IMG/VR virus record: IMGVR_UViG_3300044846_000829
Location: 1 to 34,715 of that record
From: a virus
Length of the DNA: 34,715 nucleotides
Direction: 5' to 3' (one strand)
Part shown: in pieces, positions 1-34,715 of the stretch
Layout: the number at the start of each line of letters is the position of its first letter
Numbering within the stretch: position 1 is the stretch's first letter
Translations under genes and position numbers: made by a program
Notes under the pieces: generated by a model
Database searches by the model: none
What the model was told of the DNA's origin: nothing
What the model saw: the letters and a program-made list of their open reading frames with translations, nothing else

Positions 1-51
1 TACGGATCAGTATTGACAAAGTTTTATGACACTAGAAATAGTCATAATTAA
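1..51 (+). CDS. C-terminal end of the last late gene (partial, second copy)
   Basis: These 17 codons (starting YGSVLTKF and ending in TAA) are identical to the last codons of the 90-aa gene at 34335-34607. The window start therefore cuts this gene because the molecule is circular or terminally redundant, not because the gene is broken. It carries no separate function. Confidence 0.85.
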   Translation, partial: YGSVLTKFYDTRNSHN

Positions 52-96
52 AATAGCTCTCATGTGTGGTGTGTGATTGTGTGTAGTTTTGGTTAA

Positions 97-123
97 CCCT
101 CAGGTAAAATCTGGGGGTTTTTT
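97..123 (+). terminator. Rho-independent terminator of the rightward (late) transcript
   Basis: A 7-bp stem CCCTCAG / CTGGGGG (one G-U pair) closes a 7-nt loop and is followed by six T. It lies 45 bases after the stop of the last late gene. The same element is repeated at 34653-34679. Confidence 0.85.
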
Positions 124-129
124 ATTGGT

Positions 130-160
130 AAAAAAAGACGCCACTAAGAATAGCAGCGTC
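130..160 (-). terminator. Rho-independent terminator of the leftward (early) transcript
   Basis: Read on the minus strand, GACGC and GCGTC pair around a 14-nt loop (which can form an inner CTA/TAG helix) and are followed by seven T. It lies 29 bases past the stop of the last leftward gene. It sits next to the rightward terminator, so the two arms end head-to-head. The right end of the window holds a variant with GACCC/GGGTC at 34690-34713. Confidence 0.85.
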
Positions 161-188
161 TAACTTATTAAACTACAAACAAAACATA

Positions 189-377
189 CTACTTTTTGTT
201 ATATACTGATGAAGCATAACCTATAGTTGCTACAACTGCTATAACGTATAAACATCTCTCATACCATTCCCAACCTAATGGATTGTACTTATTAATAATA
301 AATGCAAATGGTAGATACAAACCTACTAATAAAAGTGATAGGTTAATGATTATTTCTTTGTAAATTTTTGGATTCAT
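189..377 (-). CDS. Small two-helix membrane protein, last leftward gene
   Basis: The function is not recognised. The 62-aa product has two hydrophobic segments, about residues 9-28 (IINLSLLLVGLYLPFAFII) and 42-56 (CLYVIAVVATIGYAS), joined by a short polar loop and followed by a lysine tail, so an inner-membrane hairpin protein is likely. The gene is the distal member of the early transcript, two bases after its upstream neighbour and just before the terminator. It could act in superinfection exclusion or host membrane modification, but nothing in the sequence shows which. Confidence 0.7.
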   Translation of the reverse strand: MNPKIYKEIIINLSLLLVGLYLPFAFIINKYNPLGWEWYERCLYVIAVVATIGYASSVYNKK

Positions 378-379
378 AA

Positions 380-634
380 CTAAAATGGTAATTTTTTATC
401 CGTTGGTTTATAATCACCTGCTTTAAATGTATCCATTTCACAATAGAAATCACTTTGTTCAGGTCCTGCGTTCTTTTTGTCTTTGATAAGGATAGAACAC
501 CATCCTTTGTTAGATGCTGCGAACTCATTTAGTTTCTTTAAGTCCTCTGGACCGAATGATACTTTTCTGAATGATCCGTAAGCTGATCTAAGTGTGAAAC
601 ATCTTCCTAAGAAGTTCTCTTTTTGCGTTGCCAT
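380..634 (-). CDS. Conserved-looking small cytoplasmic protein, unknown
   Basis: I do not recognise this 84-aa protein. It is soluble, lysine-rich and has three cysteines spread along the chain. The middle (residues about 26-50) alternates basic and hydrophobic residues in a way compatible with a small alpha/beta domain. The start is preceded by ACCAAAACAAA, the A/C-rich leader seen before many genes of this arm, which supports the chosen ATG. It is co-transcribed with its neighbours. Confidence 0.7.
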   Translation of the reverse strand: MATQKENFLGRCFTLRSAYGSFRKVSFGPEDLKKLNEFAASNKGWCSILIKDKKNAGPEQSDFYCEMDTFKAGDYKPTDKKLPF

Positions 635-649
635 GATATTTGTTTTGGT

Positions 650-853
650 TTATAAACTATTTTTAATTCCTTCTTTGAATTTCTCTAAGTATAATACAGC
701 ATCCATAAGTTCTTGCTGTAAATGCTCAGCCCATTCTTTGGTGTTTAAGTCAGTTCTATCAAGATTAGTTCCGTATTTAGTAAAGCCTAAGTTAGCTCTA
801 TCTTTATACTTTGTAATTACAGACTCGACTATACTATCATAATTATTCTCCAT
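650..853 (-). CDS. Short MazG-like / dNTP-pyrophosphohydrolase-type helical protein
   Basis: The 67-aa product is all helical. It contains a KYG turn at residues 26-28 and an acidic helix EWAEHLQQELMDAVLYLEK (about 40-58). Together these resemble the EE..D metal-binding helix of MazG-like all-alpha NTP pyrophosphohydrolases and of phage dATP/dGTP diphosphohydrolase N-terminal domains. It is much shorter than full MazG, so it may be a minimal homodimeric form or only a structural relative. Its start overlaps the end of the upstream gene by 11 bases, suggesting translational coupling. Confidence 0.6.
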   Translation of the reverse strand: MENNYDSIVESVITKYKDRANLGFTKYGTNLDRTDLNTKEWAEHLQQELMDAVLYLEKFKEGIKNSL

Positions 854-1055
854 TTCCTTTGTATTTTCTTACTTGTTCTTTAAGTTGTGCTCTCCATTTG
901 ATGTCTACTGTACCATCATTTAAGATGTCTTCTACTAACTTAATAGTTTCAGCAGTTACAAACTTGCTTTCTTTAGGAACTACAGTAACTTTAACTTCTT
1001 TTTTAGTAGTCTTAGTTACATTTTCTGATTTGTTTTCTAATTCTAGATTTTCCAT
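843..1055 (-). CDS. Small charged protein, unknown
   Basis: This 70-aa protein is not recognised. The N-terminal 30 residues are very rich in K, E, T and V and probably disordered. The C-terminal half (about 33-66) is likely helical and amphipathic. The TAA/ATG overlap with the following gene and the nearby 43-aa basic gene upstream place it in a tightly packed early operon. Confidence 0.6.
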   Translation of the reverse strand: MENLELENKSENVTKTTKKEVKVTVVPKESKFVTAETIKLVEDILNDGTVDIKWRAQLKEQVRKYKGNGE

Positions 1056-1064
1056 AATTGTTGT

Positions 1065-1196
1065 TTAGCGTCCTTGACCACGATATGCTTTAGGTCTTGG
1101 ACTATGTTTGTTATAAGATTTCTTTGCTCTTCCTTCTTTACGCTTCCCGAAACTCACCTTCATACTCGTTCCAGATGCTGATTTTGCTTTCGCCAT
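1065..1196 (-). CDS. Very basic 43-aa protein overlapping the nuclease gene
   Basis: The ORF begins MAKAKSASGTSMKVSFGKRK and ends RPKAYRGQGR. It has about 14 Lys/Arg in 43 residues, no acidic residue except one Glu, and no hydrophobic core, so it is probably a nucleic-acid-binding or RNA-binding tail-like peptide. It starts inside the 3' end of the VRR-NUC gene in another frame (59-bp overlap). The non-random composition (K, R, G, S only) and the position in a gene-dense operon argue that it is real. Confidence 0.65.
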   Translation of the reverse strand: MAKAKSASGTSMKVSFGKRKEGRAKKSYNKHSPRPKAYRGQGR

Positions 1197-1584
1197 TGTC
1201 TAAAAATATTGTTAAGTTAATTGTTCCGTCTGATACTTGTTGACATACAATAGATGTGCCACCGCACATACCTAAGTGAGTTAAGAAACTTGTCTGTGAT
1301 ACACTAAGTCTATCACCTATAGCTTTAATTTCACAAGCAATAAACTGACCATAGTTCTTATGGTAACCTATGATGTCAGGTAAACCTTTCTTACCAATGA
1401 AAGACCTTCCTTTAACTGCTAGGTTATTATTTCTCCATACTTCATAACCTAAACTATCTAAATATTCTAGCATCATCTTGGTTAAGTCACTTGCTGTTTT
1501 GTATGTCATATAAACGAAATTAGTGCTTTTATTTAATATATTAGGCTGATCAGACGTATCTATTATTTCTAGTAGTGTTTTCAT
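1138..1584 (-). CDS. VRR-NUC domain nuclease (PD-(D/E)XK superfamily)
   Basis: The 148-aa product carries the compact VRR-NUC fold. It has GLPDIIG (D70), then ACEIKA (E85, K87), then DRLSVSQTSFLTHL with the family glutamine at 97, followed by a GG turn and a short beta strand. VRR-NUC enzymes cleave structured DNA such as flaps or junctions, so roles in phage recombination or replication-fork processing are likely. I chose the start at 1584, immediately after the stop of the upstream PP-loop gene. An in-frame ATG at 1617 would add 11 residues but overlap that gene by 32 bases. No signal or membrane segment is present. Confidence 0.85.
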   Translation of the reverse strand: MKTLLEIIDTSDQPNILNKSTNFVYMTYKTASDLTKMMLEYLDSLGYEVWRNNNLAVKGRSFIGKKGLPDIIGYHKNYGQFIACEIKAIGDRLSVSQTSFLTHLGMCGGTSIVCQQVSDGTINLTIFLDNGESKISIWNEYEGEFREA

Positions 1585-1585
1585 A

Positions 1586-2425
1586 TTAAAATGCTTCACA
1601 TGATTCTGAGCAACCATCTAGAGGCTCAAATAAGGTTATTTGCTTTAATTCAGCTTGAGAAAGCTTAGCCATTTCTCTTATATCATTAATACTTTTGTTA
1701 CCTCGATAAAAGCTTTGAGTATCCCCTTCGTATGATTTATGTTTAGATGTTCCATATTCTTCAATCATTTGCTGCCACCAATCAAATGATTTAGGGCTTC
1801 TTTCCATTATCCTAGCTAAAACATTAAAAGATTTTTTCCAACAACATACACAGTTACCATCGTCAGGATGAATATCTAAATCAAAAGATTGTAAATCCCA
1901 CCATTGCTTTATTTGGTTTTTAGTCACAGGATTAAACTCAACTAATGGGTATATTATTCTTTGTTTCTTATAGTTTTTATTTATTCTCTTTTGTTCATCA
2001 TATCTAATACCTATTGCTGTATAATACTTAGTCCATCCAATTGATTTTAAATACTTCTTAATTGGTGCAGTTTTTAGTTGTGGTGAGCAAAATGGTGCTG
2101 ATTGAAATGGTATCCCAAGTTTTTTTATCATAGCCTCAAATGGTTCACCATTCCTTGAAGCTGTTTCATAGGTTACTAATTTATGATTTACAGACCATCC
2201 TTTACCAATTTCTGATGGATATCCTTCAATCCATTTTATATCTATATCCCATTCATTAGCACATTCATCAACAAAAAATAAAGTTCCTTCAGATTCTTTA
2301 CCTGTGTTAGCAAATACTACAAGCTTATCCCAATTATCTTTATCTTTCCATTCGTTAAATAACCACCAAGTCATGTAGGCACTTGTTCTTCCACCTGAAA
2401 ATGTTATAAGTAATTTATCTTTCAT
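1586..2425 (-). CDS. PP-loop ATPase, PAPS-reductase / DndC-like
   Basis: This 279-aa protein belongs to the adenine-nucleotide alpha-hydrolase superfamily. The PP-loop is SGGRTSAYM at residues 10-18. The downstream TGKE (41-44) fits the next conserved strand. Cysteines at 113 (FCSPQLKTAP) and 192/194/195 (CVCC) could bind a metal or Fe-S cluster, as in DndC and related sulfurtransferases. True PAPS reductases act in sulfate assimilation. Phage members with SGGRTSAY are more often assigned to nucleic-acid thiolation or left unknown. It directly precedes a VRR-NUC nuclease in the same operon. The biochemical reaction cannot be fixed from sequence. Confidence 0.85.
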   Translation of the reverse strand: MKDKLLITFSGGRTSAYMTWWLFNEWKDKDNWDKLVVFANTGKESEGTLFFVDECANEWDIDIKWIEGYPSEIGKGWSVNHKLVTYETASRNGEPFEAMIKKLGIPFQSAPFCSPQLKTAPIKKYLKSIGWTKYYTAIGIRYDEQKRINKNYKKQRIIYPLVEFNPVTKNQIKQWWDLQSFDLDIHPDDGNCVCCWKKSFNVLARIMERSPKSFDWWQQMIEEYGTSKHKSYEGDTQSFYRGNKSINDIREMAKLSQAELKQITLFEPLDGCSESCEAF

Positions 2426-2439
2426 TTTGTAAAATTATG

Positions 2440-2811
2440 TTAATCAAAACGGATCATCTCGACAGTTGGAACTTTTACATATCTTATGCCCTCAACTATC
2501 TTTGTTTTACCCCATTTAAAGTGTCTTCTTGCCTTAATTCTTAACATCTCAGCTCGTATAAAGTAGATTCTATCTTTAAGGTCAAAGTTGATAGCAAAGA
2601 ACTCAACTCTTGTATCTGCTATACCACTTGGCTTACCATTATTCTCATATTCAAGCCACATAAATTTTTGTTTCAATGCTTTTGGCTGTTGGATAACCAA
2701 GATTTTTGTGTTCCTAGCAAATAATAACAATGCCTGGTAAGTGCCATCAGCAGCCTTAGCTTGTTCTATGTCGAACTTACGAGTATTCTTATAGTTCCTA
2801 TTTAAGTCCAC
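2440..2811 (-). CDS. Unknown early protein, 123 aa
   Basis: The family is not recognised. The protein is basic, with an N-terminal half rich in beta-forming residues and a C-terminal stretch with RAEMLRIKARRHFKWGK (about 87-103) that looks like a nucleic-acid-contacting helix. It lies between a small HTH-like protein and the PP-loop ATPase and overlaps the former by 14 bases, so it is probably translated from the same message. A small DNA-metabolism accessory protein is the most that can be inferred. Confidence 0.65.
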   Translation of the reverse strand: MDLNRNYKNTRKFDIEQAKAADGTYQALLLFARNTKILVIQQPKALKQKFMWLEYENNGKPSGIADTRVEFFAINFDLKDRIYFIRAEMLRIKARRHFKWGKTKIVEGIRYVKVPTVEMIRFD

Positions 2812-3028
2812 TTCTTCTAGGTAGTTTTAATTTCTTAGCATAAAAATAAAGTGTTCTAGTACCCATACCGATACCAACTGCTATATCTGTTATGTCATTA
2901 AATCTAGCAGTATCATACCATGCTTTAGTAACGATACGTTCTTTCATGTTCTCTATATTAAGGTCTTCGCCTTGCACATATTCCACTTCAGGGAATTTTT
3001 GGTCGATAAGTGTGATGTTTGTTTCCAT
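2798..3028 (-). CDS. Small helix-turn-helix-like protein
   Basis: The 76-aa product (start METNITLIDQ) has a C-terminal segment, residues about 45-75, reading FNDITDIAVGIGMGTRTLYF, followed by AKKLKLPRR. This has the spacing of a helix-turn-helix with the turn at GIGMGTR and a basic tail. I chose the ATG at 3028, one base past the upstream stop and preceded by ACCAAAACAAATAAA. A longer form from 3085 would run 56 bases into the upstream gene. It could be a small transcription factor or a terminase-like DNA adaptor. Confidence 0.6.
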   Translation of the reverse strand: METNITLIDQKFPEVEYVQGEDLNIENMKERIVTKAWYDTARFNDITDIAVGIGMGTRTLYFYAKKLKLPRRSGLK

Positions 3029-3029
3029 T

Positions 3030-3242
3030 TTATTTGTTTTGGTTATAGATCCTATCATAATATTGTTGTGAATTTTCCCAATCACTTAATTCTGTACCTA
3101 ACCCTCTACTAAAAGCATTCATTATCTGCTCTTTTTCTACATTTATTTGACTTTCGCACATATCTATTACTTCAATAGGTATATTAAATTCTAGTTGATA
3201 TTCTTTTAATTCATCTAGTAATTCTTGCATTGCTGTTTTCAT
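3030..3242 (-). CDS. Small helical protein, unknown
   Basis: This 70-aa acidic protein is predicted to be helical throughout and ends in SQQYYDRIYNQNK. Short proteins of this composition, with a C-terminal YY motif, are common next to phage replication genes but have no known function. It is encoded three bases after the helicase gene, so it is co-expressed with DnaB. Confidence 0.6.
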   Translation of the reverse strand: MKTAMQELLDELKEYQLEFNIPIEVIDMCESQINVEKEQIMNAFSRGLGTELSDWENSQQYYDRIYNQNK

Positions 3243-3245
3243 GTG

Positions 3246-4583
3246 TTATAATTTATAGTCTTCAAATGTGGTTGTTTCTCCAATAAATCTAATAGGTATG
3301 TTACCAGTCTTACCATGTCTGTTCTTTTCTACCTTAACTATAACAAGGTCGTCAGGATGATATTCCTTACCACCAATTTCTACAGGCTCTTTCATTTCGT
3401 AGTAAGATGGTCGCATAAGCATAATAACTATGTCAGCGTCTTGTTCAATACTACCAGATTCTCTAAGATCAGACAACATTGGTAGCTTGTCAGCCCTTTC
3501 CTCAACCTTTCTAGATAACTGAGATAAAGCAATAATTGGTACTTCCAACTCTTTGGCTAAGGCTTTAAGGCTTCTGCTTATAAAACTTACTTCCTGCTCT
3601 CGGTTTTGGTTTTGTTTGCCTTGTCCACTCATAAGCTGAAGATAGTCTAGGAATATTACCTTAATACCATACTTCTGCTTTAGAATAGTAGCCTTAGCTC
3701 TGAGTTGTGAGATACTGATTCCTCCAGTATCTTCTATGTAGATGGGTGCTGTGATTATTTTGTCATCGGTCTTTAAAAGTAGCTTACGTTCATAGTCATT
3801 CAAATTATTCGTTCTAAGGCGTTTTAAGGGCACTTGACTCGTTATTGACTCTAACCTTTCAACAAGCTGTTCGGAGCTCATTTCGAGGCTAAAAATAGCC
3901 GTAGGAACGTTATTTAGGATAGCTAAGTGATAAACACTAGAAAGCATCATTGCTGTCTTACCTGCACCAGGTCTAGCAGCTATAATACATAAGTCAGGTT
4001 TACACCATCCTGCTATGGTCTTGTTCAGTTCATCAAAACCAGTATTAAATCCTAAAAGCTCACCATTATTTGCTAAATCCCTAGCAAAGTTTATAGCCAT
4101 AACAACATCAGTTATGCTTTTTTCGTATAAGTTACCATATTCAAGTAAACCTATAAGTTGACTATTTAAGTCAGATAAAAGGTCTAATGACTGACTATCA
4201 TTGTCTAAACAACTATTCTCAGCTATTCTAAGTACTTTATAGGCTTCACGCTTTTTGTACATCTCAATAACAATCTCAATATGGGTGTTTATGTGAGCTG
4301 TTGTAGTTACATTATCAGTTAACTTTGATAAGTAGTAAGCACCACCTTCTCGTATTATGTCCTCATCTTGAGAGAGTTTTTGAGCTACAGTAGTAAGGTC
4401 TATAGATATGTTACTATCATACATTTCCTTAATAGCGTTAAAGATTTTTTGGTGCTTTAGATCGTAGAATATGTCAGTTTTTAGATGACCTATAACCAAT
4501 GGGATAATCCTTTTGTCTAAAAGCAATGCACCAAGTATGTTAGATTCAATATCTAAAGCTTTTGGTAGGTTTATAGCTATCAT
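3246..4583 (-). CDS. dnaB: Replicative DNA helicase, DnaB family
   Basis: The 445-aa protein is a full-length DnaB. The N-terminal helical domain (about 1-100) begins with the typical ALDIESNILGALLLD. The RecA-like motor follows, with Walker A ARPGAGKT at 203-210, Walker B VIFLDYLQLM at 309-318, the motif ALSQLSRKVEER at 352-363 and a C-terminal VEKNRHGKTG (418-427) arginine-finger region. As a hexamer it unwinds DNA ahead of the polymerase. It is flanked upstream by a DnaD-like protein that probably loads it. The start overlaps the preceding small gene by four bases. No primase or polymerase is encoded, so host enzymes must join it. Confidence 0.97.
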   Translation of the reverse strand: MIAINLPKALDIESNILGALLLDKRIIPLVIGHLKTDIFYDLKHQKIFNAIKEMYDSNISIDLTTVAQKLSQDEDIIREGGAYYLSKLTDNVTTTAHINTHIEIVIEMYKKREAYKVLRIAENSCLDNDSQSLDLLSDLNSQLIGLLEYGNLYEKSITDVVMAINFARDLANNGELLGFNTGFDELNKTIAGWCKPDLCIIAARPGAGKTAMMLSSVYHLAILNNVPTAIFSLEMSSEQLVERLESITSQVPLKRLRTNNLNDYERKLLLKTDDKIITAPIYIEDTGGISISQLRAKATILKQKYGIKVIFLDYLQLMSGQGKQNQNREQEVSFISRSLKALAKELEVPIIALSQLSRKVEERADKLPMLSDLRESGSIEQDADIVIMLMRPSYYEMKEPVEIGGKEYHPDDLVIVKVEKNRHGKTGNIPIRFIGETTTFEDYKL

Positions 4584-4786
4584 AATGTTTCTATTTCTTT
4601 TTTTACATTATTCCAAAATTCAATTTTAGATTGATATTCCCATGCAAGTTCAAATGGCTGAATTTCATCTAATATTTCATCTACTGCTATTAATACACAT
4701 TGTTTAGCATTAGCTTCGTAATCACATTCTCTGCAAGTAAATGACATAGATTCTAATAATTCTTCTGCTTTTTGTTTTGGTGTCAT
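4580..4786 (-). CDS. Small protein between loader and helicase genes, unknown
   Basis: The 68-aa product begins MTPKQKAEELLESM and contains CRECDY, AKQCVLIAVDEIL and a terminal NNVKKEIETL helix. Similar short proteins occur in many Bacteroidota phages, but I know of no function. Cysteines at about 18, 21 and 30 could bind metal but do not form a clear zinc finger. It overlaps the helicase start by four bases and touches the DnaD-like gene, so all three are translationally linked. Confidence 0.65.
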   Translation of the reverse strand: MTPKQKAEELLESMSFTCRECDYEANAKQCVLIAVDEILDEIQPFELAWEYQSKIEFWNNVKKEIETL

Positions 4787-5427
4787 TATTTAAGTTTTAT
4801 TTGTGTAGTTATTTTGTTTGTAGGTACGTTAGTAGTATTAAATTTAGAACTATTCCTTTGCCAAGTTCTTACAGTAGCTTTCCAATCTTTCATAGGGTTT
4901 TTACCTATTAACCAACCATTAGATTCATAATGGTCTATAAAGTAAGAAGGATCAAGAGTTAAAAAGCCTATTTCTTTAGCATATAAGTCTATCTCATTAG
5001 CTGTTGGTCTTATAAACTTAGTCTTCTTAATATTTAATTTACTATTAATTGTATTAGTATTACTTATAGGGGCACTTTCACCGACTTCGGCATTTATAGA
5101 ACTCGGTGATTTATCATCTCGGATTGCTGGTGTATCATATACTACATGATTCCATCCAGTAAACCTTCCAAGATCATTTATAACCTTTACAGACAAGATA
5201 TAGTTCTTTGTTTGTAATCCCTTAAAAACTCTGTCTAGTTGACCTTTAGTGCAACCTAATCGTTCATGTAGGTTAGTTTTATAAACCACCCAATCATGCC
5301 TCATACTAAGTAAGTAAATTAATAATCCTCTCTCCTCTAATGTTAACTCGACATTCCTAATAATCTCGTTGTCGATGGCAGTAAACTTCTCAGCCGATCT
5401 GCTCTTAACAATCATTCCTGTATTCAT
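4786..5427 (-). CDS. DnaD-like replication protein / helicase loader
   Basis: This 213-aa protein has an N-terminal winged-helix domain (about 12-95; ALTLEERGLLIYLLS-like helix, then HERLGCTKGQLDRVFKGLQ as the recognition region). A polar linker (about 105-140, rich in S, N, T) follows. The C-terminal region (about 150-195) contains FIDHYESNGW and MKDWKATVRTWQRN, the signature of DnaD/DnaT-type replication domains. Such proteins bind origin DNA or ssDNA and deliver DnaB. Its position directly upstream of dnaB supports this role. The ATG follows a terminator-like RNA hairpin and its U-run by only a few bases, so expression may be conditional. Confidence 0.8.
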   Translation of the reverse strand: MNTGMIVKSRSAEKFTAIDNEIIRNVELTLEERGLLIYLLSMRHDWVVYKTNLHERLGCTKGQLDRVFKGLQTKNYILSVKVINDLGRFTGWNHVVYDTPAIRDDKSPSSINAEVGESAPISNTNTINSKLNIKKTKFIRPTANEIDLYAKEIGFLTLDPSYFIDHYESNGWLIGKNPMKDWKATVRTWQRNSSKFNTTNVPTNKITTQIKLK

Positions 5428-5432
5428 AAAAT

Positions 5433-5484
5433 AAAAAAGCCCTCAGATTTGCGGGAGTCCGTACACCCCCACGCCTCTTCGGGC
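5433..5484 (-). ncRNA. Structured leader RNA / terminator-like hairpin before the DnaD-like gene
   Basis: On the minus strand GCCC (5484-5481) pairs with GGGC (5442-5439). A symmetric GA/GA step and AGA/TCT continue the helix, and an inner GC-rich stem (GCG-GGGG with CTCC-CGC, one bulge) caps it. Six T follow at once (5438-5433) and the start codon of the DnaD-like gene comes five bases later. It could be an intrinsic terminator with read-through, an attenuator, or a translation-controlling structure. Confidence 0.6.
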
Positions 5485-5519
5485 AATAAGTTTTAACTGC
5501 AAAGTACGGTTTGCATCGA

Positions 5520-5550
5520 CAAATATACTATTTATCCTTTACTATCCTAA
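5520..5550 (-). promoter_or_regulatory. Putative Bacteroidota-type promoter for the replication genes
   Basis: The minus strand carries a perfect TATATTTG (TAnnTTTG) box at 5527-5520. Nineteen bases upstream is TTAG, a 3-of-4 match to the -33 TTTG. A transcript starting about 5514 would carry the 5433-5484 hairpin in its leader and then the DnaD-like and helicase genes. Confidence 0.45.
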
Positions 5551-5740
5551 AAACCACATCTCTATTATTGTGCTTAAATTTCCTCTTTAGTAATGGGTTA
5601 AGTGATTTCTTTATTGAGTCTTGTGTTATTCTTGTATTCCTTGCTGCATGAGCTAAAGACTTAAACAATACTTCACTTTTATCATCAACATAAATCATCC
5701 TCACTGGTACTGAGTTCTCTAATCCTGCAATCTCCATCAT
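5528..5740 (-). CDS. NUMOD1-like small DNA-binding protein
   Basis: The 70-aa protein resembles the NUMOD1 helix-turn-helix found in homing nucleases. A short beta pair (VRMIYVDDKSEVLF) is followed by SLAHAARNTRITQDSIKKSL (about 28-47), where the SxxxAAxxxxIxxxSI spacing is characteristic, and ends with a basic strand NNRDVVFRIV. No nuclease domain is attached, so it may act as a stand-alone DNA binder or regulator. Its start overlaps the stop of the 38-aa membrane peptide upstream. Confidence 0.6.
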   Translation of the reverse strand: MMEIAGLENSVPVRMIYVDDKSEVLFKSLAHAARNTRITQDSIKKSLNPLLKRKFKHNNRDVVFRIVKDK

Positions 5741-5853
5741 ATATTCTTGAATTTACTAATTATGGTTAATGTTACAAATAGCAATATTGCTAGTGGTATA
5801 GATATTATTACAAACTTTGTAAGCTCGTATATAAATATTATCGTTTGTTTCAT
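5737..5853 (-). CDS. 38-aa single-pass membrane peptide
   Basis: The ORF starts MKQTIIFIYELTKFVIISIP and has one hydrophobic segment of about 20 residues (roughly 13-32) followed by a basic SKFKNI tail. The stop overlaps the next start as ATGA, the kind of coupling seen between real genes in this operon. The function is unknown. It may be a toxin-like or membrane-modifying peptide. Confidence 0.5.
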   Translation of the reverse strand: MKQTIIFIYELTKFVIISIPLAILLFVTLTIISKFKNI

Positions 5854-5864
5854 GTTTGTAGTTT

Positions 5865-5928
5865 AAAAAACCACCCCAAGTTTTTTATAAATTACTATCA
5901 GGTTATTAATATTGGTATCTTGAGGTGG
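5865..5928 (-). terminator. Terminator-like hairpin with long loop after the recombination genes' neighbour
   Basis: On the minus strand CCACCTCAAG pairs with CTTGGGGTGG over ten base pairs (one G-U) across a 38-nt AT-rich loop and is followed by six T. It lies directly after the stop of the 154-aa gene at 5939. The loop is long for an intrinsic terminator, so efficiency may be modest. Confidence 0.6.
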
Positions 5929-5938
5929 TGGAGGATTT

Positions 5939-6403
5939 TTATTTCTTTAAGCTAATCTTAAAGGTTGTTGTACTTATTCTAGGTGCTGGGTGGACCATCT
6001 CTCCTGATTCAGGATCAACCATAGCCATAGGCAATGTTCTAAGCATCTTTTCCCTTTCCTTTAAAGCAAACTTTAATGACTCTATTTCTTCATTCATTTT
6101 GCTCCAAGTATAGTCTTGGTCATAGATATACTTAACGCCTGATTCAAACTTAGCCATTTCGCTTCCTAAGACCTCAGCCTTGCCTCCGGGATACTTACTA
6201 AGCTCATCTAGTACTAAATCCTTTAAATCAGCTCTAATGCCCTCTAAAAGCTGTACAACAGCCTCTGACTTAACGAGTAGTTCTAATGGTGACTCACCAG
6301 TCTGCGTAAAGTGATCTACTATCTGCGACTTGATTAACTCAATAGCAAATTTGTTCGGTTCTATAGAACTAAGTTCTACTTTTGGTAATAATTGTAAACT
6401 CAT
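5939..6403 (-). CDS. Recombination-module accessory protein, coiled coil, unknown
   Basis: The 154-aa protein begins MSLQLLPKVELSS. It has a central helical, charged region (about 40-120, with YPGGKAEVLGSEMAKFESG at 71-89) likely to form a coiled coil. The tail HPAPRISTTTFKISLKK resembles the ends of proteins that accompany phage annealing genes. I cannot name a family with certainty. It sits one base after the putative annealing protein, implying a joint role in recombination or ssDNA handling. Confidence 0.65.
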   Translation of the reverse strand: MSLQLLPKVELSSIEPNKFAIELIKSQIVDHFTQTGESPLELLVKSEAVVQLLEGIRADLKDLVLDELSKYPGGKAEVLGSEMAKFESGVKYIYDQDYTWSKMNEEIESLKFALKEREKMLRTLPMAMVDPESGEMVHPAPRISTTTFKISLKK

Positions 6404-6404
6404 T

Positions 6405-7082
6405 TTATTTTAGGTTTTCTTTTTTCATTTTTAATACCTTCATCAATGTTTCATCAGAATCAAATGATTGCTTGTAAGTAAAGTATGTGTCAGTCAATTG
6501 CTTAACCTTAGTACATTTAGCTACCTCCATCATTATTTCTTCTCTTGTAGGCTCATCTTCTAAGATTTCAGCTACAACAGTTTGTACTGGCTTAGAGGTT
6601 TTTTTTGGCTCATCATGTACAAAGTCCATCTCTTCAGCAGGTGTCGCCTCGAATCCTGCCGCTTTCATCAACCATGCTAACTGATTACGGAATGCTTTAC
6701 CTACAGCTCTTGTTTGTGCCATAGATAAGATAGCATACTCATCAAAGAATTTTTTGCTACCCTCTTTGTTAGAGCATATTGCTATACCTACAGATACTAA
6801 CTTATTGTCTTGATATGATCTAACTTCGCAAGTAGCCATGTATTTAACTTCTGTTTCGCTAGATAAGTCTTGTACGCTTGTAATGATAGGGAATAATCCT
6901 AGTGAAGCTCCAGCCATCTGCCAGGCTTCTACATTACAATAGTCCTTACCCTTAATGTTAGATACTAAGTGTGCATCCTTTACAAAGCGTTTAAGCTCGT
7001 TAGATAAAGAAAGCATAGAGTCCTTGTTTACCATTTGGTAACTAGGAGCTTGAATTTGTGTGTTAGTTGTTTGCAGTTCCAT
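6405..7082 (-). CDS. Putative phage single-strand annealing / recombination protein
   Basis: The 225-aa protein has a compact core (about 15-150) with GKDYCNVEAWQMAGASLGLF, then beta strands YMATCEVRSY and VSVGIAICS. The helical motif EYAILSMAQTRAVGKAFRNQ (114-133) follows, then AAGFEATPAEEMD. This arrangement, with a conserved AxTRAxGxAxR helix, is typical of a widespread phage family placed near recombination genes and sometimes likened to ERF-type annealers. A charged linker and a helical C-terminal domain (about 175-225) complete it. The assignment is by resemblance and position; direct activity is inference. Confidence 0.5.
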   Translation of the reverse strand: MELQTTNTQIQAPSYQMVNKDSMLSLSNELKRFVKDAHLVSNIKGKDYCNVEAWQMAGASLGLFPIITSVQDLSSETEVKYMATCEVRSYQDNKLVSVGIAICSNKEGSKKFFDEYAILSMAQTRAVGKAFRNQLAWLMKAAGFEATPAEEMDFVHDEPKKTSKPVQTVVAEILEDEPTREEIMMEVAKCTKVKQLTDTYFTYKQSFDSDETLMKVLKMKKENLK

Positions 7083-7260
7083 GTGTTAATTGATTTTGTT
7101 GTGTAAAAAAAGTTGCTTTTCTAATTGGATATTGTTCCCACATTTTAACTATAGCCTCCATAGTTTCAAAACTTGATTGGCTGTAGCTCATGTTGTGGAT
7201 GATTTTTGCGACAAAGATTCTTTTGTCTGTTTCGTTTAAGTGTGCGAATTGTGATAGCAT
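7063..7260 (-). CDS. Small protein of the recombination module, unknown
   Basis: This 65-aa protein is not recognised. It has a helical N-terminal half (LSQFAHLNETDKRIFVAKII) and a polar, glutamine-rich C-terminus. It overlaps the start of the putative annealing gene by 20 bases and follows the DnaA-domain gene closely, so it belongs to the same translational unit. Confidence 0.6.
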   Translation of the reverse strand: MLSQFAHLNETDKRIFVAKIIHNMSYSQSSFETMEAIVKMWEQYPIRKATFFTQQNQLTHGTANN

Positions 7261-7265
7261 AATGT

Positions 7266-7640
7266 TTAGTTTGATGTTAAAATATTTAGTTTTTTGTTGT
7301 TTGTGTGCAATCCTAATGTTTGTTGTACCTCTTGAAACTGAGTCTTATAAAACTTGATGCATTCTATATCGTTTTGGAATGTCATGATTCCATGTATGAT
7401 TGTAGTATGATCTCTGTCAAAAGCTTGACCTATCTCCTTTAATGTCATCGAAAAATAACGTCTAAAAATAAAGTAGCACATATTCCTAGCAAAAACTAAT
7501 TGCTTACTTCTGTTTGGCGTAAGTACTTTTAGTCTATCAGCTTTCATTACATCACATACCGTTCTTATAACTTGCTCAAATCTTATCTCTCTGTGTTTTA
7601 GTCCTGGCATAACGTAATAGCTTATTTCTGATGCTCCCAT
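7266..7640 (-). CDS. Stand-alone DnaA domain IV (origin-binding) protein
   Basis: The 124-aa protein matches only the DNA-binding C-terminal domain of DnaA. Residues about 40-105 read VLTPNRSKQLVFARNMCYFI, then MTLKEIGQAF, then the DnaA signature DRDHTTIIHGI at 75-85, the residues that read DnaA boxes in cellular DnaA. There is no AAA+ ATPase or DnaB-interaction domain. It could mark the phage origin, recruit host DnaA or the phage loader, or compete with host DnaA. It lies with recombination and replication genes. Homology is clear; the precise role is inferred. Confidence 0.85.
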   Translation of the reverse strand: MGASEISYYVMPGLKHREIRFEQVIRTVCDVMKADRLKVLTPNRSKQLVFARNMCYFIFRRYFSMTLKEIGQAFDRDHTTIIHGIMTFQNDIECIKFYKTQFQEVQQTLGLHTNNKKLNILTSN

Positions 7641-7819
7641 ATTTGGTTTTTAAGTAGTTCAAGTTTTTTGTCATAGAATGTTTTGATTAACTCGGTCATC
7701 TCGTAATCATTGTTTTTAAGTCTTGTTTCTATTACATAACGACTATAGCCTGTTATTTCCATAATCTTCTTCATGTCGCCATACTTAAATAGGCTTTTGT
7801 AATCTGTAATCTCTAGCAT
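7622..7819 (-). CDS. Small HTH-like protein
   Basis: The 65-aa product contains GDMKKIMEITGYSRYVIETR (about 14-33), which has the helix-turn-helix pattern (helix, glycine turn, SRYVIETRL recognition helix), followed by an amphipathic C-terminal helix. It overlaps the DnaA-domain gene by 19 bases. A DNA-binding regulator or replication accessory protein is plausible; no family is recognised. Confidence 0.6.
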   Translation of the reverse strand: MLEITDYKSLFKYGDMKKIMEITGYSRYVIETRLKNNDYEMTELIKTFYDKKLELLKNQIWEHQK

Positions 7820-8052
7820 TTGTTTGTGTTTTTAAAGTGATTGATATGTCTGTCTATTCCTTGAACTGCTGCATCTAAAGAAGCGTAATAACTTGCTCTC
7901 CAGTAATACCATTTGCCATGTAGGATTTGGTTATCCCATGTTATAAACATCCCTTTATAGGTGTATTGTTTTGACATTCTTCCGTTACTGTTTACATAGG
8001 TAAACTCTTCTTTGATACCTTTTTTCTTTTGTTCGAGGGTTAGTTTCAGCAT
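7813..8052 (-). CDS. Small basic protein, unknown
   Basis: The 79-aa protein has a lysine-rich start, a beta-rich middle with several aromatic residues (GKWYYWRASYYASLDAAVQG, about 46-65) and a helical HINHF end. The pattern suggests a small alpha/beta domain; I do not recognise it. It is preceded by an A/C-rich leader (AAACCAA) and overlaps the downstream gene by seven bases. Confidence 0.6.
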   Translation of the reverse strand: MLKLTLEQKKKGIKEEFTYVNSNGRMSKQYTYKGMFITWDNQILHGKWYYWRASYYASLDAAVQGIDRHINHFKNTNKC

Positions 8053-8063
8053 TGGTTTGGTTT

Positions 8064-8270
8064 TTACTCTTGCGAGGGTTTTTGATAGATTTTTGTTTCT
8101 AGGACTTCTGTAATCCTTAATGGAATACCATTACTTAGTTTTTCAAAGATGGCATAAGCTTCATCCTTATCCTTGTTAAATGATCCACTAATGATGATAC
8201 CTTCTTGCTTTGTGTAGTACATTGTACTACCTAAAATTAAGTCTGTGTCTTGTACAAATTCGAATTTCAT
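8064..8270 (-). CDS. Small acidic protein, unknown
   Basis: The 68-aa protein is not recognised. It has a beta-rich first half (MKFEFVQDTDLILGSTMYYT) and a helix around DKDEAYAIFEKLSNG. It looks like a compact alpha/beta fold without obvious catalytic residues. The start follows AACAAACAAAC, the leader type typical of this arm. Confidence 0.6.
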   Translation of the reverse strand: MKFEFVQDTDLILGSTMYYTKQEGIIISGSFNKDKDEAYAIFEKLSNGIPLRITEVLETKIYQKPSQE

Positions 8271-8281
8271 GTTTGTTTGTT

Positions 8282-8404
8282 TTATTGTTTAATAATAGTT
8301 TCTTCTTCTTCATCTTCTTCCCAATCGCAATGTTCTAAGCAGTCAGGACAAATATCTATTTCAGGATAGTTGGTATGAGCTCCACAGCAGGTTGAGAATG
8401 GCAT
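8282..8404 (-). CDS. 40-aa zinc-ribbon-like protein
   Basis: The product starts MPFSTCCGAH and continues DICPDCLEHCDWEEDEEEE. Cysteines at 6, 7, 19, 22 and 26, with CPDC as a knuckle, suggest one zinc-binding site, followed by a strongly acidic tail. Short CC-GA...CPxC proteins of this kind are common in phages. They may bind host proteins or nucleic acids, but no function is established. The stop lies 11 bases before the next gene's start. Confidence 0.6.
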   Translation of the reverse strand: MPFSTCCGAHTNYPEIDICPDCLEHCDWEEDEEEETIIKQ

Positions 8405-8601
8405 TACTTATTAAGTTTTTGGAGTCTAGTAAAGTAAGTTTTTGGATCACCAATCTTGGCTTGGCTCATGTTCCTTTCGTATTCTACAGGATGAATGCAG
8501 GTTTTTGTCTGATGGTTGTAATAGGCTTGTTCGCCTTTGTCGATGATCGTGCCAGTAATACCGCACTTCATCTTTGAGTTGAGTGTGATTAATTCGTGCA
8601 T
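8404..8601 (-). CDS. Small early protein with cysteine/histidine pair, unknown
   Basis: The 65-aa form begins MHELITLNSKMKCGITGTII and contains one further Cys-Ile-His (TKTCIHPVEY). It resembles short phage proteins with a minimal treble-clef-like metal site. I prefer the ATG at 8601 because ACAAACAAAACAAAAAACCC precedes it, like other starts here. The frame stays open back to 8832, but that extension encodes only a low-complexity K/P/N-rich peptide over the T-tract array. A 142-aa product cannot be excluded. Confidence 0.5.
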   Translation of the reverse strand: MHELITLNSKMKCGITGTIIDKGEQAYYNHQTKTCIHPVEYERNMSQAKIGDPKTYFTRLQKLNK

Positions 8602-8937
8602 GGGTTTTTTGTTTTGTTTGTAAAGTGTAAAATTAGGAAGTTTTTGGATATATTTAAAGTTTTTAGCAGGTTTTTTGTTAAGGAAATCATAAAAGATTTT
8701 TGCTGGATTTTTGCGTACAAGATTTTTGCGAGGTTTTTGTGGGGTTTTTGCATAGGGTTTTTGGCAGATTTTTGGCTGTAACTGAAAAGTAGTTGCACAT
8801 TTAACTAGCTTTTGCCAATTTGCATAGGGCAAAGCATAGCTAAAAGGCTTTTTAAGGCACTTTTTAGGCTTAAATTTCGCTTATATTATTTAGTTAGTAT
8901 AGACATACCAACCGCAAATAAAGTGGCTAAAAACGTC
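8602..8937. other. Probable gene-free region with phased T-tract array
   Basis: Between 8641 and 8774 the plus strand has T5 or T6 tracts starting at 8641, 8660, 8671, 8697, 8708, 8723, 8734, 8745, 8758 and 8769. Most steps are 11 bases, and TTTTTG recurs. Phased A/T-tracts bend DNA. The stretch 8775-8937 shows no convincing gene on either strand. The region may be an origin, a regulatory site or a spacer. Confidence 0.55.
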
Positions 8938-9015
8938 TTATTTTGCTATTTTATCAATAGCTGCATAAATTGCGGCTATTATATCTGGCAAAGTTTCTTT
9001 TGTACCTTTTATCAT
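8938..9015 (-). CDS. 25-aa microprotein
   Basis: The ORF reads MIKGTKETLPDIIAAIYAAI and then DKIAK. It is an amphipathic helix with no membrane span. It is short enough to be chance, but its start has the context CTAATACAATG, shared with the genes starting at 10405 and (as CAAATACAATG) at 10159. It also lies ten bases after the stop of the 47-aa gene. Function unknown. Confidence 0.4.
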   Translation of the reverse strand: MIKGTKETLPDIIAAIYAAIDKIAK

Positions 9016-9025
9016 TGTATTAGTT

Positions 9026-9169
9026 TTACTTTGCTAAATATTCAGCCCATCTTTGAGCCTCTCTTTTTGCATCATCATAACTTTTGAATGATTGCTCTAT
9101 TAATAGTTTGCCAGTGCTTTTATCAATGACATAAAAAAAGCCACTGTAAGAGGTAATTTTGTAGCTCAT
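9026..9169 (-). CDS. 47-aa small protein, unknown
   Basis: The product starts MSYKITSYSGFFYVIDKSTG and ends KREAQRWAEYLAK. The pattern of two beta strands followed by a helix resembles short phage proteins that carry one beta-beta-alpha unit. The start is preceded by ACCAAAAACAAAG, the leader type of this operon. It follows the hairpin at 9194-9211 on the transcript. Confidence 0.55.
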   Translation of the reverse strand: MSYKITSYSGFFYVIDKSTGKLLIEQSFKSYDDAKREAQRWAEYLAK

Positions 9170-9188
9170 TGCTTTGTTTTTGGTTAAT

Positions 9189-9211
9189 ATAAAAGCCCAA
9201 ATTAATGGGCT
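9189..9211 (-). terminator. Rho-independent terminator-like hairpin
   Basis: On the minus strand AGCCCA and TGGGCT form a 6-bp stem around TTAATT and are followed by TTTAT. It lies 37 bases after the stop of the 303-aa gene and may separate the promoter-proximal early genes from the rest. Confidence 0.6.
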
Positions 9212-9247
9212 CTTATTTCGCTGAATTTAACAGCTCATCAGTTAACC

Positions 9248-10159
9248 CTACAAAACAGCCACAATATTTTTAATTTCTGTCATGGGTATTTTATGACAGC
9301 CTACAGAAACAATTTCGCCAACTACTCCGTTAAATGTGTATCTATCCACGTGCTGACCTTTTATAAGCTCGTTATTAATTAGACGTTGATAAGCTGACAA
9401 AAACAAGTCTTTTGACATTTTTACGCCTCCGCTTGTCTCAATATTGTCCGTTTCTTTGTTGTATCTTAATAGATAGTGCCCCAAATTTGCATAAATTGAT
9501 GATATTTTAAATTGACGGAAAGCCTCAATTTTTTCCTTTGCGTCCTCTTTTGCTTTTTCCAGTGCTTTTAGGTCATTTTGCTTTTTTCTTTCTTGCCATT
9601 TTTTTAGCTCATTTGAGCTATAGTATTCAACATTCCACGAAATCAATGTGTTGTATCTTTCTTGTAATGTCAAACCATTGCCTAAAATAGGATTAAATAG
9701 GTCAAATGTGTCTATATTAAAAAATTCGCAATATTTCTCAATAATGTCTATTTGATTTTGGAACTGGTTTAAATAGCCCATTTTTAATTTATTAGCCCTA
9801 ATTGTTAAACCTTGCAACCTTTCGGCCTCGTTTATGTAATGGGTTATATTTTCTTTATGTGTACTTGTTGCATAGTTTATATCATTATAAAATGATACAA
9901 CTCTAAAAAATGGTACATTTTCTGGAATTGACCTCCATACAAGGTTTTGATGTTTGTTTGTAGTATTTGAATAGCTCCTATCGTTAAAAAATATTGCCTT
10001 TTGTTCCTCTTTGTTTGTAATGTGTTGGGCTATTTTAAAATGATAACCATACGAATAGATACTATCGTATTCAAAAAACATAGATGACCCTTTGCCATGT
10101 GTTTGAGTCTGATTGGCCCAAACGTGTGTAAGTTCTGAATTGTTAAATTTTGTTCTCAT
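9248..10159 (-). CDS. Conserved phage/plasmid protein of unknown function (VWA-Q / MFFE-IYSYG-HF family)
   Basis: The 303-aa protein opens with LTHVWANQTQTHGKGSSMFF (10-29), EYDSIYSYGYHFKIA (30-44) and then NDRSYSNTTNKHQ (59-71). This N-terminal pattern is found in many phage and mobile-element proteins of unknown function (VWA.Q, FFE.D.IYSYG.HFPIA, SYS.TT.KH). The middle is helical and lysine/glutamate-rich (about 185-215), likely a coiled coil. The C-terminal end is a small beta-rich domain with HVDRYTFNGVVGEIVSVGCH. It is an early gene near the divergent promoter region. Similar proteins are suspected in host takeover, but nothing here shows an activity. Confidence 0.75.
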   Translation of the reverse strand: MRTKFNNSELTHVWANQTQTHGKGSSMFFEYDSIYSYGYHFKIAQHITNKEEQKAIFFNDRSYSNTTNKHQNLVWRSIPENVPFFRVVSFYNDINYATSTHKENITHYINEAERLQGLTIRANKLKMGYLNQFQNQIDIIEKYCEFFNIDTFDLFNPILGNGLTLQERYNTLISWNVEYYSSNELKKWQERKKQNDLKALEKAKEDAKEKIEAFRQFKISSIYANLGHYLLRYNKETDNIETSGGVKMSKDLFLSAYQRLINNELIKGQHVDRYTFNGVVGEIVSVGCHKIPMTEIKNIVAVL

Positions 10160-10186
10160 TGTATTTGTGTTTTGTGTGTTATAGGT

Positions 10187-10405
10187 TTATGGGTTTAATT
10201 CCTTTCTTTTAATTATCCTAGTTGGATAGCCAGTCATTTTATATTCGTGATAGTCATGCTTTAAATTACTTATATATACGCCATTGACTAAATCAAAATC
10301 TAAACCGTTGCCTTTGCTATCTGTTAAATATACAGAATTGTCCTCCCACCCAAAACCATAGTTTTGTTGAATAACCGCTAAATATGTGTATTTGTTTTGT
10401 GTCAT
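10187..10405 (-). CDS. Small early protein with YLAVIQQNYGFGWED motif, unknown
   Basis: The 72-aa protein is beta-rich: a first strand YLAVIQQNYGFGWED (8-22), then a central NGVYISN and a basic end RIIKRKELNP. Short proteins with a QxNYGxGWED strand often accompany the larger MFFE-IYSYG family protein encoded just downstream, hinting at a shared role. The start has the AATACAATG context. Confidence 0.6.
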   Translation of the reverse strand: MTQNKYTYLAVIQQNYGFGWEDNSVYLTDSKGNGLDFDLVNGVYISNLKHDYHEYKMTGYPTRIIKRKELNP

Positions 10406-10416
10406 TGTATTAGGTT

Positions 10417-10635
10417 TTATTTGTTTATTACTCGATATTGAGAATACTTAAAAAATTGAGCTAATCTTTCGGCCTCCTCTTTTTCAAAAAATTGCAAAGC
10501 CTTTTTTTTGTCTGTTGTTATATGCTCAACATAAGTATTAATAGCCCCGTTTTTAGGGTTATTTATAGTTATATTTTCATGATATGCAATTTCAAATGCT
10601 CCGTTTACTTTTGTTTTTATTTTTATTATATACAT
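10417..10635 (-). CDS. Small early protein, unknown
   Basis: The 72-aa form (MYIIKIKTKVNGAFEIAYHE) has a beta-rich N-terminus and a helical basic C-terminus containing KEEAERLAQFFKYSQYRVIN. I chose the ATG at 10635, preceded by AACTTAAAAAC; a longer reading from 10677 would overlap the 35-aa upstream gene. The pattern (beta strands, then EAERLAQFF helix) resembles short phage proteins of unknown function. Confidence 0.55.
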   Translation of the reverse strand: MYIIKIKTKVNGAFEIAYHENITINNPKNGAINTYVEHITTDKKKALQFFEKEEAERLAQFFKYSQYRVINK

Positions 10636-10646
10636 GTTTTTAAGTT

Positions 10647-10754
10647 TTATTTTTTGTAATTGGTTAACTCTTGCCAAATTGTTTTGGCTAATGTGTAAAG
10701 TAAGATACCACCAACGAATAAGCTAATAAGCTCAAATAGTGTAATGTGTGTCAT
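10647..10754 (-). CDS. 35-aa membrane peptide
   Basis: The ORF starts MTHITLFELISLFVGGILLY and ends KTIWQELTNYKK. It has one hydrophobic span (about 5-22) and a polar C-terminus. It is one of two adjacent short membrane peptides, separated by two bases, directly downstream of the first early gene. Function unknown. Confidence 0.5.
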   Translation of the reverse strand: MTHITLFELISLFVGGILLYTLAKTIWQELTNYKK

Positions 10755-10756
10755 GT

Positions 10757-10867
10757 TTATTTTATTTTAGTTAGTAAATAATCAGTAAATAATTTAGCGA
10801 TATTACCTAAGATTAGGATAAATAGAACTAATTGAAACAATAAAAGAAAGTTGCTTAAGTGTTGCAT
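10757..10867 (-). CDS. 36-aa membrane peptide
   Basis: The ORF starts MQHLSNFLLLFQLVLFILIL and ends FTDYLLTKIK, giving one strong membrane span (about 7-24) and a short basic tail. Its spacing (17 bases after the first early gene's stop, two bases before the next peptide) suits a real gene. Function unknown. Confidence 0.5.
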   Translation of the reverse strand: MQHLSNFLLLFQLVLFILILGNIAKLFTDYLLTKIK

Positions 10868-10884
10868 GATTGTAGATTTAAGGG

Positions 10885-11130
10885 TTAAATATCTTGTTGG
10901 TTAGTGTTAGAATAATAAACGTCAAGGAAAAGGCTTTTAATACTTGTTTCCTGATAAGCATTAACGCCTGTTTGCTTTTCAATATCAATAGCCAAATCTA
11001 AAAGGTCTTTTAATATCATTGTCTTTGCCTTTGACTCGCCTGTATTAGCTTTCCAATCTATAATATTAGACGCAATAGATTGTAGTAATTGACTTACTTG
11101 ATACTCGTTTTTAAGTGTGATTGTTTGCAT
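10885..11130 (-). CDS. First gene of the leftward early operon, unknown
   Basis: The 81-aa protein is largely helical (VSQLLQSIASNIIDWKANTG, then MILKDLLDLAIDIEKQTG) with no cysteine or recognisable motif. Being the promoter-proximal gene, it is probably made first after infection. A small host-directed or regulatory protein is plausible but not shown. Confidence 0.6.
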   Translation of the reverse strand: MQTITLKNEYQVSQLLQSIASNIIDWKANTGESKAKTMILKDLLDLAIDIEKQTGVNAYQETSIKSLFLDVYYSNTNQQDI

Positions 11131-11186
11131 AACTGATTGATTTTTAATTGGTTAAGTGTTTTTGTTGTTGTTTTGTGTCCCATTGA

Positions 11187-11218
11187 CAAAACGAATATAG
11201 TATTTAAATCAATACAAA
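11187..11218 (-). promoter_or_regulatory. Putative leftward early promoter
   Basis: On the minus strand TTTG (11218-11215), a 20-base spacer and TCGTTTTG (11194-11187; 7 of 8 to TAnnTTTG) match the Bacteroidota promoter layout. A start near 11182 would give a leader of about 50 bases to the first early gene. Confidence 0.5.
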
Positions 11219-11296
11219 ATGCAAATAAATATAAATAATTGTAAAAATATTTAAATAGTTTATTTAGGTATTCGGTTAAATGGGTATTTAAGTAGC

Positions 11297-11390
11297 TACT
11301 ATTATAGTATCCATTGTTGAATTAGTAATTTAATACTATATTATAATAGAATAATACTATTGTAATGTTCTTATACTATTATAGTATAAG
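11297..11390. repeat. Repeated AT palindrome TACTATTATAGTAT
   Basis: The 14-mer occurs at 11297-11310 and 11374-11387. The second copy is the core of a longer palindrome (11370-11390) with perfect 10-base arms around one T. Degenerate relatives start near 11333 and 11354. Paired palindromes of this kind suit an operator pair or origin iterons. Confidence 0.65.
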
Positions 11391-11526
11391 TAGTATATTA
11401 ATATAATAAGATCAATGGGTTTTACTTTTTGCGTTTCAGTGCCTTTCCAATCATTAAATAATAAGTTCTAATTTAGCGGACACACTAACCGAAATTTGAC
11501 GCATGAATAACAAAGCAAAGCAGCAT

Positions 11527-11540
11527 ATAATATATATTAT
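11527..11540. repeat. Perfect 14-bp AT palindrome
   Basis: ATAATATATATTAT is its own reverse complement. It lies midway between the repeated palindromes and the terminase gene and could be an operator, but low complexity makes chance plausible. Confidence 0.35.
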
Positions 11541-11642
11541 GTTAAATAGCAACCCCCTACCCTATTTTTTAGCGTAGATAATAGGGGAGACCCCTTGTGC
11601 CCCCCAATATTCTGATATAAAACAATGATTTTAACATTTTTA

Positions 11643-11650
11643 AACATTTG
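11643..11650 (+). promoter_or_regulatory. Possible rightward late promoter box
   Basis: AACATTTG matches TAnnTTTG at 7 of 8 positions and ends 20 bases before the small-terminase ATG, close to the 16-18 bases seen for better matches at 13649, 18662 and 20018. No clear -33 TTTG is present. Confidence 0.3.
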
Positions 11651-11669
11651 ACACACCAAAAGGTATAAT

Positions 11670-12227
11670 ATGAACGCACAATTCAAGGAAATAGCTAAAG
11701 AGGCTTTTATCATAGCTTATAAGGAGAACTTCGGTAATATCACCATATCTTGTGAGGCTTCTGGAGTCGGTAGAACGCAGTATAAGACTTGGTTGAAGGA
11801 TGACCCTGACTTTGCTAAGAGATTAGCTGAAATCGAGCCTGAGGAGATTATGCTTGACTTTGGCGAACAAAAGCTGATGGAGAGGATTGCTAGGGGTGAT
11901 ACCTTAGCGACTATGTTCTTGCTGAAGACTAGAGGTAAGAGAAGAGGATATATCGAGAAGACTGAGGTTGCTCATGAAGGAGATGTGGTTAAGCAAATTA
12001 CAGTCAACGTAGTTAAACCGAATCAAATTGGAGATATTATGAAACAAATAGACGGAGATGAGCATAAAGCGTTACCTCAAGGTGAGATAATCAACTTTGA
12101 TACGCAAACAGAGCCAGGAATGGTCGTACCTGCTTACAAGGCAGGAGAAAGTGATGAAATCCCACTTTATAACCATGATAAAGGGGAATTATTGGATATA
12201 AATGAAGACGGTGAATATGAAGAGTAG
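11670..12227 (+). CDS. terS: Terminase small subunit
   Basis: The 185-aa protein has an N-terminal helix-turn-helix (about 22-45: NITISCEASGVGRTQYKTWL), then the helical oligomerisation region typical of phage TerS, with IMLDFGEQKLMERIARGDTL and ATMFLLKTRGKRRGY (about 68-102). The C-terminal 80 residues are acidic and low in structure. TerS rings recognise the packaging site on concatemeric DNA and regulate TerL. It is the first rightward gene, followed by a 271-base spacer with hexamer repeats and then the large subunit. Confidence 0.88.
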   Translation: MNAQFKEIAKEAFIIAYKENFGNITISCEASGVGRTQYKTWLKDDPDFAKRLAEIEPEEIMLDFGEQKLMERIARGDTLATMFLLKTRGKRRGYIEKTEVAHEGDVVKQITVNVVKPNQIGDIMKQIDGDEHKALPQGEIINFDTQTEPGMVVPAYKAGESDEIPLYNHDKGELLDINEDGEYEE

Positions 12228-12360
12228 CTACAATGCCTTTATTTCGCATTTTAAGGCGATTCTAGGGCTTTTAACCCTATGTGTAGTACTATGTATCCAT
12301 TTAATAATTGAAAGGCTTAAATGAGGCTTAAAATAGCAAAGTGAAAAGATGAACTAAAAC

Positions 12361-12412
12361 TCGTAGTGCCTCGTAGCACTCGTAGCATTCGTACTAACTA
12401 CGACTACTACGA
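12361..12412. repeat. TCGTAG/CTACGA hexamer cluster, candidate pac/cos site
   Basis: TCGTAG occurs at 12361, 12371 and 12380 and its reverse complement CTACGA at 12398 and 12407, with 9-10 base steps. An inverted pair ATTCGTA/TACGAAT overlaps them. Direct GGCTTAA repeats lie just upstream (about 12313 and 12325). The location between terS and terL is where packaging-initiation sites are often found. Confidence 0.5.
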
Positions 12413-12498
12413 ATAGTACGACCCCTACCTTCCTATAAAACCAAAAGTTTTCTAATGGTAAACACACAACCAATTTTTTAATTTTTTTCCTATGTCTT

Positions 12499-13635
12499 AT
12501 GAATGTAACCACAAACATCGTCTTCGAAATCCTGCAAAACAGCCAAAAAAAAATATCAGTTATGCAAGGCGGAACAAGGTCTGGCAAAACTTACAATGTA
12601 TTGACTTGGTTTATCGTGAAATTATTACAAGAGAAGGGAAAAACCCTAACCATTTGCAGATCCTCGTTGCCATCCATAAAAGGCTCAGTGATGAGAGACT
12701 TTATCGAAATACTATCGAAATATGGATTATACTCAGAAGAAAAGCACAACAAATCAGAAAATCTTTACTTCTTAGGAGGCAATGTCGTAGAGTTCGTCTC
12801 TACCGATCAGCCACAAAAAATAAGAGGTCGTAAAAGAAACTACTTGTTTATAAACGAGGCTAACGAGGTAAACTATGAATCTTGGATGCAGTTAGCGTTA
12901 AGAACCACAGAAAAGATTGTAATTGACTATAACCCATCCGATTATTATTCTTGGATTTATGACAAGGTTGTTCCTAGAGAAGATGCTGACTTTACCATCA
13001 CTACCTACCTAGATAACCCATTTCTTGAAAAATCAATTGTAGATGAGATTGAGAGGCTTAAAACAGCCGACCATGAATATTGGAGAGTTTATGGCTTAGG
13101 AGAGAGAGCAATATCCCAAGCGACCATTTATACGCATTGGAAGCGTAGAAGGAACTTCCCTGATGGAGGAGATGTGTTTTATGGACTTGACTTTGGCTTT
13201 AACAACCAAACAGCACTTGTTAGGGTTAAGAACTTCGATGGCGAGTTATTTGTCGACCAATTAATCTACGATACCAAAATGTCGACTGCGTTACTAATCG
13301 ATAGGATGCGTTCTTTAGGACTTGATAGAAATTCTGAGATATATGCCGACCCTGCTGAACCGAAAACCATATCGGAAGTTAATAAGGCAGGATTTAACTT
13401 GAAGAGTGCTGTGAAGGATGTTTATGCAGGAATCAACAAGGTAAAATCATTTCCTTTGCATATCAGGTCAGAGTCCTTAGATTTGCTTGATGAGATTAAA
13501 AACTACAAGTGGAAGACCGATACAGATGGTAATACACTTGATGAACCTGTGAAGTTTCGAGATCACTTAATGGACTCTATGAGGTATGCCATATACACAA
13601 AATATGCGAAACCTAAAAGAGGGTGGGTTGTATAG
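12499..13635 (+). CDS. terL: Terminase large subunit
   Basis: The 378-aa protein has both motor and nuclease domains. Walker A is GGTRSGKT (24-31), Walker B is YLFINEAN (115-122), and the coupling region is IVIDYNPSD (140-148). The RNase H-like nuclease has GLDFGFNN (D231), YADPAEPKT (D284) and the final acidic helix DHLMDSMRYA (355-364). It pumps DNA into the prohead and cuts the concatemer. The start lies 271 bases past terS, after the hexamer cluster. An A9 tract at 12545-12553 sits in the coding sequence just before the Walker A motif. Confidence 0.97.
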   Translation: MNVTTNIVFEILQNSQKKISVMQGGTRSGKTYNVLTWFIVKLLQEKGKTLTICRSSLPSIKGSVMRDFIEILSKYGLYSEEKHNKSENLYFLGGNVVEFVSTDQPQKIRGRKRNYLFINEANEVNYESWMQLALRTTEKIVIDYNPSDYYSWIYDKVVPREDADFTITTYLDNPFLEKSIVDEIERLKTADHEYWRVYGLGERAISQATIYTHWKRRRNFPDGGDVFYGLDFGFNNQTALVRVKNFDGELFVDQLIYDTKMSTALLIDRMRSLGLDRNSEIYADPAEPKTISEVNKAGFNLKSAVKDVYAGINKVKSFPLHIRSESLDLLDEIKNYKWKTDTDGNTLDEPVKFRDHLMDSMRYAIYTKYAKPKRGWVV

Positions 13636-13656
13636 CATAAAAATTTGTTACTTTTG
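13627..13656 (+). promoter_or_regulatory. Putative promoter for the portal and head genes
   Basis: TACTTTTG at 13649-13656 fits TAnnTTTG exactly. GTTG at 13627-13630 lies 18 bases upstream (3 of 4 to TTTG). The portal start follows 17 bases later. It overlaps the terL stop, giving an internal late promoter. Confidence 0.5.
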
Positions 13657-13673
13657 TAAAAATAATATATAGC

Positions 13674-15410
13674 GTGAATTTAACGGACATACTAAAGGCA
13701 GCTAACCCTTTTCAACAGAAGGCAGCTCCAAAGGTGACTTTTAACAATCCTTTTACTGATTTCGGTGGATTGATTGGCGGAAGAACACTTTATCCAGAAT
13801 TAGACCAGCAAAAATTTGTACTTGACTATAAAAACAATAGTGAGGTATATGCTATCATCAAACGTATCTCTAAAACTATTTCTACTGTTCCTTTCTATGT
13901 TTATCAAGTAAAGAACAAAAAAGAATTAGCAAGATACAAGTCAATGCTAAGTAATGCAACATCTACTACAGATATTGCTAAAGCTGAGTTAGTTCGTGTA
14001 AAAGCAGTTGCTGAGATTGCTGATTCACCTTTAAACGATTTGCTAGAAAAACCAAATGAATATCAATCATTCTCTGAATTTATCGAGAGTGCTGTAGGTT
14101 ATAAACTAATTACTGGTAACACTTATATCTGGGCGAATAGACTAGAGTCTGGTAAGGTTGCTGAACTTGTTACACTCCCATCTCAATACGTTGCCATTAT
14201 TTCTGATGGTACAATAAATGGGGTTGAAGGTTATTCTTTTACGCTAGTTGGATGGGATCAATTAGATGCGAAAGACGTAATCCATCTAAAATACTTCAAC
14301 CCTTACTTTGACACTAACGGTAATCAACTATATGGTTTGTCGCCTTTACAGGCTGCTTACAGAACTGTTCAGCGTTCTAACGATGCGAAGGATACATCTG
14401 TAGGTATGTTGCAGAATCAAGGACCTAAAGGTATCTTGTCTGCTGATGAATCAAATGATTTCGGACCAGAGGCAGCAGGAAAGCTTAAAGAAGATTTTTA
14501 CAATCAGTACGGAACAAAAACTCAAGCTGGTATCTTAAAAAATGCTGGTAAGATTTTAATTGCAGGTGCAAAGTTGAATTGGATTAACATGGGTTTAAGT
14601 CCTATTGACTTGCAGTTATTAGAATCAGAGAAAGTAACACTTAGAGAACTTTGTAATGTTTACGGAGTTAACTCTGCATTGTTTAACGATCCTGATAACA
14701 AGACTTACAACAACATGAAGGAAGCTAAAAAGGAAATGTTGACTCAAGTAGTCCTTCCTGAGTTAGTAGCTCTTCGTGATGCGTTCAATAGATTCTTCTC
14801 TACAGAGATTGGTCAAGGTTACTATATCGATTTTGATTTGACAGTATTCCCTGAGTTGCAAGAGGACATGAAAGAGCTTAGTGCTATCCTTTCTCAATCT
14901 TGGTGGATTACTCCAAACGAGAAGAGAGCAGCTATGCGTTATGATACTATGGAAGGAACTGAAATGGATGAGATATTTATCCCAGCAGGTTATTTGCCTA
15001 TAGATGAGTTGACTATGTTACAAGACCCTAGAGATGCTCAACAACAAAGTGATTATAATTTGCCACCTGTAAAAAGTGAAGGTTTTTTTTTGAGTAAGAA
15101 CGAGCAAGTAGATGAAGTGTATTCAAAGTACAAGTCAATTACAAACATGAGCTACTCAGAATTAGAAGCCTGGTCAAATACAGAGTGTTCAAAGAAAGCA
15201 TCACTTGACAGAAGCCCTATCACTAGAAACCTAAGACTATTGTCTAAGAAGAAAGAAGATTGGACTACAGCAGATGCGGAAGATGCAAACAGAACTATAA
15301 GCTTTGTTAGCAGAATGAAAGGAGCAGAACAAGGTAAACCAGCATCAGAAGGTTGTCCTTCTAAAAGAGATATATCACTTAAAAATTGGGCTTACGATCC
15401 ATCAAAATAA
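13674..15410 (+). CDS. HK97-type portal protein with fused C-terminal domain
   Basis: The first ~460 residues form a phage portal (PF04860-like). They include VYAIIKRISKTISTVPFYVY (about 58-77), PNEYQSFSEFIESAV, GNTYIWANR, the DVIHLKYFNPYFD strand, GLSPLQAAYRTVQRSNDAKD and an NMKEAKKEMLTQVVLP helix. The dodecameric ring is the DNA gateway of the head. A linker with a T9 tract (15083-15091; residues 470-473) leads to an extra ~95-residue domain containing DRSPITRNLRLLSKKKEDWT and EGCPSKRDISLKNWAYDPSK, a conserved phage module of unknown function. Translation starts at GTG 13674. Confidence 0.93.
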   Translation: MNLTDILKAANPFQQKAAPKVTFNNPFTDFGGLIGGRTLYPELDQQKFVLDYKNNSEVYAIIKRISKTISTVPFYVYQVKNKKELARYKSMLSNATSTTDIAKAELVRVKAVAEIADSPLNDLLEKPNEYQSFSEFIESAVGYKLITGNTYIWANRLESGKVAELVTLPSQYVAIISDGTINGVEGYSFTLVGWDQLDAKDVIHLKYFNPYFDTNGNQLYGLSPLQAAYRTVQRSNDAKDTSVGMLQNQGPKGILSADESNDFGPEAAGKLKEDFYNQYGTKTQAGILKNAGKILIAGAKLNWINMGLSPIDLQLLESEKVTLRELCNVYGVNSALFNDPDNKTYNNMKEAKKEMLTQVVLPELVALRDAFNRFFSTEIGQGYYIDFDLTVFPELQEDMKELSAILSQSWWITPNEKRAAMRYDTMEGTEMDEIFIPAGYLPIDELTMLQDPRDAQQQSDYNLPPVKSEGFFLSKNEQVDEVYSKYKSITNMSYSELEAWSNTECSKKASLDRSPITRNLRLLSKKKEDWTTADAEDANRTISFVSRMKGAEQGKPASEGCPSKRDISLKNWAYDPSK

Positions 15411-15415
15411 ATACT

Positions 15416-15811
15416 ATGAAATCATTTGACATCTTAGAAAAAACAATTAACAATCTTTTAGAATTAAAAAGGTTAACTGAGAAAAACACTAAGGGTATAA
15501 ATCATGCAAATAAACTTATAGCATCTGGAGATGTAATCAGACCTGATAGTTGGGTAAGACCAACGGCTGAAATGGAGAATGCGTATTTAGAAGAAAATGG
15601 ATATGATAAATACTGTCTATGGTTTCTTGGTGTAGACCCAGAGCTTAGTGAAGATACTAAAGGTCATTACGGCTATATTTATACTTCTGACTTCAAAACA
15701 GTAGATAGAAGAGGATTGGCAGCAATAAGACAATATGCAGCTCAAAATAATATGAACTCAATTTTTGCAGCAGCAGGAAAAATGATTGAAGCTATAGACG
15801 CTAAAGAATAA
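15416..15811 (+). CDS. Conserved head-region protein of unknown function
   Basis: The 131-aa protein (MKSFDILEKTINNLLELKRL) has a helical N-terminus and a C-terminal domain with SWVRPTAEMENAYLEENGYD, CLWFLGVDP, TKGHYGYIYTSDFKTVDRRG and AAIRQYAAQNN. This WFLG-D / TKG.Y / F..V.R.G pattern is a recurrent phage module found near, or fused to, portal and protease proteins. Its function is not known. I chose ATG 15416, five bases past the portal stop, over an upstream ATG at 15386 inside the portal gene. The stop overlaps the next start as TAATG. Confidence 0.7.
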   Translation: MKSFDILEKTINNLLELKRLTEKNTKGINHANKLIASGDVIRPDSWVRPTAEMENAYLEENGYDKYCLWFLGVDPELSEDTKGHYGYIYTSDFKTVDRRGLAAIRQYAAQNNMNSIFAAAGKMIEAIDAKE

Positions 15812-16650
15812 TGGCTAAACCACTTACACCATCACAGCAGTTTGCTTTGCAACAAAAGATTGCAAGGAAATCAATCAGAGAATTTCAGCCTAAAATAAAA
15901 GAGGCTTTACAAGCTGACTTTGATAAAGCTGCTCAAATGGTTGAGGCATTAGGGGTAGAACAAGCGGCTAATAATCGTGCAGGATTTTTTACTGGCGATA
16001 AGATTAATAATATTTTACGAACTTTGTATGAATCAACTGGCGGTTATACTGCTATGAGATACCAACAGATGTTTGAAAAGAATAAGAAAGCGGAAGAGAT
16101 TGACCTAGACCCTTTAAACATTTTGGATGAGTGGTTAATCTTTATGTTATCATATTGGGTTGCGATTAGCGGACCAAAGATGTACGGCATAGAGAATACT
16201 ACTGAAAACGAAATAGCTCGTATATTAGCGAATGTTATAAAGCTTGGTCGTGAGAATGGATTGTCACAAAATGAAGTTAATTCATTGGCAATACAAACTC
16301 TGAGAGAAGGGAAGATAAATAACGCAAGGAGTTTACTTATAGCAAGGACTGAAAGCCATCAGGCATTAAGTACAGGTGCTATAGGTGCGGTTAGGTTAGC
16401 AGGTGTTCCAGTATTAAAACAATGGATTGCTGCTGAGTATCCAGCTAAGAGTGGTAAGCCAAGATTATGGCACAGGGATTTAGATAGACAAACGAATCCT
16501 GATAACGAAGGTGTAAGAATCCCTGTTAATCAACCATTTTTAGTGAATACTCCTGACTACGGACTAATAGAAATGCAATATGCACATGATGCAGCAGGGT
16601 TAGCAGTAAATAACTGCAACTGTAGATGCTGCACAGTTTATATAGCTTAA
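15811..16650 (+). CDS. Minor head protein, Mu gpF / SPP1 gp7-like
   Basis: The 279-aa protein shows the phage Mu F-like head morphogenesis domain in its C-terminal half. ARTESHQALSTGAIGAVRLA (179-198) is followed by KQWIAAEY, RLWHRDLDRQTNP, PVNQPFLVNTPDYGL and the terminal NCNCRCCTVYIA, the usual Cys/Arg ending of the family. The N-terminus is helical. These proteins bind the portal and are carried in the head. The gene is coupled to its upstream neighbour by a TAATG overlap. Confidence 0.88.
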   Translation: MAKPLTPSQQFALQQKIARKSIREFQPKIKEALQADFDKAAQMVEALGVEQAANNRAGFFTGDKINNILRTLYESTGGYTAMRYQQMFEKNKKAEEIDLDPLNILDEWLIFMLSYWVAISGPKMYGIENTTENEIARILANVIKLGRENGLSQNEVNSLAIQTLREGKINNARSLLIARTESHQALSTGAIGAVRLAGVPVLKQWIAAEYPAKSGKPRLWHRDLDRQTNPDNEGVRIPVNQPFLVNTPDYGLIEMQYAHDAAGLAVNNCNCRCCTVYIA

Positions 16651-16659
16651 ATAAAAAAT

Positions 16660-17424
16660 ATGAGTAACTTTTATAACAAAAAAGCGGTAAGTGGTGCTCC
16701 AGTAGACATGGAAGATAATGGTAGAATTATCACAGTCTACTATTCTGCGTTTGGTAATGTCGACAGCGATGGCGATGTTATTGTACCAGGTGCATTTACA
16801 AAAACCCTAAAAGAAAACGGACCTAATGCCAAGAATAGAATCTGGCATTTATTTAACCATTCAACCGAAAAACCAATTGCTAAACCATTCGAGATGATGG
16901 AAGATGGATTTGGTTTAAAGGCTAGAGTAAAGATGCCTAATACAACATTAGGTAACGATACTTATGAGTTGTATAAAGAAGGTCATATCACAGAACATAG
17001 CATCGGCTTTCAGACTATCAAGTCACAAGCAAAGTCAGGCTATAACGAAATCAATGAAATTAAATTGTTTGAGGGTAGTTCAGTATTGTGGGGTGCAAAC
17101 GCAAATACACCAACAGTAGGAGTGAAGAGTCAAATAAAGTCTGTTCTTGTAGATGAGATGGGTAAAACTATCAAGTCTTTAAGAAACGGTCACTTTACTG
17201 ATGAAACATTTGAATTGTTGGAACTTAAACTTAAACAATTACAACAATATCTTGCTGAGATGGAAGATGAAGAGTCAGTCGACCTTGAAGAACAACCGCA
17301 AATATCTTCTGAAGGCACAGTCGAAATGCCAGAAGAAGAAGCATTGGAGGAAGAGGAAGACCCGATGGTTTCCGTTGAAATCGAGATAAACAAATATTTA
17401 CAATCATTTAAAATTTTCAACTAA
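16660..17424 (+). CDS. HK97-family prohead protease
   Basis: The 254-aa protein has the U35/S78 fold. GRIITVYYSAFGNVDSDGDV (21-40) contains the typical N-terminal strand and DSDGD turn. The catalytic histidine is in LFNHS (H67) and the catalytic serine in TEHSIGF (S114). It matures the prohead by cutting the capsid N-terminal delta domain. The C-terminal 50 residues are exceptionally acidic (EEEALEEEEDP), perhaps a scaffold-interacting tail. Stop and capsid start overlap as TAATG. Confidence 0.95.
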   Translation: MSNFYNKKAVSGAPVDMEDNGRIITVYYSAFGNVDSDGDVIVPGAFTKTLKENGPNAKNRIWHLFNHSTEKPIAKPFEMMEDGFGLKARVKMPNTTLGNDTYELYKEGHITEHSIGFQTIKSQAKSGYNEINEIKLFEGSSVLWGANANTPTVGVKSQIKSVLVDEMGKTIKSLRNGHFTDETFELLELKLKQLQQYLAEMEDEESVDLEEQPQISSEGTVEMPEEEALEEEEDPMVSVEIEINKYLQSFKIFN

Positions 17425-18590
17425 TGGTAGAAGAAATCAAAAGTGCTTTCGAAGGCGTTAAAACCGAAGTAAACGGTGCTATCGAAACATTAAAAGCTGA
17501 TAACGCAGTTGCGGTAGATGGCTTAAAATCGGAATTAGAAGAATTAAAATCTCAAGTTGCTGTAGTAAAAGATGCTGCTGACAAATTAGAGGCAAAAAAC
17601 AATCGTAAGACAATGAGTGAAAATCAAGTAAAAGGGTTCAACGCATCCCTTGCTGAAGCAATCGAAAAGAATGCTGACAGTATCGCAAAATTAGGTCGTG
17701 GTGAGCAGAAGCGTTCTGGCTTTATCTTAGACACTAAGGCAGTAGGCAACATGACAGAAGCAGTTAACTTAACAGGTGACATCCCAAGACAATATGCTCC
17801 TCAAGTATATGCTCTTCCTTCTCGTAAGGTGCATTTGAGAAGTTTATTACCAGTAGGAACTATTTCTACAGGTTTATTTACTTTCCCTAAGGAATCAGGT
17901 GGTGAAGGTGATGTAGCTCCTCAAACACAAGGTAGTGCAAAAGCTCAAGTAGATTTCGATATCACAATGACTGATGCTCCTGCTCAATACATCGCTGGTT
18001 TCGTAAGAATCTCTCGTCAAATGTTAGATGATGTACCTGCTATGACCTCTTTCTTACAAGCTCGTTTGTTAGAGAAGTATTTATTAGCTGAAGATGCTCA
18101 GTTATTGAACGGTAATGGTACTGCTCCTAACTTGACTGGTTTAACAATCAATGCTGCTGCTTTCAGTGGTGCTGCTACAGTTGATGTTGAGCAATTAGTA
18201 CAAGCTATTGCACAGGTTTCTGCTAGTAACTATTCTGCTAATGGTATCTTAATCAACCCAACTGATTGGGCTGCTATCATGAATACTAAGAATACTAACG
18301 CTGCTTATAGCCTTCCAGGTTCTACAGTTGTTACTACTGATGGTACTGTTACTATCGCTGGTATCCCTGTGTTCCAATCTACAGCAATCGCTGCTGATAA
18401 GTTCTTAGTAGGTGACTGGTCAATGGGTGCTCAAATCATGCAAAATCAAGGTATCTCTGTTCAGTTCTCTGAAATGGATAGCGATAACTTCCAAAAGAAC
18501 TTGATTACTGTGAGAGTTGAAGCTCGTATTGCATTCCCTATCTACTACAACAGTGCGTTTGTATACGGAGATTTCGGTAACGTAGCTTAA
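17424..18590 (+). CDS. Major capsid protein, HK97 fold
   Basis: The 388-aa protein starts with a ~100-residue helical, charged segment (MVEEIKSAFEGVKTEVNGAI) that acts as an internal scaffold (delta domain) and should be removed by the adjacent protease. The mature HK97 fold follows: IPRQYAPQVYALPSRKVHLR, SLLPVGTIS, FPKESGGEGDVAPQ (E-loop), then ISRQMLDDVPAMTSFLQARL, LNGNGTAPNLTGL and the P-domain strands to GDFGNVA. Codon use is more C/T-enriched and regular than neighbours, as expected for a highly expressed gene. A strong terminator follows 24 bases after the stop. Confidence 0.96.
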   Translation: MVEEIKSAFEGVKTEVNGAIETLKADNAVAVDGLKSELEELKSQVAVVKDAADKLEAKNNRKTMSENQVKGFNASLAEAIEKNADSIAKLGRGEQKRSGFILDTKAVGNMTEAVNLTGDIPRQYAPQVYALPSRKVHLRSLLPVGTISTGLFTFPKESGGEGDVAPQTQGSAKAQVDFDITMTDAPAQYIAGFVRISRQMLDDVPAMTSFLQARLLEKYLLAEDAQLLNGNGTAPNLTGLTINAAAFSGAATVDVEQLVQAIAQVSASNYSANGILINPTDWAAIMNTKNTNAAYSLPGSTVVTTDGTVTIAGIPVFQSTAIAADKFLVGDWSMGAQIMQNQGISVQFSEMDSDNFQKNLITVRVEARIAFPIYYNSAFVYGDFGNVA

Positions 18591-18614
18591 TCCTAGATTA
18601 ATCTAAAATACAAG

Positions 18615-18642
18615 GGGGCAGCCGCAAACTGCCTCCTTTTTT
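18615..18642 (+). terminator. Rho-independent terminator after the capsid gene
   Basis: GGGGGCAG pairs with CTGCCTCC (one G-U) over eight bases around CCGCAAA, followed by six T. It is the strongest terminator in the late arm and probably sets the capsid level above that of the connector and tail genes. Confidence 0.9.
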
Positions 18643-18669
18643 ATGTCCGCTATATTTTAGTTATTTTTG
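18640..18669 (+). promoter_or_regulatory. Putative promoter for connector and tail genes
   Basis: TATTTTTG at 18662-18669 fits TAnnTTTG; TTTA lies 18 bases upstream. It is directly after the capsid terminator and 16 bases before the next ATG, so it can restart transcription for the connector genes. Confidence 0.5.
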
Positions 18670-18685
18670 TAAAAACAATGGCATA

Positions 18686-19231
18686 ATGCAAATAGTAAGA
18701 GATATTACAACCACAGTAGCACCTTCAGCGACAGTGGTTACTTTAGCGGAAGCTAAGAATTACCTTAGAGTAGATTATAGTGAAGATGATACTTTGATTA
18801 CATCTTTAATCAATACAGCTCAAACAAGACTTGAGCAATATGCAGGTGTCGCAATGACTCCTAGAACTTTAAGAGTTGTAGCTTATGTAGATAGCTTTAT
18901 AGAGTTACCTTACACTCCTACAAACACTATATCAGTAGTAGAGTATTGGGATAGCACAAATTGGGTAGCAATGTCTGTAGGGGATTATCAGGTACTTGGT
19001 GAAACTACCAAAAAGGTCTACATGACTAGCATTTTCGATAACGAGTTTAGATTTACTTACACTTGTGGTTATGCTACAACTCCTACAACAATGAAGACTG
19101 CCCTTTTAAAGATGGTTTCAGACCTATATGAGTACAGAGAGTCATCAGTTGAGGCAACTAAGCCTTCAGCTAATTTGATGACCGCATACGAGCTTATGAA
19201 GCCATTTAAACGCATAAACGTAATTATCTAA
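18686..19231 (+). CDS. Head-tail connector protein, gp6-like
   Basis: The 181-aa protein matches the gp6/gp15-type adaptor. VVTLAEAKNYLRVDYSEDDT and LITSLINTAQTRLEQYAGVA (about 18-57) is the canonical N-terminal helical signature, followed by beta strands and a C-terminal helix (MKTALLKMVSDLYEYRES). These proteins form the first ring under the portal. Stop and next start overlap as TAATG. Confidence 0.88.
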   Translation: MQIVRDITTTVAPSATVVTLAEAKNYLRVDYSEDDTLITSLINTAQTRLEQYAGVAMTPRTLRVVAYVDSFIELPYTPTNTISVVEYWDSTNWVAMSVGDYQVLGETTKKVYMTSIFDNEFRFTYTCGYATTPTTMKTALLKMVSDLYEYRESSVEATKPSANLMTAYELMKPFKRINVII

Positions 19232-19551
19232 TGATAGGAAGACTAATGAATAGGATTACTTTCCAAAGTAAGACTAGCGTATCCGATAGTGCAGGGGGTT
19301 TTGTAAATACTCTTGTGGATTACTATACTTGTTGGGCTGAGATTGTAAGAGATAGTGAATCAAGAACAAATATAGCAGGGACAGATGGCTTTGCTACAGA
19401 TATCACATTTAGAATAAGATATACAACATCTAAAGTATTTGATAAGAAGTTGGTAATCAGCTTTCAAAGTAAATTATATGTGATTAACTCTGTTATTAAC
19501 GAACAAGATCGTAATAAGTATTTTTTAATAGGCTGCTCAACACTTAAATAA
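19231..19551 (+). CDS. Head closure / head-tail joining protein (SPP1 gp16-like)
   Basis: The 106-aa protein has the small beta-barrel pattern of phage head-tail joining proteins: start MIGRLMNRITFQSKTSVSDS, then AGGFVNTLVDYYTCWAEIVR, FRIRYTTSKVFDKKLVISFQ and the final ERDRNKYFLIGCS-type strand. It plugs the connector channel until the tail joins. It is coupled by TAATG to both neighbours. Confidence 0.85.
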   Translation: MIGRLMNRITFQSKTSVSDSAGGFVNTLVDYYTCWAEIVRDSESRTNIAGTDGFATDITFRIRYTTSKVFDKKLVISFQSKLYVINSVINEQDRNKYFLIGCSTLK

Positions 19552-20006
19552 TGGCAGCATTTAGCATGGGCATAACTGGCTTAGAATCATTGAGAAAGAA
19601 ATTTAGCAATGCTAATGAAAGACTTGAAAAGCATATAGCGAACTCAATTAATCAAACTTTGGTTGCTATTCAACAAGATGCTAAATCTAGTGTAAGGGTA
19701 AAATCAGGAGCATTACAAAGAAGTATTACTCATAAGAAGGTTGATAAAAAGACATTGTCTGGTTATGTTAGTGCAGGTAACAAATCTGTTAAATATGCTC
19801 CTTATGTTGAATTTGGTACTAGATTTCAAATAAATCTGCCTCCTTTAGTAAATATTAGTCCAGGTGAGCAAAGCAAATTTGCTAGACAATATATAGTTCA
19901 AAGCCCTAAAAAGTTTACAAATCAACCAACTAGACCATTCTTGATGACCTCGTTTGATAAAAGGTATAGTCAACTTTTATATACTATAAAGGAATTTAAG
20001 ATATAA
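19551..20006 (+). CDS. HK97 gp10-like neck/tail-completion protein
   Basis: The 151-aa protein has an N-terminal helix (GLESLRKKFSNANERLEKHI) and the family core KSSVRVKSGALQRSITHKKV (about 45-64), then YAPYVEFGTRFQ and TRPFLMTSFDKRY. This matches the HK97 gp10 family, located at the neck between connector and tail terminator. It is followed by a short promoter-containing gap. Confidence 0.88.
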   Translation: MAAFSMGITGLESLRKKFSNANERLEKHIANSINQTLVAIQQDAKSSVRVKSGALQRSITHKKVDKKTLSGYVSAGNKSVKYAPYVEFGTRFQINLPPLVNISPGEQSKFARQYIVQSPKKFTNQPTRPFLMTSFDKRYSQLLYTIKEFKI

Positions 20007-20025
20007 ATATATTTCGTTAAATTTG
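19995..20025 (+). promoter_or_regulatory. Putative internal promoter in the neck genes
   Basis: TAAATTTG at 20018-20025 fits TAnnTTTG; TTTA lies 19 bases upstream (19995-19998). The next ATG (20041) follows 15 bases later. The spacing matches the other late promoters in the window. Confidence 0.5.
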
Positions 20026-20040
20026 TACAAAATCAATACC

Positions 20041-20193
20041 ATGACAATTACATTAAACGAAGAGCAGGTAAAACAATTAGACGCATTCATCCAAGAATTG
20101 CCAACTAAGTATGGTTTACCTTTAACTCAGTTCTTATCAAAACTTGCTCAAGAACAAAATCCTGAGGAAGTAAAAGAGGAAACAGAAGCTTAA
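20041..20193 (+). CDS. 50-aa helical protein in the neck gene cluster
   Basis: The ORF starts MTITLNEEQVKQLDAFIQEL and ends QEQNPEEVKEETEA. It is helical and acidic with a short linker GLP. It sits between the gp10-like and tail-terminator genes, right after a promoter-like box, and its TAA overlaps the next ATG (TAATG), the junction type used by the true genes here. Function unknown; perhaps a small assembly factor. Confidence 0.65.
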   Translation: MTITLNEEQVKQLDAFIQELPTKYGLPLTQFLSKLAQEQNPEEVKEETEA

Positions 20194-20621
20194 TGAAAGA
20201 TTGCGGATATGCTATACGAAAGGCTTATGTAGATAAGTTAGCATCACAAAGTTTTTCTTTGGGTGTTTACGATACTATTGCACCTGATACTGTAGAGCCT
20301 CCGTTCTTAATCATTAGTAGTCAAACATCTATTGAGAATAGTGATAAACAGAGTTATAACTTTGACGTTACTATCCAATTTGATATTGTCTATAGAACAT
20401 TTAAGTCAGGTGAAGTAGGGCAGAAATCGGTAGACCAGTGGGCTAATGAATTGTTAGTGATCATAGGCGTTAATGTGCCAGATTACCCAAGTGCTTCTCC
20501 TGACTTTAAAATAGTCACTCGTAGAATGTCATCTAATGAAGCTACCTTTGATTATGTAGATGAAGCTTATGTATTTAAGAGAGTCATTGTATTTGAACAT
20601 TTCGTAACACAGATATTATAA
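20193..20621 (+). CDS. Tail terminator protein (DUF3168 / gp17-like)
   Basis: The 142-aa protein has the pattern of phage tail terminators: a first helix AIRKAYVDKLASQSF, VYDTIAPDTVEPPFLIISSQ (about 26-45), a DVTIQFDIVYRTF strand and a VDEAYVFKRVIVFEHFV end. Such hexameric rings cap the growing tail tube and join it to the head. The next gene is the tail tube, which fits. Confidence 0.82.
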   Translation: MKDCGYAIRKAYVDKLASQSFSLGVYDTIAPDTVEPPFLIISSQTSIENSDKQSYNFDVTIQFDIVYRTFKSGEVGQKSVDQWANELLVIIGVNVPDYPSASPDFKIVTRRMSSNEATFDYVDEAYVFKRVIVFEHFVTQIL

Positions 20622-20640
20622 AAAATTAAAATAAAATAAA

Positions 20641-21075
20641 ATGCCAACAACAGGAATTTTTAATGGTACAAACCTAGTAGTTCTAGTAGGAACTGAAGTT
20701 GTAGCTCACTCTACATCTTGCTCTTTATCTGTAAGTGCTGACTTACCAGATGCAACAACTAAATCAAGCGGTGGATGGGCTGATCAAATCGCAGGTTTGC
20801 GTTCTTGGTCTTTAACTACAGATGGTCTTACTACAGTTGAACCAACAGGTACAAACTATGTAGTAGGAGATATTTTCTCTGCTTTAAACGGAAGAGGTGT
20901 AGTTACAGTTAAGTTTACTACAGTTAATGGTAGCACTCCAATAGTAGGTGATTTAATCTGGTCTGGTTCTGCATTTGTAGAAAGCTTAGACATCACTGCT
21001 GATATGGAATCTCCAGTTACTTACTCTGCTGCTTTCACAGGACAAGGAGTATTAACTCAGGCTACTAACGCATAA
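20641..21075 (+). CDS. Major tail tube protein
   Basis: The 144-aa protein has the TP901-1-type tail tube layout. It has a short start MPTTGIFNGTNLVVLVGTEV, then HSTSCSLSVSADLPDATTKS, GGWADQIAGLRSWSLTTDGL and a final ESLDITADMESPVTYSAAFT strand pair. It builds the tube around the tape measure. It resembles residues about 180-310 of the tail-tip protein at 25434-26609. The leader ATTAAAATAAAATAAA is purely A/T. Confidence 0.9.
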   Translation: MPTTGIFNGTNLVVLVGTEVVAHSTSCSLSVSADLPDATTKSSGGWADQIAGLRSWSLTTDGLTTVEPTGTNYVVGDIFSALNGRGVVTVKFTTVNGSTPIVGDLIWSGSAFVESLDITADMESPVTYSAAFTGQGVLTQATNA

Positions 21076-21096
21076 TAACACCAAAAACACCAAAAT

Positions 21097-21468
21097 ATGA
21101 GAGGACATTACGAACTAACCCTTAGTGATGGGACTAAGATACCTATGAGGTTTTGTACATGGTCTTTAAAAAGATTCTGTCAGCTTCAAGGAATTGGTCC
21201 TTCAGATATAGGAGATGCATTAAGCGGTGATAGTACATTAGATGCTATCGTTAACTTGTTGAAATCAGCAGCAGAATATCCTTTATACAAAGAAGGTATT
21301 ACTCCTAAGTTTACGGACTTAGATGTATGCGATTGGATTGATGATATGGGTGGCATAACAAGTGAAAAGCTTCAAGACATCTTTAAAGCTTTATCTGATA
21401 GTATGGTAAGTGGCTTAGATAAGCCAGAAACCAAGAAGGGTAAAAACTCTGATGTAAAAAAAAATTAG
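21097..21468 (+). CDS. Tail assembly chaperone, gpG-like
   Basis: The 123-aa protein (MRGHYELTLSDGTKIPMRFC) has the small beta start and helical core (FCQLQGIGPSDIGDALSGDS) typical of chaperones encoded between tail tube and tape measure. The reading frame ends in GTA AAA AAA AAT TAG. The A9 run (21456-21464) is a -1 slippery site, and slippage extends the protein by the downstream T frame. Such G and G-T forms coat the tape measure during tail assembly. Confidence 0.85.
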   Translation: MRGHYELTLSDGTKIPMRFCTWSLKRFCQLQGIGPSDIGDALSGDSTLDAIVNLLKSAAEYPLYKEGITPKFTDLDVCDWIDDMGGITSEKLQDIFKALSDSMVSGLDKPETKKGKNSDVKKN

Positions 21469-21782
21469 AGTGGATTGATATTGAGAGATTTTCAATGGGG
21501 GAGTGCCAAGTGCTTCCCCATTTGTTTTGGGATATGACGATGGCTGAATTAGATTTTGTATGGTATGGCAAAAGACATCAAGAAGAACAAGATTGGATTA
21601 AGTTAAGGTGGCAGACGACTTTATTGATAAATATACACATGAGTAAAGGCAAAAAGGTAAAGCCTACTGACCTTTTACAACTTGACTGCGATAATCGTAA
21701 CTTTGTGAAGCAAAGAGTGATGAGTAATGATGAATTACAAGATGTATTAAAAAAGTATAATAATATCAAACCTATAGGATAA
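21456..21782 (+). CDS. T part of the frameshifted tail chaperone (gpGT)
   Basis: The -1 frame is open from the A9 tract to 21782, encoding KKKLEWIDIERFSMGECQVL, PHLFWDMTMAELDFVWYGKR and a C-terminal VMSNDELQDVLKKYNNIKP. There is no good start of its own (the first ATG, at 21495, has no A/C-rich leader), which supports expression as a fusion by -1 ribosomal slippage. The W..M...ELDFV.YG pattern is typical for T domains. Its stop overlaps the tape measure start as TAATG. Confidence 0.82.
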   Translation, partial: KKKLEWIDIERFSMGECQVLPHLFWDMTMAELDFVWYGKRHQEEQDWIKLRWQTTLLINIHMSKGKKVKPTDLLQLDCDNRNFVKQRVMSNDELQDVLKKYNNIKPIG

Positions 21783-23488
21783 TGGCAGTAGATGAAACAA
21801 TTAGAATTAAGATACAAGCAAATGCTGAAGAGTTTAAGATTGTATCTGACATTATAAATAGAGAATTAGGAAGATTAGGCAAAAACTTTGAGGTTTTAGA
21901 AGGCAATATTAAGCAATCTGCTAATGCAATGAAGCAGTTTGACGGATCATCCAAAAAGTTCAATAAGGGATTAATGAGCATCTCTTTGATACTACAGGAT
22001 TTACCTTATGGTTTTAGAGGTATTCAAAATAACATCCCAGCCTTAGTTCAAGGTATGGGATTAGTTTATTTAGCTATATCTGCTGTAACAGCAGCAATGA
22101 CATACTTTGTTTTACAAGGAGATAAAATGTCTAAGAGTACTAAAGCTATGTATGATAGTTTTAAAGATTTTATTAATGGTGCAGCTTCAACTCTATATTC
22201 AGAACTTAAACCTGTATTTGAATCAATCGTAAGTTCTCTAACTGAGTTATGGAAAATGTTTGGTGAATTTCTTACCGAATCATACATTTCTGCATGGAAT
22301 TTAATAGTAAGTGCAACTAAAAATATTGGACAAATAATAGCTGGTTTATTTAAAGTAATAGTAGCAGTACTTAAAGGAGATTGGCAAGGATTAGGAACTG
22401 CATTAGTTGATATACTTAAAAGAGCATCGAATTTAATAGTAGATGTTCTTATACATATATTTTCTTTGGTGGATAATTTTAAAGCTGCTGTTATAGGTTT
22501 ATTTAGCAAAGACATGGCTAATGTCATAAAAGCACAAACTAAAGGTACAGCAGAATCTTTTGCTAAAACTTTTAAATTTGCATTTGCTGAAACAAAAAAA
22601 GAAACAATAGATTTATTTAGTTTGTTTGGATCAAAAACTAAAGGTGCAGAAGTAACGATAAGTGATTTTGCAAAAACCATGAATAGGTTTAATGAAGAGA
22701 TAAAGAAAATATCTGTATTGTTTTTGGAGTTTAGACAAATGACTGAATTAGATTATTTAGAAGGTCAAATTAAAGCATTAAATGTTGCTATTGATGATTT
22801 AGCTGGTCAAGGAACAGATGAGGCTATCAAAAAATTATCAGAACTTATACAGCTTAGAGGTGAATTACTACTTCAACAAAAGTTAGCAGAAGCACAACAA
22901 AATATTGGTGGTGATATTGAAGTTATAACCGAACCTGTAGCAAAGCCAGTATTTGATAAAAATACTTTTGAAGCAGGTAAAGAGCAATTAGAAGGATGGT
23001 TTGACTCGATAAGAAAGAAGTTTAAGGAAATGCAGAAAATGGCTAAAGAGAATGCAGAGTACTTATTAAAAATAGGTATTGGTATGATGAGTGCTCTTGG
23101 ACCATCTATAGATATGCTTTTAGAAAAAGGAGCTAGTATTAGTGATGTTCTTAGTACAGCATTTTCTGATTTGATTAAAAAATTAGCTAAGGTTGCTATA
23201 GCTGCTGCAATTGTTGTAGCATTAATGGCACTTATAGGATTAGTAGACTTATCACAGATAGGTAAAACATTTGGGATGTTAGTAGGTCAAGGAATGGGAA
23301 TGGGTGCAGGTTTATTCTCAGGTGCATCTGCTGGAACTACTGCAATAGCACCTAAAGCATCTAGTTCAATGGGAGATTTAACTTCAGTTACAGCAATGCA
23401 AAATCAAACATTAGTAGCTCAAGTTTCAGGCAATGATTTATTAGTACTTTTAAACAGAACAAGTAGAAACAATAATAATACGTTCTAA
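21782..23488 (+). CDS. Tape measure protein
   Basis: The 568-aa protein is largely helical. A charged N-terminal coiled coil contains GLMSISLILQDLPYGFRGIQ and NNIPALVQG (about 63-91), a signature of Bacteroidota phage tape measures. A first hydrophobic segment (about 92-112) is followed by long amphipathic helices and a second hydrophobic stretch (about 475-500, KVAIAAAIVVALMALIGLVD). At roughly 0.15 nm per residue it predicts a tail of about 85 nm. It is flanked by the chaperone and tail-tip genes, both through TAATG junctions. Confidence 0.9.
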   Translation: MAVDETIRIKIQANAEEFKIVSDIINRELGRLGKNFEVLEGNIKQSANAMKQFDGSSKKFNKGLMSISLILQDLPYGFRGIQNNIPALVQGMGLVYLAISAVTAAMTYFVLQGDKMSKSTKAMYDSFKDFINGAASTLYSELKPVFESIVSSLTELWKMFGEFLTESYISAWNLIVSATKNIGQIIAGLFKVIVAVLKGDWQGLGTALVDILKRASNLIVDVLIHIFSLVDNFKAAVIGLFSKDMANVIKAQTKGTAESFAKTFKFAFAETKKETIDLFSLFGSKTKGAEVTISDFAKTMNRFNEEIKKISVLFLEFRQMTELDYLEGQIKALNVAIDDLAGQGTDEAIKKLSELIQLRGELLLQQKLAEAQQNIGGDIEVITEPVAKPVFDKNTFEAGKEQLEGWFDSIRKKFKEMQKMAKENAEYLLKIGIGMMSALGPSIDMLLEKGASISDVLSTAFSDLIKKLAKVAIAAAIVVALMALIGLVDLSQIGKTFGMLVGQGMGMGAGLFSGASAGTTAIAPKASSSMGDLTSVTAMQNQTLVAQVSGNDLLVLLNRTSRNNNNTF

Positions 23489-25434
23489 TGGCATTTATAA
23501 ACCCAAAATACGAGATTATATTTGATGATGTATATTCTATTCCTGATGGAACAAACACCGTCTATAGGGCTCAGATTTACAAAGACGGCTATTCTAGTGC
23601 AACTGTATATCCATTAACTGCATCTAATAGTCCTTTTATCATAGAAACTATAGATACAGAGGGTAATGCTTATACACCAATACTAGCTACAAGAGCTACT
23701 TTAAATATAGTAAAGAATGAATTTCAAAGCACTAATTATGCCGAGTTATTACAAGATTTCTTTACTGCTGATGATAATGACTATATGATAGTCGTTACAA
23801 AAGGAACTTATAATGGTTCTTTTACATGGGGTACAATAATATGGAGAGGATTCTTTATACCTGTAGATAGTGTCCAATTTTCACCTGTAGCCTTAAACAG
23901 CTTATCATTATCATTTGTTGATGGTTTAGCTAGGACTAAGAACAAGAAATACTATTTTAACTTAGTTAATGGTATAGGCTTTGACTCAGATGAGCAAGTA
24001 AGCTTAAAAGATTTACTTATTGATTGCTTTGCTAAAACAGAGTTTACTTTAGATGTATGGATTAATGAGTACTACAAAACAGCAAATGTAACTTCTAGGA
24101 ACATAGAAAATATGTACCTAAAGAAGAACTACTTAATGGAGCAATTTGGAGAGTATTTAAACTACTACGATATATTAGAATACCTATGTAATAGGTTTGG
24201 ATGGGAATGTTTCTATGAAGAGGATAAGTGGTATTTAACTGCTTATGGTGCTTTGACTAGAGAATCTACCATTGCTTATTATGTTTATAATAGTGCAGGA
24301 ACATATCAGTCTACACAAAATGTTGGGAATACTACTACGGTTGCTATAGATAGCACAAACAACTTTAAGCAAATAGGTCAATCATTAATGGTTAGCTTTA
24401 ACAGAGCTCAAAAGTCTTATAGCCAATTTAGTCCAATATATAATGTAAAGCAATTAATATCTAATGGCTGGTTCTTATCATGGTCAAGTGCTAATAATGC
24501 CGACGCATGGATTGAAGCAGCAATGGTTGGAACTAAGGCTGATCCTGTTTACGGAGGATTATTAACTTCTGACACTACAACAAACTCTGGAGAAACAAAT
24601 AGGTCATTTAGATCTGTTGGTAGTTTAGTAAAAACTGGTGATTATCTAAATATAGTATGGTCTGCATCTACATTTAATTGTACTGAAAGATATTTTGTAA
24701 GAATTATATCTGAAGATGCTACTACAACTTATTACTTAGATAATACAGGAACATTTACAACTACCTCATATACACTAGGAGCTTTTCCTGGTGGATTTCC
24801 AAAACAAGTAATAGTACCTATAGATGGTACAATAACAGTAACAATACTAAGACCTTTAGAAACTGGTGCAACTCCTCAGTTAGTAGTTGAATACTTTTTA
24901 ATACAGAATGTTGGTCCTACATCTCAAATTTATGCCTATGATTCTTATAGAGAAATCGGTAGTATAAATTCTGAGTTTAAACCTACAGAAACAGAAAACT
25001 TTTCATTAGGCTTTATGTATAATGAAGTATTTAGAAATACAGATTCAAATTCAAGAGTTGCAAACAATCCATTTGACGTAACTGCATCTTCTTATGTAGG
25101 TATGTACACAACATTAAATAATGGTGGATTCGCTAATCAATTTGGTAGAAATGCATCAGGTAGCACAGAGTTGTTTACTTTAGTTGCTCAAGATATTGGT
25201 ATAGACCAAGTACAGACACAAACTGTTATAGAAGGTCAATTTAAAAGCATAGGATATTGGTTAGATAGCAAGTTCACTTATTCTTATGATGCAGTTAACA
25301 CTTACACATACTTATTGAAGTCCTTTAAGTGGGATTTAAAACAAGCAATACAAGAGTCAGTACTAAAGAAGATTAACTACAATGGCACAACTATAGATAT
25401 AGACATATTCAAAAACTTAAATACTAGGAAATAA
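23488..25434 (+). CDS. Tail-tip / baseplate protein (distal tail-like)
   Basis: The 648-aa protein is beta-rich. It starts MAFINPKYEIIFDDVYSIPD, includes TRATLNIVKNEFQSTNYAEL, TWGTIIWRGFFIPVD and LSLSFVDGLARTKNKKYYF. A helical-beta segment around YLCNRFGWECFYEEDKWYLT then leads to a C-terminal beta domain. Its place right after the tape measure and the AELLQDFF...W.G.F.PD strand pattern fit the distal tail / hub proteins of Bacteroidota siphophages. Exact hub versus adaptor role is not resolvable by eye. Confidence 0.75.
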   Translation: MAFINPKYEIIFDDVYSIPDGTNTVYRAQIYKDGYSSATVYPLTASNSPFIIETIDTEGNAYTPILATRATLNIVKNEFQSTNYAELLQDFFTADDNDYMIVVTKGTYNGSFTWGTIIWRGFFIPVDSVQFSPVALNSLSLSFVDGLARTKNKKYYFNLVNGIGFDSDEQVSLKDLLIDCFAKTEFTLDVWINEYYKTANVTSRNIENMYLKKNYLMEQFGEYLNYYDILEYLCNRFGWECFYEEDKWYLTAYGALTRESTIAYYVYNSAGTYQSTQNVGNTTTVAIDSTNNFKQIGQSLMVSFNRAQKSYSQFSPIYNVKQLISNGWFLSWSSANNADAWIEAAMVGTKADPVYGGLLTSDTTTNSGETNRSFRSVGSLVKTGDYLNIVWSASTFNCTERYFVRIISEDATTTYYLDNTGTFTTTSYTLGAFPGGFPKQVIVPIDGTITVTILRPLETGATPQLVVEYFLIQNVGPTSQIYAYDSYREIGSINSEFKPTETENFSLGFMYNEVFRNTDSNSRVANNPFDVTASSYVGMYTTLNNGGFANQFGRNASGSTELFTLVAQDIGIDQVQTQTVIEGQFKSIGYWLDSKFTYSYDAVNTYTYLLKSFKWDLKQAIQESVLKKINYNGTTIDIDIFKNLNTRK

Positions 25435-26609
25435 TGGCATCAGTAATAAACGGAACTAACATAGTATTATATAAATACGATTCAAATAAACAATATTATT
25501 TTAATGGTTCTATTAGTCAAGGAATAACCGTAAATGGTTTTGCTTGTAAAGAATTAAGTACTGAAGATATAGTTGGAACTTCTACTAACTTTAATAAGAC
25601 AGGAGCAGGAGTAATAGCTTCTTTTATAACAGATGCTAATGATCCAGGCATTACTGAGATTACTGCTGGTACATGGAGTATATCTGCTTATTATTCTATA
25701 GCAACTGCCTTTGCAGGAGCTAAAGTACAATATAAGTTATACAAATATGTAGGTTCAACAGCTACCTTGTTAGCTACTTCAGATGAAACTACACTAACAT
25801 CTCTTAGTAAGATTATATATAATACTAATATGACAGTAACTACTACTGTTTTAGGAATTACAGATAGGATCATTATAGAGGTAGTTTACTTAGGTACTAC
25901 TACTAATGAGATTACCTTATATACACAGTCAACTAATCCTGGCATAACTACAACTAATATTTCTTTAGGTGTTCCGTTTGGTGCATCTACTAATTGTACT
26001 TTTAGTACAAGTGTGGACCAAGTAGAGGTAACAACTACTAATAGTTATTCTTATAAAGAGTTCTTAGGCTCTCAAATAAGCTGGAATATAACTGCTGATG
26101 GTTTTATAGCTCTTAATGATTATTCTTACTTATTCTTGCTTAATAAGCTACAAACTAAGGAACAAATAATAGTTAAATTTCAAATAGATAATGATAATGG
26201 CAATGGTACAGGTGCTTTAGGTTATAGCATCTTTACAGGTAATGCTAATATTGTTAATTTAGATATGAGTGGTCCTGTTGAAGGTGCATCTACTTATAGT
26301 GTGTCTTTACAAGGTACAGGTCCTTATACAGTATCAGGAACACAAGTTACACCTACAGGCGTAGTAATAGAAAGCTCAAACGTTGTTATGTACCAATATA
26401 TTGCTAGTGGAGGTGAAACTATTGTAACATTTGCAGGTGCAATTAGTTCAACTTGTTTAACAGTTACAAGAGGTGGTTTAGAGGTTAGAACTATATTAAC
26501 GTCAGGTGCTCCTACAGGTGAGAATGTGACGTTTAACTCATCTACAGGAGTTCTTACCTTTGCAAGAGCATTAGAGGCGGATGAGTTTGTTAGAGCAATT
26601 TTCAAATAG
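25434..26609 (+). CDS. Mosaic tail-tip protein with tail-tube-like domain
   Basis: The 391-aa protein has three parts. Residues about 21-175 (YYFNGSISQG to TLYTQSTNPG) are homologous to residues 59-217 of the fibre. Residues about 185-305 (CTFSTSVDQVEVTTTN, SQISWNITADGF, VNLDMSGPVEGASTYSVSLQ) parallel the major tail tube. The C-terminal ~85 residues are a small beta domain with ESSNVVMYQYIASGGETIVT and a VLTFARALEADEFVRAIF end. It may be a tip ring that continues the tube and carries a receptor-facing decoration. The start overlaps the preceding stop (TAATG). Confidence 0.7.
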   Translation: MASVINGTNIVLYKYDSNKQYYFNGSISQGITVNGFACKELSTEDIVGTSTNFNKTGAGVIASFITDANDPGITEITAGTWSISAYYSIATAFAGAKVQYKLYKYVGSTATLLATSDETTLTSLSKIIYNTNMTVTTTVLGITDRIIIEVVYLGTTTNEITLYTQSTNPGITTTNISLGVPFGASTNCTFSTSVDQVEVTTTNSYSYKEFLGSQISWNITADGFIALNDYSYLFLLNKLQTKEQIIVKFQIDNDNGNGTGALGYSIFTGNANIVNLDMSGPVEGASTYSVSLQGTGPYTVSGTQVTPTGVVIESSNVVMYQYIASGGETIVTFAGAISSTCLTVTRGGLEVRTILTSGAPTGENVTFNSSTGVLTFARALEADEFVRAIFK

Positions 26610-26624
26610 TTAAAATAGATATAA

Positions 26625-29600
26625 ATGAGTTCACAATTACAGGTATCAGGAGAAGCAAAGATTAGGGACATACAAGGTCCAGTAGTGGCTAATAGTGGGG
26701 TAATAACTGCTTTAGATGGTGCTGCTTCTCAATATGTACGAGGTGATGGTACATTAGCTGACTTTCCAACATCAAGTGGTGGTGGTAGTTCGGTTTCTTA
26801 TTATCTTAACTCAAGTGTAAGTCAAGGTACAATCGGAGGGGTTGCTTATAGACAATTAGGCAAAACACCTATTGCTGGTGCTGGAACTGATATTGCTATA
26901 TCTTCAAATGGATATGTAGCAAGTTACATAACTGATGCTAATGACCCAGCTTTATTAGAAGTACCAGCTGGTAACTTTAATTGTGAGTTTTATTTTAGTG
27001 TAAACAACAATTCAGGAAACCCTTTTGTTTATGCAGAGGTTTATAAATATGATGGCACAACTTTTACCTTAATAGGTACAAGCGTTGGAGTTCCAGAGTA
27101 CATTAATCAAGGAACTGTAATTAACCCTTATTATTTTGCAATACCAGTTGCTCAAAGTGTATTGACTGTTACGGATAGAATAGCGATTAGAATCTATGTA
27201 AACGTAAGTGGTAGAACAGTTACTTTACATACTGAAAACAATCACTTGTGTCAAGTAATTACTACTTTCTCAAAAGGATTAATCTCTTTAAATAACCTTA
27301 CAAGACAAAACCAATTCTTTGCGACAGGAACAAGCGGAACGGACTTTGGGATATCTTCAAGCGTAGCTACTCATACTTTTAACCTACCTGTCGCTTCGGC
27401 TACAAATACTGGTAAGTTAAGTTCAACGGATTGGAGTACGTTTAATAACAAGCAAAACACAATAACTGACCCAATCACAGGAATAGGAAATAGTACACAA
27501 ATTGCTTATTTCAATAGTCCTACAAGCATTACAAGTGAGGCAGCGTTTAACTACGATGCTTCTACAAATAGACTTGGAGTTAATACTTCAGTTCCTAATG
27601 CAACTATCGGAGCAAATGCTGGGACTGATAGCGGTTACTCTTTGTTGCTTAAAAATGACAACGCAAACTATAATGGTATCGGATTCGGTACTGATTCAAC
27701 ATACGGCAACTTAATAGCTACTGAAAAGTTGGGAACTGCACCAGCAAGGAATTTAACCTTGTTAAACCAAAGCGGTTACATCTCAATAACAGAGGTTGGT
27801 AATTTAGGGGTAAACATTTTAAGTCCTAATACTGGATTAGACATTTATAATGGCACAAGTGCCTATTTATGGCTTCATACGGCTAACTCTGGCATTACAG
27901 GTACAGATGGGGTTAGATTGGCTTTATTTAGCACTAATGCTGCTAATTTAAGGAACTACGAAGGTGCGTTCAGTATTACGGCTGAAGGCGATTTCTCAAT
28001 CATTACTTTAGGTGCTGAAAACCTAAGAGTAAATAGTGCCGATGGTAGTATTTATCAATCTAAGGTTGCTAATGCTTTACTTAAATCTGTTAGTGGTGTA
28101 ATTACTGCTGCCGTTGCAAATACTGATTATCAATCTCCAATTAGCTTAACAACAAGTGGTTCAAGTGGTGCTGCAACTTTCTCAAGCAATATTTTAAACG
28201 TACCTAATTACACTTTAAGTGGTTTAGGTGGTGTACCTACATCAAGAACTTTAAGTATTAATGGAGTTTCTTATGATTTAAGTGCAGATAGAAGCTGGAC
28301 AATTACTTCTGATATTACTGGTAGTGGTGCAGATGGTAGAGTTGCTTATTGGAATGGTACAAATAGTATCACATCGGAAGCTGGATTTATATACGATGCA
28401 TCAACAAATAGATTAGGGGTAAACACAAGCGTTCCTAATGCGACAATAGGTGCTGATGCTGCTTTAGATAGCGGATATGGTTTACTTATTAAAACAGGTG
28501 CATCTAACTATAACGGAATAGGAATAGCGATAGATTCTACTTATGGTAACTTAATCTCAACAGAAAAAATAGGTTCTGCAACTGCAAGAAACTTAACTCT
28601 ACTTAATCAAAGTGGATTTGTTTCATTAAAAGAGAATGGGAACTTTGGTGTAAATACTTTAAACCCTTCTGTTAGCGGAACAGGAATAGACATATATGGT
28701 TCAACAAGTACATCATTAAGATTACATACTGCAACAAGTGGTACAACTGTAACTGATGGTGCTGGTATTAACTTTAGTGCTGCAAATAACTTAGGAATTA
28801 CAAACTACGAGAACGGAACAATAGACATCGTTACGAATGGTAACTCTGGTGTCTTTGTAGCTACTAATGGCTTTGTAGGAATCAATGGAGCAACTCCAAG
28901 TGTGGCTTTAACTGTAAATGGCGGTGCTTCAATAAGCAACTTAACAACTGGTCAAGTATTATTCCCTACAAGTGGTGGTACTTTAAGTGGCTCAAGTAGT
29001 TTATTTTGGGATAATACTAATGCAAAATTAGGTATTGGTACAAGTACATTAAGTGGTGCAAGGGTAACTATAACAAGTACAAGCGATGCAAATCATTTGC
29101 AATTAGTAGCTAATGCTCCAGCTTTGACTTTTACAAATGCTTTATCAATAACTTATTATGCTGGTATTGGAATGGCTACGGCTTCTAATAACTTTGTTAC
29201 AGGAGCGGTTCAAGGTGATTTGGTTTTAGGAGCATTTAACACAAGTAGTATATTATTTTGTAATAATAACACTAATACTCTTAGAATGAGCCTAAATGGT
29301 TCAGGTGCAGCAATTTTCTCTGGTAGCGTAACGGCAAGAGGACCAAAATCACAAATTATTGCTGATGGTAATTCGGTAGGTGCTGGTATATTATTAAGTA
29401 ATTCAATAGTAGGTGTTAATAGAAGAAATTGGGGAATATTTACTGAACAAGATGTAGAAGGAGATTTTGTTATTAAAAGGTCAACTGTTTCTGGAGGTGA
29501 TGCACAAAGTGGTACAACTATATTGTCATTGTCAAGAGATGGTGCTGCTACATTCTCAAGTAGTGTAACGGCTTATGGACCAGCTAATGATTGGGGATTA

Positions 29601-30770
29601 AGTATTTGGGGAAGCACAACAACTGGACAATCTTTTGGCGGTATTGTAAGAGGAGGCACTAATTCAAGTGATGTTGCATTTAGAGTAAATAATGCTGCAA
29701 ATTCATTAACATATTTTACAGTACAAGGGAATGGTAACGTTGGAATCGGAACTGGTAGTCCATCATCTCCATCAAGTTTTGCAAAAACTATGACAATTTA
29801 TGATGCTTCAAGTGCTTCATATTCATTTAACGTAGCAGATACTTATAGAGGTGAAATAGGAATGTCATCAGGCGGAGGTTGGTTAAGTACATATACAAAT
29901 GACCCTTTTAGATTCATTACTAACAATACCGAACGTATGCGTATCACAAGTGGTGGTAACGTATTAATAGGAACGACTACATTTTATAATGGTAATTTTA
30001 GTGGTAGTGCATCAGGATTAAATATAAATGGTGCAGTGCCAATTTCGTTATTACGCGATGCTGCTGGAAATACATTTTATATGGGATTATCAGGTGCTGC
30101 ATTTATTGGTACACAAAATGCAATACCAATGGTATTTATTACAAGTGATGCCGAACGTATGAGAATCTCATCGGGGGGTAAAGTAGAAATTAGCATACCA
30201 ACATTAGCTAATGCATTAAAATTAAATGGTGCTAATAGTTATTTTACACAATTTATTAAAGGAGGAAGTGGTACAGGTACAAGTTATGGTTTAACAATAG
30301 CTGCTGGAACAAATAGTAGTGATACTTGTTTTGAATGTACACCTTATAATGAATCAGTAAGTTATTTTAGAGTAAGAGGAGATGGATTAATGTTTAGCCC
30401 TCCAACTTATGCAAGTACAACTGGAAATGCTGCTAATGTGTTTATTTTTTCTGGTGGTGATTTTGGTAGGTCAACATCATCAAGAAAGTATAAAAAGAAT
30501 ATAATTGATTACCAAAAAGGATTAGCTGAATTAATGACTTTAAGACCAGTGTCTTATGAAAGTATTAATGAAAGAGAAGATGGTATGCAGTTTGCTGGAT
30601 TAATAGCTGAAGAAATTGAAGATGCTGGATTTACCGAATTTGTTCAATACGCAGAAGATGGTACTCCAGATGCAATTTCTTATGGTAATATGATTGCATT
30701 AATGACTAAAGCTATTCAAGAACAACAAGCTCAAATAGAAGAACTTAAAGAATTAATTAAAAATAAATAA
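26625..30770 (+). CDS. Tail fibre with C-terminal S74 self-cleaving chaperone
   Basis: The 1381-aa protein is the largest product. The N-terminus (MSSQLQVSGEAKIRDIQGPV) includes YVRGDGTLADFP (38-49), and residues 59-217 hold the module shared with the preceding protein. A shaft of fibre repeats follows, with two ~180-residue related copies (from residues 293 and 573) and later ERMRI(T/S)SGG and NVGIGT units. The last 97 residues form a peptidase S74 / intramolecular chaperone domain: SSRKYKKNI (Ser1285 and Lys1290 as dyad), LRPVSYES and FAGLIAEEIED, ending in a coiled coil QEQQAQIEELKELIKN. It trimerises the fibre and then releases itself. This is the probable receptor-binding protein. Confidence 0.92.
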   Translation: MSSQLQVSGEAKIRDIQGPVVANSGVITALDGAASQYVRGDGTLADFPTSSGGGSSVSYYLNSSVSQGTIGGVAYRQLGKTPIAGAGTDIAISSNGYVASYITDANDPALLEVPAGNFNCEFYFSVNNNSGNPFVYAEVYKYDGTTFTLIGTSVGVPEYINQGTVINPYYFAIPVAQSVLTVTDRIAIRIYVNVSGRTVTLHTENNHLCQVITTFSKGLISLNNLTRQNQFFATGTSGTDFGISSSVATHTFNLPVASATNTGKLSSTDWSTFNNKQNTITDPITGIGNSTQIAYFNSPTSITSEAAFNYDASTNRLGVNTSVPNATIGANAGTDSGYSLLLKNDNANYNGIGFGTDSTYGNLIATEKLGTAPARNLTLLNQSGYISITEVGNLGVNILSPNTGLDIYNGTSAYLWLHTANSGITGTDGVRLALFSTNAANLRNYEGAFSITAEGDFSIITLGAENLRVNSADGSIYQSKVANALLKSVSGVITAAVANTDYQSPISLTTSGSSGAATFSSNILNVPNYTLSGLGGVPTSRTLSINGVSYDLSADRSWTITSDITGSGADGRVAYWNGTNSITSEAGFIYDASTNRLGVNTSVPNATIGADAALDSGYGLLIKTGASNYNGIGIAIDSTYGNLISTEKIGSATARNLTLLNQSGFVSLKENGNFGVNTLNPSVSGTGIDIYGSTSTSLRLHTATSGTTVTDGAGINFSAANNLGITNYENGTIDIVTNGNSGVFVATNGFVGINGATPSVALTVNGGASISNLTTGQVLFPTSGGTLSGSSSLFWDNTNAKLGIGTSTLSGARVTITSTSDANHLQLVANAPALTFTNALSITYYAGIGMATASNNFVTGAVQGDLVLGAFNTSSILFCNNNTNTLRMSLNGSGAAIFSGSVTARGPKSQIIADGNSVGAGILLSNSIVGVNRRNWGIFTEQDVEGDFVIKRSTVSGGDAQSGTTILSLSRDGAATFSSSVTAYGPANDWGLSIWGSTTTGQSFGGIVRGGTNSSDVAFRVNNAANSLTYFTVQGNGNVGIGTGSPSSPSSFAKTMTIYDASSASYSFNVADTYRGEIGMSSGGGWLSTYTNDPFRFITNNTERMRITSGGNVLIGTTTFYNGNFSGSASGLNINGAVPISLLRDAAGNTFYMGLSGAAFIGTQNAIPMVFITSDAERMRISSGGKVEISIPTLANALKLNGANSYFTQFIKGGSGTGTSYGLTIAAGTNSSDTCFECTPYNESVSYFRVRGDGLMFSPPTYASTTGNAANVFIFSGGDFGRSTSSRKYKKNIIDYQKGLAELMTLRPVSYESINEREDGMQFAGLIAEEIEDAGFTEFVQYAEDGTPDAISYGNMIALMTKAIQEQQAQIEELKELIKNK
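27501..28890 (+). repeat. Internal fibre duplication (two ~180-residue copies)
   Basis: Copy A starts at 27501 (IAYFNSPTSITSEAAFNYDA) and copy B at 28341 (VAYWNGTNSITSEAGFIYDA), 840 bases apart. Both contain DASTNRLGVNTSVPNATIGA, DSTYGNLI, ARNLTLLNQSG and a LHTA.SG ending. Protein similarity is high but codons differ widely, so the duplication is old or was acquired separately. Confidence 0.85.
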
Positions 30771-30771
30771 T

Positions 30772-31098
30772 ATGAAATACTGGTACATTAATCAATTAGA
30801 CTGCGTTCCACAAGATGGTGATTTAACTGACTTTGTTGTTGTCGCCCATTGGTCAAGGTTCGCAAAAGAAACAATCAACGAGAAGGAATACCAAGCAAGT
30901 GTCTATGGTTCTCAATCATTCTCAAAGGATGATGTTACTAACTTTATCCCCTACGAGGACTTAACTTATGAAATAGTATGTGGTTGGTTGGATGCTTCTT
31001 TAGATGTAGAGGCTTTAGACCTTAATTTAGACCAACAAATAGAGAATCAAGTTAACCCACCGATTGTGGTGCTTCCGTTACCTTTTACAAATCCGTAA
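30772..31098 (+). CDS. Conserved fibre-adjacent protein, unknown
   Basis: The 108-aa protein includes GDLTDFVVVAHWSRFAKET, KEYQASVYGSQSF, NFIPYEDLTYEIVCGWLDAS and a proline-rich end VVLPLPFTNP. This DFVVVAHWS...YGS..F..YEDLT...V.GWL pattern is a common phage module next to or fused with tail fibres, possibly a fibre chaperone or cap. It starts two bases after the fibre stop, which supports a joint function. No catalytic motif is visible. Confidence 0.65.
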   Translation: MKYWYINQLDCVPQDGDLTDFVVVAHWSRFAKETINEKEYQASVYGSQSFSKDDVTNFIPYEDLTYEIVCGWLDASLDVEALDLNLDQQIENQVNPPIVVLPLPFTNP

Positions 31099-31682
31099 TG
31101 ACTACGATTAAGGACTATTTAATCATTATCCTTGCTTTCTTTGCTATGGTTTGGCTATATGAGTCATGCCATAAATCAAGTGCTGTTATAGAGTCTGTAA
31201 AGACCGATACTGTGTATCAAACAAAGGTGACCTCCAGGTGGCTGAAAGGAAACTCGATTCCTTATGTTATAATAGCTACTGATACCGTACATGATTCTGT
31301 ACAATATTTGGTACATGATACTATACGCATAGTAACCGATTATATGCGTACTTATGCCTATTCTGACACCATTAACGTAGATTCTAATACCTTTGTCATT
31401 AACGACACTATAAGCCAAAATAAGATCCAATCAAGGGGATTTGAGGCTAAAATAACCGAAAAAACCATACTTACCACCATTACTAAGGAAGCTAAAGCTA
31501 AGAATAGTCTTTATTTGGGCTTTAGAGGCGATTTAAGCGAGTCTAATGGCTTAGAAGTACTAAGTCCTGGAATCATGCTTAATGCCAAAAATAAGGCTCT
31601 AATAGGTCTTAATGTAAATATTAGTAAAAACTTTAATATAGGCTACTCAGGTAGTGTATATTTTAAATTAGGTAAAAAATAA
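31098..31682 (+). CDS. Membrane-anchored periplasmic protein, spanin-like candidate
   Basis: The 194-aa protein has one N-terminal membrane anchor (about 6-22, LIIILAFFAMVWLYESC). A long periplasmic stalk of beta-prone repeats contains DTVYQTKV, ATDTVHDSVQYLVHDTIRIV and YSDTINVDS. The last ~55 residues read as alternating beta strands (SLYLGFRGDLSES, GIMLNAKNKALIGLNVNISK, IGYSGSVYFKLGK), as in an outer-membrane-seeking hairpin. This fits a one-piece spanin or another envelope-spanning lysis protein of Bacteroidota phages. The evidence is topology and position only. Confidence 0.5.
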   Translation: MTTIKDYLIIILAFFAMVWLYESCHKSSAVIESVKTDTVYQTKVTSRWLKGNSIPYVIIATDTVHDSVQYLVHDTIRIVTDYMRTYAYSDTINVDSNTFVINDTISQNKIQSRGFEAKITEKTILTTITKEAKAKNSLYLGFRGDLSESNGLEVLSPGIMLNAKNKALIGLNVNISKNFNIGYSGSVYFKLGKK

Positions 31683-31686
31683 GTAA

Positions 31687-31992
31687 ATGGCAGCTAAAAA
31701 AGATGTTAATGTAAGTGCTAATCCTCTACCGATTAGCTTTTCTCAGTTTAGTAAAGACCCAATAAAAGGAACTATGTTCCTAGTTATCATAGGTATAACT
31801 GTCCTTTATGTTGACATTAGGGGCAATTTCAACAATCAGATAAACTCTCAAGACGCTAGGATTACTAATCTTGAGTATAAGGATAGCCTAAAGACTCAGG
31901 CTTTAATAGAGTGTAAAACAGCATTAAGTTCTACTACAACTAAGCTTGAAACCTTAGATGCTATGGGAGCTATTAAATCAACAGTTAAATAA
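31687..31992 (+). CDS. Lysis-cassette membrane protein with coiled coil
   Basis: The 101-aa protein has a polar N-terminus and a single membrane span (about 30-44, MFLVIIGITVLYVDI). A periplasmic coiled coil follows (NQINSQDARITNLEYKDSLK onward). This N-in, C-out layout resembles inner-membrane spanin subunits (Rz type). It precedes two secreted coiled-coil proteins. No spanin sequence family is recognised. Confidence 0.5.
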   Translation: MAAKKDVNVSANPLPISFSQFSKDPIKGTMFLVIIGITVLYVDIRGNFNNQINSQDARITNLEYKDSLKTQALIECKTALSSTTTKLETLDAMGAIKSTVK

Positions 31993-31998
31993 AAGGCA

Positions 31999-32343
31999 AT
32001 GAAATCTATTCTTTTGATATTTGGTTTTCTAACAGTTACAGCAACTACTATAAATGTTACAGCTAAAAAAGAAGATAAAGGAGTGGCTGAAGATAAAGAG
32101 TTCGAGCAATTTATGACTGAGTTTAATAGCACTATGACTAAGAACAAAGCTGTTCAAGTTAAAGCTGATCAGGCTAAAGAAGCTATAGTAACTTCTACCG
32201 TTAGTAAGTTCGCTGAGATTAAGCAAGAGATAACAACACTAAAAACCGAGCTAAATGAAGTTAAAGCAACTTTGGATAGTGTTAGCAATGATACTGCTGT
32301 CAGTTTCAAGCTACTCCCAATACCCCATAATAAAGAAAATTAA
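31999..32343 (+). CDS. Secreted coiled-coil protein of the lysis cassette
   Basis: The 114-aa protein begins with a signal peptide (MKSILLIFGFLTVTATTINV, cleavage near residues 20-23). A lysine/glutamate-rich helical coil (about 30-98, including IKQEITTLKTELNEVKATLD) and a short hydrophobic LLPIP end follow. It should act in the periplasm. The last 89 bases also encode the start of the next gene in another frame, like Rz/Rz1-type overlaps. Confidence 0.55.
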   Translation: MKSILLIFGFLTVTATTINVTAKKEDKGVAEDKEFEQFMTEFNSTMTKNKAVQVKADQAKEAIVTSTVSKFAEIKQEITTLKTELNEVKATLDSVSNDTAVSFKLLPIPHNKEN

Positions 32344-32635
32344 AGATGATTCTGTAGTTATCATGACTGTAAAGCAAGGTAATGAAATAAATGCTTTGTA
32401 TTTACGTTACAATGAAACTATAGACTCGTTAAAATCTAAAACAATAAAAGATGATTCTATTCTCAATGTCTACATTAATAAAGCTAATAAGCTCGAAAAT
32501 TACAAGTTTCGCTACGAAGCAAACCTCGAAGTTTACCAAACAAGGGAAAGAGAACTTGACAAAATGGATAAATACCATGCTTGGCAAAAAATAATCTTAA
32601 TATTCCTAGTCATTTTCCAATTTAGTCAATTATAA
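32255..32635 (+). CDS. Secreted lysis-cassette protein with C-terminal membrane span, nested start
   Basis: The 126-aa protein starts inside the previous gene in the +1 frame. It has a signal peptide (MKLKQLWIVLAMILLSVSSY, with SSYSQ as a typical Bacteroidota cleavage region), a charged helical periplasmic domain (about 28-104) and a C-terminal hydrophobic segment (KIILIFLVIFQF). Both frames show sensible proteins across the 89-base overlap. Together with its neighbour it may bridge the two membranes for lysis. This is inferred from topology. Confidence 0.55.
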   Translation: MKLKQLWIVLAMILLSVSSYSQYPIIKKIKDDSVVIMTVKQGNEINALYLRYNETIDSLKSKTIKDDSILNVYINKANKLENYKFRYEANLEVYQTRERELDKMDKYHAWQKIILIFLVIFQFSQL

Positions 32636-32638
32636 TTT

Positions 32639-32854
32639 ATGAAACAGTTTTTCCAAGAAGATAGCGGTAGATTTAGCATGAAGCGTTTATGTGGTTTATT
32701 ATGTGTAATTACATTATGTGTTACCATGTATCACAATAGTTTTAGTGAAGAGCATATAGCTCCAAGTACGATTCTTGTAGAATCAGTAGCTTTGTTAGCG
32801 TTCGGTTGTTTAGGTTTAACCTCAATAGAGAAAATATTTAAGAAAGATGCCTAA
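32639..32854 (+). CDS. Holin-like small membrane protein
   Basis: The 71-aa protein has a charged N-terminus (MKQFFQEDSGRFSMKRLCGL), two membrane spans (about 17-32 and 44-61) and a basic FKKDA end. That is the size and topology of a class II holin. It stands two genes before the endolysin, and its length and sequence resemble holins in Bacteroidota phages. The stop overlaps the next small membrane gene by eight bases. Confidence 0.65.
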   Translation: MKQFFQEDSGRFSMKRLCGLLCVITLCVTMYHNSFSEEHIAPSTILVESVALLAFGCLGLTSIEKIFKKDA

Positions 32855-32933
32855 AAGCGAAAAGATAATATTAACACTTGGCTTCCTATTATGGTTGCTA
32901 GGATTAGCATATTTTGTAAATCAAATGATTTAA
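32847..32933 (+). CDS. 28-aa membrane peptide between holin-like and endolysin genes
   Basis: The ORF starts MPKSEKIILTLGFLLWLLGL and ends AYFVNQMI, one strong membrane span after a basic start. It overlaps the holin-like gene by eight bases and ends one base before the endolysin ATG. A holin partner or antiholin is possible. Very short, so the call is tentative. Confidence 0.5.
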   Translation: MPKSEKIILTLGFLLWLLGLAYFVNQMI

Positions 32934-32934
32934 G

Positions 32935-33393
32935 ATGAAATTAACAGCACACTTTGCATTAGCAGAATTTACACGCAGTGAATCAGCTAAAAGACATGGA
33001 GTATCTAACGAACCAACTCCTGAGCATTTACAGAACCTTATTGTTCTTTGTGAGAAAGTATTAGAACCAATCAGAATGAAATTTGGTCCTATTAATATTT
33101 CTTCTGGATACAGATCCAAGACTCTGAACCATTACATTGGAGGAAGCTTAAATTCACAACATTGTGAGGCTAAAGCCTGTGATATCGATATGGATGGAAT
33201 GGGTGGACCAACCAACAAAGAGATTTTTGACTTCATTAAAGATACTTTAGAATTCGATCAGTTGATTTATGAGTTCGGTACTGCAACTAATCCTGATTGG
33301 GTTCATGTAAGCTATAATGCTGGTAAGAATAGAAAACAAGTGTTGAGAGCACTAAAGGTAAACGGCAAAACAGCCTACGCACCTTACAAATAA
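32935..33393 (+). CDS. Endolysin, peptidase M15 family
   Basis: The 152-aa protein is an M15_3-type zinc D,D-/L,D-peptidase. INISSGYRSKTLNHYIGGSL (54-71) is followed by NSQHCEAKACDID (zinc ligands H76 and D83) and DWVHVSY (third ligand H124). It cleaves peptide crosslinks in peptidoglycan. No signal sequence is present, so it depends on the upstream holin-like protein. It starts two bases after the 28-aa peptide gene. Confidence 0.93.
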   Translation: MKLTAHFALAEFTRSESAKRHGVSNEPTPEHLQNLIVLCEKVLEPIRMKFGPINISSGYRSKTLNHYIGGSLNSQHCEAKACDIDMDGMGGPTNKEIFDFIKDTLEFDQLIYEFGTATNPDWVHVSYNAGKNRKQVLRALKVNGKTAYAPYK

Positions 33394-33414
33394 CCAAAAC
33401 CAAAACCACATATA

Positions 33415-34119
33415 ATGAGCAAGAAAAATGTCCTAGTAATAGGCGACACTCATGAGCCATTTTGTCATCCTGGATACAAGAACTTTTGCTATGAAGTAGC
33501 CAATAAGTTTCAATGTTCTGAGGTTGTACATATTGGAGATGAAGTTGACAATCATGCCATCAGTTATCACGAATCTAAACCTGACGGACATGGAGCAGGT
33601 AGAGAAGCAGACTTAGCACAAGCTGCTATGTACAAATGGTACAAACAATTCCCTAACGTAAAAGTATGTATTGGTAACCACTCAGCTCTTCATAAAAGAA
33701 AGGCTCAAACAAGCGGTTTACCAGAACGTTTTATTAAGTCCTACGAACAGGCTTGGGATGCTCCTAAAGGCTGGAAATGGGCTTTAGAATGGGAAATAGA
33801 TAGTGTTCTATACACTCATGGTACAGGATCATCAGGACAAGCAGGTGCAATCAATAGAGCAAGAGATGCAAGACAATCAACAGTCATAGGTCATATACAT
33901 AGCTTTGGAGGTGTGCTTTATAGTGCATCTGACAAGGATATGATATTTGGCATGAATGTAGGCTGTGGCATAGATATAGATGCCTATGCTATGGAGTATT
34001 CACGACCTTTCCCCAAAAGACCCACATTAGGCTGTGGAGTTGTTCTAGATGGTGGAAGAGTTGCTATATTTGTTCCAATGCCACTAGGCAGTAAGATTAT
34101 TAGGTTACCTAAAAAGTAA
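33415..34119 (+). CDS. Calcineurin-like metallophosphoesterase
   Basis: The 234-aa protein has the metal-binding motifs of the family in order: GDTHEPF (D11, H13), HIGDEVDNH (D42), IGNHS (N88, H89), YTHG (H135) and GHIHS (H160, H162). The usual GNHD/E is GNHS here, so the general-acid neighbourhood differs. Substrates of phage members are unknown; nucleotides, 3' phosphates or RNA ends are possible. The leader ACCAAAACCAAAACCAC is a strong example of the A/C-rich start context. Its position after lysis genes is unusual for a head/tail operon. Confidence 0.9.
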   Translation: MSKKNVLVIGDTHEPFCHPGYKNFCYEVANKFQCSEVVHIGDEVDNHAISYHESKPDGHGAGREADLAQAAMYKWYKQFPNVKVCIGNHSALHKRKAQTSGLPERFIKSYEQAWDAPKGWKWALEWEIDSVLYTHGTGSSGQAGAINRARDARQSTVIGHIHSFGGVLYSASDKDMIFGMNVGCGIDIDAYAMEYSRPFPKRPTLGCGVVLDGGRVAIFVPMPLGSKIIRLPKK

Positions 34120-34142
34120 CTATAGTTTAGTAAATATAAGAA

Positions 34143-34184
34143 AGTGTGTATTACATTGATATTCAATGCAGTATGCACTTTTTA
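34143..34184 (+). terminator. Terminator after the metallophosphoesterase gene
   Basis: AGTGTGTA pairs with TATGCACT over eight bases (two G-U) and an inner CATTG/CAATG stem caps it around ATATT. A T-rich tail (TTTTTATTT) follows. It closes the lysis-end transcript 24 bases after the gene. Confidence 0.75.
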
Positions 34185-34212
34185 TTTCAGTATCAATTAA
34201 ATCGTAAATTTG
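34181..34212 (+). promoter_or_regulatory. Putative promoter for the two last genes
   Basis: TAAATTTG at 34205-34212 fits TAnnTTTG and TTTA lies 20 bases upstream. The first ATG (34214) is only one base downstream, so either the mRNA is leaderless or a later in-frame ATG at 34250 is used. Confidence 0.5.
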
Positions 34213-34213
34213 T

Positions 34214-34375
34214 ATGAACAGAGAAGTAGACGTTAAGATTAACCAATTAATGAAAGAAAAGACTCACTTAGAAGCTAGGCTTGAGTTGATTGTAAAGGAA
34301 TTACGACTTACTGTACTTAAAAATAGTATCACAAATGTTAATGCACATCATACAACTGACCGAAGAGGAAGATGA
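34214..34375 (+). CDS. 53-aa helical protein, penultimate gene
   Basis: The ORF starts MNREVDVKINQLMKEKTHLE and ends TTDRRGR; it forms one long amphipathic helix followed by a basic tail. Given the promoter box that ends at 34212, translation may begin at the internal ATG 34250 (MKEKTHLEARLELIVKEL). It overlaps the following gene by 41 bases in another frame. Function unknown. Confidence 0.5.
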   Translation: MNREVDVKINQLMKEKTHLEARLELIVKELRLTVLKNSITNVNAHHTTDRRGR

Positions 34376-34607
34376 AAGCTACGAGTTCCAGGATAATTCT
34401 GAGGAATCGGATGCTTATATCAACATCTATCAGGTGGCGAGTGTAACGGCTGATGAAGAAAATAGTGATAGGTGTTTTGTATATATGGCTAATGAAGATT
34501 ACTTCTATGTGAATGAAACAGTAGAAAGCTTTATTACAAGGTATCAAGCAATCCTTTACGGATCAGTATTGACAAAGTTTTATGACACTAGAAATAGTCA
34601 TAATTAA
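34335..34607 (+). CDS. Last late gene, acidic small protein
   Basis: The 90-aa protein is very acidic at the start (LTEEEDESYEFQDNSEESDA) with a beta-rich middle (YINIYQVASVTA, RCFVYMANEDYFYVNET) and a helical end (VESFITRYQAIL). The YINIYQVASV...VYM.N.D.FYV.E pattern is like small phage proteins with a DUF-type beta core; no function is known. An alternative ATG lies at 34341. Its 3' end is repeated at the window start. Confidence 0.65.
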   Translation: MLMHIIQLTEEEDESYEFQDNSEESDAYINIYQVASVTADEENSDRCFVYMANEDYFYVNETVESFITRYQAILYGSVLTKFYDTRNSHN

Positions 34608-34682
34608 AATAGCTCTCATGTGTGGTGTGTGATTGTGTGTAGTTTTGGTTAACCCTCAGGTAAAATCTGGGGGTTTTTTATT
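34557..34682. repeat. Terminal direct repeat, right copy
   Basis: Identical to bases 1-126. It contains the end of the last late gene and the rightward terminator. From 34683 the sequence departs from the left copy but carries a related hairpin. Confidence 0.9.
34653..34679 (+). terminator. Rightward terminator, right copy
   Basis: Same CCCTCAG/CTGGGGG stem and T6 run as at 97-123, ending the transcript of the last late gene. Confidence 0.85.
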
Positions 34683-34685
34683 ACG

Positions 34686-34713
34686 AAAAGACCCCACTAT
34701 GAATAGCAGGGTC
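34686..34713 (-). terminator. Leftward terminator, variant copy
   Basis: On the minus strand GACCC and GGGTC pair around TGCTATTCATAGTG and are followed by four T. Compared with 130-160 the stem base pair G-C is swapped to C-G on both sides, one loop base differs and the T-run is shorter. The structure is preserved. Confidence 0.7.
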
Positions 34714-34715
34714 TA

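Follow-up and report, generated by a model that had tools for sequence, protein, structure and literature searches.

A cluster of short direct repeats at the head of the replication operon of an uncultured virus is tentatively regarded here as a multi-site protein-binding array in the control or origin region of that operon, a reading to which we would give nearly an even chance, and a stand-alone DnaA domain-IV protein (DnaA-C) is the most likely candidate for its ligand. What was observed directly in the sequences compared is that the repeated boxes are present, conserved, set at this place and found together with the dnaA-C gene. The DNA analysed (34,715 bases, called the window below) is an IMG/VR virus record, in which early genes are read leftward between approximately 1 and 11 kb and packaging and structural genes rightward between 12 and 34 kb. 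The array is intergenic and lies ahead of the leftward replication operon, about 100-172 bases upstream of the first ATG of the operon in the window. The features referred to are as follows:

3246-4583, minus strand: DnaB helicase, in the replication operon downstream of the array
4786-5427, minus strand: DnaD/initiator-like protein, in the replication operon downstream of the array
5939-6403 and 6405-7082, minus strand: two proteins without assignment, in the replication operon (whole remainder 3246..7082)
7266..7640, minus strand: stand-alone DnaA domain-IV protein (Bac_DnaA_C, 124 aa; Pfam PF08299, E 3.9e-17), candidate ligand of the array
8404..8601, minus strand: conserved 65-aa gene, the first to follow the array in the window
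8602..8694, minus strand: AT-rich leader, which holds three tracts, a promoter-like TAATTTTA (by eye) and an A-rich AACAAAACAAAAAACCC before the ATG
8695..8774, minus strand: core array of seven direct CAAAAAYC copies, retained by 155 of the 168 family loci
8777..8797, minus strand: inverted repeat beside the array, TGCAACT N7 AGTTACA (TGCAACT N7 AGTTGCA in many relatives)
8798..9025, minus strand: noncoding stretch rich in palindromes, reaching to where the upstream gene stops, its layout kept and its sequence varying in relatives
12499-13635: terminase large subunit

The preliminary description had reported ten T5-6 tracts with a recurring TTTTTG core between 8641 and 8774, and both observations proved to be real. 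The tracts start at 8641, 8660, 8671, 8697, 8708, 8723, 8734, 8745, 8758 and 8769, and G follows nine of the ten. Such a density is far above chance: when the dinucleotides of the entire window were shuffled 300 times, the densest 134-base stretch contained at most six tracts (six in 2 of the 300), and 2000 shuffles restricted to the region never gave more than eight. On the minus strand, the repeat unit is an asymmetric CAAAAAYCY box. Seven of the 15 CAAAAAYC words present in the window fall within 8695-8774, all of them on the minus strand, with starts (plus-strand coordinates) at 8695, 8706, 8721, 8732, 8743, 8756 and 8767, that is, 11, 15, 11, 11, 13 and 11 bases apart; the remaining three tracts (8641, 8660 and 8671) are looser and lie in the AT-rich leader that precedes the 65-aa gene. 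With seven boxes in a single main cluster, the array has the arrangement by which iterons are recognized, direct repeats clustered once per replicon.

Relatives of the region were collected among viral sequences by three routes: 34 loci by a DnaA-C protein search, 108 stretches by the DNA pattern, and 133 stretches encoding a relative of the 65-aa protein, of which the best 80 were used. Loci encoding at least two early proteins of the window were taken as the family, which comprised 168 of the 221 sequences (the window and 220 loci); several of the 108 pattern stretches, carrying 12-bp repeats inside long open reading frames or other unrelated repeats, were set aside as non-family. At least three boxes occur in 155 of the 168 family loci, corresponding to 109 distinct arrays, which is the better count because several loci share one contig. 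Among the 13 array-less family loci, several are cut off upstream or have looser boxes.

The low-complexity open reading frame on the minus strand is mechanical and runs into the real 65-aa gene starting at 8601. To the frame test were admitted 42 loci with at least four boxes near this gene, and seven were dropped for want of an ATG at the aligned start; in 26 of the remaining 35 relatives an in-frame stop separates the array from the ATG, and the nine open ones include the window and its near relatives. Box spacing modulo 3 is also mixed (237, 113 and 83 cases with remainders 2, 1 and 0, respectively), and a protein-coding repeat was rejected on both counts. Since the boxes are kept in relatives and the peptide is not, the proposal that this region is selected as DNA rather than as peptide holds, and the converse case, of relatives keeping the frame while losing the tract phasing, was not the picture observed. 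Conservation of phasing rather than peptide in relatives had been named as a check, and the relatives compared keep neither.

Helically phased, intrinsically bent DNA, with curvature itself as the signal, was the idea put forward at the outset, and we now find it very unlikely. Starts mostly 11 bases apart were claimed, and five of the nine spacings do have this value; the whole series (19, 11, 26, 11, 15, 11, 11, 13, 11), however, includes others. At a period of 10.5 bp the ten tracts give a resultant length of 0.36, which random positions (mean 0.28) reach 28% of the time, and the seven boxes give 0.26; the best fit is at about 12 bp (0.70). For the 85 relatives that have five or more A5 tracts, the 10.5-bp resultant averaged 0.317 vs 0.392 for permuted spacings, observed phasing exceeding the permuted spacings in 15 of the 85, and spacings of 13, 15 and 17 are common in relatives. 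Curvature prediction with a wedge model did place the window array among the approximately 9% most curved 134-base stretches. On the other hand, in 85 arrays of at least 66 bases the end-to-end ratio (lower meaning more curved) was 0.874 vs 0.852 in unit-order shuffles and 0.606 in ideally phased arrays. The arrays are slightly less curved than such shuffles, and strong static curvature as the selected property is not supported. Phased bending was therefore rejected by the phasing and curvature controls.

The spacings show another bias. Distances of 11, 13, 15 and 17 bp were counted in 303, 154, 30 and 26 cases among the relatives, and those of 10, 12, 14 and 16 bp in 17, 10, 8 and 2 cases; in the window and the 109 related arrays, linkers of 3, 5, 7 and 9 are far commoner than those of 2, 4, 6 and 8, so that the spacing is mostly 11 plus an even number. 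This bias towards odd-length linkers may reflect few events.

Within the arrays, the box is constrained as a sequence. A-runs (of at least three) are exactly five long in 620 of 683 cases in arrays vs 1113 of 8958 in the DNA 400-3400 bases downstream, an excess that is partly by construction because the arrays were found with an A5 word. Position +7, which was not part of the search, is a pyrimidine in 99% of the 230 distinct units. When the 11 distinct seven-box arrays sharing the layout of the window were compared (A5 and the first two pyrimidine positions being required), only 4 of 28 box-edge columns varied, all by C/T changes only, and 5 of the 6 varying linker columns were not transition-only; codon third positions of the neighbouring gene varied in 27 of 65 columns (10 of these 11 arrays).

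The candidate ligand of the array is DnaA-C. In a profile comparison it matched 1j1v, a domain-IV entry and DNA complex (E 2.2e-16), and the 124-aa protein matches DnaA over domain IV only. A protein search yielded 63 DnaA-C loci (58, with 22 known close relatives left out, and 5 more; several contigs were already in the family), and an array is present in 38 of these loci, which had been found by the DnaA-C protein alone. As a control, 167 permuted motifs were used: 131 of them gave none, and the maximum was 6 loci once five motifs were excepted that are overlapping registers of the box word itself (17-28 loci). With the strict motif, the other 25 of the 63 loci show no array, although in about nine the upstream sequence is too short to contain one. 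In a negative set, DnaA-C was found in 0 of 119 loci among the matches listed from a genome-collection pattern scan, three genomes of which were followed individually.

All of the most distant array loci, which were recognized by the DNA pattern (L081, L089, L091, L103, L114 and L090), encode DnaA-C nearby, with the array on the opposite strand and at most about 350 bases from dnaA-C (L081 in another layout). In four of these deep loci the array lies between the 3' end of a gene for an 830-aa protein, which by eye looks primase/helicase-like, and dnaA-C, about 46-225 bases upstream of the latter. Protein clustering of 12 records (the window, ten others and the L114 fragment) revealed DnaA-C as the only protein present in 12 of 12, across clades with DnaB and the initiator or with the 830-aa protein instead; the DnaB, 225-aa and 154-aa proteins of the window clade are absent from the deep records, and the 65-aa gene is shared in part, 4 of the 11 longer records lacking it. 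The box sequence is held while DnaA-C diverges to approximately 30% identity, and the linkers are non-identical. One deep record, L418 (genome G017), encodes a DnaA-C that shares 85% identity with the L103 protein and has a similar control region, and there is no box pair in its 34.4 kb; the array is therefore dispensable there, and the pairing of DnaA-C with the array is not strict. The control region of the deep clade (L089, L091, L090, L103 and L418) contains more short repeats, of the AATCGCGTACC type and TTGATTATCAA, some of which are kept even where the array is absent.

R52 and H78, presumably the residues contacting canonical DnaA boxes, are invariant in DnaA-C, and CAAAAAYCY is unlike the canonical TTATNCACA. 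Canonical TTATNCACA boxes are not enriched near the 109 arrays, and the array as a cluster of canonical DnaA boxes was rejected. The exact TTATCCACA does not occur in the window; it occurs beside the array in L089 and L114, which count as one case because both loci are near-identical. A bolder proposal would be that an orphan phage DnaA domain IV has switched to a new 9-bp box and that an array of about 4-9 boxes forms a portable initiation or control module working with unrelated replication proteins (DnaB and the DnaD-like initiator, or the 830-aa protein); we consider it possible but doubtful.

The orientation of the arrays bears on whether the boxes could act in RNA, as a transcribed A-rich leader, for instance an unstructured translation or antitermination leader. 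In 37 of the 38 loci the array is upstream of dnaA-C and on the same strand, the exception being L417 (on the L103 contig) with the opposite strand, so in the window clade the arrays face the operon, and A-rich sequence does precede start codons. In the deep clade, however, the A-strand of the array is opposite to dnaA-C and therefore not an mRNA leader of that gene, and no gene lies close ahead on its own strand; an Rfam scan gave nothing above the gathering score. We regard action through RNA as quite improbable.

Next to the array, the DNA contains further elements of potential control function. Of 75 relatives, 46 (22.9 expected) carry an inverted repeat with arms of at least 5 within the 40 nt preceding the array, and in the 165 nt upstream of the arrays inverted repeats with arms of at least 6 number 1.29 vs 0.74 in shuffles (75 relatives). 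This excess fits a regulatory or an origin region, not telling which, and the stems upstream of the arrays, varying in sequence with a constant layout, could be covarying hairpins. In the leader, TAATTTTA is by eye promoter-like, of the Bacteroidetes -7 type; a sigma-70 scan found nothing in 8602..8694 and its result was below chance. The leader adjoins the array in the window, genes intervene in several relatives, and in some relatives the leader block precedes other inserted first genes. In many relatives small cargo genes separate the array from the 65-aa gene (a protein with no PHROG or Pfam match), the array remaining at the upstream end. A near-identical A-rich leader (AACAAAACAAAAAACCCATG) was seen in the window at 8602-8622 and in L008, L019, L021, L171 and L215 before different inserted small genes, as if small-gene cassettes were exchanged at this short boundary. 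In L156, about 200-400 bases downstream of the array, a tRNA-like cargo sequence (by eye) separates the array leader from the 65-aa gene. Elsewhere in the early region, a phosphoadenosine phosphosulfate reductase-like gene was noted at 1586-2425 (PHROG E 1.1e-49).

That the boxes are an operator or enhancer only, at which a host or phage regulator switches the early operon, with replication initiated at another place such as the palindrome-rich gap at 11.1-11.7 kb, has a lesser but real chance of being correct. An orientation-independent site would be expected to behave as the array does, being located upstream of the operon ATG in the window and, with flipped orientation, upstream of dnaA-C in the four deep loci; the gap between the divergent operons carries repeated TACTATTATAGTAT palindromes, and phage Apl/Xis proteins bind direct repeats at early promoters with a spacing of 10-11 bp (PMC7498355). 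However, in relatives such as L204 and L215 a gene starts about 25 bases past the final box and the leader block is absent in between; the promoter is putative, and the sigma-70 scan was below chance. The gap itself (11131-11669) contains repeated AT palindromes, among them two of TACTATTATAGTAT and copies related to it, and is another origin candidate; relatives such as L364, L365 and L405 have similar TA-rich stretches.

A separate problem is the source of the arrays. When 149 genomes of one Bacteroidota order were scanned, the three-box pattern was detected in a single one and in none of the 148 others; in that genome the reversed control was as frequent (7 against 10), and the looser two-box pattern was above its control (87 against 29). 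A host origin of the arrays was rejected on the rarity of the three-box pattern and its control. The genome concerned, a Saprospiraceae MAG (G011; L422-L433), carries scattered noncoding YAAAAACC tandem repeats of 10-11 bp and is the sole such genome among the 149. Slippage repeats at a variable gene-insertion site, that is, a neutral minisatellite or recombination junction, would agree with these scattered repeats, with the differing cargo genes just downstream of the array and with its absence from L418; constancy of the box throughout the divergence of DnaA-C, linkers that are not identical and the absence of the pattern from the 148 other genomes argue against it, and we judge it improbable. 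GC skew at third codon positions was -0.114 upstream vs -0.021 downstream of the array (downstream higher in 46 of 57 related loci); the two values have the same sign and the comparison is confounded, and it was not taken as origin evidence.

Among isolated phages, positions 7000-10500 had no DNA match in 50,697 phage records, the 65-aa protein had none and DnaA-C gave weak matches only; no paper describing the array was found among open-licence PMC papers. The host is probably a member of Bacteroidota, as judged from leader sequences and distant terminase matches. The upstream 303-aa protein was found in 0 of 395 Bacteroidota genomes when copies as prophage were sought, an empty result that is uninformative with no positive control.

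In the multi-site binding array that we tentatively favour, a sequence-specific DNA-binding protein would occupy the CAAAAAYCY boxes side by side, in one direction per array. The array is at the operon head, by palindromes and an AT-rich leader. Its occupation would most likely govern the start of replication (as origin iterons), the firing of the operon (as a multi-site operator) or both. The gene for the putative ligand, DnaA-C, belongs to this operon and in distant relatives is a neighbour of the array. Protein binding, the ligand and an effect on replication or transcription are what we infer from sequence comparisons; the earlier suggestion of an origin or control element is plausible. 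If the pairing holds, it would provide a defined cis site for early replication start in a large group of uncultured phages with probable Bacteroidota hosts, and show clearly that the DNA-binding domain of DnaA can be redirected to another sequence. It would also caution that a conspicuous series of A/T tracts may be a set of binding sites and not a tuned bend.

Known systems resemble the array in part. Like iteron origins of plasmids and of phage lambda, it groups repeated sites in a replication operon, in direct orientation as plasmids do and, in the window, by AT-rich DNA; however, its boxes are 11-17 bp apart and off helical phase, its initiator is putative, and it is absent from the close relative L418. 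With the DnaA boxes of bacterial oriC it shares clustered asymmetric 9-bp boxes and a DnaA domain-IV protein encoded nearby, whereas the box is CAAAAAYCY, not TTATNCACA, and the 124-aa phage protein matches domain IV only. In operators of the phage 186 Apl or lambda Xis type, an early control region carries seven direct repeats at a spacing of about 10-11 bp (PMC7498355). The array has seven direct repeats too, but with spacing varying among 11, 13, 15 and 17, of which 11 is the commonest, and an Apl-like protein was not identified among the part of the window proteins scanned. Finally, Bac_DnaA_C has been described on TnpA-REP-type transposases with nearby repeats not matching the DnaA box (PMC6006769). 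The combination of DnaA-C with repeats other than DnaA boxes is common to both systems, although here the protein is a stand-alone phage protein and the repeats are direct, not inverted.

Follow-up and report, generated by a model that had tools for sequence, protein, structure and literature searches.

The reuse of tube-fold proteins along phage tails is a known phenomenon, which often becomes visible only from structures because the sequences have diverged too far. In phage T5, the tail-tip ring formed by the tube paralogue p140 has been attributed to a duplication of the tube gene, with p140 and pb6 sharing 9% identity, and this ring is surrounded by a collar of p132 which anchors the L-shaped (side) fibres (PMC10038345). 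Partner proteins can also be held by dedicated domains, as the XD2 and XD3 domains of the tailspike TSP4 of phage CBA120 bind partner tailspikes (PMC8825819). Searching the literature for tube paralogues or second tail-tube proteins that had been given a name yielded nothing relevant. Here, we describe a locus in which the kinship between the major tail tube protein (TUBE) and a second protein of the tail cluster (TIP) is detectable in sequence. The window, namely the whole stretch of DNA analysed, is a virus contig of 34,715 nucleotides with 34% GC (IMG/VR record IMGVR_UViG_3300044846_000829), in which the tape-measure gene (TMP) is followed by the genes for the hub, TIP and an S74 fibre (Table 1).

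Table 1. Features of the tail cluster discussed in the text (positions refer to the window).
Feature	Position	Strand	Remarks
TUBE, major tail tube protein (PF06199)	20641..21075	+	144 aa
Central hub of gp27/VgrG/Tal type	23488..25434	+	648 aa; directly upstream of TIP; predicted fold
Hub residues ~318-477, nested CBM-like jelly roll	24439..24918	+	structure comparison
TIP gene	25434..26609	+	391 aa; jelly roll nested in a split tube fold, plus C-terminal dock-like domain
TIP residues 1-16, strand 1 of tube fold	25434..25481	+	INGTNIVLY = FNGTNLVVL of TUBE; retained in insert-less relatives
TIP residues 17-177, nested beta jelly roll (CBM-like) in beta1-beta2 hairpin	25482..25964	+	absent from >30 relatives; model
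TIP residues 178-302, remainder of tube fold	25965..26339	+	Pfam, PDB profile match, model
TIP residues 195-214, beta2-beta3 loop	26016..26075	+	many columns separating the two hub-linked core types
TIP residues 303-391, small C-terminal domain like the XD2/XD3 docking domains (CBA120 TSP4, B2 gp48/49)	26340..26606	+	absent in L151, L233, L234, L235
Fibre N-terminal MSSQLQVSG... segment (residues 1-58)	26625..26798	+	candidate partner of TIP C-terminal domain
Fibre residues 59-207, in which the TIP jelly roll recurs	26799..27245	+	34% identity, E 2e-19
Peptidase_S74 intramolecular chaperone of fibre	30477..30644	+	

The first-pass annotation had noted that a part of TIP mirrors the tube protein in three pairs of segments, and all three pairs were indeed found in that order (TIP residues 185-204, 215-224 and 275-294; TUBE residues 24-43, 54-63 and 115-134). 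By BLASTP, TIP residues 185-296 align with TUBE residues 24-136 (E 2e-11), 28% of the 116 columns being identical, and the Smith-Waterman score of 129 for the two proteins exceeds the mean of 43 (z 12.2) as well as the maximum of 74 obtained with 1000 shuffled sequences. Upon omission of TIP residues 17-177, the score even rises to 143 (z 18.2), because the first strand (VINGTNIVL in TIP, IFNGTNLVV in TUBE) then aligns too. Both proteins further pass the Pfam gathering cutoff of PF06199 (Phage_tail_2; 34.8 bits for TIP and 36.5 bits for TUBE, cutoff 23.8), a profile that was matched by all 29 of 29 TIPs, both match the major tail protein family phrog_1407 (E 4.5e-16 and E 5.8e-24, respectively), and PDB searches with either a TIP or a TUBE profile retrieve the monocin tail tube MttP (8qhs). 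The resemblance is thus far beyond chance and the tube domain of TIP is, judged by these alignments and profiles, homologous to TUBE. Matches of TIP to the Pfam families DUF5627 and SPIN90_LRD lay below the cutoffs and were disregarded. It is TUBE that occupies the slot between the tail terminator and the tape-measure chaperones, the usual place of a PF06199 gene, and TIP comes after TMP and hub. No full-length TIP was found among the cultured phages searched, and no TIP relatives were found in the bacterial genome contigs scanned with TIP core patterns.

The stretch of residues 185-305 that had been proposed as the tube domain of TIP could be verified as such, but it is incomplete, since strand 1 lies at residues 4-13, on the other side of an insert. 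The segment INGTNIVLY (TIP residues 5-13) was invariant across the first 26 relatives aligned and corresponds to the start of TUBE, FNGTNLVVL, while the second tube strand is delayed in TIP until residue 178. More than 30 relatives lack exactly residues 17-177 and link residue 16 to about residue 177 via a short turn, as in the following example: MASVINGTNIVLYQYNATTGLSVPFGAATNCSF. It is because of these insert-less forms that we regard the jelly roll as nested within the tube fold, and the beta1-beta2 hairpin of that fold hence naturally tolerates a domain of about 160 residues.

For the predicted structure, an AlphaFold2 monomer model of TIP was used that had been built from an alignment of TIP sequences only, without any tube protein, and in which VIA-align resolves three units. 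Residues 6-305 minus the insert, a part modelled with low confidence, were matched by VIA-align to the GTA tube 6tba (Z 10.3, 125/130 residues), lambda gpV (Z 9.4) and monocin MttP (Z 9.2). As the pLDDT of this tube part is low (~40-70), its identity as a tube domain rests on the sequence evidence; nevertheless, sequence and structure prediction both support the fold relationship with the tube that had been suggested earlier, and the predicted fold is not an unrelated one. The top Foldseek matches of the whole model (esterases) stem from the insert alone and are uninformative on the tube part.

Residues 17-177 compare best with C-terminal jelly rolls, namely those of PaL (Z 16) and cocaine esterase (Z 14.4), and further with CBM6 (Z 9.4) and CBM35 (Z 9.2; all VIA-align), so that the nested domain is, according to the model, of a CBM-like jelly-roll fold. 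It is from this fold only that sugar binding by the domain may be read. The idea of a receptor-facing module fused to the tube domain therefore needs to be modified: extra modules are present, but there are two of them, of which one is nested in the first hairpin rather than joined end-to-end, and the other is C-terminal and resembles a fibre dock. In the fibre genes of the window and of relatives, the jelly roll is variably placed and starts from about residue 59, 146, 230 or 396. It appears that the jelly roll moves between TIP and fibre genes.

With regard to the origin of TIP, phylogenetic analysis with long-branch sequences excluded recovered TIP, on a long branch, as one clade (98/98) and TUBE as another (93/96). 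Under the same exclusion, the two are sisters relative to the tubes of other phages with weak support (86/73), and a tree that included the long branches neither showed nor rejected this grouping. We can safely state, on the sequence evidence, that TIP is a tube paralogue. The duplication of a tube gene that had been postulated thus holds in so far as common descent is concerned, but a copy made from the phage's own TUBE gene within this lineage is not demonstrated by these trees, as TIP is an old clade on a long branch. A recent copying of the tube domain from the own tube gene was consequently dropped, given the separate clades and long branches of TIP and TUBE.

The protein encoded directly upstream of TIP had no significant family match in Pfam or PHROGs, and its predicted fold matches the spikes of phage Milano and of PVC (Z 17), Mu gp44 (Z 14.7), 80alpha Tal (Z 12.3) and T5 pb3 (Z 11.0). 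Its nested jelly roll has a Z of 11.6 to CBM16 and is located in the part of the hub that is most divergent across relatives. In 185 of the 198 complete relatives, TIP is immediately preceded by a hub-sized gene. Phages of Cellulophaga and Salinibacter possess related hubs, and this kinship suggests a host within the Bacteroidota.

Since Dits are tube-fold rings of which evolved forms carry inserted CBMs (PMC7291167), one could imagine that TIP simply represents the Dit of this phage family, namely the hexameric ring that every such tail would need to join its tube to the hub trimer, here made from an insert-bearing tube paralogue with a role in adhesion and encoded after the hub. In line with this, no Dit gene was recognised in the tail cluster (window positions 21782-25434), where the hub gene begins within the tape-measure gene, so that the latter runs directly into it, and the core type of TIP tracks the class of the hub (see below). 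However, the gene order differs from the TMP-Dit-Tal arrangement, as TIP sits after the hub and not in the slot between TMP and Tal/hub that is typical of Dit, and TIP had no Dit match in Pfam or PHROGs at E values up to 1. Moreover, in Cellulophaga phi12:1 and Salinibacter M1EM-1, which possess related hubs, TMP leads straight to the hub and neither a Dit nor a TIP was recognised, so that a hub of this kind may stack directly on the tube. As phi12:1 thus combines a related hub with the lack of a recognisable TIP, a TIP ring is not required in every such tail. Taken together, we consider it rather unlikely that TIP is a Dit in this strict sense. Judged by eye only, phi12:1 gp59, which is encoded at the position of TIP, resembles a protein of the fibre type rather than a tube.

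Among the relatives, four combinations of the three parts of TIP are seen: the core alone (146 aa, L235), a bare tube domain that equals TUBE in size; core plus insert (300 aa; L151, L233, L234); core plus C-terminal domain (about 235 aa; L182, L185 and L206, among others); and the complete set of parts (391 aa). On a tree computed from the core only, the insert state changes six times, with five of these changes forced by well-supported branches. These relatives show that insert and C-terminal domain are gained and lost independently of each other, with the tube core being retained. TUBE itself is of steady length among relatives (about 140-160 aa). The TIPs that look short in L170, L033 and L059 were rejected as dock-less forms, since they appear to be frame breaks instead. 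A distinct long-branch group of TIP cores (L172-L180, the kind found in L172, L173 and L179) lacks part of the NDNG stretch, and in L178 a TIP of this kind is accompanied by a highly divergent tube protein. Directly after TIP, ORFs that by eye resemble HNH-type homing endonucleases are present in L172 (4936-5463) and L140 (7485-7955), and it is possible that such ORFs drive the exchange of modules there.

The core of TIP, in turn, goes along with the hub. Core class and hub class agreed in 153 of 153 loci (55 versus 98 in the two classes), and in the pooled data the correlation with the hub was 0.64-0.68 for the core compared to 0.24 for the insert, even though the DNA of the insert separates the hub gene from the core. 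Within the two classes, core-hub and insert-hub correlations were nearly the same (0.29 versus 0.26 and 0.83 versus 0.81); the pooled correlation therefore mostly reflects one deep split into two classes and serves as supporting evidence only. Numerous columns by which the two core types can be told apart fall into the beta2-beta3 loop (residues 201-214), and in lambda gpV this loop mediates the contact between rings (PMC8718954). The class agreement hence supports, but does not prove, a contact between TIP and hub.

These data also bear on the notion that TIP might be a minor decorated tube subunit of the shaft, which is mixed with or replaces TUBE rings and provides adhesion along the tail in the manner of SPP1 gp17.1* or TpeX of the 936 phages. 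Decorated tube proteins are known (PMC6669499, PMC8718954), and the model suggests that TIP has retained the full tube fold. Nevertheless, we regard this as improbable: in almost every complete locus, the TIP gene is flanked by those for hub and fibre and is placed away from the tube gene, its core type tracks the hub class while the tube-hub correlation is merely 0.16, and one end of TIP resembles a fibre dock.

This end, the C-terminal domain, compares over TIP residues 314-391 with residues 261-332 of CBA120 TSP4, the XD3 region (Z 8.6, 26% identity), and with a domain of phage B2 gp48/gp49 (Z 9.2, 66/69 residues; both VIA-align), with identities of 23-26% to the TSP4 and B2 matches. The gene after a dock-bearing TIP nearly always encodes a fibre with a conserved N-terminus of the MSxQLQ type, and variation of this N-terminus correlates better with the C-terminal domain of TIP (r 0.60) than with the core (0.36), the C-terminal domain also being the part nearest to the fibre. 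In the window, a DUF7936 protein (E 2.3e-20) is encoded just past the fibre at 30772-31098. In the dock-less TIPs, which come from four contigs and two core clades, a 121-aa protein is encoded 67-78 bp downstream; three of these four contigs had been retrieved using the p132-like protein as query, and they represent about two independent events. The 121-aa protein matches phrog_1084 (E 8.5e-19), as does T5 p132 (E 2.7e-28), and it was the next neighbour in none of the 170 assessable dock-bearing TIPs. From this, we infer that the C-terminal domain constitutes a built-in fibre dock that a p132 collar can replace. No p132-like gene was found in the window. Farther downstream of TIP, a p132-like gene is present in 11 dock-bearing loci (L236-L238 and others), several of which then encode a second fibre, suggesting that such phages possess two fibre-mounting systems.

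The proximity to the fibre could also mean that TIP forms no ring at all and that its tube fold is a relic which serves as the head of a side-fibre anchor, an adaptor outside the hub. The position of the gene before the fibre, the docking-type C-terminal domain and the long branch that separates TIP from TUBE would all fit. The retention of the whole tube fold, including the beta2-beta3 loop, helix 1 and the strand order, is, however, at odds with a relic, and the 146-aa form of L235, a bare domain of the size of TUBE, is hard to fit, so that we hold this to be very improbable.

From our point of view, it is probable that TIP is a tube-derived ring near the hub that carries exchangeable modules for adhesion and fibre docking. 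The putative location in a tip ring is supported by the gene position, the parallel with T5 p140/p132 and the co-segregation with the hub class. As such, a tube paralogue would have become a part of the tail tip, its tube fold forming a single ring, presumably of six copies, at the junction of tube and gp27-type hub. The nested domain would face outward and help to bind sugars of the host surface, and the C-terminal domain would hold the S74 fibre, the product of the following gene, by its N-terminus, a task that in dock-less forms may be taken over by the p132-like collar encoded beside TIP. The ring may moreover replace the Dit that was not recognised in the tail cluster. More tentatively, and as slightly less likely than not, one could propose that a common class of environmental siphophages is built in this way beside its tube gene, with the ring as a chassis, a ring core matched to the hub class, a nested adhesion domain and an end dock that are swapped independently, and a collar of the T5 p132 type that can substitute for the dock. 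Among the natural relatives, every module deletion is represented (forms of 146, about 235, 300 and 391 aa), which makes the roles of ring, adhesion domain and dock directly testable.

In comparison with known systems, T5 p140 (phrog_3889, base plate tail tube protein) resembles TIP in being a tube paralogue whose tail cluster also contains a distinct tube gene, and a homologue of T5 p132 (phrog_1084) adjoins the dock-less TIPs, though not the TIP of the window. However, p140 assembles as a trimeric pseudo-hexamer, as does its parent pb6 with a doubled domain, and it is undecorated and encoded next to the tube gene, whereas TIP has one tube domain, a nested jelly roll, a dock-like C-terminal domain of its own and a gene located after the hub. 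The two also belong to different families, as p140 matches phrog_3889 only and TIP phrog_1407 only. Evolved Dits share with TIP, given its presumed ring form and tip position, the tube fold and CBM-type modules in loops that are variably present among close relatives (PMC7291167, PMC6669499). They differ in that their CBM resides in the peripheral galectin domain, while that of TIP is placed in the beta1-beta2 hairpin of the tube fold, and in that the TIP sequence is recognisable as a tube (PF06199) and not as a Dit. Tube folds with C-terminal or nested outward domains are likewise found in the Ig domains of lambda gpV and T5 pb6, domain 2 of YSD1, SPP1 gp17.1* and TpeX of the 936 phages (PMC8718954); the nested beta-sandwich of YSD1 domain 2 lies between alpha1 and beta4, in contrast to the TIP insert between beta1 and beta2, and unlike these decorated major tail proteins, TIP is encoded by a separate gene beside a real tube gene and gains and loses its add-ons. 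CBA120 TSP4 XD2/XD3 and B2 gp48/gp49, lastly, display the same fold as the C-terminal domain of TIP, but within a trimeric spike or fibre and not in a tube paralogue. By analogy, the best explanation is that TIP would work in the manner of both T5 p140 and an evolved Dit. The p140/p132 mode of mounting side fibres is thereby suggested to extend past the T5 family and, if the class of siphophages proposed above exists, T5 p140/p132 would exemplify a broader principle instead of being a device of T5 only.
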